Source of the DNA: Flavobacterium johnsoniae
Lineage (GTDB): Bacteria; Bacteroidota; Bacteroidia; Flavobacteriales; Flavobacteriaceae
Length of the DNA stretch: 64,000 bases
NCBI RefSeq assembly: GCF_001879205.1
Contig: NZ_MLFK01000001.1
Location: forward strand, 248,001-312,000
Direction of reading: 5' to 3'
How positions within the stretch are numbered: the stretch's first letter is position 1; each line of letters begins with the position of its first letter. The notes under the pieces are model-generated. The model did not search any database. It saw only the letters and a list, made by a program, of their open reading frames with translations, and had not been told where the DNA came from. Positions 1 through 64,000 of this stretch are shown here, in pieces. The position numbers were made by a program, and so were the translations under genes.

Positions 1-618
1 TATAATCCGTTGTTTAATTTCGTCTGAATAGTCAATTTCTTTAGGAGAATAACTAACATCAAAACCCATTTCAGCAAATAATTTATCAGACCAATCGTTT
101 CTTATACAATCCAGCGTGAGGTGAATTCTTGATTCCTTACTTTTATTTTCTACGCTGTGCGGCAACTGAAAATTAGCATACCAGCACTCTCCCATTTTCA
201 TTGGTACAAGTTTTTTATCGACATAAAAGAAAACTTCAGAATTGGTTATAATGGGAATATGAATTCTAAAAAATCCGTCTTCATACGAAGTATCGTTATC
301 AACATGTTCTTTTATTTCGCTGTTTGGTCCTAAACGCAATAATCTCACGGCTTCTTTTTCGCACTGAAACCAATCCATAATTTCTTTAAAATAATGACAG
401 CGGTCAAGGAGAGAAGTATTTTGATATTCCTTATTTGGAAAAGAAGTAATATCGTCAATCAAACCCGATTGTGACCGCAAAGAAACACTTGTCCAGTTGC
501 CTTCATAACGCCCAGTATTAAAATGCGGCGTCCATAATTCGCTTTCACATAGAGCGAATTCCTGCTGTAATTTATCTATTGAAAAAGTAATGGAAAGTCT
601 GCTGGAGGAAGGATTCAT
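1..618 (-). CDS. Aspartyl/asparaginyl beta-hydroxylase family protein (3' end cut by window edge)
   Basis: The gene reads from an ATG at 618 leftwards for 206 codons with no stop before the window edge, so its C-terminus is missing. Seen: a double-stranded beta-helix signature with His105-x-Asp107, then Arg118-x-His120 in 'RIHIPI', 'GECWYANF' near 143-150 and His154 in 'PHSVEN', followed by 'SRIHLTLD'. This is the pattern of the Asp_Arg_Hydrox family, Fe(II)/2-oxoglutarate dioxygenases that hydroxylate Asp/Asn/Arg side chains or free amino acids. Substrate cannot be told. It lies 129 bases downstream of a CysC-like kinase on the same strand and may be co-transcribed with it. No signal peptide is visible, so it is probably cytoplasmic. 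Confidence 0.85.
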   Translation of the reverse strand, partial: MNPSSSRLSITFSIDKLQQEFALCESELWTPHFNTGRYEGNWTSVSLRSQSGLIDDITSFPNKEYQNTSLLDRCHYFKEIMDWFQCEKEAVRLLRLGPNSEIKEHVDNDTSYEDGFFRIHIPIITNSEVFFYVDKKLVPMKMGECWYANFQLPHSVENKSKESRIHLTLDCIRNDWSDKLFAEMGFDVSYSPKEIDYSDEIKQRII

Positions 619-747
619 ACACTTTTAAAGATTAAATTTGATACAATTTGTTTTGGTACGTAAATATATAATTTATAAGAACTTGAACATCTTATAAATA
701 AGCAAAATTTTACAAATTCAAAAAAACTGTAATTTTTAATTCTCATT

Positions 748-1269
748 TTAAATATTAGAAACAATAAAATTATAGAGTTTATGGGTCGAAAAAGTTACGG
801 CTTCAGAATCTGTTTTGAGAATTAGATCTGCATTTGCAGGAATTTCAAAAACATCACTTATTCCGGTAAAGTTTTTAATTTGATTAGAATCGTCATCCGG
901 CAGCAAGGCTTTTTTATATAATCCTTTTGGGTCTCTTTCTATCAAATTTTCTACAGAACAATCTAAAAATACAGTTCTAACAAAATGATGCTGCCTTATT
1001 TCACTTCGTATGCTTTCGTAAGGATTTATTACTGACATTAAAACAATGGTGTTTTCTTTGACAAAGCGCTGCCCTACATCAAAAAGACGTCTAACATTCT
1101 CACATCGGTCTTCTTTAGAAAATCCTAAATCTTTACAAATTGTTTTTCGGTACACATCTCCGTCAATTATTTCGACATTATAATTATTTTGAATTAATAA
1201 ATGCCGAACATTTTCGGCCAATGTCGTTTTTCCTGAACCTGATAACCCTGTAAATTGTATTAAAATCAT
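748..1269 (-). CDS. Adenylylsulfate (APS) kinase-like protein, CysC family
   Basis: A 173-residue protein, close to the usual size of a stand-alone APS kinase, which phosphorylates adenylylsulfate to PAPS, the sulfate donor. Seen: P-loop 'GLSGSGKTT' at residues 8-16, 'DGDVYRKTICKDLGF' matching the substrate-binding stretch of CysC, the 'NPYESIRSEIR' segment, 'DPKGLYKKA' and 'IKNFTGISDVFE'. No CysD/CysN sulfurylase, CysH reductase or sulfotransferase gene is inside the window. The neighbour is a hydroxylase gene, so a role in sulfating a small molecule or surface polymer is a guess; genes left of the window edge would decide. Family assignment is firm, physiological role is not. Confidence 0.85.
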   Translation of the reverse strand: MILIQFTGLSGSGKTTLAENVRHLLIQNNYNVEIIDGDVYRKTICKDLGFSKEDRCENVRRLFDVGQRFVKENTIVLMSVINPYESIRSEIRQHHFVRTVFLDCSVENLIERDPKGLYKKALLPDDDSNQIKNFTGISDVFEIPANADLILKTDSEAVTFSTHKLYNFIVSNI

Positions 1270-1433
1270 TTGGATTTTCTCTTTCTTTATTCAACATTAA
1301 AACTAAATAATTTACAAAACCAAAACAACAAGTATAAGTACGGTTTTATTTTTGCTCAAAAATTAAAAAAGAATCTTGTAAGCAAGTCTTACATTTTTGA
1401 AATTGCTATTTTTATCTTTTAATTGAAATAAGA

Positions 1434-2135
1434 ATGAAAAAGAAACTTGTAGTTTTAACCGGTGCCGGAATTAGTGCCGAAAGCGGCATTAAAACATTTC
1501 GTGACAGTGATGGTTTATGGGAAGGTCATGATGTAATGGAAGTTGCAACTCCCGAAGGCTGGCACAAAAACCAGGAATTGGTTTTGGATTTTTACAATCA
1601 AAGACGCCGGCAGTTAAAAGAAGTAAGCCCAAATTTGGGACATCAAATTTTAGCCGAATTAGAAAAAGATTTCGATGTTTATATTATTACTCAAAACGTG
1701 GATGATTTGCACGAACGAGCCGGAAGCACTAAAGTTTTGCATTTGCATGGAGAATTGCTAAAAGTTAGAAGTACCAGAAACCGCAGCTTGATTTTAGATT
1801 GGACAGCTGATTTACAAACTGGAGATTTAGACGAAAACGGACATCAGTTACGACCTCACATTGTTTGGTTTGGAGAAGAAGTTCCTGCCCTTGAGGAAGC
1901 TATCCCGATTGTAGAAGACGCTGATTATTTTGCCGTTATCGGGACTTCGCTTCAGGTTTATCCTGCCGCAGGATTGATTTCGTATACCTACAGTATTACA
2001 CCGGTTTTTTATATAGATCCTAAACCAATCTCTATTCCTAATATTAGCAATAAAGTCGAAGTTATTGCCAAAACCGCCACAGAAGGTGTTGCAGAAATGA
2101 AAAAGAAATTATTTGAATTAGAAAACCTATCATGA
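1434..2135 (+). CDS. cobB: NAD-dependent protein deacylase, sirtuin family, lacking zinc cysteines
   Basis: A 233-residue sirtuin. Seen: NAD-binding 'GAGISAESGI' (10-19) and 'FRDSDGLW', 'TQNVDDLHERAG' (86-97), catalytic His105 in 'HLHGEL', 'PHIVWFGE' and 'IGTSLQVYPAAG'. Tyr54 and Arg57 form the YxxR pair that in SIRT5/CobB-type enzymes recognises negatively charged acyl groups, so desuccinylase or demalonylase activity is plausible. The protein contains no cysteine at all; the four zinc ligands of typical sirtuins are absent and the stretch between His105 and the PHIVWFGE motif is short. Its last codons overlap the next gene by four bases (ATGA), implying translational coupling. Confidence 0.9.
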   Translation: MKKKLVVLTGAGISAESGIKTFRDSDGLWEGHDVMEVATPEGWHKNQELVLDFYNQRRRQLKEVSPNLGHQILAELEKDFDVYIITQNVDDLHERAGSTKVLHLHGELLKVRSTRNRSLILDWTADLQTGDLDENGHQLRPHIVWFGEEVPALEEAIPIVEDADYFAVIGTSLQVYPAAGLISYTYSITPVFYIDPKPISIPNISNKVEVIAKTATEGVAEMKKKLFELENLS

Positions 2136-2824
2136 ATGTCGAGCTATTATTACAGGAATTATCCCATTTAAGTTTTCTCACTCAATTAATTATTTTCTCT
2201 GCAGAAAATATAGTTCTTTTACTAATCGCTGTTTTAATTGGAAAATTAATCGAACCTGCCAACACTGTTTTGAAATCTAAAGATCAAAAATGGCTGCTCT
2301 CAACCTTAATTTGCAATATATTCATTACGGCATTAGGCTTTCAATTGTATCAATTGCAGCTAATTAAAATTGATTTTTCTAACCATTTAGGTGCTATTAT
2401 TCTGGACACTTTTCTGCTGATTGTTTTAATGGATTTTTTTATGTTTTGCTTTCATTATCTGGCGCATACTTTAAAATGGTTTCATCCAATTCATAAATTA
2501 CATCATACACACGTAGACACTAGTGTTTATAGTTTGTTTGTACTGCATCCTGTAGAAACTTTGGGATTTGGTTTTATCTGGCTTATTTTGATTTCTGTTT
2601 TTGAGCTCAATTACATCAGTCTTACGATTTATTTGTTTTTAAATTTGATGTACGGCATTTTTGGACATCTGGAAAAAGATCTTTTTCCGGCATTCTGGTA
2701 TCAAAGTTTTTTTACTAAATGGATTTCTACCACCAAATTTCATTCCGACCATCATAAAAACCAATCTCATAATTTTGGATTTTATTTTACTTTTTGGGAT
2801 AAAATCTTCAAAACCATTATTTAA
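2132..2824 (+). CDS. Sterol desaturase / fatty acid hydroxylase superfamily membrane protein
   Basis: A 230-residue membrane protein whose start overlaps the sirtuin stop by four bases. Seen: several hydrophobic helices in the first 100 residues and the diiron histidine clusters of the FA_hydroxylase family: 'HYLAHTLKWFHPIHKLHHTH' in the middle and 'HSDHHKNQSHNFGFYFTFWD' near the C-terminus, with another His in 'FGHLEKD'. Members use O2 to hydroxylate or desaturate lipid chains at the inner membrane. Substrate unknown. In Bacteroidota some relatives act on carotenoids or other polar lipids, but nothing here fixes that. The overlap with the sirtuin implies one transcript rather than a shared pathway. 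Confidence 0.85.
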   Translation: MNVELLLQELSHLSFLTQLIIFSAENIVLLLIAVLIGKLIEPANTVLKSKDQKWLLSTLICNIFITALGFQLYQLQLIKIDFSNHLGAIILDTFLLIVLMDFFMFCFHYLAHTLKWFHPIHKLHHTHVDTSVYSLFVLHPVETLGFGFIWLILISVFELNYISLTIYLFLNLMYGIFGHLEKDLFPAFWYQSFFTKWISTTKFHSDHHKNQSHNFGFYFTFWDKIFKTII

Positions 2825-2881
2825 ATTGAAAGTTAGCCTATAATAAAGCCTCAGTAATTTTCAGAAGTTTTAACAATCACT

Positions 2882-2889
2882 TATATTTG
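2882..2889 (+). promoter_or_regulatory. -7 promoter element TATATTTG for purB
   Basis: An exact match to the Bacteroidota -7 consensus TAnnTTTG, 24 bases before the purB ATG at 2914. A TTG codon in frame with purB lies inside this element (2887), which argues against starting translation there. No clear TTG -33 element is seen. Confidence 0.6.
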
Positions 2890-2913
2890 CACCTTTCGAA
2901 AAACAACATAACA

Positions 2914-4260
2914 ATGACTACTCTAAACGAATTGAATGCTATATCACCAATTGATGGAAGATATAGGAATAAAACTCAAAATTTAGCACCTTTCTTTTCA
3001 GAAGAAGCGTTAATAAAATACCGCGTATTAGTTGAAATTGAATATTTCATCGCTTTATGCGAAGTGCCTTTACCGCAGCTTTCCGGCGTAAATTCAGATT
3101 TATTCGAGAGCTTAAGAAATATCTACAAAAATTTCTCAACCGAGGATGCACTTTGGATTAAAGAAACTGAAAAAGTGACCAACCATGACGTAAAAGCGGT
3201 TGAATACTTTATTAAAGATGCTTTTGAAAAACTGGGTTTATCTCAATACAAAGAGTTTATTCACTTCGGGTTAACATCTCAGGATATTAATAACACTGCT
3301 ATTCCGCTTTCTACAAAAGAAGCTTTTGAGCAGGTTTATATGCCTTCTTTAATTGCGTTAATTGCGAAGTTAAAAGAATTAAGTGTAGAATGGAAAGATA
3401 TCCCGATGCTGGCTCGTACGCACGGGCAACCAGCTTCTCCTACTCGTTTAGGAAAAGAAATTCTGGTTTTTGTAGAGCGTTTAGAAGAACAGATGCGTTT
3501 GTTGTTCAATGTTCCGTTTGCGGCTAAATTTGGCGGTGCAACAGGAAACTTCAATGCACACCATGTAGCATACCCTCAAATTGACTGGAAACAATTCGGA
3601 AATAAATTTGTTGAAACTGATTTAGGTTTACATCATTCATTTCCAACCACTCAAATTGAGCATTACGACCATTTTGCTGCCTTTTTTGATGGTTTAAAAA
3701 GAATCAACAATATCATTATCGATTTAGACCGTGATATCTGGACGTATGTTTCTATGGATTATTTCAAACAAAAAATCAAAGCAGGCGAAATTGGTTCATC
3801 CGCAATGCCTCACAAAGTAAACCCTATTGATTTTGAAAATTCAGAAGGAAACTTAGGAATTGCAAATGCTATTTTTGAACACCTTGCAGCGAAACTTCCA
3901 ATTTCAAGATTACAACGTGATTTAACTGACAGTACCGTTTTACGTAATATTGGTGTTCCTATGGGACACACAATTATTGCTTTTGAAGCTTCTTTAAAAG
4001 GTTTAAACAAGTTACTTCTAAACGAAAGTAAATTTGCCGAAGATTTAGAGAAAAACTGGGCTGTTGTTGCAGAGGCTATTCAAACTATTTTACGCCGCGA
4101 AGCATATCCAAATCCGTATGAAGCTCTAAAAGGTTTAACAAGAACAAACGAAGCAATTGATAAAAATGCAATTCACAATTTTATTGCAACTTTAGAAGTT
4201 TCTGATGCTGTTCGTGCAGAATTAATGCAGATAACTCCTAGCAATTACACAGGAATTTAA
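2914..4260 (+). CDS. purB: Adenylosuccinate lyase
   Basis: 448 residues from the ATG at 2914; an in-frame TTG at 2887 falls inside the promoter element and is rejected. The enzyme acts twice in purine synthesis, releasing fumarate from SAICAR and from adenylosuccinate. Seen: N-terminal 'LNAISPIDGRYRNKT', 'HFGLTSQDINNTA', 'ARTHGQPASPTRLGKE' and the superfamily signature 'GSSAMPHKVNPIDFENSEGN' containing the catalytic serine loop. Length and motif order match the long E. coli-type PurB. Followed 23 bases later by a strong terminator, so it is probably monocistronic. Confidence 0.98.
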   Translation: MTTLNELNAISPIDGRYRNKTQNLAPFFSEEALIKYRVLVEIEYFIALCEVPLPQLSGVNSDLFESLRNIYKNFSTEDALWIKETEKVTNHDVKAVEYFIKDAFEKLGLSQYKEFIHFGLTSQDINNTAIPLSTKEAFEQVYMPSLIALIAKLKELSVEWKDIPMLARTHGQPASPTRLGKEILVFVERLEEQMRLLFNVPFAAKFGGATGNFNAHHVAYPQIDWKQFGNKFVETDLGLHHSFPTTQIEHYDHFAAFFDGLKRINNIIIDLDRDIWTYVSMDYFKQKIKAGEIGSSAMPHKVNPIDFENSEGNLGIANAIFEHLAAKLPISRLQRDLTDSTVLRNIGVPMGHTIIAFEASLKGLNKLLLNESKFAEDLEKNWAVVAEAIQTILRREAYPNPYEALKGLTRTNEAIDKNAIHNFIATLEVSDAVRAELMQITPSNYTGI

Positions 4261-4282
4261 ATAAAATCTAAAATATTTTGTC

Positions 4283-4317
4283 AAAAAAAGCTATCTTTAT
4301 CGAGATAGCTTTTTTTT
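4283..4317 (+). terminator. Rho-independent terminator after purB
   Basis: Stem AAGCTATCT / AGATAGCTT with a short loop, preceded by seven A and followed by eight T, so it can work on both strands. It closes the purB transcript. Confidence 0.9.
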
Positions 4318-4391
4318 ATTTAACCGGAGCAGTTCAGTGGATTTTATTTGAGATGAAAAACTGAATAAACTCCTGAAAACGATACCACTTT

Positions 4392-6632
4392 ATGATTGCC
4401 TTAAATGCCGCTGCACAAACTACACACCATTTGCAACCCTTAATCAGCGACTTGGGATTAATTTTGATGACTGCAGGAATCGCAGTCCTCTTATTTAAAA
4501 AAATGAAACAACCACTGGTTTTAGGATACCTGATTGCAGGATTCCTGGCCGGAAACCACTTTGATTTTTTCCCTTCGATAACCGACATGAAAAGTGTTGA
4601 AGTATGGGCCGAAATTGGGGTTATATTTTTACTGTTTAGTTTAGGACTCGAATTTAGTTTTAAGAAACTAATGAAAGTCGGCGGAACTTCTTCCATCACA
4701 GCAATAACCCAGATTTTATTCATGACGCTCATTGGTTATTGCGTTGGCCAATGGATGGGCTGGGGAAAAATGGACAGTATTTTTCTGGGTGCAACCCTTT
4801 CAATTTCCTCCACAACTATTATTATCAGAGCTTTTGACGAATTGGGAGTAAAAGGAAAAAAGTTTGTTGGGATTGTATTTGGAGCCCTTATTGTTGAAGA
4901 TATTGTAGCCATTTTAATGCTCGTTCTATTATCGACAATTGCGGTAAGCGATCAGGTTTCCGGAGGCGAGTTATTACAATCTGTTTTAAAATTGGTTTTC
5001 TTTTTAATTATATGGTTTTTGGGGGGCATCTTTATTATTCCTACCATCTTCAAAAAAGCCAAACATCTTCTAACTGATGAAATGCTGCTTATTATTTCAT
5101 TGGCCTTATGTTTAATGATGGTAATTTTTGCTGCAAATGTTGGCTTTTCTCCAGCTCTGGGCGCTTTTATTATGGGTTCTATTATTGCTGAAACTACAAT
5201 GGCAGAAAAAATTGAACATTTAATTCAACCTGTTAAAGATTTATTTGGAGCCGTTTTCTTTGTATCTGTGGGAATGCTAATTAATCCGGAAACTTTAGTT
5301 ACGTATGCGCTTCCTGTTGCTCTAATTACACTTTTAACCATTTTCGGAAAAGCATTCAGTTCTTCAATAGGAGCTTTAATTTCTGGTCAGCCTTTAAAAC
5401 AATCTGTTCAAACCGGAATGAGTTTGGCTCAAATTGGGGAGTTCTCTTTTATTATTGCAACACTTGGTATGACCTTAAAAGTTACAAGTGATTTCCTGTA
5501 TCCTATAATTGTTGCTGTTTCTGCTATTACAACCTTTACAACTCCGTTTTTAATTAAATATTCTGAAACTTTTGCCCAGTTTTTAGAACAGAAAATGCCT
5601 AAACGATGGATTAAAAATATTAACCGATATAGTGTCAATGCGCAGGCTATTAAATCTGTTAGTACCTGGCAGATTGTATTGAGATCTTCTATAACACAAA
5701 TTATACTTCATACCATAATTATTACGGCAATTGTTTTGTTATCGTCAAAATTTGTAGCGCCTTTAGTGGCTGATACCCGATTTGGAAACACTTTAGCTGC
5801 GCTTATCACTTTGGTTATAATTGCTCCTTTTTTATGGGCGCTTTCACTTCGTCGTGTTAAAGTTGATGAAGTCGAAACTCTTTGGGAAGAGCGAAAATAC
5901 CGCGGTGCACTTTTAATGCTCATCTTAATTAGAATGAGCCTTGGTCTATTCTTTGTTGGATTCTTGCTCAATATCTTCTTCTCCCCTTTAGTAGCATTTG
6001 TGGCTCTTATTATTGCTATTGGAGCCTACCAAATTTTCCCTAAAAAATTAAACGAACAATACCATAGAATTGAAAGTCACTTCTTAAAAAATCTAAACGA
6101 TCGTGAAAACAAAAAAATAGATAGAAGATATGCCAATCTAATGCCCTGGGATGGCCACATGTCGTTTTTTGATATTGGAAAAGAATCTAATCTGGTTGGT
6201 AAAACATTGGAAGAATTAAAAATTAGGGAACAATTAGGAATTAATATTGCCTACATTAAAAGAGGTGAAGTAATAATCCCAATTCCAACTAAAACCGAGC
6301 GTTTATTTCCCGGAGATGAAATTTGCGTAATTGGTACCGATGCTCAAATTACAGAGTTTACAAAGTATTTAAACCAAAACGAAACAGAAGCCCCGCAAAA
6401 AGTGGAAGAAACAGATATTGTTCTTCGTCAGCTTGAAGTTTCTCAAGACGAGTTTATTCAAAAAAGCATTGGACAATTTAGAGGAAAAACCGGCGGACTT
6501 GTTGTAGGAATCGAGAGAAATGGAAATAGGATTCTAAATCCTGAATCCAGCTTAATTCTGCAGCCAAACGATATTATCTGGGTTGTAGGAGATAAAAAGA
6601 AAATGACAGAGCTAATGCGAGCGAATAAGTAA
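4392..6632 (+). CDS. CPA2-family monovalent cation:proton antiporter with C-terminal TrkA-C domains
   Basis: A 746-residue membrane protein. Seen: residues about 15-400 are a Na+/H+ exchanger core of a dozen hydrophobic helices, with 'FLLFSLGLEFSFKKL', 'GATLSISSTTIIIRAFDELG' and 'QIGEFSFIIATLG' typical of the KefB/YbaL branch. Residues about 425-560 hold further helices, then two soluble regulatory modules of the TrkA-C (RCK_C) type follow (about 600-665 and 680-742). The Rossmann TrkA-N domain usual in KefB/KefC is not visible. Known relatives exchange K+ or Na+ for protons across the inner membrane. It stands alone between two terminator-like regions. Ion specificity unknown. Confidence 0.88.
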   Translation: MIALNAAAQTTHHLQPLISDLGLILMTAGIAVLLFKKMKQPLVLGYLIAGFLAGNHFDFFPSITDMKSVEVWAEIGVIFLLFSLGLEFSFKKLMKVGGTSSITAITQILFMTLIGYCVGQWMGWGKMDSIFLGATLSISSTTIIIRAFDELGVKGKKFVGIVFGALIVEDIVAILMLVLLSTIAVSDQVSGGELLQSVLKLVFFLIIWFLGGIFIIPTIFKKAKHLLTDEMLLIISLALCLMMVIFAANVGFSPALGAFIMGSIIAETTMAEKIEHLIQPVKDLFGAVFFVSVGMLINPETLVTYALPVALITLLTIFGKAFSSSIGALISGQPLKQSVQTGMSLAQIGEFSFIIATLGMTLKVTSDFLYPIIVAVSAITTFTTPFLIKYSETFAQFLEQKMPKRWIKNINRYSVNAQAIKSVSTWQIVLRSSITQIILHTIIITAIVLLSSKFVAPLVADTRFGNTLAALITLVIIAPFLWALSLRRVKVDEVETLWEERKYRGALLMLILIRMSLGLFFVGFLLNIFFSPLVAFVALIIAIGAYQIFPKKLNEQYHRIESHFLKNLNDRENKKIDRRYANLMPWDGHMSFFDIGKESNLVGKTLEELKIREQLGINIAYIKRGEVIIPIPTKTERLFPGDEICVIGTDAQITEFTKYLNQNETEAPQKVEETDIVLRQLEVSQDEFIQKSIGQFRGKTGGLVVGIERNGNRILNPESSLILQPNDIIWVVGDKKKMTELMRANK

Positions 6633-6790
6633 GTTGCTAAGGTTCTGAGATGCTAAGATTTTTTTCTCTTTGTTTTCTAGAAATTCAGTATCTTTTTTAA
6701 TTGGTAAGGCGCTAAGTATTTCTAAGTTCTTAAGAGTTTAACCTCTTTAAAAAAACCTTAGAAACTTAGCGCCTTAGTATCTTAGAACCT
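6633..6790. repeat. Intergenic inverted-repeat element, CTAAGGTTCTGAG family
   Basis: Between two convergent genes. It contains CTAAGGTTCTGAG at its left end and a perfect 13-base inverted pair TAAGGCGCTAAGT (6705-6717) / ACTTAGCGCCTTA (6764-6776), with further heptamer-like CTTAG/CTAAG units. The same wording recurs at 11042-11100 and 35573-35665. Probably a bidirectional transcription end. Confidence 0.75.
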
Positions 6791-6793
6791 CAA

Positions 6794-7432
6794 TTACTTA
6801 TTTGGCTGTGGAGTCAAACGCAGATAAGGTTTGATTGGTGTATGTCCTTTTGGGAACTTCGCCGGAATATCACTATCCGGAATTGCAGGAGCAATTACAA
6901 CGTCTTCCCCATCTTTCCAGTTTGCCGGAGTTGCAACGCTGTAATTTGCTGTCAATTGCAAACTATCAATTACACGAAGCAATTCGTCAAAATTTCTTCC
7001 TGTAGAAGCCGGATAAGTCAAGGTTAATTTAATTTTTTTATCTGGTCCAATAACAAAAACAGAACGTACGGTAAATTTATCACTTGCGTTTGGATGAAGC
7101 ATATCATATAAATTAGCTACTTTTTTATCCTCATCTGCAATAATTGGAAAATTAACTTCTGTATTTTGAGTTTCGTTAATGTCTTTAATCCACTCTTTAT
7201 GTGATTCCAAATCATCAACACTCAAAGCAATAACTTTGGTATTTCTTTTGGTAAATTCAGGAACATAATTCGCTACAGTTCCTAATTCAGTTGTACAAAC
7301 AGGAGTAAAATCTGCTGGATGCGAAAACAAAACGCCCCATGAATCTCCTAACCATTCATGAAAATTGATTGGTCCTTGTGTGGTTTCTGCATGAAAATCC
7401 GGAGCTATATCGCCTAATCTTAATGTTGACAT
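6794..7432 (-). CDS. 1-Cys peroxiredoxin (Prx6 type)
   Basis: A 212-residue AhpC/TSA-fold protein that reduces peroxides. Seen: active-site 'HPADFTPVCTTELG' with the peroxidatic cysteine at residue 46, 'ALSVDDLESHKEW', 'FPIIADEDKKVA' and the long C-terminal arm 'VVIAPAIPDSDIPAKFPKG' typical of Prx6. Cys46 is the only cysteine in the protein, confirming the 1-Cys mechanism, which needs an external thiol or ascorbate-like reductant. No signal peptide, so cytoplasmic. Convergent with the antiporter gene. Confidence 0.95.
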   Translation of the reverse strand: MSTLRLGDIAPDFHAETTQGPINFHEWLGDSWGVLFSHPADFTPVCTTELGTVANYVPEFTKRNTKVIALSVDDLESHKEWIKDINETQNTEVNFPIIADEDKKVANLYDMLHPNASDKFTVRSVFVIGPDKKIKLTLTYPASTGRNFDELLRVIDSLQLTANYSVATPANWKDGEDVVIAPAIPDSDIPAKFPKGHTPIKPYLRLTPQPNK

Positions 7433-7541
7433 AATTTAATTTTTTAGTTCCTCTAAATTAACTAAAAAATGCATTTAGAAAACATGCAAGAATTAAAAAA
7501 AAGTTAAAATTCTATCTTCTCTATCTAATTACTATTCTAAA

Positions 7542-8453
7542 TTAAATAAAACTCACAACAAAATACCAAACAGCCAGGGTTACAAATGAAATTGGAATTC
7601 CAAAACCAATCATCATACTGCTTAATTTTGGTTTTAAACCATAAGTCGAGGCCAAAATCGCCCCCGTAATCATGGGAGCCATTGCAATTTCTATAATGGT
7701 TATTTTTATAGCTTCAGATCGCTGGTTAAAAATAAATACATATAAAATAAAAATGATCAGAGGCGTTACAATAAGACGGAAGAATAGTCCGAGCCTCAGA
7801 AACTTCCAATGACGGCTGTTTCGATCAAAAGTAAGCTGCAAGCCAACCGAAAACAAAGCCAAGGGAGTTACTAAACTTCCTAGTTTTAGCAATAAAGATT
7901 GAATATTCACATCTAAATCGTAATCTAAAACATTCATTAAACAAGAAACCACAAAAGTGATGAAAGGCGGAAACAGAATTATTTTTTTGAAAATGCTAAC
8001 AGCATCCGGACTGCCTTTTGAATAAAAAGCCGCCACAAAAACACCCAAAGTCGAAACCACAACAAAAGTGCCCGGCTGATCTACCAAAACAGCTGTTTCT
8101 AAACCTTTTTTACCAAATAAAGCCTCAATAATTGGATATCCTAGAAAGGACGAATTACTTAATCCCGCTGTCAAAACCAAACAGCCAATAAGTTTATTAG
8201 ACCAGCCTAATCTTCTTCCTAAAAAATGGAAAAATACAAAAGCCAGTAAAAAACTAATCCAGCCCGCTCCTATTGGAAACAACAATTCGCTGCTCCATTT
8301 TATTTTCGGGATATGATATAAAGTGATGGCAGGAAGGCATAAATAAATGACAATTTTATTAATGCTTTTGTAAATATGGGTTGGAAACCGCTTTACATTT
8401 TGCAAAAGCAATCCTAAAAATAAAAAGAAGAATATTATAATAAAGTTGTTCAT
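7542..8453 (-). CDS. AEC-family (auxin efflux carrier-like) transporter
   Basis: 303 residues starting at the ATG at 8453, just downstream of a -7 element at 8469-8476; a longer reading from 8504 would begin upstream of the promoter and is rejected. Seen: about ten hydrophobic helices in two halves, 'GLSNSSFLGYPIIEALFG' in the middle and 'MAPMITGAILASTYGLKP' near the end, the pattern of AEC/Mem_trans permeases. Known members export auxin in plants or dicarboxylates such as malate in bacteria. Substrate here unknown. Monocistronic. Confidence 0.85.
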   Translation of the reverse strand: MNNFIIIFFFLFLGLLLQNVKRFPTHIYKSINKIVIYLCLPAITLYHIPKIKWSSELLFPIGAGWISFLLAFVFFHFLGRRLGWSNKLIGCLVLTAGLSNSSFLGYPIIEALFGKKGLETAVLVDQPGTFVVVSTLGVFVAAFYSKGSPDAVSIFKKIILFPPFITFVVSCLMNVLDYDLDVNIQSLLLKLGSLVTPLALFSVGLQLTFDRNSRHWKFLRLGLFFRLIVTPLIIFILYVFIFNQRSEAIKITIIEIAMAPMITGAILASTYGLKPKLSSMMIGFGIPISFVTLAVWYFVVSFI

Positions 8454-8468
8454 ATCAAGACTTAAACA

Positions 8469-8476
8469 CAAAAATA
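8469..8476 (-). promoter_or_regulatory. -7 element TATTTTTG for the AEC transporter
   Basis: Reads TATTTTTG on the minus strand, 15 bases before the ATG at 8453. A TTG (8504-8502) lies 25 bases upstream, slightly beyond the usual 17-23 base spacing. Confidence 0.5.
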
Positions 8477-8696
8477 GGTATTTATAAACAGATGCATAAA
8501 ACAAATTACACCTTCTCTGAGATTTTTGTTATTTTTAACCTGTTGAGTGTAATTAATTTTAACACATAGAAACATGTTTCTTATCTGTTTATATTCTTTA
8601 CTACATCTAAAATCTATGTTTCTATGTCTTAAATGATTCTTTTTTAGTATTTACAACCCAACAAGGTAAGTTCTAATTTATTAATTTTAAAAATCT

Positions 8697-9263
8697 ATGC
8701 GGCAAATAAGAGAGAATATGGAGCGGATGGCTAAACTTTCAGATGAAGAATGGGCCTTTTTTTCATCTAAGCTCATACGTCGGGAATTTTCAAAAAAAAT
8801 GCCTTTACTCGAAATAGGTCAAACGGAAAATTATTTGTCTTTTATAGAAAAAGGGATAGTAAGATATTATATTCCCAGAGAAGATAATGATCTCACTTTT
8901 GCTTTTGTTTTTGATGGGGAATTCACAAGTGCTTACGATTCGTTTATTACCAGATTGCCGGCAAATTATACTATTGAAGCGCTTGCCGACACCTTACTTT
9001 GGCAAATATCTTATACTGACTTACAAGATATTTATGCCGAAACAAAAATTGGAAACACGATTGGCCGTTATGCCAGTGAAGGATTATTTCTTAAAAAATC
9101 CAAACGGGAACTTTCGCTTCTTAACGATTCCGCAGAGCAGCGGTATCGCAATTTATTTACAGAACGGCCTGAACTCATTCAAAAAATTCCTCAAAAATAT
9201 CTCGCCTCTTATATAGGTATTACACCACAAGCTTTAAGCAGAATAAGAAAACGAATTTATTAA
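8697..9263 (+). CDS. Crp/Fnr-family transcriptional regulator
   Basis: 188 residues. Seen: an N-terminal cyclic-nucleotide-binding-like beta-roll ('FSKKMPLLEIGQTENYLSFI', 'GIVRYYI') and a C-terminal helix-turn-helix 'YLASYIGITPQALSRIRKRI'. The Arg-containing phosphate-binding cassette of true cAMP receptors is not obvious, as in many Bacteroidota Crp-like regulators whose ligand is unknown. The next gene, a DoxX-like membrane protein on the same strand 54 bases on, is the likely target or partner. Confidence 0.85.
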   Translation: MRQIRENMERMAKLSDEEWAFFSSKLIRREFSKKMPLLEIGQTENYLSFIEKGIVRYYIPREDNDLTFAFVFDGEFTSAYDSFITRLPANYTIEALADTLLWQISYTDLQDIYAETKIGNTIGRYASEGLFLKKSKRELSLLNDSAEQRYRNLFTERPELIQKIPQKYLASYIGITPQALSRIRKRIY

Positions 9264-9317
9264 CCCAGGTTCATTGTTTCAGGTTCCATTACGGTGCAAC
9301 TTTGCATAAAAAAAGAT

Positions 9318-9782
9318 ATGGAAACTTTAATTGTGTTACTAGGGGCTTTTACAATTTCGCTTCTTATTATAAAGTTTATAACTAAAAGATTTGAAATTTC
9401 ACAAGCAGGCAGAATTGCAATGTCGGTCATGCTTGTTTTTACCGCCATAAGTCATTTTATATTTGCCAAAGGAATGGCTATGATGGTTTCTTTTCTGCCC
9501 TGGCCGGCGACAATTGTATACGCTACCGGAATAATCGAAATCATAGCCGCTCTTGGGCTCTTGATTCCTAAAACAAGATTACTTGCAGGCAGACTTCTTA
9601 TACTATTTTTTATAATACTGCTTCCTGCCAATATTTACGCCGCCTATCATAATATAAATTTACAAAGTGCTGACTATACTGGAAAAGGAATCTCTTACTT
9701 ATGGTTTAGAATCCCATTACAGCTTCTTTTTATAGTTTGGGTTTATTTTTCTTCTATTAGAAATCAATCAAAAATCAAATAG
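9318..9782 (+). CDS. DoxX-like four-helix membrane protein
   Basis: 154 residues from the ATG at 9318; the frame opens earlier at a GTG (9294) but the ATG places the first hydrophobic helix at the N-terminus. Seen: four predicted membrane helices and 'SMVLVFTAISHFIFAKGMAMM', 'GIIEIIAALGLLIPKTR', the pattern of the DoxX/DoxD-like superfamily of small inner-membrane proteins. Biochemical role unknown. Lies just behind a Crp-like regulator and ends in its own terminator, so the two form a likely unit. Confidence 0.7.
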   Translation: METLIVLLGAFTISLLIIKFITKRFEISQAGRIAMSVMLVFTAISHFIFAKGMAMMVSFLPWPATIVYATGIIEIIAALGLLIPKTRLLAGRLLILFFIILLPANIYAAYHNINLQSADYTGKGISYLWFRIPLQLLFIVWVYFSSIRNQSKIK

Positions 9783-9791
9783 TTAATCCCG

Positions 9792-9830
9792 AAATGCACA
9801 TCATTTATTTAAGTGTTGTGCATTTTTTTC
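9792..9830 (+). terminator. Terminator after the DoxX-like gene
   Basis: Perfect arms AAATGCACA (9792-9800) and TGTGCATTT (9817-9825) followed by a T-run. Confidence 0.75.
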
Positions 9831-9907
9831 TACTTCATTTTTATAACATACGGTAACGAAAGAAATTAATTTTTAGTTAAAAATATTTTTTATTCCAAAA
9901 AACTGCT

Positions 9908-9915
9908 TACATTTG
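9908..9915 (+). promoter_or_regulatory. -7 element TACATTTG for the Rrf2 regulator
   Basis: Exact TAnnTTTG match 20 bases before the ATG at 9935. An ATAT/TTATTACAG stretch between it and the start could hold an autoregulatory operator, but no clean palindrome is seen. Confidence 0.55.
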
Positions 9916-9934
9916 TAATATATTTTATTACAGT

Positions 9935-10342
9935 ATGATTTCAGGTAAATTTGCCATAACGATTCACATTCTTACTTTGCTTACAAAGTACCCTAATGAT
10001 TATTTATCATCTGAGTATATTGCAGGAAGCATTAATCTGAATCCGGTTTTAGTGCGAAAAGAAATCGCAAACCTAAAAGCACATCATATTGTAGAGAGTA
10101 AAGAAGGAAAAAATGGCGGTACGAAACTGGCTGTAGATTCATCAAAACTTACATTAAAAGAGATTTTTGAAATGACTTTTGAAACCATAAATTTGGGTTA
10201 TGCCAAAAATCAACCCAATCCGGATTGCCCTGTTGGAAAAAAAATTAATCAAAATCTGGCCAATTTATACGCCGATATGAATCAAAAAGTAAGCGCTCAA
10301 TTACAAGAAATTTCTTTAGAAGATTTTTCGAATCAATTTTAA
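9935..10342 (+). CDS. Rrf2-family transcriptional regulator (YwnA-like)
   Basis: 135 residues. Seen: winged helix-turn-helix with 'FAITIHILTLLTKYPNDYLSS', recognition region 'INLNPVLVRKEIANLKAHHI' and wing 'EGKNGGTKLAVD', as in Rrf2/YwnA proteins. Only one cysteine (in 'NPDCPVG') is present, so the three-cysteine FeS cluster of IscR is absent. The gene is followed 58 bases later by an NAD(P)-binding reductase, the same pairing as B. subtilis ywnA-ywnB, suggesting local control of that gene in a redox or electrophile response (inference). Confidence 0.88.
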   Translation: MISGKFAITIHILTLLTKYPNDYLSSEYIAGSINLNPVLVRKEIANLKAHHIVESKEGKNGGTKLAVDSSKLTLKEIFEMTFETINLGYAKNQPNPDCPVGKKINQNLANLYADMNQKVSAQLQEISLEDFSNQF

Positions 10343-10400
10343 AAGCTATTTTTTTACCCAAAACTGTAACATTTTTTATTACTAAATAAATTTATATATT

Positions 10401-11042
10401 ATGAAAATCGCAATTATTGGAGCAACAGGATTTGTTGGCTCAGCAATCGTAAACGAATTAACAGACAGAAAACATGAAATTTCGGCTATCGCCAGAAATC
10501 CAAAAGATACTGCAAACGTAGCCTGGATTACTGCAGATGTTTTTAATGTTGATGCATTGGCAGAGGTTTTAAAAGGACACGACGTTGTGGTGAGTGCTTT
10601 TAACCCAGGCTGGACAAACCCAAATATTTATGATGATTTTCTTAACGGGTCTAAAGCTATTCTGGAAGCGGTAAAAAAATCAGGAGTAAAAAGATTTATT
10701 ACAATTGGCGGGGCTGGAAGTTTATTCGTTGCTCCAGATTTGCAGGCTGTTGACACTCCAGATTTCCCAAAAGAAATTTTTAACGGAGCAAATGCAGCTA
10801 GAAATTTTTTAAATATAATTAAAGAAGAAAAAGATTTGGACTGGGCATTTTTTAGTCCGGCTTTTGAAATGCATGCCGGAACTAAAACGGGAAGAACCGG
10901 AAAATACCGTTTAGGTTTAGAGAACCCGGTTTTTAACGACGAACAAAGAAGTATTTTATCTGTCGAAGATTTAGCAGTTGTTATTGCGGATGAAGTAGAA
11001 AATCCAAAACATCATCAGGTTCGTTTTACAGCAGCTTATTAA
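10401..11042 (+). CDS. NAD(P)-binding oxidoreductase (atypical SDR, YwnB-like)
   Basis: 213 residues. Seen: N-terminal dinucleotide motif 'GATGFVGSAIVNEL', 'VVVSAFNPG' and 'GVKRFITIGGAGSLF', the pattern of the NmrA-like/atypical SDR group that binds NAD(P) and often lacks the YxxxK catalytic pair. Substrate unknown. Placed directly behind the Rrf2 regulator and probably under its control. Cytoplasmic. Confidence 0.85.
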   Translation: MKIAIIGATGFVGSAIVNELTDRKHEISAIARNPKDTANVAWITADVFNVDALAEVLKGHDVVVSAFNPGWTNPNIYDDFLNGSKAILEAVKKSGVKRFITIGGAGSLFVAPDLQAVDTPDFPKEIFNGANAARNFLNIIKEEKDLDWAFFSPAFEMHAGTKTGRTGKYRLGLENPVFNDEQRSILSVEDLAVVIADEVENPKHHQVRFTAAY

Positions 11043-11100
11043 TTTTTTTAAGGCTCTGAGTTACTATCCCGAAGCCTCGGGACTAAGGTTCTAAGATTTT
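11042..11100. repeat. Intergenic repeat, CTCTGAG/CTAAG family, with CCCGA-TCGGG palindrome
   Basis: Carries 'GGCTCTGAGTTACTA', then the near-palindrome TCCCGAAGCCTCGGGA (11067-11082), then CTAAGGTTCTAAG. Related to 6633-6790 and 35573-35665; the inner palindrome differs by one base from one lying inside mutB at 56741. Confidence 0.65.
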
Positions 11101-11150
11101 TTGCCACTAATTCACGAATTAGATTTTTAAAAATAAAAATTAATTCTGTA

Positions 11151-11243
11151 TGTCATCCTGAGCGAAGTCGAAGGACACGTTAGAAACTCGACAATCTTTG
11201 TCGAGCTGCTTGTGAAGATCCTTCGACTTCGCTCAGGATGACA
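11151..11243. repeat. Long hairpin element with perfect 25-base arms
   Basis: Arms start TGTCATCCTGAGCGAAGTCG (11151) and run to 11175, matched exactly in reverse at 11219-11243. The loop holds a second perfect hairpin, CTCGACA / TGTCGAG (11187-11205). GC-rich against its AT-rich surroundings. Part of the 312-base gap between 11042 and 11355, which otherwise holds a terminator and the meaB promoter. Confidence 0.85.
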
Positions 11244-11277
11244 AAAACAAGAATAACAAATTCGTGTAAACAAACTC

Positions 11278-11321
11278 AACAGTTTCAAAAGGATTAATTG
11301 TCTTTTTGAAACTGTTTTTGT
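11278..11321 (+). terminator. Hairpin with T-run upstream of meaB
   Basis: Arms AACAGTTTCAAA and TTTGAAACTGTT followed by TTTGTTTT. It could end transcription of the upstream genes; the putative -33 TTG of meaB sits in its right arm. Confidence 0.7.
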
Positions 11322-11335
11322 TTTCTGTACTTTTA
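11306..11335 (+). promoter_or_regulatory. Candidate meaB promoter
   Basis: TTG at 11306-11308, 19 bases, then TACTTTTA at 11328-11335 (7 of 8 positions of TAnnTTTG). The TTG start codon follows at 11355. Confidence 0.45.
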
Positions 11336-11354
11336 CACTACCTAAAAGTATATT

Positions 11355-12446
11355 TTGTCAAGTTTAAAGAAACAATCGGGCAGTTTAACTGAAAAAGCTG
11401 GAATTTCATCTCCTGAAATCACCAATGTTTCGGCTATAAATGAAATCAAAAACAAACGCAGACAACAACCTTCTGCTAGTGAATTAATCTCTGGAATTCT
11501 TTCCGGAAACAGAACCGCCTTAAGCCGTGCTATTACCTTAATCGAAAGCACAAAACCCGAACATGCTGTAAAAGCAAACGAAATTATAAAGGGTTGCTTA
11601 TCTTATGCAAACAAATCGGTCAGAATAGGAATTACTGGAGTTCCCGGAGTTGGTAAAAGCACTTTTATTGAGGCTTTTGGAACTTATCTGACACAAGCAG
11701 GAAAAAAAGTGGCAGTTCTGGCTGTTGATCCCAGCAGTTCCATTTCTCATGGAAGTATTTTAGGAGATAAAACCCGAATGGAAGAATTGGTAAAAGACGA
11801 AAATGCTTTTATTCGTCCAAGTGCATCTGGAGAGAATTTAGGCGGGGTGGCACGTAAAACCCGCGAATCGATAATTCTTTGCGAAGCGGCAGGTTTTGAT
11901 ACCATCATAATTGAAACTGTTGGCGTTGGTCAAAGCGAAACGGCTGTTCACAGCATGGTTGATTTTTTTCTGTTATTGAAAATTTCCGGTGCCGGCGATG
12001 AACTGCAAGGCATTAAACGTGGCATCATGGAAATGGCCGATGCTATAGTAATCAACAAAGCTGATGGCGACAACATAAAAAAAGCCAATCAGGCAAAACT
12101 AGAATTCAACAGGGCTTTACATTTATTTCCTCCCAAAAGATCCAACTGGCAGCCAAAAGTGACGACTTGCAGCGCCATTACCAAAGATGGAATTTCGGAT
12201 ATCTGGAATACGATTTCCGATTACTTTGAAATGACTAAAGAAACAGGCTTCTTTCAGGAAAAAAGAAACGAACAAAACCTGTCTTGGATGATGGAAACTA
12301 TCGATGAACAGCTGAAACAAAATTTCTACAATCAACCTGAAATTATTTCATTATTGGAACAAAACAAAAAAGCGGTGCAAAATAATGAAATATCACCTTT
12401 TGCAGCCGCTCAGCTTTTGTTGAATCAATATAAAAAGAGCTTCTAA
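11355..12446 (+). CDS. meaB: Methylmalonyl-CoA mutase-associated GTPase MeaB
   Basis: 363 residues. The start is a TTG at 11355: an in-frame TAA lies at 11343 and no ATG occurs before the conserved core. Seen: P-loop 'GVPGVGKST' at 95-103, 'VDPSSSISHGSILGDKTRM', 'RPSASGENLGGVARKTRE', 'ETVGVGQSE' and the G4 motif 'NKADGDN'. Known role: G3E GTPase that chaperones B12 loading and protects methylmalonyl-CoA mutase. The mutase subunits are in this window but 44 kb away, whereas in many genomes meaB is adjacent. Single gene with its own promoter and terminator. Confidence 0.95.
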   Translation: MSSLKKQSGSLTEKAGISSPEITNVSAINEIKNKRRQQPSASELISGILSGNRTALSRAITLIESTKPEHAVKANEIIKGCLSYANKSVRIGITGVPGVGKSTFIEAFGTYLTQAGKKVAVLAVDPSSSISHGSILGDKTRMEELVKDENAFIRPSASGENLGGVARKTRESIILCEAAGFDTIIIETVGVGQSETAVHSMVDFFLLLKISGAGDELQGIKRGIMEMADAIVINKADGDNIKKANQAKLEFNRALHLFPPKRSNWQPKVTTCSAITKDGISDIWNTISDYFEMTKETGFFQEKRNEQNLSWMMETIDEQLKQNFYNQPEIISLLEQNKKAVQNNEISPFAAAQLLLNQYKKSF

Positions 12447-12463
12447 TTCCTTAGAGCTTTTTT
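12432..12463 (+). terminator. Terminator overlapping the meaB stop
   Basis: Stem AGCT-CTAA / TTAG-AGCT with one bulged T and the loop TTCC, followed by seven T. It includes the meaB stop codon; the facing minus-strand gene ends at 12480. Confidence 0.6.
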
Positions 12464-12479
12464 TAAAATTAATTGAAAA

Positions 12480-14420
12480 TTATTTTTTCGTATTCCTAAG
12501 CTTATATTTACTTTCTTTATATAAATTTCCAGCCGTAATTACATGTGCTAAAGCATCTTTTGCTAATTCTTCATTTAATTTAACCGGAATTAAAGTGGTG
12601 TCATTTTTGATTTCAAACTGAAGTGGTTTCAAATTTGGCTGCATAATAACAACCTGATTCTCGACTCTAAAAGCATTGATATCATTAAACTGCATAATCG
12701 ATCTTCCTTGTACTTTTGGATCCAGTTTATTTAAGTTTCTACCTACCATTGGTGTTTCAAAAGGAAGGCCTAAATAACTCAATAATGTTGGCGGAATATC
12801 TATTTGACTTGCTAATCTATTGTAAACTGCTCCTTTTGGAACTCCAGGTCCCATAATGAATGCCGGAATATGGAATTTATTAATTGGCACTAAATTTTTT
12901 CCGTATGTTCTTGTATTATGATCTGCAATTACAATGAAAATAGTATTTTTAAAATAGTCTTCTTTTTTAGCCATTTCGAAGAATTTTCCAATAGAAAAAT
13001 CAGCATATTTCATGGCGTTATTTACCGTTGCCGGTTTTTTGTCATACGGTTTGATTCTTCCGGCCGGATATTCAAACGGTTCATGATTTGAGGTAGAAAA
13101 CATCAAAGAAAAGAATGGTTTATCTCCTTTTGATTTGAAATAATTATTGGCTTTAGTAACCAAATCTTCATCAGAATACCCCCAGGTTCCTTTAAAAGCA
13201 TATTTATTTCCATCTGATTCAAAATCAGTTTGATCTACGATATCAGTAAATCCATTTCCGTTGAAAAATGATGCCATATTATCAAAATTGGCCATTCCTC
13301 CGTAAATAAAACTAGTTTCGTAGCCTTTTTGTTTTAAAGCATCAGCAAGAGTAAAAAATCCTTGCTGCGAGTTTCCAAGTTTTACCACACTTTCAGACGG
13401 CGATGGCAGAAATCCGGTTACAACCGCTTCAATTCCGCGTACACTTCTGGTTCCGGTACAATATAGATTTGTAAATAACAATCCTTCTTTTGATAGTTTA
13501 TCAAATTCAGGTGTAAGTGGTTTTCCTCCTAAAATACCAACGTATTCTGCGCCTAAACTTTCCTGCAGAAAAATTACCAGATTATACGGTTTTTTCAAAA
13601 CAGAATCTGGCTGCTGTACGTGAAGAAACGGAATAGCTGCATCGGTAAAGTCATTTGGACCCGCGATCATGTATTTTTTTACACGTGCAACCGCTTCTGC
13701 TTCATCCATTTTACCATACATTTTTGTGTTTCCTTCATTCTTAATCGAATAAGCAGCGAAAGCAACCGTATAAAATGAATTCAATCCTAAGGTGTTCGTC
13801 AGCTGATCTGTTGAGAAAACGGCATTACTCGCATTAATAGGACGTTTTGAAGTAAGACTTGAACGTGCACCAAAAAACAATAAAAAAGCCACTAATGGAA
13901 AAGCTATTAATTTGAATTTATACTCGGTACTTGTAGTATGAAAATATTTTTTCCCTTTTTTGAAAGCAAAATAAATCACAACTCCCAGAATTAAGAAAGT
14001 CACAATGATAGATGTCAGATAACTTTTTAAAAGCATTCCAACGACTTCTTTTGGGTAAATTAGATAATCTAAGAAAATCTTATTTGGACGTGTATCGTAT
14101 TGTTTTACGAAATCAGGCGAAGCCAATTCTACAAAAAGAATCAGAAACAGAAATAAGAAACTGTAAATTACCAAAAACGAATTGGTAAACTTAATCCATT
14201 TATTTGGCAGAAAAGTAATTAAAACCGCCGGAAGAAATGACAAATAACAAAGTAAAATTAAATCCATTCGCAAACCGATTGGAAAAATATACCAGAAATC
14301 CGGTGTCTGCTCTACTCTTTCCTTAAAAAGAAAAAACAGAAAAATTCGGCTTAAAGTTGTAATCAGTAATCCGATTAAGATAAAATTGAAAATAGGTTTT
14401 AAATAACTTAATTTTTTCAT
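12480..14420 (-). CDS. LtaS-type sulfatase-fold membrane enzyme (phosphoglycerol transferase-like)
   Basis: 646 residues. Seen: five hydrophobic helices in the first about 200 residues, then an alkaline-phosphatase/sulfatase-like domain with metal-binding 'NLVIFLQESLGAEY', the presumed nucleophile threonine in 'CTGTRSVRG', and 'FIVIADHNTRTYG' for the second metal site. Known relatives in Firmicutes polymerise glycerol phosphate; in Gram-negatives they transfer phosphoglycerol or phosphoethanolamine to glycans. The catalytic domain should face the periplasm. Acceptor here unknown. Downstream of a small acidic gene on the same strand, 54 bases apart. Confidence 0.85.
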   Translation of the reverse strand: MKKLSYLKPIFNFILIGLLITTLSRIFLFFLFKERVEQTPDFWYIFPIGLRMDLILLCYLSFLPAVLITFLPNKWIKFTNSFLVIYSFLFLFLILFVELASPDFVKQYDTRPNKIFLDYLIYPKEVVGMLLKSYLTSIIVTFLILGVVIYFAFKKGKKYFHTTSTEYKFKLIAFPLVAFLLFFGARSSLTSKRPINASNAVFSTDQLTNTLGLNSFYTVAFAAYSIKNEGNTKMYGKMDEAEAVARVKKYMIAGPNDFTDAAIPFLHVQQPDSVLKKPYNLVIFLQESLGAEYVGILGGKPLTPEFDKLSKEGLLFTNLYCTGTRSVRGIEAVVTGFLPSPSESVVKLGNSQQGFFTLADALKQKGYETSFIYGGMANFDNMASFFNGNGFTDIVDQTDFESDGNKYAFKGTWGYSDEDLVTKANNYFKSKGDKPFFSLMFSTSNHEPFEYPAGRIKPYDKKPATVNNAMKYADFSIGKFFEMAKKEDYFKNTIFIVIADHNTRTYGKNLVPINKFHIPAFIMGPGVPKGAVYNRLASQIDIPPTLLSYLGLPFETPMVGRNLNKLDPKVQGRSIMQFNDINAFRVENQVVIMQPNLKPLQFEIKNDTTLIPVKLNEELAKDALAHVITAGNLYKESKYKLRNTKK

Positions 14421-14474
14421 TAGATGATTTTATATTTTAGACAGATAGTAAAGAATACGCACTACTATACGTTT

Positions 14475-14702
14475 TTATTCTTCGTAACGATTTATTTCTC
14501 TGTCGTAAAATTCATTTGCTAAAACAATTAGTCCTTCCATTTCGGCATTCAATTCAGCTTCATCAAGATCTTCGGCTTCTTCCATAAATTCGACCTCATC
14601 GTCTTTTAAGTTGATTATAAATCTTGGATAATCAAGGTGAATGATGAAAATATCATCTGGAAAATCAGTATTATCTCCGAGTAAAAATTTAGGTAATTCC
14701 AT
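14475..14702 (-). CDS. Small acidic protein of unknown function
   Basis: 75 residues, very acidic, with runs such as 'DDEVEFMEEAEDLDEAELNAE' towards the middle. N-terminus 'MELPKFLLGDNTDFPDDIFIIHLDYPRFIINL' resembles short conserved Bacteroidota proteins of no known function. No signal peptide or membrane helix. Placed 54 bases upstream of the LtaS-like gene and probably co-transcribed. It could be a regulator or partner of that enzyme, but nothing proves it. Confidence 0.75.
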   Translation of the reverse strand: MELPKFLLGDNTDFPDDIFIIHLDYPRFIINLKDDEVEFMEEAEDLDEAELNAEMEGLIVLANEFYDREINRYEE

Positions 14703-14853
14703 TTTTATTTATTTATGTTTTAGTTTTTATAATTGCCTGCCTTACAGACTAGTTTTCTTTTTTGCCACAGATTACACAGATTAAAAGGATTTTAATTCTA
14801 AAACGTTTAACATTTAAATCTGTAAATTTGGTCAATATAATTAAGCTTCAAAT

Positions 14854-16239
14854 TTAATTATTTGAAGATGAATTTGTGATTAATTTCCTGGTTAGAAAAT
14901 GAAAGCGAATATACAGAAAAATTGCTGCTGCTGTTAACCCGGCCAAAAGTCCTATCCATACACCTTGTGCTTTCAATTCTGTATGTTCGCCTAAATAGTA
15001 AGAAATTGGAAAACCAATGATCCAATAAGCAACAAATGTAATATACATAGGCACTTTTACATCCTGTAATCCGCGCAGTGCACCCAGTACCACAACCTGA
15101 ATTCCATCAGAAATTTGAAAAACAGCCGCAATTAAAAGCAGTTTTGACGCAATTGCTATTACTTCAGTATTATCCAGAATCTGTCCGCTGTTTTCCATAT
15201 TCAAAAAGATATGAGGAAGATAATTATGGAAAATGATAAACAAAATTGCAAAAAAGGTTTCGAGTATAATGGCCAGTAAAAAAATAGAACGAGCCACAAC
15301 AATTAGTTTTTTCATATCGTTTAACCCTCTTTGATTACTTACTCTGATCATCGAAGTCACACTTAATCCCATAGCAAACATAAAAGTCATAGAAGCCAGA
15401 CTCAAAGCAATTTGATTAGCGGCCTGACTGGTTTTTCCAATATTACCGCAAAGCCAGATCGAAGCTGTAAACAATACCACTTCAAAAAGCATCTGCATTG
15501 CCGATGGAAAACCGATGCTTATTATTTTTTTTATTGTTGCTTTTTTAATTTCATCAAAACTAAAACTTTTGAAAAAACGCTTTAAATCTTCTCTTCGGGA
15601 AAGCATAATGTGCATGAACATTACCAAAAATATTCTTGAAATTACGGTACCAAGTGCCGCACCGATAATTCCCATTTTTGGAAAAATCCAAATTCCGTAA
15701 ATCAATACATAATTTATCCCAACATGTAGCACATTTGCCATGACCATAGCATACATCGAATATTTTGTCAGCGACATTCCGTCAGCAAATTGTTTGTATC
15801 CCTGATACATAATTAAAGGAATCAAAGAGAAAGCAACCCAGTCAAGATATGGTTTTGCGAGTTCAATTACATCAGCCGGCTGCTCTAACATTTCCATAAT
15901 TGGTTTTGCAAGGACAATTACCCCAAAAAGCATTAACCCTAAAATAGTGCATAAAAACAATCCGTGATGAAATGCTGAACGAATTTTAGTATCGTTTTTC
16001 TCAGCATCCCCTTCGGCAACAATTGGAGTTATTGCTGTCGAAAAACCAATTCCCAGAGACATTGCAATAAAGATCATGCTGTTTCCAAGTGAAACGGCAG
16101 CCAGTTCTGTACTTCCTAATTTACCAACCATTATATTATCGACTATACCTATTAAAGTATGGCCGACCATTCCTAAAATTACGGGATATGCCAGTTTTAA
16201 ATTATACGAAAACTCCTTTGTGTACTGCTTTAAATTCAC
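14854..16239 (-). CDS. MATE-family multidrug efflux transporter
   Basis: 461 residues with twelve hydrophobic helices in two repeats. Seen: 'LAYPVILGMVGHTLIGIVDNIMVGKLGSTELAAVSLGNS' at the N-terminus and 'GFPSAMQMLFEVVLFTASIWLCGNIG' at the start of the second half, both typical of the NorM/MatE family. Known members expel cationic drugs in exchange for Na+ or H+. Own promoter at 16260-16267. Substrate unknown. Confidence 0.95.
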   Translation of the reverse strand: MNLKQYTKEFSYNLKLAYPVILGMVGHTLIGIVDNIMVGKLGSTELAAVSLGNSMIFIAMSLGIGFSTAITPIVAEGDAEKNDTKIRSAFHHGLFLCTILGLMLFGVIVLAKPIMEMLEQPADVIELAKPYLDWVAFSLIPLIMYQGYKQFADGMSLTKYSMYAMVMANVLHVGINYVLIYGIWIFPKMGIIGAALGTVISRIFLVMFMHIMLSRREDLKRFFKSFSFDEIKKATIKKIISIGFPSAMQMLFEVVLFTASIWLCGNIGKTSQAANQIALSLASMTFMFAMGLSVTSMIRVSNQRGLNDMKKLIVVARSIFLLAIILETFFAILFIIFHNYLPHIFLNMENSGQILDNTEVIAIASKLLLIAAVFQISDGIQVVVLGALRGLQDVKVPMYITFVAYWIIGFPISYYLGEHTELKAQGVWIGLLAGLTAAAIFLYIRFHFLTRKLITNSSSNN

Positions 16240-16259
16240 TTTTATTCTTATTTAGTCGG

Positions 16260-16267
16260 CAAAGATA
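16260..16267 (-). promoter_or_regulatory. -7 element TATCTTTG for the MATE transporter
   Basis: Exact TAnnTTTG on the minus strand, 20 bases before the ATG at 16239. No good -33 TTG at the expected distance. Confidence 0.55.
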
Positions 16268-16429
16268 ATCAGAAGCTGTGAATTCTATCCTATTAATAAA
16301 AAGATAAGCGAATATTAAGATGAGAATCGACCTACCGTAATATTATATAACGATTTTTAAAAATTATATAACAACCCCAAAAGACCTCTATTTTACTTTT
16401 ACATTATTAATAATTCATAAATATTTGCC

Positions 16430-16945
16430 ATGAGAAAATTACAATTTATATGCCTAGCTGCTTTTGCTTTTTTATACTCCAACACAACTTTTGCTCAAGA
16501 AAACGAAGCAACAAATTACGATCAGGGCTTTAGATTAGGCTTTGGTGTGAATGGTGGAATACCAACCGACAATGATTACAGATGGTCTCTTGGAGGAGAT
16601 GTTCGTTTACAATACGACTTATCTAAAAGAACATCGCTGACTTTAACTACTGGTTTTACTAACTTATTTATGAAAGACCAAAATGGAGTTGAAGTAAAAG
16701 ATCTTGGATTTATTCCGGCAAAAGCTGGTTTTAAAGCCTTTGTCTGGGAAGATCAATTTTATGTCTTAGGTGAAGTGGGTGCCGGTTTTGCTGTAACAAA
16801 CGGTTATGACGACACTACTTTTTTATGGGCGCCAGGAATTGGTTACGCCAACAAATACATTGACATTAGTGTCCGTTATGAGGACTACAATAAATTTAAC
16901 ACCAATCAAGTGGCTTTACGTTTAGCCTATGGTTTTAAATTATAG
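16430..16945 (+). CDS. Exported outer-membrane beta-barrel-like protein
   Basis: 171 residues. Seen: a signal peptide (MRKLQFICLAAFAFLYSNTTFA, cleavage before QENEA), then alternating glycine- and aromatic-rich strands ('FRLGFGVNGGIPTD', 'GAGFAVTNGYDDTTFLWAPG') and a C-terminal 'QVALRLAYGFKL' ending in an outer-membrane-type beta signal. Length fits an eight-stranded barrel. Function unknown. Ends in a strong terminator, so monocistronic. Confidence 0.8.
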   Translation: MRKLQFICLAAFAFLYSNTTFAQENEATNYDQGFRLGFGVNGGIPTDNDYRWSLGGDVRLQYDLSKRTSLTLTTGFTNLFMKDQNGVEVKDLGFIPAKAGFKAFVWEDQFYVLGEVGAGFAVTNGYDDTTFLWAPGIGYANKYIDISVRYEDYNKFNTNQVALRLAYGFKL

Positions 16946-16980
16946 AAAGAAAAGGTTTATTTTATTTTTTTGTTTTTGGT

Positions 16981-17019
16981 AACAAACCCGGAAGTTTTCA
17001 TAGTCTTCCGGGTTTTGTA
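16981..17019 (+). terminator. Terminator after the barrel protein
   Basis: Perfect arms ACAAACCCGGAAG and CTTCCGGGTTTTGT around a ten-base loop, with a following T-rich stretch. Confidence 0.85.
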
Positions 17020-17114
17020 TTTTATACCATTGGTCAAAACAGAAGTACCATTAGTCAAATGATTTTTTAGGATTGATTTAGATCGCGGTAATTCGCAGAA
17101 AAATTAATCAAATC

Positions 17115-18050
17115 ATGAACAAAACAGTTTTTTATCTCTCGCAGCTTTTTCTTTTTTTATTGGTTACTATTGCCGCACGATCTCAATCGGGAATTTCGGG
17201 CGAATTTAAGGTCGATTATGTTCCTTTTTCTAAATATGTAAGGCCAATAGACAGCACTAAAACAAATGCCGAAAGTAATTTCAAAAGGGCCCAGATTGCT
17301 TTTGAAGTTCCTATTTCTTTAAAAACGGACAAATACAACCGTCCCAAAATATGGTCTGTTTTCGTAAATGGAAGTTATGCCAAAATGGAAAACAAAAATT
17401 ATGAAATTCAAGATCTTCCGTTAGAATTCCAGGGAGGGTATCCGGATGAATTACTCAACACTCAAATTGGTATTAAACACTTGCGATCTATTTCTCCTTC
17501 CTGGTCTTTATTGATCTTAACTTCCGTGGGAATTTATACAGATATGGTAGAAATTAATAAAGAGGATGTTTTAATACAAGGAGGAGTTCTTTTTATCAAA
17601 CACTTTAATCCTAATCTGGCTTTGGGTGTGGGACCCGTTTTAACCAATAGCTTTGGTGTGCCGATGGTGCTCCCGGGAATTTATTTTAACTGGGAATCTA
17701 CAGGGGCTCTTCATTTTAAAGTTACTTTTCCCGAAGGTGTAGAATTTGGTTACCGAATGTCTGAAAACTTTGACTTAAAACTTGTTGGAGAAATAAGCGG
17801 TATGACAGCCGAAACCAAGATTGGAAACAAATCTTCGTTATTAGGATATCAGCAAATTATTGCAGGCTTAAGGCCACAGCTTAAACTTGGTAAACATTGG
17901 ACTTTAGAACCTACCGCCGGATCTACTCTTGTTCGTAATTTTTCGACTACTAACCGTAAGATTAAAGATATTTTTAAAGAAAAAGATATGGCAGATCCGA
18001 AATTTACCACTACTTTTTATGGAGCAGTAGCTCTAAAATGGAAATTCTAG
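17115..18050 (+). CDS. Outer-membrane beta-barrel protein, probably DUF6268 family
   Basis: 311 residues. Seen: signal peptide 'MNKTVFYLSQLFLFLLVTIAARSQ', then about a dozen amphipathic strands rich in aromatic residues and a final 'TTFYGAVALKWKF' with terminal Phe, the usual barrel end. The wording 'AYSKMENKNYE...' style strands and total length resemble the DUF6268 group common in Flavobacteriia; the family name is from memory and less sure than the fold. It converges, two bases apart, with a LytTR response regulator, and such barrels often sit by these regulators. Confidence 0.7.
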   Translation: MNKTVFYLSQLFLFLLVTIAARSQSGISGEFKVDYVPFSKYVRPIDSTKTNAESNFKRAQIAFEVPISLKTDKYNRPKIWSVFVNGSYAKMENKNYEIQDLPLEFQGGYPDELLNTQIGIKHLRSISPSWSLLILTSVGIYTDMVEINKEDVLIQGGVLFIKHFNPNLALGVGPVLTNSFGVPMVLPGIYFNWESTGALHFKVTFPEGVEFGYRMSENFDLKLVGEISGMTAETKIGNKSSLLGYQQIIAGLRPQLKLGKHWTLEPTAGSTLVRNFSTTNRKIKDIFKEKDMADPKFTTTFYGAVALKWKF

Positions 18051-18052
18051 AG

Positions 18053-18766
18053 CTATCTGCTTAATAAGTTTTTATAAACTACCTCTTTCAATAATGCCTC
18101 ACGGCGTGTTCTTGAAATAGGTAGTTCTTGTCCTTTTATAAATAATCTTCCGCCGGAAACAGAATCTATATGGGTAATGTTTACGAGAAAAGATTTATGA
18201 ATTCTAAAGAAAATCTCTGCTGGCAGTGTTTCTTCTAATGAAATCATGGTTTGATGGATAACCAGAACTTTATCTTTAAAATGAAGTTTAGCATAATTCT
18301 GCATTCCCTCAATATATAAAATGTCGATCCACGAAATTTTTTGAAATCCTTCTTCCTGCCGCACATACAAAAAGGGATCTAATTGATTTTGTTTTGGAGA
18401 ATTTATCATTTGATACCATTGTCTTGCTTTTAATGAAGCCTGATAAAAGCGTTGAAACGTAATTGGTTTTAACAAATAATCTACAACCTGTAAACGATAC
18501 CCGTCTAAGGCATGCTCTGAATAGGCTGTAGTAAAAATCACTAAGGGCGGATTTTCTAACGATTCCAGAAATTCTAAACCTGTTAGATAGGGCATATTAA
18601 TATCCAGAAATAACAAATCGATCTGTTTTTCCTGTAGGTATGAAGTTGCTTCTAATGCCGAAGCACAGGTGCCCGCAACTTCCAGAAAATCAATTTTAGA
18701 AACAAAATCTACAATTCCGTTTCTTGCTATAGGTTCGTCATCAATAACGAGGCATTTCATATTCAT
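18053..18766 (-). CDS. LytTR-family response regulator
   Basis: 237 residues. Seen: receiver domain with acidic 'DDEP' near residue 10, phospho-acceptor aspartate in 'LLFLDINMPYLTG', switch residues 'TTAYSEHA' and Lys in 'YLLKPI'; then a LytTR DNA-binding domain with 'ILYIEGMQNYAKLHFKDK' and 'FFRIHKSFLVNITHIDSV'. Start may be the second Met. The partner histidine kinase is upstream on the same strand, separated by about 300 bases of repeats. Targets unknown; the flanking outer-membrane barrel genes are candidates. Confidence 0.93.
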   Translation of the reverse strand: MNMKCLVIDDEPIARNGIVDFVSKIDFLEVAGTCASALEATSYLQEKQIDLLFLDINMPYLTGLEFLESLENPPLVIFTTAYSEHALDGYRLQVVDYLLKPITFQRFYQASLKARQWYQMINSPKQNQLDPFLYVRQEEGFQKISWIDILYIEGMQNYAKLHFKDKVLVIHQTMISLEETLPAEIFFRIHKSFLVNITHIDSVSGGRLFIKGQELPISRTRREALLKEVVYKNLLSR

Positions 18767-18789
18767 AGTTTTTTTGTTTTAGGTTTTCT

Positions 18790-19073
18790 TTGTTTTTGAT
18801 TTGGGTTTTATTTTTTAAGATTTCACGCAGATTTTACATTTTTTTTTTAAAATTTAAAAATCCTTTTAATCTTAGAATCTGCGGCAAAAAATTTAACCGC
18901 AAAGCATCAGATTAAAAATTCGTGCTAATTAGTGAAATTTGTGGCAAAAAATTAACCGCAAAACACGCAAAGATTTACGCAAAACTCGCAAAATTTTAAG
19001 TTAAAAAAGGATGCAAAGAACGTAAAGCATCATATTAAAAGTTCACGCTAATTCGTGCAACTTATGGCAAAAA
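18790..19073. repeat. AT-rich repeat region with a 50-base imperfect direct repeat
   Basis: The 308-base gap between kinase and regulator holds no gene. It contains two copies of a roughly 50-base unit starting AAAGCATCA (18901-18952 and 19024-19073), plus AACCGCAAA and ACGCAAA words. Related wording ('GCCACAGATTACACAGATTA') occurs at about 14765 and 11102. Confidence 0.65.
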
Positions 19074-19074
19074 A

Positions 19075-20124
19075 TCATTTTAGATCTAAAACCACTGTAA
19101 CCGTAAAATCTGAATTGGTTTTATCAATATTTAATTGATGTTTTTCCGGATATTGAATCGCCAGTCTTTTCTTTACATTCTCAAGACCAAGCCCCTGACT
19201 TTTAGAAGGTATTTTATATTGTTCTGTATGAGAATTTTCAATTTTAAAATTCAATTTATTATTTATCTGCTCACAAGATAAATGCACATATCCTTTTTGA
19301 TTTGGAAGTCGGGAAACATGTTTAAAAGCATTTTCTATTAACGGCACCAAAAGCAAGGGTACGATTTGAAGTTGTCCGTCTTCAATATTCCATTTACTTT
19401 TCACTTCCAATTCGTTTCCCCAGCGGGTTTCTTCAACAGCAATCAGATCTTTCAAATATTTAATTTCAAGATGCAGCGGTACATATTCTTTATTGCATTC
19501 ATATAACTGATATCGTAAAATATCTGAAAACTGAACCAATAAAACCGATGCCAATTGTACATTACTCTGCATCAGAATATGAATATGATTTAAAACATTA
19601 AACATCAAATGCGGATTTATCTGATCTTGCAAAATCTTGATCTGTGCTTCTAAATGAACTTGCTGTAATTGGGCGTGGTTTTTTTCAATTACACTATGTT
19701 CCTGATAAAATCGAAGTCCGCAAGCCGTACCGCAAATTAAAATTGCGGCCGGAATACTGCCGCAGAATCGTGCCCATAAAAACTGAAGTGAATTTAGAGT
19801 TCCCTCTTCGGGATAAATCCTTGCACGCGAAGCTGCATCTGAAAAAACGGTATAAATTATTGCCAGACAAAAAGACAACAGCAATACGACAATAATACTT
19901 TGTACTGCAAACCAACTCATTTTATTTTTCTTTAAAGCTCTTGGTAATATCACATCACTAAGAAAATGAGCTAAAAATGCGGAAGAAATTAATACTAAAA
20001 CGGCCTGATAAGTAGCTGATCGAATATCGTAACCCTCTATCATTTGTGCCCAAATGGTTATACCAAGTATAAACCAAAAGAAAACTAAAAATATCCAGTG
20101 CCGATTTTTATATTTTGTAATCAT
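19075..20124 (-). CDS. LytS/YehU-type sensor histidine kinase
   Basis: 349 residues. Seen: four hydrophobic helices in the first about 130 residues without a periplasmic sensor domain, then the His_kinase domain 'DQINPHLMFNVLNHIHILMQ' with the phospho-accepting His, and a HATPase with 'PLIENAFKHV' and 'GLGLENVKKRL'. The family usually reads QINPHFLFN; here the two residues are swapped to LM. It should phosphorylate the LytTR regulator encoded just downstream. Signal unknown; sensing through the membrane helices is likely. Confidence 0.92.
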   Translation of the reverse strand: MITKYKNRHWIFLVFFWFILGITIWAQMIEGYDIRSATYQAVLVLISSAFLAHFLSDVILPRALKKNKMSWFAVQSIIVVLLLSFCLAIIYTVFSDAASRARIYPEEGTLNSLQFLWARFCGSIPAAILICGTACGLRFYQEHSVIEKNHAQLQQVHLEAQIKILQDQINPHLMFNVLNHIHILMQSNVQLASVLLVQFSDILRYQLYECNKEYVPLHLEIKYLKDLIAVEETRWGNELEVKSKWNIEDGQLQIVPLLLVPLIENAFKHVSRLPNQKGYVHLSCEQINNKLNFKIENSHTEQYKIPSKSQGLGLENVKKRLAIQYPEKHQLNIDKTNSDFTVTVVLDLK

Positions 20125-20161
20125 CTAAGAAGAAATATATAATTATAAAAAACTTTGTGTT

Positions 20162-20169
20162 CAAAAATA
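20162..20169 (-). promoter_or_regulatory. -7 element TATTTTTG for the histidine kinase
   Basis: Minus-strand TAnnTTTG 38 bases before the ATG at 20124; TTG (20196-20194) lies 24 bases upstream, about one base beyond the usual spacing. Confidence 0.5.
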
Positions 20170-20190
20170 CCCCTATATTTTGTAAAGGAA

Positions 20191-20219
20191 CAGCAAAGAA
20201 CCAAAAAGATTCTTTGCTG
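20191..20219 (-). terminator. Hairpin after the PorT-like gene
   Basis: Perfect ten-base arms CAGCAAAGAA / TTCTTTGCTG around nine bases. No long T-run, so termination strength is uncertain; its left arm contains the -33 TTG of the kinase promoter. Confidence 0.5.
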
Positions 20220-20248
20220 TACATAGGGTGAAACGATAAAGGGTCAAA

Positions 20249-20848
20249 TTATAAGAAAAAATATCCAACACCAACGTTAAACGAATTTGGCTTAGAATTA
20301 AAATTTTTGCTCACATTATTTAGTCCGCCCTGATAGGTAAAATCGACAGTAAATTTCCAAACCTCAACTCCTGCTCCAACCTGATATCCAATGTTAAATT
20401 TGTCGAATTTTTTATAGGCATCCTTCAATTGGTTTAGTGATGAAAAATTTTCATCTAAAACATACGAATAAACTCCTCCTGCAAAAACCCTGACATTTAA
20501 AGCCGAAACATCAATCACTTTATAACCAATAACCAATGGCATTTCGATACTTCTCCATTTTGCATTTTTAGATTCAGAAAGAGCGCTTTTTTCAATTTTA
20601 GAAGATTTTTCGCTGTATAGGATTTCATTTTGAATATAAAATCTTTTGTAATCAAATCGCGCCATAACGCCGCCAAAATAGCCAAAAGCATATTCCGAAT
20701 TCAAACTCTCTGAAACTGGTAATTCAGAATAATTAGAACCTCCTTTTATCCCAACATGAATTGGAAACGAAGATTGAGCATTCAGTTTAGAAGAAATTAA
20801 CCCCAATAAAAAAACAGCGGTCAGTAATAACATTTTGTACATGTTCAT
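20249..20848 (-). CDS. PorT-like outer-membrane beta-barrel protein
   Basis: 199 residues from the ATG at 20848; this Met gives a proper signal peptide (MNMYKMLLLTAVFLLGLISS to LNAQ, cleavage before SSFPIH), while the longer reading adds a polar extension. Seen: 'PIHVGIKGGSNYSELPVS', repeated amphipathic strands, 'QVGAGVEVWKFTVDFTYQGG' and a terminal 'FNVGVGYFFL', the pattern of OMP_b-brl_2/PorT proteins. Function unknown. Same strand as and upstream of the kinase/regulator pair, making it part of that neighbourhood. Confidence 0.8.
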   Translation of the reverse strand: MNMYKMLLLTAVFLLGLISSKLNAQSSFPIHVGIKGGSNYSELPVSESLNSEYAFGYFGGVMARFDYKRFYIQNEILYSEKSSKIEKSALSESKNAKWRSIEMPLVIGYKVIDVSALNVRVFAGGVYSYVLDENFSSLNQLKDAYKKFDKFNIGYQVGAGVEVWKFTVDFTYQGGLNNVSKNFNSKPNSFNVGVGYFFL

Positions 20849-20985
20849 GATAATAGTTTTATTAATTTGATGCAAAGGAGCACAAATGACAACCGCTATT
20901 AAAATTAGTTTGATGAACTACATTGTTGTTTTGACCAACGGAATTTTTAAGATTTTCTGTTATGAATTTACCTGAAATTTCAAAG

Positions 20986-21016
20986 CAAAAAAAAGAGCCT
21001 TATTTAGACTCTTTTG
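20986..21016 (-). terminator. Terminator overlapping the end of the PPK2 gene
   Basis: AAAAGAG / CTCTTTT arms; on the minus strand the hairpin is followed by a run of eight T. The stop codon of the PPK2 gene lies in it. Confidence 0.7.
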
Positions 21017-21884
21017 TTAGCTGTTCTTTATAAAGCGCAAAATTGGCTTTAATTTTATCGTCGAGTTCCGGTACTTTAATATCCGTATATTTTTTCATTT
21101 CTTCCCAAATAATTTTTGCTACGATATAACGTGCCATGTCTTTATCATCGGCAGGAATAACATACCAGGGCGCATGTTCTTTAGAGGTTTTATTTATAGC
21201 ATCTTCATAATATTCCTGATATTCATCCCAGTGTTCACGTTCTTTTAAATCGCCTGGAGAAAATTTCCAATTGTGTTTTCCTTCTTCAAGTCGGCGTAAC
21301 AATCGCTGACGTTGTTCTTCTTTGCTCAAATGCAAAAAAAACTTCAGGACAATGGTTCCATTTTCGGCAATATGACTTTCAAAATTATTGATTTGCTCTA
21401 TTCTGTTTTTCCAGAATTTAGGCGTAATATCATCAACCGAATTAATTCCTGGCAAATTCTCCGCCAGAATAAATTCCGGATGTACACGTGTTACCAAAAC
21501 ATTCTCATAATGCGTTCGGTTAAAAATCGCAAACTTTCCTTTCTCCGGCAAAGCGATATAATGACGCCATAAATAATCATGTTCCAGTTCAGTTGAGTTT
21601 GGCGTTTTAAAACTATGCACCACAACTCCGCGCGGATTAAATTCTTTAAAAACTTCTCTGATCAGGCTGTCTTTTCCGGAAGTATCCATTCCCTGAAGAC
21701 AAATTAAAACCCCGTATTTATTGTGCGCATACATTATATCCTGAAACTCGCTCAGTTTGGCCTGAACCTTATCCAGTTTTTCTTCCTTTTCCTCATCATT
21801 TGCATCAACATCCAGCAAAGTTGGAATTTTACTTAATTTAATTTTATCGGTAACTTTAAAATCTTTTGGATCTATTGATTTCAT
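21000..21884 (-). CDS. Polyphosphate kinase 2 family protein
   Basis: 294 residues from the ATG at 21884; the upstream Met at 21908 gives an extra 'MIYINEND' not needed by the family. Seen: Walker A 'QGMDTSGKDSLIREV', 'FNPRGVVVHSFKTPNSTELEHDYLWRHY', Walker B region 'FAIFNRTHYENVLVTRVHPE' and 'HWDEYQEYYEDAI', all hallmarks of PPK2. These enzymes move phosphate from inorganic polyphosphate to AMP, ADP or GDP. Single-domain length fits class I or III; the nucleotide preference cannot be read. Cytoplasmic. Monocistronic. Confidence 0.93.
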   Translation of the reverse strand: MKSIDPKDFKVTDKIKLSKIPTLLDVDANDEEKEEKLDKVQAKLSEFQDIMYAHNKYGVLICLQGMDTSGKDSLIREVFKEFNPRGVVVHSFKTPNSTELEHDYLWRHYIALPEKGKFAIFNRTHYENVLVTRVHPEFILAENLPGINSVDDITPKFWKNRIEQINNFESHIAENGTIVLKFFLHLSKEEQRQRLLRRLEEGKHNWKFSPGDLKEREHWDEYQEYYEDAINKTSKEHAPWYVIPADDKDMARYIVAKIIWEEMKKYTDIKVPELDDKIKANFALYKEQLTKESK

Positions 21885-21983
21885 ATCATTTTCATTTATA
21901 TATATCATAAATATACTACTTTTACGAATTCCGATAACTATCGGAACTGCTATTCATTGCAATACTTTTTCAAAATACAATTC

Positions 21984-22820
21984 ATGGAAAAATTCACATT
22001 AGAAATATTATTTCAAATCATCGGAATCGGTTCAGCATCAGGATTATTTTATAATAATGACGCACTTTATATTATTGGCGATAACAGCGGATTCTTATAC
22101 GAATACAATATGCAGAATCAACAGCTGAACCAACACGCTTTAATTGAGAATCCTTCGCAAAACATTCCAAAAAACCTAAAACCCGATTTTGAATCCTTAA
22201 CGCATCATAACGATACACTTTATGTTTTTGGGTCCGGCTCTACTGAAAACCGAAACAAAATGATTGAATTTGATTTAAAATCAAAAACGGTTTCGAAAAA
22301 AAATAATTTAGTCGATTTATATGCCGTAATGCAAAATTTCGGTTCTATTAAACCGGAAGATTTTAATTTGGAAGGCGCTATTTTCGACGGCGAAAATTGG
22401 TACTTGTTCAACCGCGGCAACGGAATTTCGAACAAAAACACCATTTTTACTATTCACGCTAAAAGTCTGGGAGATGAATTTGCATTGATTTCAGTAAATT
22501 ACAAACTTCCAAAAATAAAAGGCGTTCGTTCCAGCTTTACAGATGCTGTTATAGTCGAAGACAAAATTTACTTTCTATCTACTGCCGAAGACACAAAATC
22601 AACTTACGACGACGGCGAAATCCTGGGAAGTTTCATTGGCCGAATCGATCTTAAAACCATGAAAATCGATTTTACTCAAAAAATAACTTCAACGAATAAA
22701 TTTGAAGGTTTGACTTTCTATAAAAAAGAAAATAACAAAATTGAGTTTTTACTTTGTGAAGATAATGATACGGATCTTTTAGAAACTAAGATTTTTAAAT
22801 TGAGTTTGCCGGCTAAGTAA
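21984..22820 (+). CDS. Conserved beta-propeller-like protein (probably DUF6929)
   Basis: 278 residues from the ATG at 21984 ('MEKFTLEILFQIIGIGSASG'); the reading opens at a TTG nine codons earlier. Seen: repeated blades of the form 'DALYIIGDNSGFLYEYNMQ', 'HHNDTLYVFGSGS', 'FDGENWYLFNRGNG', 'VEDKIYFLSTAED' and 'KFEGLTFYK', as in bacterial propellers that bind a small ligand or sugar. No signal peptide is evident. The family name is from memory; enzymatic function unknown. Followed ten bases later by a membrane-anchored unknown protein, so probably an operon. Confidence 0.7.
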   Translation: MEKFTLEILFQIIGIGSASGLFYNNDALYIIGDNSGFLYEYNMQNQQLNQHALIENPSQNIPKNLKPDFESLTHHNDTLYVFGSGSTENRNKMIEFDLKSKTVSKKNNLVDLYAVMQNFGSIKPEDFNLEGAIFDGENWYLFNRGNGISNKNTIFTIHAKSLGDEFALISVNYKLPKIKGVRSSFTDAVIVEDKIYFLSTAEDTKSTYDDGEILGSFIGRIDLKTMKIDFTQKITSTNKFEGLTFYKKENNKIEFLLCEDNDTDLLETKIFKLSLPAK

Positions 22821-22830
22821 CATAATTTCT

Positions 22831-23358
22831 ATGAAAAAAGTAATTCTTTCGTTGATAATAGTTTCTATTCTTTTGGCCGGAGGTTATTCATTATATTATT
22901 TTCAAATAAGAAAAACAAAAAAGGAAGATTTAAAAACTTTTTCAGATTTGAAGAACCTCGAGGCAAATATAAAAAACGATTATTTCAAGACTTTAAGTCC
23001 AAAAGATTTAGATCCAAAATCATTTATTAAGCTTTTTACTGAGAAATATAACAAAGACTCCAAACTAAATTTTGTAACAATGATTGGCGATTTTCCTAAA
23101 AATTGGGTAAAGCCAAATGATATACAGTATTTAATCTCAATAATGAGATCTAAAGAAAAATGTTGTGGATATATGAATATATTTTCCTCTACTATTTCAA
23201 ATGATAATGGAGAAGTCGGTGGTTTTGCCATAATTTTTTTAAACTCATATATTTCAAAAACCAAAATTATTATGGGTCTGAATTGCAATCCTAAAACAGA
23301 TAAAGAATCTGTTAGGAAGATAGAAAAATGGTATCAAAATACAGCAAATAAAAATTAA
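22831..23358 (+). CDS. Membrane-anchored protein of unknown function
   Basis: 175 residues. Seen: one N-terminal hydrophobic helix (about residues 4-24, 'VILSLIIVSILLAGGYSLYYF') followed by a basic 'QIRKTKKED', then a polar periplasmic or cytoplasmic domain with a pair of cysteines in 'KEKCCGYMN' and one in 'GLNCNPK'. I recognise no family. It begins ten bases after the propeller-like gene and is likely co-transcribed. The adjacent CysCys suggests metal or thiol chemistry but is not diagnostic. Confidence 0.65.
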   Translation: MKKVILSLIIVSILLAGGYSLYYFQIRKTKKEDLKTFSDLKNLEANIKNDYFKTLSPKDLDPKSFIKLFTEKYNKDSKLNFVTMIGDFPKNWVKPNDIQYLISIMRSKEKCCGYMNIFSSTISNDNGEVGGFAIIFLNSYISKTKIIMGLNCNPKTDKESVRKIEKWYQNTANKN

Positions 23359-23538
23359 AAGCATTGTATGTCATTGCGAGAAACATACTACACAAAAACG
23401 CATTACATTGTGTATCAACAACAAAACCTTTGTAACTTTGATTCTTTGCAACTTTGAAGCTTTAAAAAAAAACTTTTTTTCATTCCTGTCCCAACCTTTT
23501 TATCTTTTTCGCTCTCTTTATAATTAAAGATCAAAATT

Positions 23539-24075
23539 GTGATAAACGAAACCCATATTTCTAACTGCAAAAAAATGAACCGCGATGCGCAGCGTCAGGT
23601 TTATGAGCACATGGCTCCAAAATTGTATCGCGTTTGCAAACGATACCTCAAAAAGGAAGAAGAAATCGAAGAAGCTCTTGCCGACGCTTTCTATACTATA
23701 TTTACGAAACTGGATCAGCTCAAAGAAGAAAAAGCTTTTGAAGCCTGGGCCAGAAAAATAACCGTTAATCACTGTTTGGCAACCATCAAGAAACATACTA
23801 ATTTCAATATGTATCTTGATGATGTAAAAGTACTTTCGCAGCCTTTTACAGATGAAGTGAACGCATTAGAAGAAGAAGATTTACTCAATTTATTAAACCA
23901 TATTCCGGATGGCTGCAAAACTGTTTTTAACCTTTTTGTTATAGAAGGTTTCGGACATAAAGAAATTGCGGCAATGCTTAATATTTCTGAAGGCACTTCA
24001 AAATCGCAATTGAATGCCGCCAAAACCAAGCTGAAAGAATTAGTAAATAAATTGTATTATCAAAAAGCAAAATAG
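23539..24075 (+). CDS. RNA polymerase sigma factor, sigma-70 ECF family
   Basis: 178 residues. Start is a GTG at 23539, giving 'INETHISNCKKMNRDAQRQVYEHMA', the usual N-terminal wording of Bacteroidota ECF factors; an internal ATG twelve codons in would trim region 2. Seen: region 2 'VYEHMAPKLYRVCKRYLKKEEEIEEALADAFYTIFTKL' and 'AFEAWARKITVNHCL', then region 4 'EGFGHKEIAAMLNISEGTSKSQLNAAKTKLKEL' with its helix-turn-helix. Followed two bases later by a putative anti-sigma gene, the normal ECF arrangement. Its promoter targets may include the vWA gene downstream. Confidence 0.95.
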   Translation: MINETHISNCKKMNRDAQRQVYEHMAPKLYRVCKRYLKKEEEIEEALADAFYTIFTKLDQLKEEKAFEAWARKITVNHCLATIKKHTNFNMYLDDVKVLSQPFTDEVNALEEEDLLNLLNHIPDGCKTVFNLFVIEGFGHKEIAAMLNISEGTSKSQLNAAKTKLKELVNKLYYQKAK

Positions 24076-24077
24076 TC

Positions 24078-25055
24078 ATGGACAATCAAGATAAAATATT
24101 CAACAAATTTAAGGAAGCTGCCGATAATGCAGAAACCAAAGATTTTCCGGGAATGGAAAAGATCTGGTCGCGTGTTGAAGAAAAACTCGACAGAAAAGAA
24201 GATAGAAAAACCATTTCTCTTTGGAAAAAAATTGCGGTTGCTGCTTCTCTTCTATTAGTAGTTTCTTTAGGATATCAGTTTTTAAAAACGGATAAAAAAG
24301 AAATACTCGAAACCCCTAAAGTAGTAGTAAATGAAACTGCAAAAGAAACTATTGAAAATACTGCTGTAGAAAAAAACAAAGCAGTAGTTTCTTCAGATTC
24401 GCAATTGGTTCCGAAAGAAGAAGCCGTTAAAATCCTTAAAAAACAAATCGAGCAGCAAGAAAATGTTGCTGTTCATGAAGTACAAGTTTCACCAATGGGG
24501 GCTGGTTCTCCAGTTGTAAGCCAATCTCCCAATTATGAAATTGTGACGCCGGCTCCAGTATTTTCAGAAGAAGCGAGAGAAGAAGAACCAGAAGAAAATA
24601 CTCTGGCAAAATCTAAAGCAAAAACGGAGCAAAGTTTCGGTTATGCAAAGAAAACAGAAAGAGAAACCTTTAAAGCTTCTGCAGCAGAAATGCAGGCCCG
24701 AGCACCCAGAAAAAGTGCGCCTTTGGTTATATTAAACGGAAATGCCATGGCTGACAGCAACGATGCCAAAAAAGATAAAATGATGCAGAATGAACTCCCG
24801 AATCTAAATCCGGAAAATGTAGATTCACTTGTAGTTCTTGACAATCCTTTATACATCATCGACGGTATTTATTATTCAGAAAATGATTTATTTGGAAATA
24901 ATCCAACAAGTCCTTACGCACCTTTAGATAAACAGGACATAAAAACCATCACCATTTTACAAGACCTTGAAGCTACTTCAAAATATGGCGAAAAAGGAAA
25001 AAAAGGAGTGGTTATCATAACTACCAAAGCAGGAAAACCGGCTTTAAAGAAATAG
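24078..25055 (+). CDS. Putative anti-sigma factor with C-terminal TonB-plug-like module
   Basis: 325 residues. Seen: N-terminal cytoplasmic stretch (1-48) with 'GMEKIWSRVEEKLDRK', one membrane helix (about 50-69), a long polar Lys/Glu-rich periplasmic linker (70-210), and residues 257-320 resembling the plug of SusC/TonB receptors: 'NPLYIIDGIYYSEND', 'DIKTITILQDLEATSKYG' and 'GKKGVVIITTK'. Residues 214-255 ('APLVILNGNAM', 'LNPENVDSLVVLDN') look like a second, partial copy. Position two bases behind the ECF gene supports an anti-sigma role; a zinc HxxxCxxC motif is not present. The plug-like end could dock to an outer-membrane partner (inference). Confidence 0.8.
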   Translation: MDNQDKIFNKFKEAADNAETKDFPGMEKIWSRVEEKLDRKEDRKTISLWKKIAVAASLLLVVSLGYQFLKTDKKEILETPKVVVNETAKETIENTAVEKNKAVVSSDSQLVPKEEAVKILKKQIEQQENVAVHEVQVSPMGAGSPVVSQSPNYEIVTPAPVFSEEAREEEPEENTLAKSKAKTEQSFGYAKKTERETFKASAAEMQARAPRKSAPLVILNGNAMADSNDAKKDKMMQNELPNLNPENVDSLVVLDNPLYIIDGIYYSENDLFGNNPTSPYAPLDKQDIKTITILQDLEATSKYGEKGKKGVVIITTKAGKPALKK

Positions 25056-25070
25056 CCAAAAACTCAAAAA

Positions 25071-25103
25071 ATCTTTGTCAGAGTTTAACGCTCTGACAAA
25101 GAT
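25071..25103. repeat. Perfect 13-base hairpin, CTTTGTCAGAG family
   Basis: ATCTTTGTCAGAG / CTCTGACAAAGAT around TTTAACG, in the gap between the anti-sigma-like and vWA genes. Related to 28779-28811. It may attenuate or process the shared transcript; there is no strong T-run. Confidence 0.75.
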
Positions 25104-25135
25104 AAAATCACAACATTCACTTAAAACTTATTATC

Positions 25136-27265
25136 ATGAAAAGTCTAAAACTTATTTCATCAGCCATTACTATGCTTATATGTTTCGTAACAATGGCACA
25201 AGAAAGAACAATTACAGGAACGGTTACTGATATTTACTCAGGAGCGCTTCCGGGAGTTAACGTTTATATTAAAAAAACAAAAACTACAGCGACTACCAAC
25301 TATGATGGACAGTACAGTATTAAAGCACAAAAAGGAGACATTCTCGTTTTTAGCTTTGTTGGAATGGACACACAAAGCATTACTGTAAAAGATTCTAATG
25401 TTATCAATGTTATACTAAAAGAAAACACTAATCAGCTGCAGGAAGTTGTTATGGTAGGTTACGGCACATCAAAATCCAGAAAGAAAATGACAACAGCATC
25501 GACTACTATAGTTCGAGGTTCGGTTGCGGGAGTTCAGATTTCTTCAAATAATCAATATATGCCGGCCCCAAGTGTTGCCATGCGCAGTGCAGAAACTATT
25601 TCTTCTAACAATGAACCAATGTATATTGTAGATGGTGTTCCGATAAAAGCAGATCAAATGGCAAAAATTAATCCGAATGATATTGACGATGTAAAAGTTT
25701 TAAAAGATCAATCAGCTTCTGCTATTTACGGAAACAAAGCAGCAAATGGTGCAGTTGTAATTGTGACGAAAAATGAGCTTTACAAAAATCTTTCGGAAGC
25801 AGAATTAGATCAAAAATTAAATATCATCAGACCTGCTGCTTCCCAGCCTGCTCAGGAAGATTACAATACTTTTGTAGAAAATGCTTTTGAAAGTCCAAAA
25901 ACAGCGCCGCTTTCTACTTTTTCTATTGATGTCGATAATGCATCTTACACCAACATCAGACGTTTTTTAAACAGCGGACAAGAAGTTCCAAAAGATGCTG
26001 TACGCGTTGAAGAAATGGTAAACTTTTTTAAATACAATTATCCACAGCCAAAAAACGAACATCCGTTTTCTATCAATACAGAAGTAAGCGATTCTCCCTG
26101 GAACTCAAAAAATAAAATCCTTAAAATTGGTTTGCAGGGAAAAAACATCCCAACAGACGATTTACCGGCATCTAATCTGGTTTTCCTAATTGATGTTTCG
26201 GGTTCAATGGAAGACATGAACAAATTGCCTCTGCTAAAACAATCCATGAAAATACTGGTAAACGAATTACGCCCAAAAGACAAAGTAGCAATCGTGGTTT
26301 ATGCCGGAGCAGCCGGAATGGTTTTGGCTCCAACTTCTGGCGATGAGAAAAAAACAATCATTAAAGCGCTTGATAAATTAGAAGCAGGAGGAAGCACAGC
26401 AGGAGGCGCCGGAATTGAGCTGGCCTATAAAATTGCATCAGAAAACTTTATAAAAAGCGGCAACAACAGAGTAATTCTGGCAACTGACGGTGATTTTAAC
26501 GTGGGAAGTTCTTCTAACTCTGATATGGAAAAATTAATCGAAGAAAAAAGAAAAACCGGCGTTTTCTTAACCTGTCTGGGCTACGGAATGGGAAATTATA
26601 AAGACAGTAAAATGGAAATTCTTGCTGATAAAGGAAACGGGAATTATGCTTATATCGACAATATTCAGGAAGCCAATCGTTTTCTTGGAAAAGAATTTAA
26701 AGGTTCGATGTTTGCCATTGCAAAAGATGTAAAAATCCAGATTGAATTCAACCCAAAACAAGTTCAGGCGTATCGATTAATTGGCTACGAAAACAGAAAA
26801 CTTCGTCCCGAAGATTTTAAAAACGATGCCATAGATGCAGGAGAATTAGGAAGCAACCATACCGTTACGGCTTTGTATGAAATTATTCCGGCCGGTGTAA
26901 AAAGCGATTATTTAAATATTCAGCCAGATGATTTAAAATATACCAAAACCGAAACAAATGCGCCTAATTATACAAATGAACTGGCAACTATAAAATTCCG
27001 TTACAAAAAACCAGACGGTGAAAAAAGCATCGAAATGATTCAGGTTATCGGCAGCAAATCGGTTAGTTTAGATAAAGCAAGTGACGATTTTAAATTTAGT
27101 ACTGCCGTGGCCTGGTTCGGACTAAAATTGAGAGATTCAAAATTAATTGCTGAAAAATCTTCAGAAGATATTGCTGCATTAGCGCAACAGGGAATGTCGA
27201 ACGATAAAGGAGGATATAAAGCCGAATTTATTCGCCTTGTTGAAACTTCTGACCAGTATAATTAA
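25136..27265 (+). CDS. Exported vWA-domain protein with CarboxypepD_reg-like and TonB-plug-like modules
   Basis: 709 residues. Seen in order: signal peptide (1-22, cleavage after MAQ); a CarboxypepD_reg-like domain (about 24-95, 'ITGTVTDIYSGALPGVNVYI'); a plug-like segment (about 101-212) with 'PMYIVDGVPI', 'DIDDVKVLKDQSASAIYG' and 'ANGAVVIVTK'; a YfbK-type N-terminal vWF region (about 245-335, 'NTFVENAFESP'); and a von Willebrand A domain with MIDAS 'LIDVSGSM' (Asp353, Ser355, Ser357), ending in a YfbK C-terminal domain. No beta-barrel follows the plug. Likely periplasmic or surface-linked. Downstream of ECF sigma and anti-sigma-like genes with 80 bases between; probably the effector or sensor of that unit. 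Confidence 0.9.
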   Translation: MKSLKLISSAITMLICFVTMAQERTITGTVTDIYSGALPGVNVYIKKTKTTATTNYDGQYSIKAQKGDILVFSFVGMDTQSITVKDSNVINVILKENTNQLQEVVMVGYGTSKSRKKMTTASTTIVRGSVAGVQISSNNQYMPAPSVAMRSAETISSNNEPMYIVDGVPIKADQMAKINPNDIDDVKVLKDQSASAIYGNKAANGAVVIVTKNELYKNLSEAELDQKLNIIRPAASQPAQEDYNTFVENAFESPKTAPLSTFSIDVDNASYTNIRRFLNSGQEVPKDAVRVEEMVNFFKYNYPQPKNEHPFSINTEVSDSPWNSKNKILKIGLQGKNIPTDDLPASNLVFLIDVSGSMEDMNKLPLLKQSMKILVNELRPKDKVAIVVYAGAAGMVLAPTSGDEKKTIIKALDKLEAGGSTAGGAGIELAYKIASENFIKSGNNRVILATDGDFNVGSSSNSDMEKLIEEKRKTGVFLTCLGYGMGNYKDSKMEILADKGNGNYAYIDNIQEANRFLGKEFKGSMFAIAKDVKIQIEFNPKQVQAYRLIGYENRKLRPEDFKNDAIDAGELGSNHTVTALYEIIPAGVKSDYLNIQPDDLKYTKTETNAPNYTNELATIKFRYKKPDGEKSIEMIQVIGSKSVSLDKASDDFKFSTAVAWFGLKLRDSKLIAEKSSEDIAALAQQGMSNDKGGYKAEFIRLVETSDQYN

Positions 27266-27277
27266 TAAATATTTCTT

Positions 27278-27285
27278 TACATTTG
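27278..27285 (+). promoter_or_regulatory. -7 element TACATTTG for the LURP-like gene
   Basis: Exact TAnnTTTG match 35 bases before the ATG at 27321, just beyond the vWA stop codon; separates this gene from the sigma cluster. Confidence 0.5.
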
Positions 27286-27320
27286 GGCTTTATTCCAAAC
27301 ACTAATTTTTATATAAACGT

Positions 27321-27908
27321 ATGAACCCAATTTTAAGCCAGAATCTATTTTTAGTTAAAGAACATATCGGAATGTTTAAAGCCGCTAACAATTATGACAT
27401 ATACGATCCTCAAACGAATCAGATAATCATGAACTGCCGAGAAAATAATCTTGGTTTTTTCACTAAAGTATTTCGTTTTACAGATTACAAAAGAGCAACA
27501 CCTTTTAATATTGAAATCACAACAGCATCTGGAGAGAAATTAATTTCTGTAAAAAGAGGAATTGCCATTTTCCGTTCAACAGTTGAAGTTTTTGACGAAA
27601 AAGACAGATTGATTGGAACATTCAAACAAAAATTCTTTTCTATTGGAGGAAAATTTGATATTCTGGACAAAAACGAAAAACCAGTTGCAACATTACAAGG
27701 AAAATGGACAGGCTGGGATTTTAAATTCTCGCACGAAAACAAACAACTGGCTCAGGTAAGCAAAAAATGGGCAGGACTTGGCAAAGAGTTTTTTACCAGC
27801 GCTGATAACTATGTACTTCAAATTGAAGAAACTGTAGCGCAGGACAGCCCGCTTAGACAATTAATTCTTGCAGCTGTAATGTGTATCGATATGGTTCTTA
27901 AAGAATAA
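27321..27908 (+). CDS. LURP-one / phospholipid-scramblase-like protein
   Basis: 195 residues. Seen: 'FLVKEHIGMFKAANNYDIYDPQT', 'FFTKVFRFTDYKRATPFNIEI', 'GIAIFRSTVEVFDEKDRLIGTFKQKF', 'FDILDKNEKPVATLQGKWTGWDFKF' and a hydrophobic C-terminal tail (about 180-192). This is the twelve-stranded tubby-like barrel with a closing C-terminal helix found in LURP-one and scramblase families. Known bacterial members are uncharacterised; scrambling activity should not be assumed. Own promoter. Lies between the sigma/vWA cluster and an SDR gene. Confidence 0.8.
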   Translation: MNPILSQNLFLVKEHIGMFKAANNYDIYDPQTNQIIMNCRENNLGFFTKVFRFTDYKRATPFNIEITTASGEKLISVKRGIAIFRSTVEVFDEKDRLIGTFKQKFFSIGGKFDILDKNEKPVATLQGKWTGWDFKFSHENKQLAQVSKKWAGLGKEFFTSADNYVLQIEETVAQDSPLRQLILAAVMCIDMVLKE

Positions 27909-27942
27909 TAAAGTTGTTAAACTTAGATTAAGAAAATACTTA

Positions 27943-27999
27943 AAAGCATCATTTTAGTTTTCAAAAGTTTTATTTTTGTTAGACTTAAAATGATGCTTT
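27943..27999. repeat. Perfect 14-base inverted repeat enclosing a promoter
   Basis: AAAGCATCATTTTA (27943-27956) and TAAAATGATGCTTT (27986-27999), 29 bases apart, with the -7 element TATTTTTG at 27971-27978 between them. Could be a terminator for the upstream gene or an operator for the downstream one. Confidence 0.75.
27971..27978 (+). promoter_or_regulatory. -7 element TATTTTTG for the SDR gene
   Basis: TAnnTTTG match 43 bases before the ATG at 28022, inside the loop of the flanking inverted repeat. Confidence 0.45.
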
Positions 28000-28021
28000 C
28001 TGCATTTCTAAAACATAAATC

Positions 28022-28738
28022 ATGACAGACTTAAAAAATAAAAACGCGCTTATAACCGGCGCCGGAAAAGGAATTGGAAAAGCCATTGCTATTGCTTTGG
28101 CAAAAGAAGGCGTAAACGTCATTTTAGTTGCAAGAACGCAAGCCGATGTTGATCAGCTGGCAGTGGAAACAACTAATTTAGGTGTAAAATCTTTGGCTTT
28201 ATCTGCTGATGTTTCTGATATAAACTCTGTAAATGCTGCTGTCGAAAAAGCTTTAGCCGAATTTAAAACGATTGACATCTTAATCAATAATGCCGGAATT
28301 GGTGCTTTTGGAAAATTCCTGGAACTGGAACCAGCTGACTGGGAAAGAATCATTCAGGTTAACTTAATGGGAACTTACTATACAACTCGCGCCGTGATTC
28401 CAAACATGATCGAAAGACAAACGGGTGATATTATCAATATTTCTTCCACTGCGGGATTAAACGGAAATGCTGTAACAAGTGCTTACAGTGCTTCAAAATT
28501 TGCTGTTTTAGGATTAACAGATTCATTAATGCAGGAAATGAGAAAACACAATATTCGTGTTACAGCTTTAACGCCAAGTACAGTGGCTACTGATCTGGCA
28601 ATTGATTTAAAGCTAACTGATGGAAATCCTGAAAAAGTAATGCAGTCTGAAGATATCGCCGAATTGATTATCGCACAGCTGAAATTAAACCGACGCGTTT
28701 TCATAAAAAACAGCAGTATTTGGTCTACTAATCCTTAA
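28022..28738 (+). CDS. Short-chain dehydrogenase/reductase (FabG-like 3-ketoacyl reductase)
   Basis: 238 residues. Seen: cofactor motif '[12 protein letters not shown]', 'NNAGIGAFG', catalytic Ser in '[10 protein letters not shown]' and 'YSASKFAV' (YxxxK), all classical SDR hallmarks. FabG proteins reduce 3-oxoacyl-ACP with NADPH, but this gene is outside any fatty-acid cluster and the C-terminus '[15 protein letters not shown]' is typical of the YoxD/3-ketoacyl-ACP-reductase-annotated subgroup whose substrate is unknown. Cytoplasmic, tetramer by family. Confidence 0.9.
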
Positions 28739-28778
28739 AAAAATTAAATTTCAAATTTTTAAATTCCAATCTCCAACA

Positions 28779-28811
28779 AACTTTGTCAAAGTTTAAAACT
28801 TTGACAAAGTT
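28779..28811. repeat. Perfect 16-base palindrome, CTTTGTCAAAG family
   Basis: AACTTTGTCAAAGTTT / AAACTTTGACAAAGTT separated by one A. Each arm is itself near-palindromic. Lies between the SDR stop and the ATG at 28837; a TTG-initiated extension of the next gene would read through it, one reason to prefer the ATG. Related to 25071-25103. Confidence 0.8.
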
Positions 28812-28836
28812 CTTAACAGCCTTAATAAAAAACCAC

Positions 28837-29346
28837 ATGGAACAATATTTAAGACAATTAATTGCCATAGAATTTCAGGATAAGAAAGAAATTTTTACCG
28901 GTTTTCTTATTGATTATTCTGATGATTGGATTTTACTCCGAAATAATCCGGTTGATTATATTTTGGATGGTTATGTAATTTTGAAAAACAAAAATATTGA
29001 AGCCGTTCACCGGGATCAGGATTTGGCTTTTACAGAAAAAGTAATCCGATTGAAAGGTTTAAAAACTAATGCCGAAGATATTATCCCGATTAGAGATTTG
29101 AATTCTATTTTAAATTTCATCAATAATAAACATGGTATTTTTCAGATCTCGAAAAAATCTGCCAAATCGGCCTATTTAGGAAAACTGATTTCTCTGACTG
29201 ATGAAGAACTTTTAATTGATTTTCTGGATACAAGAGGCCAGTTTGGCGGAGAACTTAGTTTTAACCCTGAAAAAATAAGAGTGATTGAATTTGATACGGA
29301 CTATATTAATTCTTTGAAATTGGTAATTCCGGAGAATCAGAAATAA
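28837..29346 (+). CDS. Conserved protein of unknown function
   Basis: 169 residues from the ATG at 28837. Seen: two similar halves, each with an SH3/Sm-like strand pattern: 'LIAIEFQDKKEIFTGFLIDYSDDWILLRN' near the start and 'LGKLISLTDEELLIDFLDTRGQFGGELSFNPEKIRVIEF' near the end. That suggests a duplicated small beta-barrel, as in proteins that bind peptide or RNA, but this is inference and I do not know the family. No signal peptide. Terminated by a strong hairpin. Confidence 0.7.
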   Translation: MEQYLRQLIAIEFQDKKEIFTGFLIDYSDDWILLRNNPVDYILDGYVILKNKNIEAVHRDQDLAFTEKVIRLKGLKTNAEDIIPIRDLNSILNFINNKHGIFQISKKSAKSAYLGKLISLTDEELLIDFLDTRGQFGGELSFNPEKIRVIEFDTDYINSLKLVIPENQK

Positions 29347-29356
29347 TTTTTAATAA

Positions 29357-29395
29357 AACAGAAAAGCCCTTTATAAAAGGGCTTTTCTGTTTTTT
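29357..29395 (+). terminator. Strong bidirectional terminator
   Basis: Arms ACAGAAAAGCCCTTT and AAAGGGCTTTTCTGT, followed by six T; lies between convergent genes. A short TGTCATT/AATGACA pair follows at 29396-29422. Confidence 0.9.
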
Positions 29396-29439
29396 GTCAT
29401 TCCGAGTAACGAGAAATGACAATACTCTGCGTATATTTT

Positions 29440-30774
29440 TTAAGCTTCTGCTAATTTATTTACAAACTCCAGACGAACACTTCCGTCTTCGTCAATTTTT
29501 GTTAAATTGATTTCTTGTAACGTATTTACCAATTCTGGATTCCAAGGTGTTTTTACTTTTACGTAATTTTCTGTAAAACCGTGAATGTAGCCTTCTTTAT
29601 TTTCACTTTCAAATAAAACCGTTCTATTGGTTCCTAATTGACTTTCGTAAAAAGCACGGCGTTTTTTAACTGATAAACCACGCAGCATTTTGCTTCTTTT
29701 TGCTCTAACATTAGCAGGAACAACTCCCGGCATATCAACAGCTTCTGTATTATCTCTTTCGGAATAAGTAAAAACATGCAGATACGAAATATCCATTTCA
29801 TTTAAAAAATGATACGTTTCTAAGAAATGCTCATCAGTTTCACCAGGAAAACCAACAATAACGTCTACGCCAATACAAGCTTGCGGCATTACTTCTCTAA
29901 TTTTGTTTACACGATCTGTATATACTTCGCGTAAATAACGACGTTTCATCAGCTTTAAAATATCATTGCTTCCTGATTGCAGCGGAATATGAAAATGAGG
30001 TACAAAAGTTCTGCTTTTTGAAACAAAATCGATCGTTTCATTTTTCAATAAATTAGGTTCAATAGATGAAATTCGAAGACGTTCGATTCCTTCAACCTCG
30101 TCTAAAGCTTTAACTAAATCAAGAAAAGTATGTTCGTGTTTTTTATTCCCAAATTCTCCTTTTCCGTAATCCCCGATATTTACTCCGGTTAAAACAATTT
30201 CTCGTATGTTTTGCGCCGAAATTTCTTTGGCATTTTTTAAGACATTTTCTAAAGCATCACTTCTTGAAATGCCTCGCGCCAGAGGAATTGTGCAATAGGT
30301 ACATTTATAATCGCAGCCGTCCTGAACTTTTAAGAACGCACGGGTACGATCGCCAATAGAATAACTTCCCACATAAAAATCGGCTTCGGCAATTTCGCAT
30401 GAATGAACTTCACCCATATCGTTTTTACTCAAATCGTGAATATAGTCGGTGATTTTAAATTTTTCTGTAGCTCCTAAAACCAAATCAACACCATCAACTG
30501 CCGCTAATTCTTCCGGCTTTAATTGTGCATAACATCCAACTGCGGCAACAAAAGCTTTATCATTTAACTTCATTGCTTTTTTTACAACCTGCTTAAACTG
30601 CTTATCTGCATTATCTGTTACAGAGCAGGTATTGATCACATATATATCTGCAACATCTTCAAAATCGACACGATCAAAACCTTCATCATTAAAGTTTCTG
30701 GCAATCGTAGAGGTTTCTGAAAAATTCAATTTGCAGCCAAGCGTATAAAAAGCAACTTTTTTTCTATTTTCCAT
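29440..30774 (-). CDS. mtaB: tRNA (N6-threonylcarbamoyladenosine(37)-C2)-methylthiotransferase
   Basis: 444 residues. Seen: N-terminal MTTase domain with 'FYTLGCKLNFSETS' (the GCKLN form marks MtaB rather than MiaB or RimO), 'INTCSVTDNADKQ' and 'AAVGCYAQLKPEEL' giving the three auxiliary-cluster cysteines; radical-SAM motif 'DGCDYKCTYCTIPLARG' (CxxxCxxC); and a C-terminal TRAM-like region. Known role: converts t6A37 to ms2t6A37 in tRNAs reading ANN codons, using two 4Fe-4S clusters and SAM. Cytoplasmic, single gene. Confidence 0.95.
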   Translation of the reverse strand: MENRKKVAFYTLGCKLNFSETSTIARNFNDEGFDRVDFEDVADIYVINTCSVTDNADKQFKQVVKKAMKLNDKAFVAAVGCYAQLKPEELAAVDGVDLVLGATEKFKITDYIHDLSKNDMGEVHSCEIAEADFYVGSYSIGDRTRAFLKVQDGCDYKCTYCTIPLARGISRSDALENVLKNAKEISAQNIREIVLTGVNIGDYGKGEFGNKKHEHTFLDLVKALDEVEGIERLRISSIEPNLLKNETIDFVSKSRTFVPHFHIPLQSGSNDILKLMKRRYLREVYTDRVNKIREVMPQACIGVDVIVGFPGETDEHFLETYHFLNEMDISYLHVFTYSERDNTEAVDMPGVVPANVRAKRSKMLRGLSVKKRRAFYESQLGTNRTVLFESENKEGYIHGFTENYVKVKTPWNPELVNTLQEINLTKIDEDGSVRLEFVNKLAEA

Positions 30775-30835
30775 AGGAATACACTACATTTATAAGTAGT
30801 AAGATATTATATTTACATCTCTTTTGAGGAGTTTG

Positions 30836-30843
30836 CAAATTTA
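30836..30843 (-). promoter_or_regulatory. -7 element TAAATTTG for mtaB
   Basis: Minus-strand TAnnTTTG 62 bases before the mtaB ATG; TTG (30871-30869) lies 25 bases upstream. Implies a leader of about 55 bases. Confidence 0.45.
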
Positions 30844-31276
30844 CATACAATATTCTTTAAAATAAAATCAATAATACACTATATATCAACATTTTGCATT
30901 AAACATCTATTTTAAAACACATTAAAAAATAAAATAACAATTTAAAATGCCTCTCAATTTGATGTATTAAAAAGAGAATCAATTTTAATTCAATAAGAAT
31001 AAAATGACAAAAACATCGATTAAGTGCAAATTTTATCGATTAAATACATTTTTTTGAGCTTTAAATTAAAATTTTCTTACATTTAACTTTGTTTAGATAT
31101 TTTGGTGATTTAATCAGAAATATAAAAAAATTAAGTGTTAATATTAATATTATAACAAATCATGCATAACAATTTTGAATTTCAATCGTTATGTTGTTGT
31201 TTTGTTACTAAAAAAACGAATGGGAAGGCCGAAAACCAGAAAGAGTAGGCAACAATTAAAAATTAAAAACCCCACT
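30844..31276. other. Long AT-rich intergenic region with paired ATCGATTAA sites
   Basis: No gene is supported in this stretch between divergent genes. It holds two identical 9-mers ATCGATTAA at 31015-31023 and 31035-31043, 20 bases apart (two helical turns), a plausible regulator-binding pair, and an open frame 31175-31276 in front of the next gene that lacks coding character and would block the signal peptide. Confidence 0.5.
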
Positions 31277-31801
31277 ATGAAAGCATTTTTACCCACAATC
31301 TGCTTGATGTTCTTAACCATTTTTAGTTCGCAAGCGCAAACTAATGCCCCAGCTGCAACTGCTAATCCATTTCCATCAATTAGTACTTTAACAAATTGGG
31401 CGAGTTTAAATTCGCAGTCACAATTTGATATCGCAATTCGTGCAGTTGGATTTAAATTTGAAGTAAAAGAGCCAGGTGAAGGATCAACAGCTTATACTTA
31501 CATTCGTAAAGTAACTGTAAACGAAGTAAATTATACTGACAGAATTGTTTACAGAATTACCAATAATAATTCAGCAAGTATTATCTCTTTAGTAACGGCT
31601 TCTACAGATTTAGTAAGTTTATATACTCCGCAATTGGCAACATTCAAAAATAACAATTGTAAAACTGAAATGTCTAAAGATAAAAACACTACTTGCAGCT
31701 GTTATGAAAGCGCAAATTTTGCAATCGATCTTTGCGACGAGCGTGTAAAACTTACAATGGGTGACGGAAATAAATATTTTGTTTCTGTAGCTAAAAAATA
31801 A
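31277..31801 (+). CDS. Exported protein of unknown function
   Basis: 174 residues from the ATG at 31277, which gives a clean signal peptide (MKAFLPTICLMFLTIFSSQAQ, cleavage before TNAPAA). Mature part: 'PFPSISTLTNWASLNSQSQFDIAIRAVGFKFEVKE', 'NSASIISLVTASTDLVSLYTPQLATFKNNNCKTEMSKDKNTTCSCYESANFAIDLCDERVKL' with four cysteines in the second half (NCK, TCSC, LCDE), suggesting disulfides. I recognise no family. Preceded by a long regulatory-looking gap. Probably periplasmic. Confidence 0.75.
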   Translation: MKAFLPTICLMFLTIFSSQAQTNAPAATANPFPSISTLTNWASLNSQSQFDIAIRAVGFKFEVKEPGEGSTAYTYIRKVTVNEVNYTDRIVYRITNNNSASIISLVTASTDLVSLYTPQLATFKNNNCKTEMSKDKNTTCSCYESANFAIDLCDERVKLTMGDGNKYFVSVAKK

Positions 31802-31879
31802 TTTAAGAAACGACGTTTTCCAAATCTTTGCAAACTTTACTAAAAGCTTTCAAAGATTTGGAACGCATTTCTTAGAAAA

Positions 31880-32407
31880 TTACAAGTTTGGATTTTTTAT
31901 CTTGTACCAAACTTCCATTTCTCCTTCATATTCAAAAGAGTTTACAAATTGTAAACCCAGTTTCTCGAGAATCTTTCTTGAGTTATCATTCCCTTCATCT
32001 GCAAAGGCATATACAGCTTCAACTTTCATTTCGTTGAATGCATGATCTATAAAAGCTTTTCCGGCCTCGGTTGCATAACCTTTACCCCAATGTTTTTCTA
32101 TAAAACGATAACCAATTTCGTAAAAATTTTTATGGTTATTAATCTCATCCGTAATAAATTTTATGCCAGACCAGCCAATAAATTCATTGGTTTCTTTAAG
32201 AATAACAGCCCAGCGCCCGGTTCCAAAATCTTTGTATTGCTGCTGCAGATTTTCGATGTATGCTGCGCTTTGTTCAATGGTAGTAACTGGTTTATTTCCG
32301 AGGTAAATATGAACATTCGGATTAGAATCCAATTCGAACATTCCATCAACATCTGAAAAAAGCACTTCCCGTAATAGCAAACGTTCTGTTTCAATTGGAT
32401 TTTTCAT
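31880..32407 (-). CDS. GNAT-family N-acetyltransferase (RimJ/RimL-like)
   Basis: 175 residues. Seen: 'ETERLLLREVLFSDVDGMFEL' at the N-terminus, acetyl-CoA loop 'IEKHWGKGYATEAGKAFIDHAF' (the QxxGxG/A equivalent) and 'ADEGNDNSRKILEKLGLQF', the standard signature of RimJ/RimL-type GNATs. They acetylate protein N-termini or small amines. Substrate unknown. Six bases downstream of a HAD phosphatase gene, so likely one operon. Confidence 0.9.
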   Translation of the reverse strand: MKNPIETERLLLREVLFSDVDGMFELDSNPNVHIYLGNKPVTTIEQSAAYIENLQQQYKDFGTGRWAVILKETNEFIGWSGIKFITDEINNHKNFYEIGYRFIEKHWGKGYATEAGKAFIDHAFNEMKVEAVYAFADEGNDNSRKILEKLGLQFVNSFEYEGEMEVWYKIKNPNL

Positions 32408-32413
32408 CAGAAA

Positions 32414-33217
32414 TTAATTTAGAATATATTTTTGAACTACTTCAGCAACACCATTATTATTATTTGAAGCTACTATTAAATCGGCTTTATCACGTAATTC
32501 AGGCGTAACGTTATCAACCCAAACTCCTAGCCCGGCATATTCAATCATGGTCAAGTCATTTCCTGCATTCCCCACAGCGATAATTTCACTTTGATGAATT
32601 CCCAGTTTTTCGGCTAATTTCTTCAAGCTCGCCGCTTTGTCGATTCCGTTTTGAGCCACTTCAAGGAAAAAAGGTTTAGACATTGAAACACTTAAATGAG
32701 GCATTGCAGCTTTTAAATCTTTCTCTATTTCTTTTAAATAAGCAGGATCTTCTAATAAAATACATTTAACGGCTGGTCTGTCTACAGTATCTTTAAAACT
32801 AGAAACTTTAAGATGATGCATTCCGGTAATTTCTTTTTCAATCTCAATATACTCAGAGTCTGTTTCGCTTATAATTTCCTCATCCAGATATGTTATAATG
32901 TGCGTTTTCATTTTCACACTATAATCATATAATTCGTGAATTTGTTCCGGAGTTAATTTCTGTTCAAACAAAACAAGATCATCTTTTACACGGCTTATAA
33001 TAGCGCCATTATAGGAAAGCATATAAGAATCGTTCAAATCTAATTCAAGCTCTTTGGCGTAAGCTGTCATAGCCAAAGTAGGACGCCCAGAAGCCAAAAC
33101 AACATAAACTCCTTTTGCCTGCGCTTCTAATAATACTTTTTTATTTAAATCTGAAATTTTGTGGTCGTCTGTCAACAAGGTATCATCCATGTCGAGAACT
33201 AACATTTTGTATTGCAT
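32414..33217 (-). CDS. Cof-type HAD-superfamily phosphatase
   Basis: 267 residues. Seen: motif I 'LVLDMDDTLLTDD', motif II 'LASGRPT', Cof-type cap domain in the middle, motif III Lys in 'DKAASLKKLAEKLG' and motif IV 'IAVGNAGNDLTMIEYAG'. In motif IV the usual GDxxND reads GNAGND. Known Cof proteins dephosphorylate sugar phosphates, FMN or HMP-PP. Substrate unknown. Operon with the GNAT gene downstream. Confidence 0.92.
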   Translation of the reverse strand: MQYKMLVLDMDDTLLTDDHKISDLNKKVLLEAQAKGVYVVLASGRPTLAMTAYAKELELDLNDSYMLSYNGAIISRVKDDLVLFEQKLTPEQIHELYDYSVKMKTHIITYLDEEIISETDSEYIEIEKEITGMHHLKVSSFKDTVDRPAVKCILLEDPAYLKEIEKDLKAAMPHLSVSMSKPFFLEVAQNGIDKAASLKKLAEKLGIHQSEIIAVGNAGNDLTMIEYAGLGVWVDNVTPELRDKADLIVASNNNNGVAEVVQKYILN

Positions 33218-33221
33218 TTTT

Positions 33222-33286
33222 TTTAGTTTTCAGTTTTCAGTCTCAGTAAGCAGTTTTTTCATACTGAAAACTGAGACTGAAAACTT
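33222..33286. repeat. 16-base perfect inverted repeat, AGTTTTCAGTCTCAGT family
   Basis: AGTTTTCAGTCTCAGT (33232-33247) and ACTGAGACTGAAAACT (33270-33285). The same words recur at 43556-43628 and, degenerate, at 33532-33583. Confidence 0.8.
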
Positions 33287-33505
33287 TTAAAGACTCATTC
33301 TAAATTCTTCAATAACCGGATTTGCTTTTGCAAAATCTGTTTCCTGAATAAAAACCTCAACTGCCAAATCTGTACCGCCAAAACCTCCTAAACGAGCCGA
33401 TTGAATATTATCTTTTTTTAATGTTTCTACACCAGCTTCTTCTAATCTTTCCTGTAAAGCAATAGCTAATACTTCGCTTCCTGAATATACCTTCATTAAT
33501 CCCAT
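33287..33505 (-). CDS. DUF2007-like putative signal-transducing protein
   Basis: 72 residues. Seen: 'MKVYSGSEVLAIALQERLEEAGVETLKKDNIQSARLGGFG' and 'LAVEVFIQETDFAKANPVIEEF', a ferredoxin-like beta-alpha-beta pattern of the DUF2007 family, in which the helix contacts a regulator or enzyme. No catalytic residues. The first Met or the fourth residue Met could start it. Between a HAD gene and a solitary DEAD-box gene on the same strand; the three may share a transcript interrupted by repeats. Confidence 0.82.
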   Translation of the reverse strand: MGLMKVYSGSEVLAIALQERLEEAGVETLKKDNIQSARLGGFGGTDLAVEVFIQETDFAKANPVIEEFRMSL

Positions 33506-33531
33506 GACATTTATTTTTTTATAATTATTAT

Positions 33532-33583
33532 TTTAGTTTTCACTCTCAATTTGCAGTAAGAAAAAAAACTGAAAACTGTGACT
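33532..33583. repeat. Degenerate AGTTTTCA/ACTGAAAACT repeat
   Basis: Contains TTAGTTTTCACTCTCA and AACTGAAAACTGTGAC, a decayed copy of the family at 33222 and 43556. Confidence 0.5.
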
Positions 33584-33585
33584 AT

Positions 33586-34248
33586 CTATTCTTCCTGAAT
33601 ATCCTCTTCTTCTTCGTCAAGTTCCTCCTCACCTTCTTCATCCATATCAAATAAATAAGGTTCAAGAAGCATTTTATCTGCCAAAATTTCGATTCGTTCT
33701 GTTAGCGTTTCAGCAAAAATCAAGCGCTGTGTTTTGGCAATACTGTTTGAAATACGCATGATTTTAGTTTCGTGACGTAATTTCAAAATTGGGTCTGCAT
33801 CATCTAAAATAAACATTTTCAAACGGTTGACATTGTAACCGGCAGTAGAAAACATATCGCTCAATTTATTTGGAGTTCCAATTAAAACATCGATTCCGGT
33901 TGAAACATAATTTTTATCGTAATCCATATCGCCCTTGTCGTGTACACCATAAACTTCGAGATTGGTATATTTACCGTACTTCTCAAAAAGCTCTTCCATT
34001 TCAAGAACTTTCGCTTTATCCTCAACAATAATCAAAGCACGCGGCGATTCTTCGGTTTTTCCTGCCAATTGCTGAATTACATTCAAAACAATCGTAGTTG
34101 TTTTTCCGCTTTTTTCTGGAGAAATAATTATACAATCGGCACCACTTTTTATCGTCGAGAACGTCTCCATCTGCAAAACGTTTGCTTCTGTTAAACCGTT
34201 TTCAATTAATCCGTCTTGTAGTTTCTCGTTTATTTTTTTTAGTTTCAT
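33586..34248 (-). CDS. Solitary DEAD-box-like ATPase domain
   Basis: 220 residues, only the first RecA-like domain of a DEAD/DEAH helicase. Seen: Q-motif region, Walker A 'SPEKSGKTT', motif Ia-like 'RALIIVEDKAKVLEM', motif Ib 'IGTPNKLSDMF', motif II 'LDDADPIL' (DDAD for DEAD) and motif III-like 'FAETLTERIE', then an acidic tail 'DMDEEGEEELDEEEED'. The whole helicase C domain is missing, with a proper stop and no trace of it downstream. RNA unwinding by itself is therefore unlikely; an ATP- or RNA-binding regulatory role is inferred. Length and tidy ends suggest a real gene, not a decaying one. Confidence 0.8.
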   Translation of the reverse strand: MKLKKINEKLQDGLIENGLTEANVLQMETFSTIKSGADCIIISPEKSGKTTTIVLNVIQQLAGKTEESPRALIIVEDKAKVLEMEELFEKYGKYTNLEVYGVHDKGDMDYDKNYVSTGIDVLIGTPNKLSDMFSTAGYNVNRLKMFILDDADPILKLRHETKIMRISNSIAKTQRLIFAETLTERIEILADKMLLEPYLFDMDEEGEEELDEEEEDIQEE

Positions 34249-34255
34249 TTTTTTT

Positions 34256-34405
34256 TATGCTTTAAGCTTTAAGCTATACGCTGTAAGCAAAAATTATTTT
34301 TAAATTTTCAGCTTTAGGCTTTAGGCATTAAGCCATAGGCAAAAAACTTTTATGTCATAGCTTAAGGCTAAAAGCTTACTGCTTATCGCCTAAAGTGCAA
34401 AGCAC
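34256..34405. repeat. Degenerate GCTTTAAGC/GCTTTAGGC repeat block
   Basis: Tandem and inverted copies of GCTTTAAGC, GCTTTAGGC, GCCATAGGC and GCTTAAGGC fill this gap between two minus-strand genes. Likely a decayed member of the intergenic palindrome class. Confidence 0.65.
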
Positions 34406-35569
34406 CTATTTGCTTGCAAACAATTTCACATCGGTTTCAGAGATTTCGTTTCCTCCTAAAATGATTAATCTTTCAACCACATTTCTAAGTTCACGAATAT
34501 TTCCGGTCCAATCATACTCCTGTAATAATTTTATAGCCTGCGCCGAAAATACTTTCACCACATTTCCTTGTTCAGAAGCAATTTTAGCCGCAAAATGTCG
34601 TATCAAAGCCGGAATATCATCGCGTCTTTCATTTAATGGCGGTACTTTTATCAAAATAACAGCCAGACGGTGGTATAAATCTTCACGGAAACGCCCTTCG
34701 GCAATTTCTGTTTTTAAATCTTTGTTTGTTGCAGCTACAACGCGAACATCAACTTTAATATCTTTATCTGCACCAACTCGGGTAATCATGCTTTCCTGAA
34801 GTGCTCGTAAAACTTTGGCTTGCGCCGAAAGACTCATATCGCCAATTTCGTCTAAGAAAATAGTTCCTTTATCTGCTGCTTCAAACTTTCCGGCACGATC
34901 TTTCACTGCTGATGTAAAAGCACCTTTTACGTGTCCAAATAATTCACTTTCTATTAATTCACTCGGAATCGCCGCGCAGTTTACTTCGATTAAAGGGAAA
35001 TTAGATCGTTCGCTTTTTTCGTGTAACTGATGCGCCACTAATTCTTTTCCGGTTCCGTTTGGTCCCGTAATTAAAACTCTGGCTTCGGTTTGAGCTACTT
35101 TATCAATCATCATTTTTATATGATTAATAGATTCGCTCTCGCCTATCATTTCGTAGTTCTTGCTGACTTTTTTCTTCAGAATTTTATTTTCAACAACTAA
35201 TTGTTTTTTGTCTAAAGCGTTACGAACTGTATTTAGTAAACGATTTAAATCTGGTGGTTTTGAGATATAATCAAAAGCGCCTAAACGCATAGTGTGAATT
35301 GCTGTTTCCATATCGCCATGACCTGAAATCATCACCATCGGAATCTCTGGTTTTATTTTTTTTACTTCTTCTAAAACCTCAACACCATCTAATTTTGGCA
35401 TTTTAATATCGCACAAAACCAAATCGTAATCGTTGTTTTTTATTTTTTCAAGACCAGCGGCACCATCCTCGGCCTCATCAACCTGATACGCATCATTTTC
35501 TTCTGATAAAATTTTCACCAAAACTCTTCTAATCGCCGCTTCGTCTTCTATAATTATTATTTTACTCAT
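34406..35569 (-). CDS. NtrC-type sigma-54-associated response regulator lacking a DNA-binding domain
   Basis: 387 residues. Seen: receiver domain (1-120) with Asp54 in 'DLVLCDIKMPKLDG' and Lys in 'DYISKPP'; AAA+ domain (about 138-370) with Walker A 'GPNGTGKE' (167-174), sigma-54 contact loop 'GAFTSA' (214-219, family consensus GAFTGA), Walker B 'GTIFLDEIGDMS' and 'WTGNIRELRNVVERLIIL'. The protein stops at 'SETDVKLFASK', so the Fis-type helix-turn-helix expected after this point is absent. It may activate from solution or through a partner. No histidine kinase is adjacent. Confidence 0.92.
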   Translation of the reverse strand: MSKIIIIEDEAAIRRVLVKILSEENDAYQVDEAEDGAAGLEKIKNNDYDLVLCDIKMPKLDGVEVLEEVKKIKPEIPMVMISGHGDMETAIHTMRLGAFDYISKPPDLNRLLNTVRNALDKKQLVVENKILKKKVSKNYEMIGESESINHIKMMIDKVAQTEARVLITGPNGTGKELVAHQLHEKSERSNFPLIEVNCAAIPSELIESELFGHVKGAFTSAVKDRAGKFEAADKGTIFLDEIGDMSLSAQAKVLRALQESMITRVGADKDIKVDVRVVAATNKDLKTEIAEGRFREDLYHRLAVILIKVPPLNERRDDIPALIRHFAAKIASEQGNVVKVFSAQAIKLLQEYDWTGNIRELRNVVERLIILGGNEISETDVKLFASK

Positions 35570-35572
35570 TTT

Positions 35573-35665
35573 TTCTAAGGTTCTGAGTTACTAAGATACT
35601 GAGGTTTTTCTTAGAAGAAGCTAAAAAACCTTAGCAACTCAGAACCTTAGAATCTTAGCAACTTT
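35573..35665. repeat. Inverted repeat, CTAAGGTTCTGAGTT family
   Basis: Perfect 15-base arms CTAAGGTTCTGAGTT (35575-35589) and AACTCAGAACCTTAG (35636-35650), with further CTAAG/CTTAG units. Same family as 6633-6790 and 11042-11100. Confidence 0.8.
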
Positions 35666-35670
35666 AAAAA

Positions 35671-36987
35671 TTAATATTTAAGCCATTTATACAATTCCTT
35701 CCAGGTTGGTTTTTTGCCGTACATTAAAATACCTACACGGTAAATCTTGGCAGCGAACCAAACAACAAGGAAAAAGGTAGCAAACAATAATGATACCGAA
35801 ATTGCAATTTGCCACCACGGCACACCAAACGGAATACGCATTAACATAACGATTGGCGACGTAAGCGGAATCATTGAAAATACAACGGCAACTGTTCCGT
35901 GCGGATCATTCACTACAGTAAAAAATCCAATATAAACACTAAGAATTAAGGGCATTAATATTGGCAGTAAAAATTGCTGCGAATCGGTTTGATTGTCCAC
36001 TGCTGCACCAATTGCCGCATAAAACGAACTGTATAAAAAATATCCTCCGATGAAATAAACCACAAAGCCAATTATGATACTGGCAATAGGCAGGTTCCAT
36101 AATTCGGCAATATACATTTGCGCAGATCCTGAAAGTTCGTGTTGTGCAGACTGCATTAATTCTGGCGAAATTCGGGCTGTCGGGCCAACGTTAACTCCAA
36201 AAAATGCCGAAGCTGCAAACATTAATCCCAGACCAATAATCGCCCAAATCATAAATTGCAAAATTCCGGCCAATGAAGTTCCCACAATTTTACCAATCAT
36301 TAATTGAAATGGTTTTACAGATGATATAATGATTTCGATAATTCGGTTTGTTTTTTCTTCAATTACGCTTCGCATTACCATATTTCCGTAAATGATAATA
36401 AACATCATAATCAGATAACCAAAAGCACCGCCAATTGCTATTTTGATTTCGTTTAAACCTTTTAAACTTTCTTCTCCAGAAGCTTTAACCAAATGGATAT
36501 TTACATTTGACTGTGCTTTTTGAATAGCCAGCGTATCCAGTTTGGCTTTCTCCAGATTTAGCTTTGTAATTTTTGTTCCGATAATATCCTGCGTGTTTTC
36601 TATAAAAGAAATACTGGGGCTGTTATTCGAAATAAATTCAATTTTACTTTCTAAATCTTTCGTGTCAATTGTTTTTGGGATCACAATTAAACCGCTGAAA
36701 TTTTCTTTTGTAATGCTGTCTTTCAACGCTTTTACATCAATTTCAGATAAATTAAGATATTTAAATTCGGCACCTTTTTTATTCTCCTTTAAAAAATCTG
36801 CGGCAAAAAGTCCGGTTTCATCATGAATTGCGATACGTTTTGTTTCTGCTTTCATCGAACTCAAATAACCGATGAATACGGCAATCGCCACAAACAAAAG
36901 CGGACTCAAAAAAGTCATGACAACAAAAGATTTATTGCGGACTTTGGCAATAAACTCTCTTTTTATAATCAACGAGATAATACTCAT
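35671..36987 (-). CDS. ABC-2 type transporter permease (NatB-like)
   Basis: 438 residues. Seen: N-terminal helix 'SFVVMTFLSPLLFVAIAVFIGYL', a large extracytoplasmic domain (about 45-190), then five or six helices from residue 190 on, including 'IAIGGAFGYLIMMFIIIYGNMVMRSVIEEKTNRIIEIIISSVKP', the ABC-2 signature of NatB-type permeases. The known NatAB pair exports Na+; others move drugs or lipids. Its ATPase partner is the gene just upstream, 55 bases away. Confidence 0.9.
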   Translation of the reverse strand: MSIISLIIKREFIAKVRNKSFVVMTFLSPLLFVAIAVFIGYLSSMKAETKRIAIHDETGLFAADFLKENKKGAEFKYLNLSEIDVKALKDSITKENFSGLIVIPKTIDTKDLESKIEFISNNSPSISFIENTQDIIGTKITKLNLEKAKLDTLAIQKAQSNVNIHLVKASGEESLKGLNEIKIAIGGAFGYLIMMFIIIYGNMVMRSVIEEKTNRIIEIIISSVKPFQLMIGKIVGTSLAGILQFMIWAIIGLGLMFAASAFFGVNVGPTARISPELMQSAQHELSGSAQMYIAELWNLPIASIIIGFVVYFIGGYFLYSSFYAAIGAAVDNQTDSQQFLLPILMPLILSVYIGFFTVVNDPHGTVAVVFSMIPLTSPIVMLMRIPFGVPWWQIAISVSLLFATFFLVVWFAAKIYRVGILMYGKKPTWKELYKWLKY

Positions 36988-37042
36988 AAATATTTATAAT
37001 TTTCGAATTCAAACTCCAATGTTTTAAATTGGAATTTGGAAT

Positions 37043-37987
37043 TTAATTATTGGAATTTAATTTTTTGTTTTCAGTCACCGTTTGAATAAAAATATCATTT
37101 ACACTTGGTATTTTTTCTACGAAATGAGTTACCTGTCCACGTTGTGTCAAAATATTCAGCAATTCATTTGGTGCAGCATTTCCTATTTGAATATTTAATT
37201 TTAAGTCGTCATTTAATGATTTAAAATTAGCAGGAGAAACGGTAAATTTTTGTGTAATATCATACATCAAACCTTCGACATTATTGGTTAAAATCCCCAC
37301 TTCAAAACTATTGGTTTTAAACTGACGTTTTACGTCGCCTACTTTTCCTTCAATTAGTTTATTCGATTTATGAATTAAAGCAATATGATCACAAAGTTCT
37401 TCGACGCTTTCCATTCTGTGAGTCGAAAATATAATAGTTGAGCCTTGTTCTTTTAATGCCAGAATTTCATCTTTTATGACATTTGCATTTACGGGATCAA
37501 ATCCAGAAAATGGTTCATCAAAAATCAGCAGTTTAGGTTTATGCAATACACAAACTACAAACTGAATTTTTTGCGCCATTCCTTTAGAAAGTTCCTGGAT
37601 TTTTTTATTCCACCAGCCTTGAATTCCCAAACGGTCAAACCAATAATCCAATTGTTTTTTTGCTTCGGCTTTAGAAAGTCCTTTCATTTGTGCCAGATAC
37701 AAACACTGCTCGCCTACTTTCATCGAGCTGTACAAACCTCTTTCTTCCGGAAGATATCCGATGGTCTGCACGTGTTTTGGCTGTAGTTTTTCTCCATCTA
37801 AAATTACTTCACCGCTGTCCGGCATTGTAATTTGATTTATGATTCTGATAAGGGAAGTTTTGCCCGCTCCATTTGGACCTAAAAGTCCATATATACTGCC
37901 TTTTGGCACATTTAATGAAACTTCGTTAAGCGCTACATAATTGCCATATTGTTTTACGACTTTATGTACTTCGAGTAAGTTGCTCAT
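37043..37987 (-). CDS. ABC transporter ATP-binding protein (NatA-like)
   Basis: 314 residues. Seen: Walker A 'GLLGPNGAGKTSLIRII', Q-loop 'GYLPEERGLYSSM', signature 'ELSKGMAQKIQFVVCVLHKP' (LSKGM for LSGGQ), Walker B 'LLIFDEPFSGFDPVN' and switch His in 'STHRMES'. The C-terminal about 90 residues form the DUF4162-like extension common in ABC-2 exporters. Encoded directly upstream of the permease; together a two-gene exporter. Confidence 0.93.
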   Translation of the reverse strand: MSNLLEVHKVVKQYGNYVALNEVSLNVPKGSIYGLLGPNGAGKTSLIRIINQITMPDSGEVILDGEKLQPKHVQTIGYLPEERGLYSSMKVGEQCLYLAQMKGLSKAEAKKQLDYWFDRLGIQGWWNKKIQELSKGMAQKIQFVVCVLHKPKLLIFDEPFSGFDPVNANVIKDEILALKEQGSTIIFSTHRMESVEELCDHIALIHKSNKLIEGKVGDVKRQFKTNSFEVGILTNNVEGLMYDITQKFTVSPANFKSLNDDLKLNIQIGNAAPNELLNILTQRGQVTHFVEKIPSVNDIFIQTVTENKKLNSNN

Positions 37988-38081
37988 TTTATTTTTTTGA
38001 TTTTCATTTGCCGGCTTTTGCTATTTCTGCCAACAGTCTGTAAAAGTAAATAATTCGTATCGAATCTGCATAATAATACGC

Positions 38082-38118
38082 AAAAAACCCATTCTATTTA
38101 TGTTTAGAATGGGTTTTG
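38082..38118 (-). terminator. Terminator after dnaJ
   Basis: Arms AAAACCCATTCTA and TAGAATGGGTTTT; on the minus strand followed by a T-run. Closes the grpE-dnaJ transcript. Confidence 0.85.
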
Positions 38119-38148
38119 AATTATTTAAACATTGTAAAAAAGTTTAGA

Positions 38149-39258
38149 TTATGAGAACATATCTTTTACTTTTTCAAAAAATGATTTTTCTGATTTTTCA
38201 GGGCTCGGCACAAAATGTTCGTCGTTTAAAGCATTTTCAAAGAATTGTTTTTGTTCTTTGTTCAATGTTTTTGGAGTCCATACATTTACGTGAACTAATA
38301 AATCTCCGCTTCCGTAACCGTTTAAACTTGGAATTCCTTTTCCTTTTAATCTTAAGATTTTTCCAGATTGAATTCCTTCTTCCAGTTTAATTCGAACTTT
38401 TCCGTTGATTGCTTCAATATCTTTAGAAGATCCTAAAACAGCTTCTGGAAAACTGATGTATAAATCGTAATGAATGTTTTCGCCTTCACGTTTTAAAAAT
38501 TCGTGCTCAACTTCTTCAATCGCTACAATTAAATCTCCCGGAATACTATTTCCAGGCGCATCATTTCCTTTGTTTGAAACTTTCAACTGCATTCCGTCAG
38601 TAACACCTGCCGGGATTTTGATTGATACTGTTTCATCTTCCTGAACCATTCCTTGTGAAGCTGCTTCAGAAGGCTTTTTATCTAAAATTTGACCAGAACC
38701 ACCACAAGTAGGACAAGTTGAAGCAGATTGCATTCTTCCTAAAATGGTATTGGTTACACGCATAACCTGACCTTGACCGTTACAAGTCGTACAAGTTTTA
38801 TACGTTACACCTTTTGCCTGAACTTTACGTTTTACTTTTACTTTTTTCTCAACACCATTTGCAATCTCTTCTAAAGTTAGTTTCACTTTAATTCTAAGAT
38901 TACTTCCTTTAGCGCGGCGAGGACCTCCGCCTCCACCTCCGAAACCGCCAAATCCGCCGCCAAAAATGTCACCAAACTGACTGAAAATGTCATCCATATT
39001 CATACCGCCGTGACCACCGCCAAATCCGCCAGAACCATCAAATGCCTGATGTCCGTATTGATCGTATTTTGCTTTTTTCTGCGGATCACTTAAAACTTCA
39101 TAAGCTTCTGCCGCAAGTTTAAAGTTTTCTTCTGCCTCTTTGTCGCCTGGATTTTTATCCGGGTGATATTTTAAAGCGCTTTTTCGGTAAGCTTTTTTAA
39201 TTTCGGCAGCATCAGCATTTTTTGAAATGCCTAGTATTTCGTAAAAATCTTTTTTCAT
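38149..39258 (-). CDS. dnaJ: Chaperone protein DnaJ with a half zinc finger
   Basis: 369 residues from the ATG at 39258 ('MKKDFYEILGISKNADAAEI'). Seen: J-domain with HPD at 32-34 in 'YHPDKNPG'; Gly/Phe-rich region about 75-115 with many GGFGG units; zinc-finger region with only two CxxCxGxG motifs, 'CTTCNGQG' and 'CPTCGGSG', where the standard protein has four; then the two C-terminal substrate-binding domains. Spacing shows the two kept motifs are numbers 2 and 3 (zinc centre II). Works with DnaK and GrpE in protein folding. Co-transcribed with grpE, 79 bases upstream. Confidence 0.96.
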   Translation of the reverse strand: MKKDFYEILGISKNADAAEIKKAYRKSALKYHPDKNPGDKEAEENFKLAAEAYEVLSDPQKKAKYDQYGHQAFDGSGGFGGGHGGMNMDDIFSQFGDIFGGGFGGFGGGGGGPRRAKGSNLRIKVKLTLEEIANGVEKKVKVKRKVQAKGVTYKTCTTCNGQGQVMRVTNTILGRMQSASTCPTCGGSGQILDKKPSEAASQGMVQEDETVSIKIPAGVTDGMQLKVSNKGNDAPGNSIPGDLIVAIEEVEHEFLKREGENIHYDLYISFPEAVLGSSKDIEAINGKVRIKLEEGIQSGKILRLKGKGIPSLNGYGSGDLLVHVNVWTPKTLNKEQKQFFENALNDEHFVPSPEKSEKSFFEKVKDMFS

Positions 39259-39337
39259 AATTAGGTTTAAATTCCAAACTACAAATCCCAAATTCCAATA
39301 CTTAATGAATTGTCATTTAGAATTTTATTTGCATTTT

Positions 39338-39916
39338 TTAGTTTCCAACTACAACTTTAGGGAAACGAATAATTTTGTCTCCTAATTTGTATCCTTTTTC
39401 AATAACATCAACAATTTTCCCTTTTAATTTATCAGACGGAGCCGGAATTTGGGTAATTGCCTCAGCAATATCAGCATTAAAAGCATCACCTGCTTGAATT
39501 TCAACTTGCTCTAATCCTTTAGAAACCAAAGTGCTTTTTAGTTTTTCATGAATTAACTCAACTCCTTTTTTCAAATTCTCATCGTCAGATTTGTTGATCT
39601 CTACAGCTGCTCTGTCAAAATCGTCTAAAACAGGAAGCATTGCTAACAAAACTTCTTGATTTGCAGTTTTAAACAAATCGATACGCTCTTTTGAAGTTCT
39701 TTTTTTGTAATTTTCAAATTCGGCAAATAATCTCAAAAACTTATCTTTTTCTTTTGCCAAGTCTTGAGCTAATTGCTCTTCAACACTTAATTCTTCAACA
39801 ATTAACTGCTCACCGTTGGCATTGTTCTCTAACGTTACATCGTCTAATTCCTGATCGAATTCTGTATTTTCCGTAGTCATATTACTTTTATTTTTAAAAA
39901 TATTCTTAAACTTCAT
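39338..39916 (-). CDS. grpE: Nucleotide exchange factor GrpE
   Basis: 192 residues. Seen: acidic N-terminal arm, long helix 'DLAKEKDKFLRLFAEFENYKKRTSKERIDLF' and 'LLAMLPVLDDFDRA', then the beta domain with 'AITQIPAPSDKLKGKIVDVIEKGYKLGDKIIRFPKVVVG', all characteristic. It releases ADP from DnaK. The ATG at 39916 fits the promoter at 39941; a second Met 12 codons on is an alternative. First gene of a grpE-dnaJ pair; dnaK is not in the window. Confidence 0.96.
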   Translation of the reverse strand: MKFKNIFKNKSNMTTENTEFDQELDDVTLENNANGEQLIVEELSVEEQLAQDLAKEKDKFLRLFAEFENYKKRTSKERIDLFKTANQEVLLAMLPVLDDFDRAAVEINKSDDENLKKGVELIHEKLKSTLVSKGLEQVEIQAGDAFNADIAEAITQIPAPSDKLKGKIVDVIEKGYKLGDKIIRFPKVVVGN

Positions 39917-39940
39917 TTTTTATTTCTTTCTTTTGGATTG

Positions 39941-39972
39941 CAAAAGTACTGCCAAATCTTATAAAATGTCAA
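39941..39972 (-). promoter_or_regulatory. grpE-dnaJ promoter (TTG-N21-TACTTTTG)
   Basis: On the minus strand a TTG (39972-39970), 21 bases, and the -7 element TACTTTTG (39948-39941), matching both Bacteroidota boxes and their spacing. Leader to the ATG is about 20 bases. No CIRCE-like operator is seen. Confidence 0.75.
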
Positions 39973-40065
39973 ATTGTCACTTTATTAATTATGAGACTTT
40001 TAAAAATCGAAAAAGGCTCATTAAAATTTATTATAATTTTAAGACTATTACGTTTTAGTTTGTCG

Positions 40066-40073
40066 TATATTTG
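40066..40073 (+). promoter_or_regulatory. -7 element TATATTTG of a candidate noncoding transcript
   Basis: Exact TAnnTTTG on the plus strand in an intergenic region with no plus-strand gene before 42311; a terminator follows about 100 bases on. No TTG at -33 spacing. Confidence 0.5.
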
Positions 40074-40076
40074 AGT

Positions 40077-40209
40077 CCCAAAGTAAGAACTAAATTATTA
40101 CCTATCAAAATTGAATTTAAGGGTTGGCCTCGGCCTCTAAATAATTATTAATTCAAGTTTACCTTATATTAAAAAAAGCTTCGCCTTTATAGAGACGAAG
40201 CTTTTTTTT
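40077..40209 (+). ncRNA. Candidate small noncoding RNA
   Basis: About 130 bases bounded by an exact -7 element and a strong intrinsic terminator, with no reading frame beyond nine codons. Seen folding: outer stem TTGAATT (40111-40117) / AATTCAA (40150-40156), inner stem ATTTAAGG / CCTCTAAAT with a GC-rich GGCCTCGGCC centre that stands out from the AT-rich surroundings. Position, opposite and beside tRNA-Trp, rules out a leader for a coding gene. Function unknown; could be a known Bacteroidota RNA family that I cannot identify by eye. Confidence 0.5.
40171..40209. terminator. Bidirectional terminator between the candidate ncRNA and tRNA-Trp
   Basis: AAAAAAAGCTTCG, twelve-base loop, CGAAGCTTTTTTTT. 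T-runs in both directions, so it can end the plus-strand RNA and the minus-strand tRNA transcript. Confidence 0.9.
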
Positions 40210-40255
40210 ATGCTTTAAACTTTTTAATTCTTCAAAAGTCTTTGATGTATTTTCG

Positions 40256-40326
40256 CACGGGCGGAGGGATTCGAACCCCCATCAACGGTTTTGGAGACCG
40301 CTATTCTACCCTTGAACTACGCCCGT
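40256..40326 (-). tRNA. tRNA-Trp (anticodon CCA)
   Basis: 71 bases on the minus strand. Acceptor arms ACGGGCG and CGCCCGT pair fully, discriminator G; anticodon stem GCGGT/ACCGT with loop CTCCAAA, anticodon CCA reading UGG; T-loop TTCGAAT. CCA is not encoded. It sits alone, 310 bases from hisS, and is followed by a terminator. Confidence 0.95.
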
Positions 40327-40475
40327 AACTTAAGGTCGGCAAATTAAAAGCTTTTTTTCTTCACCAGCAAGTATTTCGCGCAGATTAGAAAAGATTTAAG
40401 CTGATAAAAAGCTAGTAAATAATTAACCAAATCATCTTCAAAGGTTTGCGAATTCCTCTTTTTTTCAGCAAAATA

Positions 40476-40530
40476 AAAACCAGATGAAATCATCACAAAG
40501 ATTGCCAGTTTTTTTTAGAGATCTGGTTTT
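40476..40530. repeat. Inverted repeat AAAACCAGAT / ATCTGGTTTT
   Basis: Perfect ten-base arms 35 bases apart in the 310-base gap between tRNA-Trp and hisS. The rest of the gap is AT-rich with no gene. Confidence 0.55.
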
Positions 40531-40541
40531 ATAAAAAAAAG

Positions 40542-40583
40542 AAAGTTCGCAAAGCTATGTGTTTCTCCAGCTTTGCGAACTTT
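40542..40583. terminator. 15-base perfect hairpin after hisS, AAAGTTCGCAAAGCT family
   Basis: AAAGTTCGCAAAGCT / AGCTTTGCGAACTTT around twelve bases, T-runs on both strands. Terminates hisS; a near-copy is at 47667-47708. Confidence 0.85.
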
Positions 40584-40636
40584 TTGTTTTTTTATATGTG
40601 AAATAAAATATCTTAGCGTACTTTGCGGTTAAACTC

Positions 40637-42064
40637 TTATGCTAACAAAGCATTTTTTAATCCTTCAAAGTCCACAGAAACCTGCTCACCTGTCACTAAA
40701 TTTTTAAGTGCATACGAATTTGAAGCAATTTCCTGATCACCGGCAATGACCGCAAACGGAATCAAACGTTTATCTGCATATTGAAACTGTTTCCCTACTT
40801 TTACATTATCAGGATATAATTCAACTTTAATATTTTCCTGTCTTAATTTCTGAATAGCTTTTGAAGCATACAAAGCTTCTTTATCTCCGTAATTAATAAA
40901 TATGGCTTTTGAAGTCGCTGCCACAGTTTCCGGGAATAATTGTAATTCTTCTAAAACCAGATAAATTCGGTCTAGTCCAAAAGAAATTCCAACACCGCTC
41001 ATATTTTTTAAACCAAAAATACCAGTCAAATCGTCGTATCTTCCGCCCCCGCCAATAGATCCCATTGATACGGTTTTTGGAGCTGCAACTTCAAAAATAG
41101 CTCCGGTATAATAATTTAACCCTCGAGCCAAAGTTACATCTAAATCTAGAGTTGCTGTCGCCAAACCTAAAACCGCAACATTGTCACAGATAAACTTCAA
41201 TTCTTCAACACCTTTCATACCTTCTTCTGATGAAGCTAATAATTCCGAAAGCTGCTTGATTTTATCTGCAAAAGTGCCGCTAAAATTAAAAAGAGGCTGT
41301 ACTTTTAGCAACGCTTCTTCGGCAATTCCTTTTTCGATCATTTCTTTCTTTACGCCGTCTTCTCCAATTTTATCTAATTTATCAAGGGCAACCGTAAAAT
41401 CGATTAATTTATCTGAAGCCCCAATAACTTCGGCAATTCCAGATAATATTTTTCGGTTATTAATTTTGATCGTTACACCTTCTAAACCTAGAGAAGTAAA
41501 AACAGTATCGTACAATTGAACCAATTCTACTTCCTGCCATAACGATTTTGAACCAACAACATCGGCATCACATTGATAAAATTCTCTGTAACGTCCTCTC
41601 TGCGGGCGGTCAGCTCTCCACACCGGTTGAATCTGATATCTTTTAAAAGGAAATTCAATTTCGTTTTGGTGTTGCACAACGTATCTTGCAAACGGAACTG
41701 TTAAGTCGTAACGCAAAGCTTTTTCAGAAATTTTTCCTGTAAATTTATTAAGTTCAATTCTTTGATTGATATCAATTGTTTCCGCAGAATTAACCTGCAG
41801 CGCTTCAATCGATTCTGGTAATTCAATTTTATTTTTATTGAAGAAAAAGTTACCCGAGTTTAATATCTTAAAAATCAAACGATCTCCTTCTTCTCCATAT
41901 TTCCCCATTAAAGTATCTGAATTTTCAAACGAAGGAGTTTCTATCGGCTGAAAACCAAATTTCTCAAAATTATTTTTTATGGTTTGAATAATATATTGAC
42001 GTTTTGACACCTCTGCAGGCGAAAAATCTCTTGTTCCTTGTGGAATACTTGGTTTTGAAGCCAT
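40637..42064 (-). CDS. hisS: Histidine--tRNA ligase
   Basis: 475 residues. Seen: N-terminal '[19 protein letters not shown]', class II motif 2 '[24 protein letters not shown]', histidine-binding '[15 protein letters not shown]' and '[17 protein letters not shown]', motif 3 '[16 protein letters not shown]' and a C-terminal anticodon-binding domain. Charges tRNA-His. Slightly longer than the E. coli enzyme because of an insertion near residues 70-110. Upstream lies a repeat-filled gap and the divergent MacB-like gene. Confidence 0.97.
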
Positions 42065-42090
42065 CTTGATTTAATATTTTAGATTGTTGA

Positions 42091-42129
42091 TTTTAGATTT
42101 TAGATTTCTTTGAGATCTAAAATCTAAAA
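42091..42129. repeat. 15-base perfect inverted repeat TTTTAGATTTTAGAT
   Basis: TTTTAGATTTTAGAT (42091-42105) / ATCTAAAATCTAAAA (42115-42129), nine-base loop, between divergent genes hisS and the MacB-like permease. Related TTTAGATT words at about 61677-61705. Confidence 0.75.
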
Positions 42130-42310
42130 CCTTTAAAATTATTTTACTTTTAGATTTTTTTTGATTGTTGGTTTTACACTTTCGACTTTATGACTTTCCA
42201 ACTTTCGACTTAATTTAAAACGGACTGCAAATATCTTACTTTTTAAAATAAATAATAACACTTCGAAAACAAACTTGTAACAAAAAACGTATTTTCGTGA
42301 CAAATTGGTC

Positions 42311-43555
42311 ATGATGCTAAAATTATTTAAAGAAAATATCCGAATTGCTTTTGGTTCTATCAAAACACAATTACTGCGAACCATTCTTACTGTTTTAATT
42401 ATTGCTATCGGAATTACAGCTTTGGTTGGAATCTTGACCGTTGTAACGGCTCTCGAAAATACCGTTTCGACCAATTTTGCTTCGATGGGAGCGAATACTT
42501 TCAACATTAATCAATACGAAAATACAGTTCGAAACCGTGGCGGAAATGAACGTGAAGTGATAAACCCAATTATTTCTTACCCGGAAGCCGTTGCATTCAA
42601 AAACAAATATAAATACCCTTTTACCGAAACTTCTCTTTCGTTTACCGCAACTTCAAAAGCCGAAGTAAAATATCAGGATCAAAAAACAGATCCGGAAATT
42701 ACAATTGTAGGAGTTGATGAACATTTTATTTCAAACTCTGGTTTGGAAACCACTTTGGGCCGTTCTTTTAACCAATTTGATATTGACAATAATACGTATT
42801 CCTGCATTGTGGGTTCTGATTTTGAAAAAGGTTTATTGAAAGATGTAAACCCAATAGATAAAGTAATTTCAATTCGCGGTGCACGTTTTAAAGTTATTGG
42901 AGTTTTAAAAGAAAAAGGCTCAACATTTGGAAACAGTCAGGATTTACGCGTTTTAATTCCTATTCAGGTAGCAAGATCTTTATTTACTGCTCCTAATATA
43001 AATTACACTGTTAGTGTGATGGTATCTAAAAAAGAACTTTTAGACGAAGCTGTTGATAATGCAACAAGCACTATGCGAAGAGTTCGTAAGTTAAGTCCGG
43101 TTCGCGATAATAATTTCGGAATTGGGAGAAGTGACGATTTAATTAATAGAATTTTGGGAATCACCCAATATTTAGGCTGGGCAGCCTGGATTATCAGCGT
43201 CATTACAATTTTAGGATCGTCAATCGCTTTGATGAATATCATGATTGTTTCGGTTACGGAACGCACGCGGGAAATTGGCGTTAGAAAAGCACTTGGCGCG
43301 ACAAAAATTACGATTTCAGTCCAGTTTTTTATCGAAACTTTATTGATTGGTCAAATTGGAGGTTTAATCGGGATTGTATTAGGAATTCTCGTTGGCGGTG
43401 CATTTGCAGGAATAATGGATTTTGCTTTTGTAATTCCATGGAAAGCTATATTTGCTGCTTTTGGAACCAGCTTTCTTGTTGCCATTGTTTCCGGATTATA
43501 TCCTGCCATAAAAGCTTCGCAATTAGACCCGATTGAGGCTCTTCGTTACGAGTAG
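42311..43555 (+). CDS. MacB-like ABC transporter permease
   Basis: 414 residues from the ATG at 42311 (or 42314; a TTG lies two codons before). Seen: N-terminal helix 'IKTQLLRTILTVLIIAIGITALVGI', a periplasmic MacB_PCD domain (about 50-280), then three helices with 'WAAWIISVITILGSSIALMNIMIVSVTERTREIGVRKALGA' (FtsX signature) and the ending 'LYPAIKASQLDPIEALRYE'. Topology is the four-helix type VII ABC transporter. These use ATP in the cytoplasm to drive periplasmic work or efflux. No ATPase gene is adjacent, so the partner is elsewhere. Confidence 0.93.
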   Translation: MMLKLFKENIRIAFGSIKTQLLRTILTVLIIAIGITALVGILTVVTALENTVSTNFASMGANTFNINQYENTVRNRGGNEREVINPIISYPEAVAFKNKYKYPFTETSLSFTATSKAEVKYQDQKTDPEITIVGVDEHFISNSGLETTLGRSFNQFDIDNNTYSCIVGSDFEKGLLKDVNPIDKVISIRGARFKVIGVLKEKGSTFGNSQDLRVLIPIQVARSLFTAPNINYTVSVMVSKKELLDEAVDNATSTMRRVRKLSPVRDNNFGIGRSDDLINRILGITQYLGWAAWIISVITILGSSIALMNIMIVSVTERTREIGVRKALGATKITISVQFFIETLLIGQIGGLIGIVLGILVGGAFAGIMDFAFVIPWKAIFAAFGTSFLVAIVSGLYPAIKASQLDPIEALRYE

Positions 43556-43628
43556 TTTTTTTTAGTTTTCAGTCTCAGTTTTCAGTTTCACTATTAACGA
43601 AAACTGAGACTGAGACTGAAAACTGAGA
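43556..43628. repeat. Inverted repeat, AGTTTTCAGTCTCAGT family
   Basis: AGTTTTCAGTCTCAGTTTTC (43564-43583) with a complementary right half that carries one extra GAGACT unit. Same family as 33222-33286; between convergent genes. Confidence 0.8.
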
Positions 43629-44489
43629 CTATATAGAAACCTTGCAGGAGATCATACGATCGTTGTCGTAAATATCCTTTCGGAGATCGATGTTTATAAA
43701 ATCCATTTTACCCAGTAAATCGATCATTTCTTTTCCTAAATATTGATTGATTTCGAAATACAATTGGCCATTTTTAAGAAGATTATTATGAGCCAGAGAA
43801 GCTATTTTTTTGTAGAAAATTAAAGCATCATTATCATCCACAAAAAGAGCCAGATGCGGTTCGTAATCCAGTACATTTTTCTTGATTTCCTGTTTTTCTA
43901 AATTTCGAACATAAGGCGGATTAGAAACAATAATATCAAATTGGCATTTTAATTCTTCCGTTTCTAAAATATTCTGAAATATAAAAGTGACATCAACATC
44001 GTTTTTGGCAGCATTTCTTTTTGCTGTTTCAATTGCTTTTTTAGAAACATCCATGGCGTAAACTTCGGCATTTGGCAGATTTTTAGCCAATGAAATTGCT
44101 ATACAGCCGCTTCCTGTTCCTATATCAAGAATTTTTATTTTTTTTGTTCTGTCACTTGCCGCGTTTTCGCTGATAATCCACTCGACCAATTCTTCGGTTT
44201 CCGGTCTCGGAATCAAAACATTTTCATTTACTTCAAAATCTAAACCATAAAAATTAGTTTTTCCTAGTAGATATTGAATTGGGACTTCTTTTTTTAGCTG
44301 TGCTAATAATGAATCCCAAACAACAAAATCAGCCTCAGAAAAAAACAATTCATGATTTAAGGCTAAATCGATTTGGCGCAGCTGATGTTTATCTTCTAAA
44401 ATTAAATAGAAAAAACTCTCCGCTTCGTACGCATCGTAAAAAGGCGACAACTCTTTAATAAACTGAGTACGATATTGTTTGATTTTCAT
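43629..44489 (-). CDS. prmC: Peptide chain release factor N5-glutamine methyltransferase
   Basis: 286 residues. Seen: N-terminal helical domain, 'PVQYLLGKTNFYGLDF'-like stretch 'IQYLLGKTNFYGLDFEVN', 'LIPRPETEELVEWI', SAM-binding 'LDIGTGSGCIAISLAKNLP' and the catalytic 'IIVSNPPYVRN'. It methylates the Gln of the GGQ loop in RF1/RF2. Followed on the same strand by nothing but the repeat; the lipoprotein gene lies 37 bases upstream. Confidence 0.97.
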   Translation of the reverse strand: MKIKQYRTQFIKELSPFYDAYEAESFFYLILEDKHQLRQIDLALNHELFFSEADFVVWDSLLAQLKKEVPIQYLLGKTNFYGLDFEVNENVLIPRPETEELVEWIISENAASDRTKKIKILDIGTGSGCIAISLAKNLPNAEVYAMDVSKKAIETAKRNAAKNDVDVTFIFQNILETEELKCQFDIIVSNPPYVRNLEKQEIKKNVLDYEPHLALFVDDNDALIFYKKIASLAHNNLLKNGQLYFEINQYLGKEMIDLLGKMDFINIDLRKDIYDNDRMISCKVSI

Positions 44490-44526
44490 TTTTTTTATAT
44501 CTGTTATATTTAGATAGTCGATTTAA

Positions 44527-45333
44527 TTAACAGTCAAATTGAACTGCTATTTCCGAAACTTTTTTTACAGCCTCTCCTTTTTCTGCTCTTGATGAAAGAA
44601 ACAAGACTACTCTTTCTTCTTCATAATCTCTGCTGGCTCCAAAAACAAAATCTAGTTTTCCGTCACCGTCAATATCACCTGCAAAAAGAAGTTCTACAAA
44701 AGTGTCATGGAAAGATTCTTCGGCTAAAAGCAATTTTTCAGCATTGTTCCCAGCCGTTATAAAAAGTTTATAATGTGCTACTTCCTTAAAAACTTCATCT
44801 TCGTTATCATTGGAAACAGCGTTATTTTCAGAAAGCACTTTCCCTTCGGCACGTAAAATGTAATTTACGTTATTAAACGTAAAATTTACTTTTTCATTGG
44901 GCCAAATTTTATGTTTCTTGATTTTTAAAGAATTTATTTTTCCTGCTTTTAGTTCTGGATTATCTATAAAAATCAAAGCTTTATTTTCGGGCATTATAGA
45001 AATTAAAGAATCGCCGGAACACTCATCAAATCCTTTTTTGATTTTATAGCTGGGTCTCCCTAAATAATATTCTTCATTTTCCTGATACAATTCAATCCAT
45101 TTTTGGTTTAATAACGATGCTGGATTTTCATTATCATAAGTTCGATAACTTCGCGGAAGCAAAATTTCAAAATCGCTTTTAAACACTTCTTGTTCGACAG
45201 AATTTTCACTTACTGCAATTTCAGCAACCGTATCTTTATTGCTAATGGGATTTTTAACCGCTTTTTTTTCTTTGGCATCTTTACAGGAGAACAAAACAGA
45301 AACTAAAACAATTCCAAAAACAAATTTTCTCAT
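44527..45333 (-). CDS. Lipoprotein with an FG-GAP/EF-hand-like calcium motif
   Basis: 268 residues. Seen: a lipoprotein signal 'MRKFVFGIVLVSVLFSCKD' (lipobox cysteine at 17), a long domain of beta strands, and 'AGDIDGDGKLDFVFGASRD', the DxDxDG calcium loop of VCBS/FG-GAP-type repeats, present once. Family and function unknown. Encoded between a GNAT gene (four bases upstream) and prmC, so likely the middle of one operon. Confidence 0.8.
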   Translation of the reverse strand: MRKFVFGIVLVSVLFSCKDAKEKKAVKNPISNKDTVAEIAVSENSVEQEVFKSDFEILLPRSYRTYDNENPASLLNQKWIELYQENEEYYLGRPSYKIKKGFDECSGDSLISIMPENKALIFIDNPELKAGKINSLKIKKHKIWPNEKVNFTFNNVNYILRAEGKVLSENNAVSNDNEDEVFKEVAHYKLFITAGNNAEKLLLAEESFHDTFVELLFAGDIDGDGKLDFVFGASRDYEEERVVLFLSSRAEKGEAVKKVSEIAVQFDC

Positions 45334-45337
45334 AGGC

Positions 45338-45823
45338 TTATAATTTTTTCAACATCCAAACAGGGCAAGAATTGTGCCCGGTACATCCCATTGGAGCGTC
45401 TAAATATTCGAAACCTGATTTTTTGTATAATTTTTGAGCCGCATGCATAAAAGGCATGGTTTCTATATAACAATTTTCGAAACCAAAAATTCTTGCCTGC
45501 TCTAAACATTCCTCCATCATTTTAGTTCCAATTCCCAAGCCGCGCAATTTTGGCGAAAAATACATTTTCTGTAATTCACATATTTTAGGATCCCCATTTT
45601 CGAGTGGTGCAATTCCGGCACAACCCAAGATTTCGCCTTCAATTTCTACTACAAAATAAACCGATTTTGGCTTATTATATTCTTCAAACATCAAATCTAA
45701 ATACGGATCTTCGTAGGCGGTGCCTACTTTTGGGATTTCCATTTCATCAAAAACCGACCGTATTAACTTTGCAACTGACTGATTGTCTTCTTTTTTGATT
45801 TTTCTGATAATCCAATTATTCAT
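45338..45823 (-). CDS. GNAT-family N-acetyltransferase
   Basis: 161 residues. Seen: 'WIIRKIKKEDNQSVAKLIRSVF', 'VEIEGEILGCAGIAPL', acetyl-CoA loop 'YFSPKLRGLGIGTKMMEECLEQA' and 'LYKKSGFEYLDAPMGCTGH', as in small GNATs of the ElaA/YhbS-like type. Substrate unknown. First gene of a probable GNAT-lipoprotein-prmC run on the minus strand. Confidence 0.9.
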   Translation of the reverse strand: MNNWIIRKIKKEDNQSVAKLIRSVFDEMEIPKVGTAYEDPYLDLMFEEYNKPKSVYFVVEIEGEILGCAGIAPLENGDPKICELQKMYFSPKLRGLGIGTKMMEECLEQARIFGFENCYIETMPFMHAAQKLYKKSGFEYLDAPMGCTGHNSCPVWMLKKL

Positions 45824-45938
45824 TTTTCTTTATTTTCTTATATCTACAAAAATAAAAATACTTTTTTGATCCTTTCATAACAATTTGGATTGTTTCACAA
45901 CTATTATTTTATCATTAGACTCAAAACTCAAAATATGT

Positions 45939-45946
45939 TACTTTTG
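45939..45946 (+). promoter_or_regulatory. -7 element TACTTTTG directly in front of ribD
   Basis: Exact TAnnTTTG ending five bases before the GTG at 45951. In this promoter class transcription starts a few bases after the element, so the ribD mRNA would be leaderless or nearly so. Confidence 0.6.
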
Positions 45947-45950
45947 CAAC

Positions 45951-47000
45951 GTGAATATACATGAGAAATATATCAGACGATGCATTGAACTTGCCAAAAA
46001 CGGCTTTGGAACAACTTATCCAAATCCTATGGTGGGCAGTGTAATTGTCTATGAAGGTAAAATTATTGGCGAGGGCTGGCACAAAAAAGCCGGAGAACCA
46101 CACGCCGAAGTCAATGCAGTACAATCTGTAAAGGACAAATCGCTTTTAAAAAAAGCTACTATTTATGTTAGTTTGGAACCTTGTTCTCATTTTGGAAAAA
46201 CACCTCCGTGCTGCGACTTAATTATTGCAAACGAAATTCCGAATGTTGTAGTGGGAACCGTTGACCCAAACGAAAAAGTAGCAGGAAACGGTATTAAAAA
46301 ATTAGTTGAAGCCGGCGCAAATGTAGTTGTAGGTATTTTAGAAGACGAATGCAGCGAACTCAACAAACGCTTTTTTACTTTTCATCAAAAAAAGAGACCT
46401 TATATTATATTGAAATGGGCAGAAAGTCAAGACGGTTTTTTGGCTCCAGAAAAAGAAATGGGCCAGGAACGCAAACCGGTTTGGATTACCAATCAATATT
46501 CCCGCCAATTAGTACATAAATGGCGAAGTGAAGAACAAGCGATTTTAGCCGGAACTCAAACAGTGATTGATGACAACCCAAAATTGAATGTTAGAGATTG
46601 GACTGGCAATAACCCTGTTAGAGTGGTTTTAGACCAAAAAAACCGAATTTCAAAAGACAGTTTTGTTTTTGACGAGAGTGTAAAGACAATTGTATTTTCG
46701 AAATCTGCAAATAATATTTCTACAGAAAACACCATTTTTGAAAGAATTGATTTTGACGAAAAGATGATTCCGCAGATTTTAGCTGTTTTATATCAGCATC
46801 AAATTCAATCTGTCATTATTGAAGGCGGAAGACAGACTTTACAATCTTTTATAGATCAAAACATTTGGGACGAAGCCCGAATATTTGTTGGAAAAGCTAT
46901 TTTTGAAAAAGGAACAAAAGCACCAGAACTTATAAAGAAAAACGCAGCTAAAACTTATATTCAAAACGACGAATTAATATACGTAAGAAATTATGATTGA
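45951..47000 (+). CDS. ribD: Bifunctional riboflavin biosynthesis deaminase/reductase RibD
   Basis: 349 residues from a GTG at 45951, which gives the family-typical start 'NIHEKYIRRCIELAKNGFG'; the frame is open further upstream but crosses the promoter. Seen: deaminase domain (1-145) with zinc ligands His in 'PHAEVNA' and Cys in 'EPCSHFGKTPPCC'; reductase domain (about 150-345) with 'PYIILKWAESQDGF', 'VIDDNPKLNVR' and 'IIEGGRQTLQSFI'. Performs the second and third steps of riboflavin synthesis. Overlaps the next gene by eight bases. Confidence 0.96.
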   Translation: MNIHEKYIRRCIELAKNGFGTTYPNPMVGSVIVYEGKIIGEGWHKKAGEPHAEVNAVQSVKDKSLLKKATIYVSLEPCSHFGKTPPCCDLIIANEIPNVVVGTVDPNEKVAGNGIKKLVEAGANVVVGILEDECSELNKRFFTFHQKKRPYIILKWAESQDGFLAPEKEMGQERKPVWITNQYSRQLVHKWRSEEQAILAGTQTVIDDNPKLNVRDWTGNNPVRVVLDQKNRISKDSFVFDESVKTIVFSKSANNISTENTIFERIDFDEKMIPQILAVLYQHQIQSVIIEGGRQTLQSFIDQNIWDEARIFVGKAIFEKGTKAPELIKKNAAKTYIQNDELIYVRNYD

Positions 47001-47595
47001 TACGATAATTTTTGACTTTGGAGATATTTTTATCAATTTAAACAAACAAGGAACCATATCCGGATTGCAAAAATTAGGATTAACCGAATGGAATTCTGAA
47101 TTGGACCGTTTGAATTTGTTATTTGAAACCGGAGATATTTCATACGGGGATTTTCTGGACGGATTTCAAAAGCAGCTGCCAAATGCTTCTATCGAAGAAA
47201 TTTTAGAAGCCTGGAATGCTGTTTTAGCCGATTTCCCTTCTTACCGATTAGATTTCTTAAAAGAACTTTCAAAAAAATACCGCCTGTTTTTATTAAGTAA
47301 TACTGATTCCATTCATATTGGCACTTTCGAAAAAACAGTCGGAATTGCTTTTTACACAGACTTCTATAATTGTTTTGAAAAAGTTCATTTTTCATTTGAG
47401 ATTGGAAAACGAAAACCAAATGCCTCCTCTTTTCAACATTTAATAGATGCGCATAATTTAATTCCGAGCCAAACGTTATTTGTTGATGATAAAAAAGAAA
47501 ATACAGATGCCGCTACTGCATTGGGATTTCATGTTTGGAATTTACAAGTGGGTCAGGAAGATGTTGTAGATTTATTTGAGAAAAAGATATTGTAA
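46993..47595 (+). CDS. HAD-superfamily hydrolase, YihX-like
   Basis: 200 residues, start overlapping the ribD end by eight bases. Seen: motif I 'IIFDFGDIFINL', where the second Asp of DxD is Gly as in YihX-type proteins, motif II 'FLLSNTDSIH', motif III Lys in 'FEIGKRKPNASSFQ' and motif IV 'LFVDDKKENTDAA'. Family members dephosphorylate sugar phosphates. Coupling to ribD raises the possibility that it is the missing pyrimidine phosphatase of riboflavin synthesis, a role played by HAD enzymes elsewhere; this is inference. Confidence 0.88.
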   Translation: MIDTIIFDFGDIFINLNKQGTISGLQKLGLTEWNSELDRLNLLFETGDISYGDFLDGFQKQLPNASIEEILEAWNAVLADFPSYRLDFLKELSKKYRLFLLSNTDSIHIGTFEKTVGIAFYTDFYNCFEKVHFSFEIGKRKPNASSFQHLIDAHNLIPSQTLFVDDKKENTDAATALGFHVWNLQVGQEDVVDLFEKKIL

Positions 47596-47666
47596 CGTGA
47601 ATTTGGGGAGAATTTATCACAAAGATGTACACAAAACTCACCAAGATTTTAACGGATTAAGAATAT

Positions 47667-47708
47667 AAAGTTTGCAAAACTTTGTATTGATTTAGCTTTG
47701 CGAACTTT
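47667..47708. repeat. Near-copy of the AAAGTTCGCAAAGCT hairpin
   Basis: AAAGTTTGCAAAACT (47667-47681) and AGCTTTGCGAACTTT (47694-47708); two mismatches. Lies in the 213-base gap behind the HAD gene, which holds no other feature. Confidence 0.65.
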
Positions 47709-47803
47709 TAAAGCTTACAAACTGACAGCTAACAATAAAACCTTCACGAAGTTTGCGGTAAATTTTACTCTGTAAAAAAACAATTAAACATATTTTAGAT
47801 ATT

Positions 47804-47811
47804 TACTTTTG
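47804..47811 (+). promoter_or_regulatory. -7 element TACTTTTG overlapping the yigZ start
   Basis: Exact TAnnTTTG that contains the only plausible upstream start codon of yigZ (TTG at 47809). Either the element is fortuitous or translation begins further in; see the gene entry. Confidence 0.4.
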
Positions 47812-48441
47812 GAATACAACGATACATACCAAACCATTGCCGGAGAATCTGAAGAAGTGCTTTTTAAAGAAAAAGGAAGCAAGTTCTTTGGCTATGCTTA
47901 CCCTATAGAAAGTGAGGACGAAGTAAAACCAATTATTGAAAATTTAAGAAAACTTCATCCTCACGCCGTACATTATTGCTATGCTTATCAATTAGGAACA
48001 GCTCCAAAAATTTCCTACCGTACAAACGATGATGGAGAACCCAGCAATACTGCCGGTGCGCCCATTTATGGACAAATACAATCTTTTGGTTTAACAAACA
48101 TTCTTATAGTTGTGGTTCGTATTTTTGGAGGAACCAAACTGGGTGTCGGCGGTTTAATTGCTGCTTATCGGACAACAGCACAAATGACATTGGAAGTTTG
48201 CGAAATTGTCGAAAAAACAATCGATGTGCATTTTTTAATTTCTTTTGATTATAAAAACATGAACAAAGTGATGCGTGTTATAAAAGAAAAAAAACTCGAA
48301 ATAACTTCTCAGGAAATGGAAATTGATGAGAATTCCGGACTGCCAATTGGCAAAATAACCACAAAAACGCGCAAAAAAAATGCCGAATCTATATTCGACA
48401 TTTTTGATTTAATGTTTGAAATCGACGTTAAAATTATATAA
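47809..48441 (+). CDS. IMPACT/YigZ family protein
   Basis: 210 residues if started at the TTG at 47809. Seen: 'LFKEKGSKFFGYAYPIESEDEV', 'HPHAVHYCYAYQLG', 'RTNDDGEPSNTAGAPIYGQI' and 'VVVRIFGGTKLGVGGLIAAYRTTA', the UPF0029 core, plus a DUF1949-like C-terminal domain. Known relatives modulate translation (IMPACT/GCN1) or bind nucleic acid; the bacterial role is unclear. The N-terminal residues look protein-like, which favours the TTG, but the codon lies in a promoter element; the next candidate is a GTG at 47857. Confidence 0.88.
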   Translation: MEYNDTYQTIAGESEEVLFKEKGSKFFGYAYPIESEDEVKPIIENLRKLHPHAVHYCYAYQLGTAPKISYRTNDDGEPSNTAGAPIYGQIQSFGLTNILIVVVRIFGGTKLGVGGLIAAYRTTAQMTLEVCEIVEKTIDVHFLISFDYKNMNKVMRVIKEKKLEITSQEMEIDENSGLPIGKITTKTRKKNAESIFDIFDLMFEIDVKII

Positions 48442-48472
48442 TTTAGTATAAAAACGCCCCTCGTTTTAACAA

Positions 48473-48877
48473 TTATGTTAGTGTTTTAAACAATTCTAAA
48501 ATGTAATCCGGAGGTGCGGTAGGGCGGCCCGTTTTTAACGAAATAAATACTAAAATAAACACCGCAGTTGTTAATAACTCATTTGCTTCGTTATAGATTT
48601 CGCAGTCAAATTCAATCTTAACAGATGACTGACTTTTGAATGTGGTATGAATTGTTAAAAGCTCATCATAACGAGCTGATTTTTTATAATTGATTTGCAT
48701 CGAAACAATTGGAAGCCCGATACCGCTTTCTTCCATGCTTTTATACGAAATCCCTTTATTTCTAAGCCATTCCACGCGTCCGATCTCAAAATATGGCACA
48801 TAATTTCCGTGATAAACAACCCCCATTTGGTCAGTTTCGGAGTAACGAACACGCACTTGCGTTTGATGTTTTTTCAT
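48473..48877 (-). CDS. Acyl-CoA thioesterase, YbgC/4HBT hotdog family
   Basis: 134 residues. Seen: 'TQVRVRYSETDQMGVVYHGNYVPYFEIGRVEWLRNKG' with the catalytic Asp in 'ETDQMGVVYHGNY', typical of YbgC-type hotdog thioesterases, and 'IEFDCEIYNEANELL'. They hydrolyse short acyl-CoA or acyl-ACP and associate with the Tol-Pal system in Proteobacteria. Convergent with yigZ, divergent from dnaA. Confidence 0.93.
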   Translation of the reverse strand: MKKHQTQVRVRYSETDQMGVVYHGNYVPYFEIGRVEWLRNKGISYKSMEESGIGLPIVSMQINYKKSARYDELLTIHTTFKSQSSVKIEFDCEIYNEANELLTTAVFILVFISLKTGRPTAPPDYILELFKTLT

Positions 48878-49063
48878 TATTTATATATTAAAAAATTTTA
48901 AATTCTTAAAGTTCTCTTACAACATTTTTTTATAAAATTAGATACCAAAATATTTTTTTTTACAGAAATTTGTTCACATATTTGTTATCCCGAAATACGG
49001 AATAAAATTGCTCCATTTTCACAGGAGAATCTTTATTAATAATATAAAAATTTATTTGAATCT

Positions 49064-50491
49064 ATGACTAAAACTGCTCAATCGGTATGGGAAAACTGTT
49101 TGTCCTTCATAAAGGACAATATTCAAGATCAAGCATACAAAACTTGGTTTGAACCAATCAAATCAGTTGAGCTAACCGATAACGCATTATATATTCAAGT
49201 ACCAAGTAAATTTTTCTACGAATGGCTCGAAGAACATTACGTAAAATTATTGAAAGTTGCGCTTACCAAAGAACTGGGAAAAAACGCAAAGTTACTCTAT
49301 AAAATTAAAATGGAGAACACTTATGGAAATAAACAGCCGTTTACCGAGCAGCTTCCAAGTTCCAATAGAGTTCCGATGAAACCGCAAGAGGTTGACGCTC
49401 CGTTTAAAAACCTAAATCCTGAACTTAAGAATCCGTTTGTAATTCCGGGGATCAGAAATTTAAAAATTGAATCTCAGTTAAACCCTAATTATAGTTTTGA
49501 CAATTTCCTCGAAGGAGATTCTAACCGTTTAGCTCGTTCTGCGGGTATGGCCGTTGCCAATAAACCTGGAGGAACTTCATTTAATCCGTTATTGATTTTT
49601 GGAGGAGTTGGTTTAGGAAAAACACACTTAGCACATGCTATTGGGGTTGAAGTAAAAGACAAATATCCTGAAAAAACGGTTTTATATATTTCTGCCGAAA
49701 TTTTCACACAACAATATATTGATTCTGTAAAAAAGAACAATCGTAACGATTTCATTCACTTTTACCAGTTAATCGATGTTTTGATTATAGACGACGTTCA
49801 GTTTTTATCGGGAAAATCAGGAACTCAGGATGTATTTTTCCACATTTTTAACTATTTGCACCAAAACGGAAAGCAGGTAATTTTAACTTCTGACAAAGCT
49901 CCTGTTGATATGCAGGATATCGAGCAGCGTTTATTATCTCGTTTCAAATGGGGATTGTCTGCAGAATTGCACCAGCCTGATTATGAAACCCGTATCTCGA
50001 TCTTAAAAAATATTTTATATCGTGATGGTGTTGATATGCCGGAAGATATTTTAGAATATGTGGCCCGTAATATCAAATCGAATGTTAGAGAATTAGAAGG
50101 CGCTATTATTTCGTTAATTGCTCAATCTTCTTTCAACAAAAAAGAAGTTACGATTGAATTAGCAAAAAGCGTTGTTGAGAAATTTGTTAAAAACGTTAAG
50201 AGAGAAATCTCTATTGATTATATCCAAAAAATTGTGTCTGATTATTTCCAATTGGATATCGAAACACTTCAATCTAAAACGAGAAAGAGGCACGTAGTTC
50301 AAGCGAGACAATTGGCGATGTTTTTTGCAAAGAAATTCACTAAAGCTTCTTTGGCAAACATTGGTTCACAAATTGGAGACCGCGATCATGCAACTGTATT
50401 ACACGCTTGTAAAACTGTCGATAATTTAGTTTCTACAGACAAACAATTCAAGAAATTTGTCGAAGATATCAACAAAAAACTAACGCTATAA
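49064..50491 (+). CDS. dnaA: Chromosomal replication initiator protein DnaA
   Basis: 475 residues. Seen: domain I 'AQSVWENCLSFIKDNIQDQAYKTWFEPI', AAA+ domain with Walker A 'FGGVGLGKTHLAHAI', Walker B 'VLIIDDVQFLSGK' and the ssDNA/ISM region, 'RNIKSNVRELEGAI', and domain IV with the DnaA signature 'IGDRDHATVLHACKTV'. Binds DnaA boxes and melts oriC. No dnaN or clear DnaA-box cluster is adjacent. Followed seven bases later by a phosphatase gene, likely in the same transcript. Confidence 0.98.
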   Translation: MTKTAQSVWENCLSFIKDNIQDQAYKTWFEPIKSVELTDNALYIQVPSKFFYEWLEEHYVKLLKVALTKELGKNAKLLYKIKMENTYGNKQPFTEQLPSSNRVPMKPQEVDAPFKNLNPELKNPFVIPGIRNLKIESQLNPNYSFDNFLEGDSNRLARSAGMAVANKPGGTSFNPLLIFGGVGLGKTHLAHAIGVEVKDKYPEKTVLYISAEIFTQQYIDSVKKNNRNDFIHFYQLIDVLIIDDVQFLSGKSGTQDVFFHIFNYLHQNGKQVILTSDKAPVDMQDIEQRLLSRFKWGLSAELHQPDYETRISILKNILYRDGVDMPEDILEYVARNIKSNVRELEGAIISLIAQSSFNKKEVTIELAKSVVEKFVKNVKREISIDYIQKIVSDYFQLDIETLQSKTRKRHVVQARQLAMFFAKKFTKASLANIGSQIGDRDHATVLHACKTVDNLVSTDKQFKKFVEDINKKLTL

Positions 50492-50498
50492 CGCGATC

Positions 50499-50966
50499 AT
50501 GCCAGTAAAAATTTTAATGGTTTGCCTGGGGAATATTTGCAGATCTCCTTTAGCCGAAGGAATTTTAGCTTCAAAATTACCTCAAGACCAATTTATTGTT
50601 GATTCAGCCGGAACGGGCTCGTGGCATGTTGGCCATGCTCCAGACAAACGTTCGATCGCCGTTGCTCAAAAAAACGGCTTATGCATTGACAACCAAAAAG
50701 GAAGACAATTTAAAACTGCTGATTTTGACGAATTCGACTATATCTATGTAATGGATGGCTCGAATTACAGAGATGTCCTTCATCTTGCTAAAACTCCCGA
50801 ACACAAAAACAAAGTCAGTCTTATTCTAAATGAATTATTTCCAGACGAAAATGTAGATGTTCCAGATCCTTACTACGGAGCTGTTAACGGATTTGATAGT
50901 GTATATCAAATGCTCGACGAAGCAGCCGAAATCATTGCCCAAAAACTTATCAAAAAACATTCATAA
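50499..50966 (+). CDS. Low-molecular-weight protein tyrosine phosphatase
   Basis: 155 residues. Seen: P-loop 'VCLGNICRSPLAEG' with Cys9 and Arg15 (CX5R) and the general-acid loop 'VDVPDPYYGAVNGF' near residue 125. LMW-PTPs dephosphorylate tyrosine; in capsule systems they reverse Wzc-type kinases, but no such genes are here. Seven bases after dnaA, so probably co-transcribed. Confidence 0.95.
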   Translation: MPVKILMVCLGNICRSPLAEGILASKLPQDQFIVDSAGTGSWHVGHAPDKRSIAVAQKNGLCIDNQKGRQFKTADFDEFDYIYVMDGSNYRDVLHLAKTPEHKNKVSLILNELFPDENVDVPDPYYGAVNGFDSVYQMLDEAAEIIAQKLIKKHS

Positions 50967-51037
50967 TTTAATTTGTATTTTAGTTATTCATATATAATTA
51001 AAATACATTTTTGTTTTACACTATAAACTGTCATAAA

Positions 51038-51751
51038 ATGAAACTTCTAGGAAAACTATATTTAATTCCAACCACAATGGGCGAAAGCGATCCAATGGAT
51101 GTTTTACCGCAAACTGTAAGAAGAACAATCGAAATTATTGACCATTATATTGTTGAAAACGACAAAACAGCCAGAAAATCAATAAAAGCAGTTTATCCGG
51201 AGAAAAAACAATCAGAATTAATTCTTTTTACACTAAATAAAAGAACAGAACCAAGCGAACATTTAGATTTCATCAAACCTTTATTAGAAGGAAAAAATAT
51301 GGGATTAATGAGTGAAGCCGGCTGTCCCGGCGTTGCTGATCCCGGTGCTGTAATTGTAAAACTGGCCCATGAAAAAGGTATTCAGGTCGTACCTTTAGTC
51401 GGCCCCTCTTCTATTCTATTAGCTATGATGGCTTCTGGAATGAACGGTCAGAGTTTTACTTTTAATGGTTATTTGCCAATAGATAAAGACGAGAAAAAAT
51501 CGGCAATTCGTCATTTTGAGAAATTATCACATGACAAAAATCAGTCTCAATTATTTATTGAAACACCATATAGAAATAACAAATTGATTGAAGATCTACT
51601 TCAGATTTTAAATCCGTCGACACATTTATGTATTGCTACGGATATTACTTTGCCAACAGAATTTATCAAAACACTAAAGGTCTCTGACTGGAAGAAATTA
51701 AAAATTGACATTGATAAACGACCGACAATTTTCATCATTCATAAAATGTAA
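51038..51751 (+). CDS. RsmI-like SAM-dependent methyltransferase (tetrapyrrole methylase fold)
   Basis: 237 residues from the ATG at 51038. Seen: 'GKLYLIPTTMGESDPMDVLP' at the N-terminus, 'MGLMSEAGCPGVADPGAVIVKLAHEKGI', 'VPLVGPSSILLAMMASGMNGQSFTFNGYLP' and 'LFIETPYRNNKLIEDLL', matching the RsmI (16S rRNA 2'-O-methyltransferase, C1402) core. It is shorter than RsmI and the usual 'PTPIGNL' and 'EDTR' stretches read 'PTTMGES' and 'ENDKTAR'. So substrate identity is less secure than the fold. Confidence 0.88.
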   Translation: MKLLGKLYLIPTTMGESDPMDVLPQTVRRTIEIIDHYIVENDKTARKSIKAVYPEKKQSELILFTLNKRTEPSEHLDFIKPLLEGKNMGLMSEAGCPGVADPGAVIVKLAHEKGIQVVPLVGPSSILLAMMASGMNGQSFTFNGYLPIDKDEKKSAIRHFEKLSHDKNQSQLFIETPYRNNKLIEDLLQILNPSTHLCIATDITLPTEFIKTLKVSDWKKLKIDIDKRPTIFIIHKM

Positions 51752-51805
51752 TTGTAAAAATTGCCTTATATTGTACTCACAAGTTTTCCCTAATCAAACT
51801 TTATA

Positions 51806-52933
51806 ATGAGTAAACTCCCAAACGTAACCACCAGCATTTTTACGATAATGTCAAAAATGGCTGCCGAATATAATGCCATAAATCTGTCTCAGGGATTTCC
51901 AAATTTTCCTGTTGATGAAAGATTAACGGATATTATTGCCAGATTAGCTAAGGAAAATGCGCATCAATACACCCCAATGGCTGGATATCCGCCATTAATG
52001 AGCAAAATTGCAAAGCTGATTCAGGATTCTTATAACAGAATTATCAATCCTGATTTAGAACTTTTGGTTACCGCTGGCGCCACACAGGGAATTTTTACGT
52101 CAATTTTAGCTTTGGTAAAAGAAAACGACGAGGTTATAATTCTGGATCCGAGCTACGATTCATACGAATCTCCTGTTTTACTTTGCAAAGCCAAACCGGT
52201 TCGTGTAGCTCTAAACGACGATTATACGCCCAATTGGGAAACAATCGAAAAAGCATGTTCAGCAAAGAGCCGAATGATTATCATCAACAATCCGCATAAC
52301 CCAACAGGAAAAATATTAACTGAGGCTGATTTTCTTCAATTAGAAAAAATACTTTCAAAATATCCCGATCTTTTAGTTTTATCTGATGAAGTTTACGAAT
52401 ACATCACTTTTGAAGAAAAACATATTTCGGCACATACCAAAAACTTTCTTTTAGATCGCTGCATTATGGTTTCTTCTTTCGGGAAATCATTTCATATTAC
52501 AGGCTGGAAAATTGGTTACACCATTGCTCCAGAACATTTAATGAAAGAAATCAAGAAAGTGCATCAGTTTTTGGTTTTCAGCGTAAACAGTATTTCGCAA
52601 TTTGCAATCAGCGAATATCTTGACGTTGTAGATGTCAGCCAGCTTGGAAAATTCTATCAGGAAAAAAGAGATTATTTTCAAAAACTGCTTCAAAACAGCC
52701 GTTTCGAATTAAAACCTTGTGAAGGAACTTACTTTCAGGTGGCTTCGTACGCCAATATTTCAGAAGAAGACGATGTTACTTTCTGCAAAAATCTAATTAT
52801 CAATCATGGAGTTGCGGCAATCCCTATTTCGACTTTTTATTCAGATCATAAAGATCAGAAATTAATCCGTTTTTGCTTTGCTAAAGACGACTTTACACTT
52901 GAATCTGCCGCGAAAAAAATATGTGATATATAA
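51806..52933 (+). CDS. PLP-dependent aminotransferase (YbdL/methionine aminotransferase type)
   Basis: 375 residues. Seen: 'INLSQGFPNFPVDERL', 'HQYTPMAGYPPLMSKIA', 'NNPHNPTGKIL', 'LVLSDEVYEYITFE' and the PLP lysine in 'SSFGKSFHITGWKIGY', all class I/II fold type I. The 'QGFPNF' and 'YTPMAGYP' forms match YbdL, which prefers methionine, histidine and phenylalanine with 2-oxo acids. Cytoplasmic dimer by family. Fifty-four bases after the methylase gene. Confidence 0.92.
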   Translation: MSKLPNVTTSIFTIMSKMAAEYNAINLSQGFPNFPVDERLTDIIARLAKENAHQYTPMAGYPPLMSKIAKLIQDSYNRIINPDLELLVTAGATQGIFTSILALVKENDEVIILDPSYDSYESPVLLCKAKPVRVALNDDYTPNWETIEKACSAKSRMIIINNPHNPTGKILTEADFLQLEKILSKYPDLLVLSDEVYEYITFEEKHISAHTKNFLLDRCIMVSSFGKSFHITGWKIGYTIAPEHLMKEIKKVHQFLVFSVNSISQFAISEYLDVVDVSQLGKFYQEKRDYFQKLLQNSRFELKPCEGTYFQVASYANISEEDDVTFCKNLIINHGVAAIPISTFYSDHKDQKLIRFCFAKDDFTLESAAKKICDI

Positions 52934-53007
52934 AGTTTATTAAAATTTTATAACAATATTATGCGTGCATCCTATTTTTTTAATTAATATTGTAAAAAAA
53001 GAAAAGT

Positions 53008-53889
53008 ATGAGCTATACAGATAAAATGTTACGTGACGACGCTTTGAAAGGAAAAGTGATTGTAGTTACCGGCGGCGGAAGCGGTTTAGGTAAAGCAATG
53101 ACCAAATATTTTTTAGAATTAGGCGCACAAGTTGCGATTACTTCAAGAGATTTAGAAAAGCTGAAAACGACCGCTGCAGAACTTGAAAGTGAAACGGGCG
53201 GAAAATGTTTACCGCTTCAATGTGACGTTCGTCATTATGAAGAAGTAGAAAACATGCTTCAGGAAACTTTAAAAGCTTTTGGAAAGGTCGATGTTCTTTT
53301 AAACAATGCGGCCGGAAATTTTATTTCGCCAACAGAACGTTTATCTGCAAATGCATTTGATACTGTTATAGATATCGTACTTAAAGGTTCTAAAAACTGT
53401 ACACTGGCTTTTGGAAAACACTGGATTGACAGCAAACAAACTTCGGCAACGATTTTAAATATTGTTACTACTTATGCCTGGACAGGATCTGCTTATGTGG
53501 TGCCGAGTGCTACTGCAAAAGCAGGGGTACTAGCCATGACAAGAAGCCTTGCTGTAGAATGGGCCAAATACGGAATTCGTTCTAACGCCATCGCTCCGGG
53601 GCCATTCCCTACAAAAGGAGCCTGGGACAGATTACTGCCGGGAGATCTTTCTGAAAAGTTTGACATGGCAAAAAAAGTACCATTGAAACGTGTTGGAGAT
53701 CATCAGGAATTAGCAAATCTTGCTGCGTATCTGGTTTCTGATTTTTCTGCTTATGTAAATGGTGATGTTATTACAATTGACGGAGGCGAATGGTTAAAAG
53801 GTGCAGGACAATTTAATTTGTTAGAAGCAATTCCGGAAGAACTTTGGGATCAGCTTGAAATGATGATAAAAGCAAAAAAGAATAAATAA
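53008..53889 (+). CDS. SDR oxidoreductase, 2,4-dienoyl-CoA reductase-like
   Basis: 293 residues. Seen: 'VTGGGSGLGKAMTKYFLELGAQVAITSRD', 'NNAAGNFISPTERLS', 'TYAWTGSAYVVPSATAKAGVLAMTRSLAVEWAKYGIRSNAIAPG' and 'NGDVITIDGGEWL'. The NNAAGNF and PSATAKAG forms, where the YxxxK Tyr is replaced, match peroxisomal-type dienoyl-CoA reductases (DECR2), which use NADPH in beta-oxidation of unsaturated chains. Own terminator behind it. Confidence 0.9.
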   Translation: MSYTDKMLRDDALKGKVIVVTGGGSGLGKAMTKYFLELGAQVAITSRDLEKLKTTAAELESETGGKCLPLQCDVRHYEEVENMLQETLKAFGKVDVLLNNAAGNFISPTERLSANAFDTVIDIVLKGSKNCTLAFGKHWIDSKQTSATILNIVTTYAWTGSAYVVPSATAKAGVLAMTRSLAVEWAKYGIRSNAIAPGPFPTKGAWDRLLPGDLSEKFDMAKKVPLKRVGDHQELANLAAYLVSDFSAYVNGDVITIDGGEWLKGAGQFNLLEAIPEELWDQLEMMIKAKKNK

Positions 53890-53942
53890 TTACAAGTGCT
53901 TACTAAATTCAGAATATTTTTTAAAACTATACTGATTGCACG

Positions 53943-53975
53943 AAATCCCGAAGGTTTACTTTCGGGATTTTTTTA
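53943..53975 (+). terminator. Terminator after the dienoyl-CoA-reductase-like gene
   Basis: Perfect arms AAATCCCGAA / TTCGGGATTT around eight bases, followed by seven T in all. Confidence 0.9.
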
Positions 53976-53997
53976 TCATATAATTGACAATCATTTT

Positions 53998-54083
53998 AAC
54001 CATATAAGTGATATAAGTTCAATGAAGTAATAAATTGTTTAAATATCTGTTTACTTACATTTACTTACACTACTTATATGGTT
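53998..54083. repeat. 12-base inverted pair AACCATATAAGT / ACTTATATGGTT
   Basis: Perfect arms at 53998-54009 and 54072-54083 enclosing 62 bases with further ATATAAGT and TTACTTACA words. Just upstream of the udk promoter; could be a repeat element or an operator pair. Confidence 0.65.
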
Positions 54084-54122
54084 TAAATACATTAATATGT
54101 TTAGACAATTCAGTTAAATTAT

Positions 54123-54130
54123 TATTTTTG
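54123..54130 (+). promoter_or_regulatory. -7 element TATTTTTG for udk
   Basis: Exact TAnnTTTG 26 bases before the ATG at 54157. No clear -33 TTG. Confidence 0.5.
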
Positions 54131-54156
54131 TCAAACAAATATCAAACAAAAATTTT

Positions 54157-54765
54157 ATGCTCATTATTGGAATTGCAGGGGGAACAGGAAGTGGAAAAAC
54201 AACGGTAGTACACCAAATCATGAACGAATTACCAGACACAGAAGTTGGCGTAATTTCTCAGGATTCTTATTATAAAGAAACTACCAATTTGTCTTTTGAC
54301 GAAAGAGCATTAATTAATTTTGATCATCCTCGTGCGATTGATTTTGAATTATTAGAAAAACATTTAAGAGCTTTAAAAGCAGGTGAAACAATCGATCAGC
54401 CTGTATATTCTTTTATTCAGCATAACAGAACTGACGATACGGTTTCTACACATCCAAGAAAGGTAATGATCGTTGAAGGAATTTTAATTCTGACAAATCC
54501 GGAATTACGTGAGCTTTTTGATATTAAAATATACGTTCATGCTGATTCTGACGAAAGATTAATTCGCCGTTTAAAAAGAGATATTTCAGAACGCGGACGT
54601 GATATCGACGAGGTTTTAAACCGCTACCAAACGACTTTAAAACCTATGCATGAACAGTTTATCGAGCCATCAAAAGCATTTGCAGACATCATTATTCCAA
54701 ATGACAAATACAACACTGTAGCGATTGATGTAGTTCGTGCTGTAATTAATCAGAGAATTTCGTAA
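54157..54765 (+). CDS. udk: Uridine kinase
   Basis: 202 residues. Seen: P-loop 'GIAGGTGSGKTTVVHQI', 'ISQDSYYKETTNLSFDERALINFDHPRAIDFELL', 'EGILILTNPELRELFDIKIYVHADSDERLIRRLKRDISERGR', typical of bacterial Udk. Phosphorylates uridine and cytidine in pyrimidine salvage. Followed by a hairpin-bearing gap and the divIC-like gene. Confidence 0.97.
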   Translation: MLIIGIAGGTGSGKTTVVHQIMNELPDTEVGVISQDSYYKETTNLSFDERALINFDHPRAIDFELLEKHLRALKAGETIDQPVYSFIQHNRTDDTVSTHPRKVMIVEGILILTNPELRELFDIKIYVHADSDERLIRRLKRDISERGRDIDEVLNRYQTTLKPMHEQFIEPSKAFADIIIPNDKYNTVAIDVVRAVINQRIS

Positions 54766-54800
54766 TTTTTATTGTAAATTTATTCCAAAAAATAAGGAGA

Positions 54801-54837
54801 CTTTTGTGCCTCTCGAAGCTCGTGACCGGCACAAAAG
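54801..54837. repeat. Hairpin CTTTTGTGCC / GGCACAAAAG after udk
   Basis: Perfect ten-base arms around 17 bases containing CTCGAAGCTCG. No long T-run follows. A degenerate 'ATCGGAACTATCGGAA' palindrome follows at 54853-54868. Confidence 0.6.
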
Positions 54838-54909
54838 GATTTTCTACCGAATGATCGGAACTATCGGAATAAAAAGACCAATCATATTCAAAACAATATT
54901 CGTTTAAAA

Positions 54910-55242
54910 ATGAAATTAAAAAATCCATATAAGGACAAAAAATGGTTTAAATACCTGGGCAACAAATATGTTTGGGTTTTGCTGTTTTTTATTGTCTGGA
55001 TGCTGTTTTTAGACAATTACTCTTATTTTGATCATCGTTTTTTAGATGGGCAGATTAATGAACTTCAGGACAATAAAAAATATTATCAGGAAGAAATAAA
55101 AAAAGATCAGGAACAGATCAAACAACTTAAAAATCCTGAACAAATAGAAAAATATGCTCGCGAAAAGTACTTCATGAAAAAAGACAGCGAAGATATTTAC
55201 ATCATTCAATTTGAAGGAGATACCATTCAAGAAAAAGAATAA
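54910..55242 (+). CDS. Septum formation initiator family protein (FtsB/DivIC-like)
   Basis: 110 residues. Seen: one membrane helix (about residues 17-35, 'YVWVLLFFIVWMLFLDNYSYF') followed by a coiled coil 'INELQDNKKYYQEEIKKDQEQIKQLKNPEQIEKYAREKYFM', with the 'AREKY' end that binds FtsL/FtsQ in FtsB. Bitopic inner-membrane protein of the divisome. Sixteen bases before mutA, so apparently co-transcribed with the mutase genes, an order often seen in Flavobacteriia. Confidence 0.9.
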   Translation: MKLKNPYKDKKWFKYLGNKYVWVLLFFIVWMLFLDNYSYFDHRFLDGQINELQDNKKYYQEEIKKDQEQIKQLKNPEQIEKYAREKYFMKKDSEDIYIIQFEGDTIQEKE

Positions 55243-55258
55243 CCAGAAAAAAAAACAA

Positions 55259-56623
55259 ATGGCCGCTAACCTATTCGACGATTTTAATCCGATTTCATCC
55301 AAGCAATGGAAACAAAAAATTCAGTTTGAATTAGATGGAGCCGATTACAACCAAACTGTAATTTGGAATTCTCCCGAAGACATTCAGGTTAAACCTTTTT
55401 ATCATAGCGACGAATTTACAAAAAGTGCTGCTGTTCAAACTCAGGCTTCAGAATTTAAAATCTGCCAGAATATATTTGTTCATGATGTTGAAAAATCAAT
55501 CAACAGAGCTATAAACACGCTGGAAAGAGGTGCTGAAAGTTTACGTTTTACTATTCAAAATGAAAATACCGATATTCAAAAATTACTAGAAAATCTTCCT
55601 TTAGAAAACAGAACTATTTACTTTCATTTAAGTTTTCTCTCAATCGATTTCGTAAAAAAGCTGGATACTATTTCAATCCAGAAAAAGGCGATTTTTTATT
55701 GTAATTTAGATCCTATTGGACAATTGGCACGAGATGGAAACTGGTTTACAACATCGGACAAAAATAATTTTGAAACGCTCGAGAAGATTGCCGGCCAAAC
55801 CACAAATCTTTCACTAATAAGCGTAGATTCTGGTTTATACCAAAATTCAGGAGCTAATATTACGCAGCAAATTGCTTATAGTTTAGCACATGCCAATGAA
55901 TACTTAAACCGTTTTCCGGGTTTAATAAAACCTATTGTTTTTCAAATAGCTGTTGGAACAAATTATTTCTTTGAGATTGCAAAGCTTAGGGCTTTACGAA
56001 TGCTCTTTAAATTAATTGCAGCCGAATATAATCCTGAAATAGACTGCCAATTTTTGGTTACGCCAACCAAACGTAATAAGACCATTTACGATTATAATGT
56101 AAACATGCTTCGCACTACAACTGAGTGTATGTCAGCAATTTTAGGAGGTGCAGATGCTGTCGCTAATTTACCTTATGATGCATTATATCATAAAGACAAT
56201 GAATTTGGTGACCGAATAGCAAGAAACCAGCTCTTGGTTTTAAAACACGAAAGTTATTTTGACAAAGTGGATAATCCGGCAGACGGAAGTTATTATATCG
56301 AAAGTTTAACCATGCAGCTAGCAGAAAAAAGCTTAGCATTATTTAAAGATATTGAAGCAAATGGTGGTTTCTTAAAGCTTTTGAACGACGGAACAATCAA
56401 AAAGAAAATTCAGGAAAGCGCCAATAAAGAGCAGGAATTATTTGATTCTAAAAAAGAAGTACTTCTGGGCACAAACAAATACCCGAATAAAGAAGACCGA
56501 ATGAAACATGATTTAGAATTGTTCCCTTTCGTAAAAATTAAACCCAGAAAAACATTAATTACACCCATTATAGAAAAAAGATTGGCCGAGAAGCTGGAAC
56601 AAGAAAGGCTTGAACTTGAATAA
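55259..56623 (+). CDS. mutA: Methylmalonyl-CoA mutase small (beta) subunit
   Basis: 454 residues from the ATG at 55259; an earlier TTG-initiated reading would overlap the upstream gene. Seen: 'WKQKIQFELDGADYNQTVIW', a TIM-barrel mutase domain with 'YCNLDPIGQLARDGNWF', 'RTTTECMSAILGGADAVANLPYDA' and 'NPADGSYYIESL'. The B12-binding domain is absent, as normal for the non-catalytic beta subunit. Pairs with the large subunit encoded 41 bases downstream. Confidence 0.95.
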   Translation: MAANLFDDFNPISSKQWKQKIQFELDGADYNQTVIWNSPEDIQVKPFYHSDEFTKSAAVQTQASEFKICQNIFVHDVEKSINRAINTLERGAESLRFTIQNENTDIQKLLENLPLENRTIYFHLSFLSIDFVKKLDTISIQKKAIFYCNLDPIGQLARDGNWFTTSDKNNFETLEKIAGQTTNLSLISVDSGLYQNSGANITQQIAYSLAHANEYLNRFPGLIKPIVFQIAVGTNYFFEIAKLRALRMLFKLIAAEYNPEIDCQFLVTPTKRNKTIYDYNVNMLRTTTECMSAILGGADAVANLPYDALYHKDNEFGDRIARNQLLVLKHESYFDKVDNPADGSYYIESLTMQLAEKSLALFKDIEANGGFLKLLNDGTIKKKIQESANKEQELFDSKKEVLLGTNKYPNKEDRMKHDLELFPFVKIKPRKTLITPIIEKRLAEKLEQERLELE

Positions 56624-56664
56624 TGTTATAAGTAATTAATTTCACACCAAAGAAAAGTGTCTCC

Positions 56665-58818
56665 ATGATAAGAAAAGACCTTAAACATATAAAGTTAGAA
56701 GTTAAAAATGAGAGGTTAGATGAACTGTCACACAACTCAATCCCGAAGCTTCGGGACTTAACCCAAAACTTCACCACAGCCGAAGGAATCGAACTTAAAA
56801 AAAACTATTCTGAAAAAGATATAGAAGATTTAGAGTTTCTGGATTTCGGAGCAGGTTTTACGCCTAATTTACGCGGCCCTTACGCTACCATGTACGTTCG
56901 CCGTCCGTGGACGATTCGTCAGTATGCTGGATTTTCTACTGCAGAAGAAAGCAATGCTTTTTACAGAAGAAATTTGGCAGCAGGACAAAAAGGACTTTCT
57001 ATAGCTTTTGATTTACCAACCCACCGTGGTTACGATTCTGATCATGAAAGAGTGGTTGGCGACGTGGGAAAAGCAGGAGTCGCTATCGATTCTGTCGAAG
57101 ATATGAAAGTATTATTTGATCAGATTCCGTTAGACGAAATGTCGGTTTCCATGACCATGAATGGTGCCGTATTACCAATTATGGCATTTTACATTGTCGC
57201 TGCCGAAGAACAAGGAGTTGAACTGAATAAACTTTCAGGAACAATTCAAAATGATATTTTGAAGGAGTTTATGGTGCGTAATACTTACATCTATCCGCCT
57301 GCGCCTTCGATGAAAATCATTGCCGATATTTTTGAATTTACGAGCAAAAAGATGCCTAAATTCAATTCTATTTCTATTTCCGGATATCATATGCAGGAAG
57401 CCGGAGCAACAGCTGATATTGAATTAGCCTATACTTTAGCCGATGGTTTAGAATATATTCGAACCGGATTATCCACAGGAATGACAATTGATGAATTTGC
57501 TCCCCGCCTCTCTTTCTTTTGGGCTATTGGAATGAATCATTTTATGGAAATTGCAAAAATGAGGGCCGGACGAATGATTTGGGCAAAATTAATTCAGCAA
57601 TTTAATCCGAAAAGCGATAAATCATTAGCGTTAAGAACCCATTGCCAAACCAGCGGCTGGAGTTTGACGGAACAAGATCCTTTTAATAATGTAGCCAGAA
57701 CTTGTATTGAAGCCACTGCCGCTGCTTTTGGAGGAACGCAGTCATTACATACAAATGCTCTTGATGAAGCAATTGCGCTGCCAACTGACTTCTCTGCCAG
57801 AATTGCCCGAAATACCCAAATTTACCTGCAGGAAGAAACCAAAATCACCAAAACGGTCGATCCTTGGGGCGGAAGCTATTATGTGGAATCACTAACCAAT
57901 GAGATTTTACAAAATACCTGGAAGCTAATTGAAGAAGTAGAAGAACTGGGCGGTATGACAAAAGCAATTGAAGCCGGAATTCCGAAACTTCGAATTGAAG
58001 AAGCTGCGGCACGAAAACAAGCCAGAATCGACAGCGGACAAGATATTATTGTAGGTGTAAATCAATTTAGATTAGAAAAAGAAGATCCGTTACATATTTT
58101 GGATGTAGACAACCAGATGGTTCGTAAACAGCAAATTGAACGACTTGAAGAAATTAAAGCAAAAAGAGATACTGAAAAAGTAAATCAGTCACTGGAAAAA
58201 CTAATTCATTGTGCCAAAACCAAAGAAGGAAACTTACTTGAAATTGCTGTGGAAGCAGCAAGAAACAGAGCAACGCTAGGTGAAATAAGTGATGCTCTTG
58301 AAACTGTTTTCGGGAGGTTTAAAGCACAAATTAAATCATTTAGCGGTGTGTATAGTGCAGCAATTAAGAATGACGAAAACTTTGAAAAGGCGAAGCAATT
58401 AGCAGACGTTTTTGCGAAACAAGAAGGAAGACGCCCAAGAATTATGATTGCCAAAATGGGGCAGGATGGTCACGATCGCGGTGCAAAAGTAGTCGCAACC
58501 GGTTATGCGGATGTAGGTTTTGATGTGGATATAGGTCCTTTATTTCAAACTCCTGCCGAAGCGGCGAAACAAGCTGTAGAAAATGACGTTCATATTTTAG
58601 GTGTTTCATCACTTGCGGCCGGTCACAAAACTTTGGTTCCACAAGTTATTGAAGAACTAAAAAAACATGATCGTGAAGATATTATGGTTATTGTGGGCGG
58701 TGTTATTCCTGCTCAGGACTACCAATTTCTTTTTGATGCAGGTGCAGCAGCTATTTTTGGTCCCGGAACCAAAATCAGCGAAGCAGCAATTAAAATTTTA
58801 GAGATATTAATTGATTAA
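56665..58818 (+). CDS. mutB: Methylmalonyl-CoA mutase large (alpha, catalytic) subunit
   Basis: 717 residues. Seen: '[35 protein letters not shown]', '[33 protein letters not shown]', '[17 protein letters not shown]'-like '[17 protein letters not shown]', '[10 protein letters not shown]', and a C-terminal B12 domain with '[21 protein letters not shown]' (DxHxxG) and '[12 protein letters not shown]'. Converts methylmalonyl-CoA to succinyl-CoA. Oddity: codons about 26-31 are a perfect 16-base palindrome (56741-56756) in a poorly conserved N-terminal stretch, apparently a repeat absorbed into the frame. Confidence 0.97.
56741..56756. repeat. Perfect palindrome TCCCGAAGCTTCGGGA inside mutB
   Basis: A repeat word seen in intergenic DNA (11067-11082, and similar in the 53943 terminator) lies in frame near the mutB start, encoding 'IPKLRDL'. 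Confidence 0.8.
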
Positions 58819-58828
58819 AACATATTCA

Positions 58829-58865
58829 AAAAAAAATCCCGATTTACAAATCGGGATTTTTTTTA
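58829..58865. terminator. Bidirectional terminator after mutB
   Basis: AAAAATCCCGATTT / AAATCGGGATTTTT with two-base loop and T-runs on both sides; it serves both mutB and the minus-strand lysozyme-like gene. Confidence 0.9.
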
Positions 58866-59510
58866 ATCGTTTATTGTCGCATTACTATCTGCTTCAATAA
58901 AAGAAAGATCATAACCTCCAAAGTCTCGCATGTAACTTTTTAACGAAGTTCCAAAAGCATCTCTAAAATGCCTGTTTCCTTTGTGTTTAAAAAAGTTTTT
59001 TACAGATCCGGCGCCGCCAAGATGTGCCGCCGCTAAAATACCAGATTCGGTAATTTCGATTCCATTGATGATTTTTCCTTCGTACTTTTCAATTTCATTA
59101 CGCAAAATCCATTTGTTTTTGGATAATAAGGCAACAAAAGCTTTTTCCTGCAAGGCTGGATCTTTTAGAAATTCTTTATCACTTCTGATCCCAATAGCTC
59201 TTAAGGCTTTTGAACCAAATTGATATTTTCCCATATACCCCAGTGAATTTACCAGTCGGTATTTTCCTTGAGATTCTTTAAAAGCAACTGCTTCTTTAAA
59301 GCTTATCAGGCGTTTTTCTGTAAATAAAATATTTACTTTTTTTAATTCAGGATAGTCATCCTTGTCTTTCGATGGAAGTAAGTATTCGGATCCATCTGTT
59401 TTTTCTATTAAAAACCAAGGTTTGGTTTCTACATTAAAGGGTTTAAAACCCAAAGTTAAAAATGTAATAATAACGATTAAACTCGCATAAAAATACCATT
59501 TCTTTATCAT
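58863..59510 (-). CDS. Lysozyme-like / lytic transglycosylase-fold protein
   Basis: 215 residues from the ATG at 59510; a -7 element at 59559-59566 lies behind it, so the open frame up to 59645 is not translated. Seen: signal anchor 'MIKKWYFYASLIVIITFLTLGF', a linker, then 'AVAFKESQGKYRLVNSLGYMGKYQFGSKALRAIG', where Glu in 'FKESQG' and 'GYMGKYQFG' match the catalytic Glu and GxYQ motif of the SLT lysozyme-like fold, and 'ILAAAHLGGAGSVKNFF'. Probably cuts peptidoglycan in the periplasm. The family is common in Flavobacteriia but I know no characterised member. Confidence 0.82.
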   Translation of the reverse strand: MIKKWYFYASLIVIITFLTLGFKPFNVETKPWFLIEKTDGSEYLLPSKDKDDYPELKKVNILFTEKRLISFKEAVAFKESQGKYRLVNSLGYMGKYQFGSKALRAIGIRSDKEFLKDPALQEKAFVALLSKNKWILRNEIEKYEGKIINGIEITESGILAAAHLGGAGSVKNFFKHKGNRHFRDAFGTSLKSYMRDFGGYDLSFIEADSNATIND

Positions 59511-59558
59511 AATTTGTTTTTCTTCAAACGCTGTCACCTTTTTGAAATTTCTACGATG

Positions 59559-59566
59559 CAAAGATA
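59559..59566 (-). promoter_or_regulatory. -7 element TATCTTTG for the lysozyme-like gene
   Basis: Exact minus-strand TAnnTTTG 48 bases before the ATG at 59510; settles the start site. Leader about 42 bases. Confidence 0.55.
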
Positions 59567-60018
59567 CGCAATACAAAACAATACTGTTAATCAACGATTT
59601 ACAGGTTTTGAAAATTTTAGAATTCTTGCTTAAACCACTAATCATGCAGTTTTCGACGCTTTACCTAAAATTGAAAACAAGAACCAAAATGCCAATATTA
59701 AATTTACAAAAAAGGGCATTTTTATCAATTTTTTATCATTTTTGTTAAAATAGAAAGGCAAAACCTACACAAACAAACTATTTTATATCAAAAACTCATT
59801 TCATATTACATAATTTTTATTTTTATTAACAAGTTAAAACCTATTTTTAAAGTATGTTTTTGATTTTTTTATCTAAAAATAGCTTTTTAAAAATTATTTT
59901 CGGTCATTTTTTGACCTTCGTTTTATTAGAAATAAACTTCAAATTAAAATAAAAGTGGTTGATTTTTTATCACAATAATGACATTGAAGAATGATAATTC
60001 GGTATTGATTTTTTATAT
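59567..60018. other. AT-rich gap without a supported gene
   Basis: About 450 bases between the lysozyme-like gene and the mltG terminator. Very AT-rich, with long T and A runs; the one open frame (plus strand 59542-59748) has no start-site signal and no recognisable product. I see nothing else in it. Confidence 0.6.
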
Positions 60019-60051
60019 TAAAAAAACCGAAGCTTTGGACTTCGGTTTTTA
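60019..60051 (-). terminator. Terminator after mltG
   Basis: AAAAACCGAAG / CTTCGGTTTTT around seven bases; minus-strand T-run follows. Confidence 0.88.
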
Positions 60052-60082
60052 TTTGATTCTTCTTATTGAAGAAAACTAATCT

Positions 60083-61123
60083 TTATCTGTTCACACCCTG
60101 ACTAGCAATCCAGTCAGAATACTTTTTTGCATTTTTAGTATGATCTGCATAATTAGATGCAAATTCATGATAACCAAAACGATCTATACTTGCACAAAAA
60201 TAAATGTAATCATTTTTCTCTGGATTTAAAACTGCCTCAAGTGCCGTAATATCTGCCATAGCAATTGGACCTGGCGGAAGGCCGATATGTATGTAGGTAT
60301 TGTATGGAGATTTCATAACCAAATCGTTATAAAAAACTCTTTTTATTACCTGATCGAAATTATTGTCTCTCAATTTTAAAGCATAAATAACAGTTGGATC
60401 CGCTTGTAATGGCATTTCTAAACGTAAACGATTCAAATAAACACCTGCAATTCGAGGTCTTTCATCTTTTTTAACCGATTCTTTGTGCACAATAGAAGCT
60501 AAAATAGAAACCTGAACTGGAGTCAATCCTTGTTTTTTGGCTTGTTCAATTCTTTCAGGAGTCCAAAACTTATGGTATTCTTTAATCATTTTATCACGAA
60601 ATTTCTCTGCAGATGTATTCCAGTAAACTTCATAAGTATTTGGAATAAACATAGCAAAAACATTCTCTTCGTTAAATCCATTTGCTGCTAAGAAAGTAGA
60701 ATCTTTAAATGCTTTCATTAATGATAAACTATCAGCCTCGATTTGAGAGCCTACTCTTCCGGCAAAATTCTCTAGACGTTCCTGATTATTAAAAGCTAAT
60801 TTTACTGGAACATTGGAACGCATGGCACGAACCAAGTCTATATTATTCATATCTTTTTTAAGAAGAAAACGTCCTGATTTTACATTTTCAGGATAACTTC
60901 TTTTACTGGCAACCATTTCAAAATTGTCAAAATTCTTGATGTATGGTTCTAGTATTTTTTTGACGTCAGTGTAGTTAGCTCCTGTAGGGACATATACATA
61001 GAGTTCTTTTTCTTCAAATTTGGTATTGGCACTAAAAATTCGGCTTATTAGAATAAATCCGTAAATCATTAAAACTGAAATTACGGCTACAGCGGTTATG
61101 GTGATGATTTTTTTTAATTTCAA
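60083..61123 (-). CDS. mltG: Endolytic transglycosylase MltG
   Basis: 346 residues. Seen: N-terminal membrane helix 'ITITAVAVISVLMIYGFILI', a LysM-like fold 'VYVPTGANYTDVKKILEPY', and the YceG catalytic domain with 'SILASIVHKESVKKDERPRIAGVYLNRLRLEMPLQADPTVIYAL' (catalytic Glu in HKES) and 'SPYNTYIHIGLPPGPIAMADITALEAVLNP'. Cuts nascent glycan strands and ends their growth. Last gene of a dapF-GNAT-mltG run; the GNAT stop is 11 bases upstream. Confidence 0.96.
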   Translation of the reverse strand: MKLKKIITITAVAVISVLMIYGFILISRIFSANTKFEEKELYVYVPTGANYTDVKKILEPYIKNFDNFEMVASKRSYPENVKSGRFLLKKDMNNIDLVRAMRSNVPVKLAFNNQERLENFAGRVGSQIEADSLSLMKAFKDSTFLAANGFNEENVFAMFIPNTYEVYWNTSAEKFRDKMIKEYHKFWTPERIEQAKKQGLTPVQVSILASIVHKESVKKDERPRIAGVYLNRLRLEMPLQADPTVIYALKLRDNNFDQVIKRVFYNDLVMKSPYNTYIHIGLPPGPIAMADITALEAVLNPEKNDYIYFCASIDRFGYHEFASNYADHTKNAKKYSDWIASQGVNR

Positions 61124-61134
61124 AGCTACTTAGT

Positions 61135-61668
61135 TTAAATGTTTTTATTGATTAACTGAAAAATTGCTTCATCATGATAGTGGTTATTTAGCAAAATCCA
61201 GTCTTTTTTAATTCCTATTTTCTCAAAACCAAATTTAGTAAAAAGAGCTATACTTGCTTCATTATTTGTACTAATATTTGCATAAAGCTGGTGTAGATTT
61301 AAATTAAAAAATGCATAATTAATTAAAAGCTCTAAAGCCTCAGAACCAATATTTTGTCCTCGATTTTCCTTTTTTTGAATAACAATACCAATTCCCGCCC
61401 GGTTATTTCTTGGATCAAATTCAAATAAATCAATCAAACCTATAGCAGGAAAATCCTCATCCTGGCAAATTGCTAAACGTAATTGTTTAGCTTCATAGAT
61501 ATCTTGCTGTGCATTTTCAAGATATTGGCGAATCAAAAAACGACTGTATGGAGTATTAGTATTGCTAACTTCCCAAATGCTCTGATCATTTTCCATAGCA
61601 TATACAAACTCTAAATCTTCAGGTTCAAGCGAACGAAGATAAATGGTATCGCCTTTGAGTGTTATCAT
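61135..61668 (-). CDS. GNAT-family N-acetyltransferase
   Basis: 177 residues. Seen: 'ITLKGDTIYLRSLEPEDLEFVYAMEND', acetyl-CoA loop 'IGIVIQKKENRGQNIGSEALELLINYAF' and 'NEASIALFTKFGFEKIG', as in SpeG/RimJ-like GNATs. Polyamine or protein acetylation is possible; substrate unknown. Between dapF and mltG, 11 bases before mltG; a cell-wall link is only suggested by position. Confidence 0.9.
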   Translation of the reverse strand: MITLKGDTIYLRSLEPEDLEFVYAMENDQSIWEVSNTNTPYSRFLIRQYLENAQQDIYEAKQLRLAICQDEDFPAIGLIDLFEFDPRNNRAGIGIVIQKKENRGQNIGSEALELLINYAFFNLNLHQLYANISTNNEASIALFTKFGFEKIGIKKDWILLNNHYHDEAIFQLINKNI

Positions 61669-61739
61669 ACTTTAATTTTAGATTGCAGATTTTATATTTT
61701 AGATTTTGAATCTGTCTTTTACTCCGTTCAGAATGAGTA

Positions 61740-62522
61740 TTAAATTTCTATAGTTCCTTTAAAAACAAATTTTGCCGGACCTGTAAGGAATACATTTGTA
61801 AAGTGATCACCTGCTTTATCAAAAGAAACTACAAGTTTTCCTCCTTCAACATTTAAGTTAATCGAAGTTTGGTCTGTTTCTCCAATAGCATTCATAGCAA
61901 TTGCCACAGCTGTAGCACCGGTTCCGCAAGCCAGTGTTTCATCTTCTACACCTCTTTCGTAAGTACGCAGAGAAAAAGTACTATCATCGATTTTCTTAAC
62001 GAAATTGACATTACTGCCTTTTTGTCCGTATAAATCGCCATAACGAATAGCGGCTCCGTTTTCTTTTACATTATAATGTTCTAAATCGTCTACAATTTGT
62101 ACATGATGCGGCGATCCGGTATTTAAAAAGGTATAAGTATCTTTTTTTTGCACTTCATCAACATCAATCATTTGCAATGAAACAATTGCGTCATTTCCTA
62201 CCGATGCATGATGTAAACCATCTGTAGCAATAAAAGTTGTTTTGTTATCAATAACCCCTAATTGATTTGCGAAAGCTACCAAACAACGGCCGCCATTGCC
62301 GCACATTGAACTTGGGTTTCCATCTGAATTATAGTAAACCATTCTAAAATCAGTTTCAGAATCATTTTCTAACAAAATAAGTCCGTCCGCCCCAATTCCG
62401 AAACGTCTGTCGCACAAGCGTTCAATTAACTTTACATCTTCTTTTGGAAAGAAATTAGATCTGTTATCGATCATCACAAAATCATTACCTGTACCTTGAT
62501 ATTTATAAAATTCTACTTGCAT
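61740..62522 (-). CDS. dapF: Diaminopimelate epimerase
   Basis: 260 residues. Seen: 'YQGTGNDFVMIDN', catalytic Cys74 in 'SSMCGNGGRCLVAF' and catalytic Cys199 in 'EDETLACGTGATAVA'. Interconverts LL- and meso-diaminopimelate for lysine and peptidoglycan synthesis. Own promoter at 62543-62550. Probably leads the dapF-GNAT-mltG run, joining precursor synthesis and glycan cleavage on one transcript. Confidence 0.97.
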   Translation of the reverse strand: MQVEFYKYQGTGNDFVMIDNRSNFFPKEDVKLIERLCDRRFGIGADGLILLENDSETDFRMVYYNSDGNPSSMCGNGGRCLVAFANQLGVIDNKTTFIATDGLHHASVGNDAIVSLQMIDVDEVQKKDTYTFLNTGSPHHVQIVDDLEHYNVKENGAAIRYGDLYGQKGSNVNFVKKIDDSTFSLRTYERGVEDETLACGTGATAVAIAMNAIGETDQTSINLNVEGGKLVVSFDKAGDHFTNVFLTGPAKFVFKGTIEI

Positions 62523-62542
62523 TTTTTTGTCATTAAGAAATA

Positions 62543-62550
62543 CAAAAGTA
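62543..62550 (-). promoter_or_regulatory. -7 element TACTTTTG for dapF
   Basis: Exact minus-strand TAnnTTTG 20 bases before the ATG at 62522. No -33 TTG at the right distance. Confidence 0.55.
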
Positions 62551-62694
62551 CGAAGAAACTACGAAGATTAATTAATGAAATGTTAATCAATGTTAAAGAG
62601 CGTTAAAGCATTTTTTGAAATAATTTTTTGGCATAATTTTACGTTATAAATGTTAAAAACAAATACCTAAATAACTTAAAACATAAACTGTAAT

Positions 62695-64000
62695 ATGAAA
62701 AAATTTTCAACCTTATTTTTAGTTTCACTACTAAGCGGTGCTACTACCCTTGGTGCTTACAAGTTATTATTTGACGGCAGTGATTCTTTCTTTGGAAAAG
62801 GAAATTCTGTTGTTACTCTTGCTCCTAGTTCATACGGCAAAACTGTTGGATTACCGGGCGAAGCAGTTGATTTTACCGAAGCTGCAGACAAAACAATTCA
62901 CACAGTTGTACACGTAAAAAATGTTTCCAGAAGAACGGTCAGCAATCCTATGCTTGAATTTTTCTATGGTTATGGAGGACAGCAGCAGCAAGAACAAGTA
63001 GGAACCGGTTCTGGTGTAATTATTTCTGAAGATGGATATATCGTGACAAATAACCACGTTATTAAAGATGCATCTGAAATTGAAATTACATTAAACAACA
63101 AAAAATCATACAAAGCAAAACTTATAGGTACAGATTCTAAAATGGACATCGCATTATTAAAAATTAATGCGGATGAAAAATTACCTTATACAGCTTTCGC
63201 TAATTCTGATTCTGTCAAAATCGGAGAATGGGTTTTAGCAGTTGGGAATCCTTATAATTTGACTTCAACAGTTACGGCCGGAATTGTTTCTGCAAAAGCC
63301 AGAAATTTAGACCAAAGCGGTATTCAGTCATTTATTCAAACAGATGCTGCTGTAAACCCTGGAAATTCTGGTGGAGCATTGGTAAATACAAGAGGTGAAT
63401 TAATTGGAATTAACACTATGATTTCGTCTATGACTGGATCTTATGTTGGGTATTCTTTTGCTGTTCCATCAAACATTGCCCGAAAAATTATTGAAGATAT
63501 AATGGAATATGGGAATGTTCAAAGAGGAATTCTGGGCGTAGAAGGAGGTGAATTGAACAGCACAGCATCTAAAGAATTAGGAATTACAGAAACTCAAGGT
63601 TTTTATATTAACAAAGTTTCTAAAAACTCTGGTGCAGAAAAAGCAGGTCTTACTAAAGGAGATATTATCGTAAAACTTGACGAACAAAACATTTCAACTT
63701 TTGCTGATCTTTCTGGTTACATAAATACAAAACGTCCAAATGATGTGGTTAAAGTAACTTATATTAAAGACGGAAAAACAAAAACTGTTCCTGTTACTTT
63801 AAGTAAAAATGAATTCTTTAGCACTGAATTTAAAGGAATTGAATTAGAAAACATTGATGCTGCCGATAAAAAGAAATTCAGAATTGATTACGGTGTAAAA
63901 ATCAAAAACATTACAAATGAAAATTTAATGCAATATCAAAGTGAATTGCAGGGAAATATCATCTTGAGTATCGATAATGTAAAAGCTACAAATGTTGAAA
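62695..64000 (+). CDS. Trypsin-like serine protease HtrA/DegP (3' end cut by window edge)
   Basis: 435 codons from the ATG at 62695 to the edge, no stop yet. Seen: signal/anchor 'MKKFSTLFLVSLLSGATTLGAY', protease domain with His121 ('TNNHVIKD'), Asp151 ('SKMDIALL') and Ser225 ('NPGNSGGAL'), a Gln-rich loop 'YGYGGQQQQEQ' near 92-101, then a first PDZ domain (about 275-365, 'GFYINKVSKNSGAEKAGLTKGDIIVKLD') and the start of a second. Degrades or refolds misfolded envelope proteins. Divergent from dapF across 172 bases in which no exact -7 element for this gene was found. Confidence 0.96.
   Translation, partial: MKKFSTLFLVSLLSGATTLGAYKLLFDGSDSFFGKGNSVVTLAPSSYGKTVGLPGEAVDFTEAADKTIHTVVHVKNVSRRTVSNPMLEFFYGYGGQQQQEQVGTGSGVIISEDGYIVTNNHVIKDASEIEITLNNKKSYKAKLIGTDSKMDIALLKINADEKLPYTAFANSDSVKIGEWVLAVGNPYNLTSTVTAGIVSAKARNLDQSGIQSFIQTDAAVNPGNSGGALVNTRGELIGINTMISSMTGSYVGYSFAVPSNIARKIIEDIMEYGNVQRGILGVEGGELNSTASKELGITETQGFYINKVSKNSGAEKAGLTKGDIIVKLDEQNISTFADLSGYINTKRPNDVVKVTYIKDGKTKTVPVTLSKNEFFSTEFKGIELENIDAADKKKFRIDYGVKIKNITNENLMQYQSELQGNIILSIDNVKATNVE

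Follow-up and report, generated by a model that had tools for sequence, protein, structure and literature searches.

What occupies the short stretch between the divergent grpE gene and a tRNA-Trp gene in Flavobacterium johnsoniae, where promoter-like and terminator-like sequences face the same way and no protein is encoded between them? We examined this locus in a window of 64,000 nucleotides (the whole stretch of DNA that was analysed), which is contained in a Flavobacterium genome of 5.49 Mb and 13 contigs (G000). A preliminary description had read the locus as a promoter-to-terminator unit of about 130 bases; the terminator is real and no reading frame is kept, but the conserved unit begins earlier, at about 40023. 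The unit spans 40023-40209 on the plus strand and comprises a promoter, about 130 bases in which no reading frame is conserved, and a strong terminator (Table 1). Our reading, which we hold at a probability of about 0.72, is that this is a small-RNA gene made from a YceI-family lipoprotein gene (here yceI), that its promoter, stop-codon motif and terminator are under selection, and that it likely acts as a regulatory RNA.

Table 1. Position and basis of the features of the unit and of its neighbours in the window
Feature	Position	Strand	Basis	Remark
Upstream promoter block, consensus AAAATTTARTATAATTTTAAGACTATTACG	40023-40052	+	conserved	TTTAA and TTTTAAG about 11 bases apart, by eye
TAnnTTTG box of the primary sigma factor, TATATTTG	40066-40073	+	sequence	identity 0.84 over 37 units
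Predicted small RNA	40078-40209	+	promoter and terminator	start at about 40078 if the box is -12 to -5; end in the T-run
Variable 5' leader	40078-40105	+	identity 0.25 over 37 sequences (40074-40108)	
Fossil of the last yceI codons	40106-40141	+	alignments and ORF-end comparison	includes the GC-rich core; compare EIELKVSVTAKK in G155
Former yceI stop codon TAA	40142-40144	+	alignment with yceI stop codons	
11-mer motif ATTATTAATTC	40144-40154	+	near-invariant	last base of the old stop codon and start of the old yceI 3' tail
Intrinsic terminator	40168-40209	+	81.1% of cells paired, covariation	stem 40171-40208
grpE	39338-39916	-	ORF list	constant divergent neighbour of the RNA unit
grpE promoter, sigma-54-like -24/-12, TTGGCAGTACTTTTGCAA	39938-39955	-	by eye	distinct from the promoter of the RNA
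tRNA-Trp	40255-40326	-	Rfam gathering scan of the window	convergent neighbour, outside the RNA unit

The surroundings agree with the preliminary description, which had placed the unit next to tRNA-Trp and had seen no plus-strand gene for two kilobases. The tRNA-Trp gene is confirmed, and from grpE/dnaJ (minus strand) to a permease-like ORF at 42305 (plus strand) the plus-strand ORFs of at least 60 codons lie opposite minus-strand genes. Of 20 related stretches, each about 4 kb long, four contain this tRNA gene. Between tRNA-Trp and hisS, at 40520-40605, stands a long hairpin with T-runs on both strands, which looks like a bidirectional terminator and drew sub-threshold Rfam miRNA matches. On the other side, a direct repeat, TGACA-ATT-TGACA, precedes the sigma-54-like promoter of grpE (39938-39981, minus strand; by eye), and the grpE of F. 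psychrophilum is also listed with a sigma-54 promoter in the partial text of PMC9723704. The repeat recurs by eye in many related stretches, several of them without the RNA, and is a possible candidate for a heat-shock regulator site. Together with the sigma-54-like promoter it forms a conserved block belonging to grpE itself, which sits between grpE and the promoter block of the RNA (by eye). Elsewhere in the window (34406-35569, minus strand) an NtrC-like response regulator combines a receiver domain with a sigma-54 activation domain; it ends shortly past the AAA+ lid, and the domain scan matched no DNA-binding domain in it.

Membership of a Bacteroidota-specific Rfam family, raised in the preliminary description, found no support, as no Rfam 15 family reaches its curated score at the unit. 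The gathering scan of the window matched only tRNA and DUF805b RNA (RF02914; 31219-31251, plus strand; 36.9 bits against a cut-off of 35.6), and, apart from tRNA, everything that a lax scan of 39900-40700 brought up was below threshold and fell mostly on two terminator-like hairpins. We also considered and rejected 6S-Flavo (RF01685), which like the unit is a flavobacterial stand-alone RNA: its model matched the unit in neither scan, and the genome's 6S-Flavo-like match (G000:C1:418863-418971; 74.8 bits, below the 85-bit cut-off) lies about 131 kb away. A literature search on the locus, covering titles and the openings of abstracts, found nothing that describes the unit or its origin, which is not proof that no such description is in print.

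The unit is widespread in the genus. A BLAST search with 39990-40330 returned matches over the unit in further Flavobacterium genomes, and a sequence-only model, R1, built from 37 RNA units and including no yceI gene, matched 201 of 298 Flavobacterium genomes, some of the matches being yceI promoters or 3' ends. All 19 matches with E above 1e-9 were inspected beside grpE, where 11 proved not to be RNA units and eight were units (three with changed motifs). With the 182 stronger matches, counted mostly on score, the RNA unit is present in about 190 of the 298 sampled genomes, and R1-negative genomes may hide diverged units. Applied to 296 genomes of the order, R1 gave 30 matches within the genus and two weak ones outside it (G517 and G562), both far from grpE, which look like chance.

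Moreover, the position of the unit is constant. It is divergent from grpE in all 181 stretches that contain both, three of the 184 stretches having no grpE; these stretches include repeats of the same genomes and hold 142 distinct unit sequences. At loci of types B and C the order dnaJ-grpE, RNA, epimerase was found in 21 of 24, with the epimerase end 44-60 bases past the motif (the epimerase is further off in L105 and not contained in L080 and L228), while at type A loci, to which the window belongs, the right-hand flank has changed and the epimerase is found in 0 of 21. Two genomes that are very close by GrpE and DnaJ differ at this place: L317 (G193) carries a variant unit and L267 (G148) other DNA.

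The preliminary description had reported an exact TAnnTTTG element, and TATATTTG does fit that pattern; its placement relative to the start site is taken from the partial text of PMC9723704. Upstream of it lies the promoter block, in which 37 sequences share a mean pairwise identity of 0.87, compared with 0.36 immediately 5' of the block and 0.25 in the leader; the block's 26-mer consensus has a single match genome-wide at up to three mismatches. We tried the block as a marker of a regulon and rejected it: a 19-mer with three mismatches allowed found 20 sites, fewer than the 49 of the reversed pattern, and the best site was the unit itself.

A conserved block upstream of grpE, whose promoter is sigma-54-like, might alternatively be a regulatory DNA site of the divergent sigma-54 grpE-dnaJ operon, to which the RNA would be incidental, and sigma-54 promoters use distant activator sites. 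The spacing makes this reading very unlikely. Within the block, TTTTAAGA begins 28-29 bases 5' of the RNA's own TAnnTTTG box in 182 of 184 stretches (the exceptions being 39 in L044 and 25 in L223), whereas its distance to the grpE start ranges from 114 to 896 bases (114-153 in 167 of 181). Because the spacing is near-fixed to the box of the RNA and variable to grpE, the block belongs with the RNA. In addition, it is the promoter of yceI in several genomes with that gene, several genomes without the block retain grpE together with a TGACAATTTGACA block and the sigma-54-like site (by eye), and a DNA site would leave the motif and the terminator unexplained.

Downstream of the promoter, the most constant element is the 11-mer ATTATTAATTC, which is presumably a functional site. 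At least 119 public-genome stretches have the exact promoter 18-mer; among the matches listed, 97 have a TAnnTTTG-like box in place, and three of these are cut short, leaving 94 full-length loci chosen by promoter and box alone. Of the latter, 92 have an exact ATTATTAATTC within 130 bases downstream. The two without it are L126, on a Clostridia contig, and L155, which has no grpE in its 8 kb. In the 37 units the identity of stop codon and motif is 0.91, a value inflated because the motif was required when those units were chosen, a bias from which the count of 92 is free. Variants of the motif occur in RNA units as TTGTTAATTC (L317), CTTATTAATTC (L321) and AGCATTAATTC (L329), and a shortened form is present in L049. 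A minimal unit upstream of grpE in G306 (L274) consists of the box, about 30 bases, AATTATTAATTCACC and the terminator, with no hairpin between.

The fold of the unit bears out only part of what had been proposed. The preliminary description had named a strong terminator, and the hairpin is followed by the end of a T-run, with pairing and covariation scores over the 37 sequences that were reached by 0 of 500 shuffles on both counts; an A-run ahead of the stem gives a T-run on the minus strand also. It had further described two nested stems, the conservation of which, with compensatory changes in relatives, was to be checked. Both are present in the window, the outer as TTGAATT (40111-40117) with AATTCAA (40150-40156) and the inner as ATTTAAGG (40115-40122) with CCTCTAAAT (40134-40142). 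Because they share three bases (40115-40117), the two cannot be complete at the same time, and conservation is limited in both. The outer stem has 66.4% of cells paired, which 16 of 500 shuffles reach, with its covariation reached in 35 of 500; for the inner stem the figures are 65.6%, 102 of 500 and 350 of 500. Over the 37 sequences, then, these stems show little or no covariation, in contrast to the terminator.

RNAalifold placed zero consensus pairs on the 37-sequence alignment, and a pseudoknot candidate, TAAGG (40118-40122) with CCTTA (40162-40166), is broken by eye in L044, L046 and L047. The unit folds better than shuffled sequence (z -2.36, one of 200 shuffles as good), with the terminator contributing most. 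The motif is only modestly more accessible than the 5' part, with means for types A, B and C of 0.59, 0.77 and 0.67 against 0.55, 0.51 and 0.63. We therefore rejected a conserved fold, since only the terminator stem is conserved. The terminator of the 37 units averages a pairwise identity of 0.65, the linker 0.52 and the pre-motif region 0.46, and by this comparison of sequences constraint is concentrated in the promoter block, ATTATTAATTC and the terminator.

What stands at this place in genomes that lack the unit points to its source. Many such Flavobacterium genomes have a same-strand protein gene beside grpE, in several of them behind the same promoter block. Its reading frame has about 220 codons (224 and 219), both members scanned carry the YceI domain (PF04264), and the start is lipoprotein-like by eye. 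These loci have the order dnaJ-grpE, yceI, epimerase; in 20 of 28 of them the epimerase is present, no more than about 100 bases from where yceI ends. Outside the genus, 6 of 16 genomes of the same family also have yceI beside grpE, so the protein gene most likely came first. With these loci the RNA unit shares the promoter block in several species, the flanks in types B and C, and the motif at the stop codon and 3' tail: of the 22 yceI genes of the genus whose 3' end is readable, nine have TAATTATTAATTC, allowing up to one mismatch, starting at the stop codon. It is absent from that position in 13 of the 22 and in all six genes from other genera, and G155, which is outside the 22, has a form of the motif with one extra base.

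Among 2110 ORF ends, TAATTATTAATTC is found exactly at six, all of them yceI, and with one mismatch at six more, three of which are yceI and three belong to one other gene family. At three loci of distant yceI paralogues (L300:1418, L304:1425 and L306:1426), the stop codon of a neighbouring gene carries TAATTATTAATTAA, one mismatch from the 13-mer, which may be chance or a feature shared by 3' ends. The R1 model, in turn, matched yceI 3' ends among the loci searched, at 2e-8 in both L229 and L324, 2.9e-7 in L318, 6.7e-7 in L281, 3.4e-6 in L278 and 9.3e-6 in L282.

The resemblance extends into the coding sequence. We compared the 40 bases 5' of the motif in 14 units, the motif itself being excluded, with the last 45 bases of 2195 ORFs, and ranks 1-5 were all grpE-linked yceI genes; the best score was 23.1 for G155, against a mean of 11.85 and a standard deviation of 1.2, and 5 of 10 motif-bearing yceI ends scored no better than background. 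In the window, AAATTGAATTTAAGGGTTGGC aligns with GAAATTGAACTTAAGGTTAGC of G155, which encodes EIELKVS. The GC-rich foldable core and its stems, which the preliminary description had taken as evidence for an RNA, are thus mostly decaying yceI codons. A stand-alone small RNA is still the best reading of the unit, given its conserved promoter, box and terminator, its fixed spacing and its lack of a frame, with transcription predicted from these signals; the case for it comes from elsewhere than the stems, and the unit appears to be a shrunken protein gene. Judged by homology, it would have the composition of a 3'UTR-derived RNA, that is, the 3' end of a coding gene followed by a terminator.

Remains of a coding sequence might also mean that the unit still encodes a very small protein left over from yceI, and by eye the window does offer such a frame, MNLRVGLGL, starting from a TTG at 40111. 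We consider this extremely unlikely, as the frame is not kept: the distances from AAGG to the stop codon span all three frames in type A, 9 of 77 units have an ATG ahead of the motif, and the L274 allele is too minimal to offer more than its roughly 30 bases from box to motif. The ORF list and the frame test found no reading frame for a YceI domain in the RNA unit.

If the unit was made from yceI, the gene should be gone where the RNA is found, and this is the pattern among the genomes compared. In 17 of 17 RNA-bearing genomes the best YceI match has at most 47% identity and lies elsewhere, not linked to grpE, and in four of four gene-bearing genomes YceI stands beside grpE with 51-100% identity to the query. 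A tree separates four of the YceI paralogues from 28 grpE-linked genes with support of 100/100. With the grpE-linked yceI missing from all 17, it seems that loss of the coding sequence turned an mRNA into a small RNA.

This loss likely happened more than once. Placing the RNA and gene states on a GrpE and DnaJ tree of 64 rows takes five changes, of which well-supported branches force three, and the test of a single RNA clade rejects it only at the borderline (AU p 0.0475); a 92-row tree, with neither-state rows excluded, needs five changes as well. The rows of these trees were hand-picked, and the 64-row set omits 19 neither-state rows, the short rows L129, L115 and L124, and those of other genera. 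Allele exchange between species could also cause such a pattern, and the yceI tree and the GrpE and DnaJ tree disagree on L268/L327. A broader claim, that the conversion of mRNA to small RNA was repeated through independent losses of yceI, each leaving the promoter, stop motif and terminator, and that the conserved function of the unit resides in the 3' tail and not in the protein, we advance tentatively, at somewhat less than even odds.

The same remains could belong to a dying yceI pseudogene, the promoter and terminator of which still work by chance, and the RNA would then be functionless. The free decay of the coding end and leader fits this view, as do lineages with neither RNA nor yceI beside grpE (e.g. 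L267, L269, L283 and L328). Against it, within one and the same set of sequences the promoter block and motif show far greater similarity than the leader and fossil, and the genomes counted above retain the unit with GrpE down to about 70% identical to that of the window, so that we regard a mere relic as unlikely. The survival of the promoter, last codons, stop codon, 3' tail and terminator through the loss of the coding sequence suggests a role for the RNA itself, and an RNA acting through the motif would be the simplest account of the constraint on promoter, motif and terminator.

The nearest parallel is of the CpxQ kind, CpxQ being a small RNA from the 3' end of the cpxP mRNA (PMC4817254): in the partial text of that source, as in our reading of the unit, the RNA stems from an envelope-related protein gene and consists of the end of its mRNA with the 3' tail and terminator. 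There the source mRNA still encodes CpxP, whereas the unit has lost its coding sequence, and the promoter of the former mRNA would drive the tail directly. Our literature search, over titles and the openings of abstracts, found no precedent for a small RNA born by the loss of a coding sequence, which does not prove that none is in print. Bacterial small RNAs change fast and leave little behind, so their origin is hard to trace. Here, the states before and after are both found in living species, with flanks and promoter in common and the coding end still legible as a fossil, and the step from mRNA to small RNA can thereby be placed, counted and tested. Moreover, this would be an RNA with a link to a heat-shock operon, present in most of the Flavobacterium genomes sampled, and from a phylum where RNA regulation is less well known.

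Short independent transcripts are reported from the same genus. A transcriptome of F. psychrophilum lists 89 RNAs, Rfp1-89 (PMC9723704, partial text), among which the unit may have its counterpart. One of them, Rfp18, is described in the same text as structured and widely conserved in the genus, and as needed for normal levels of metalloprotease mRNAs, and the unit could be its counterpart. That text, however, places Rfp11 at 182,564, Rfp36 at 840,245 and the start of grpE at 1,798,337; the Rfp numbers appear, from the two Rfp positions, to follow the chromosome, which argues that the unit is probably not Rfp18. In addition, Rfp18 is said there to pair through its third stem-loop, and the only conserved stem of the unit is the terminator, which leaves this identity highly improbable.

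Returning to an RNA made from yceI, we propose the following course. The ancestor would have been a YceI-family lipoprotein gene transcribed away from grpE by the conserved promoter, with a 3' tail that in many species began with TAATTATTAATTC from the stop codon and ended in the terminator. In the lineage of the window, and perhaps separately in others, the coding sequence would have been lost and its last codons would have decayed, while the promoter, the stop-codon motif and the terminator stayed under selection. The product would be an RNA of about 130 bases, which most likely works as the 3' tail of yceI did; we infer that this tail already acted as an RNA within the yceI mRNA. Through AUUAUUAAUUC, which lies beside the terminator, the RNA may act in trans by pairing with mRNAs, or it may bind a protein. 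If this course is right, the 3' tail of the yceI mRNAs in other species should be functional. Searching for complements of the motif yielded 53 sites, counting the unit itself, compared with 29 in the control, and no convincing target among the 30 that were examined. Three of these 30 (L351, L364 and L366) fall in the 150 bases ahead of a start codon, each with two mismatches.
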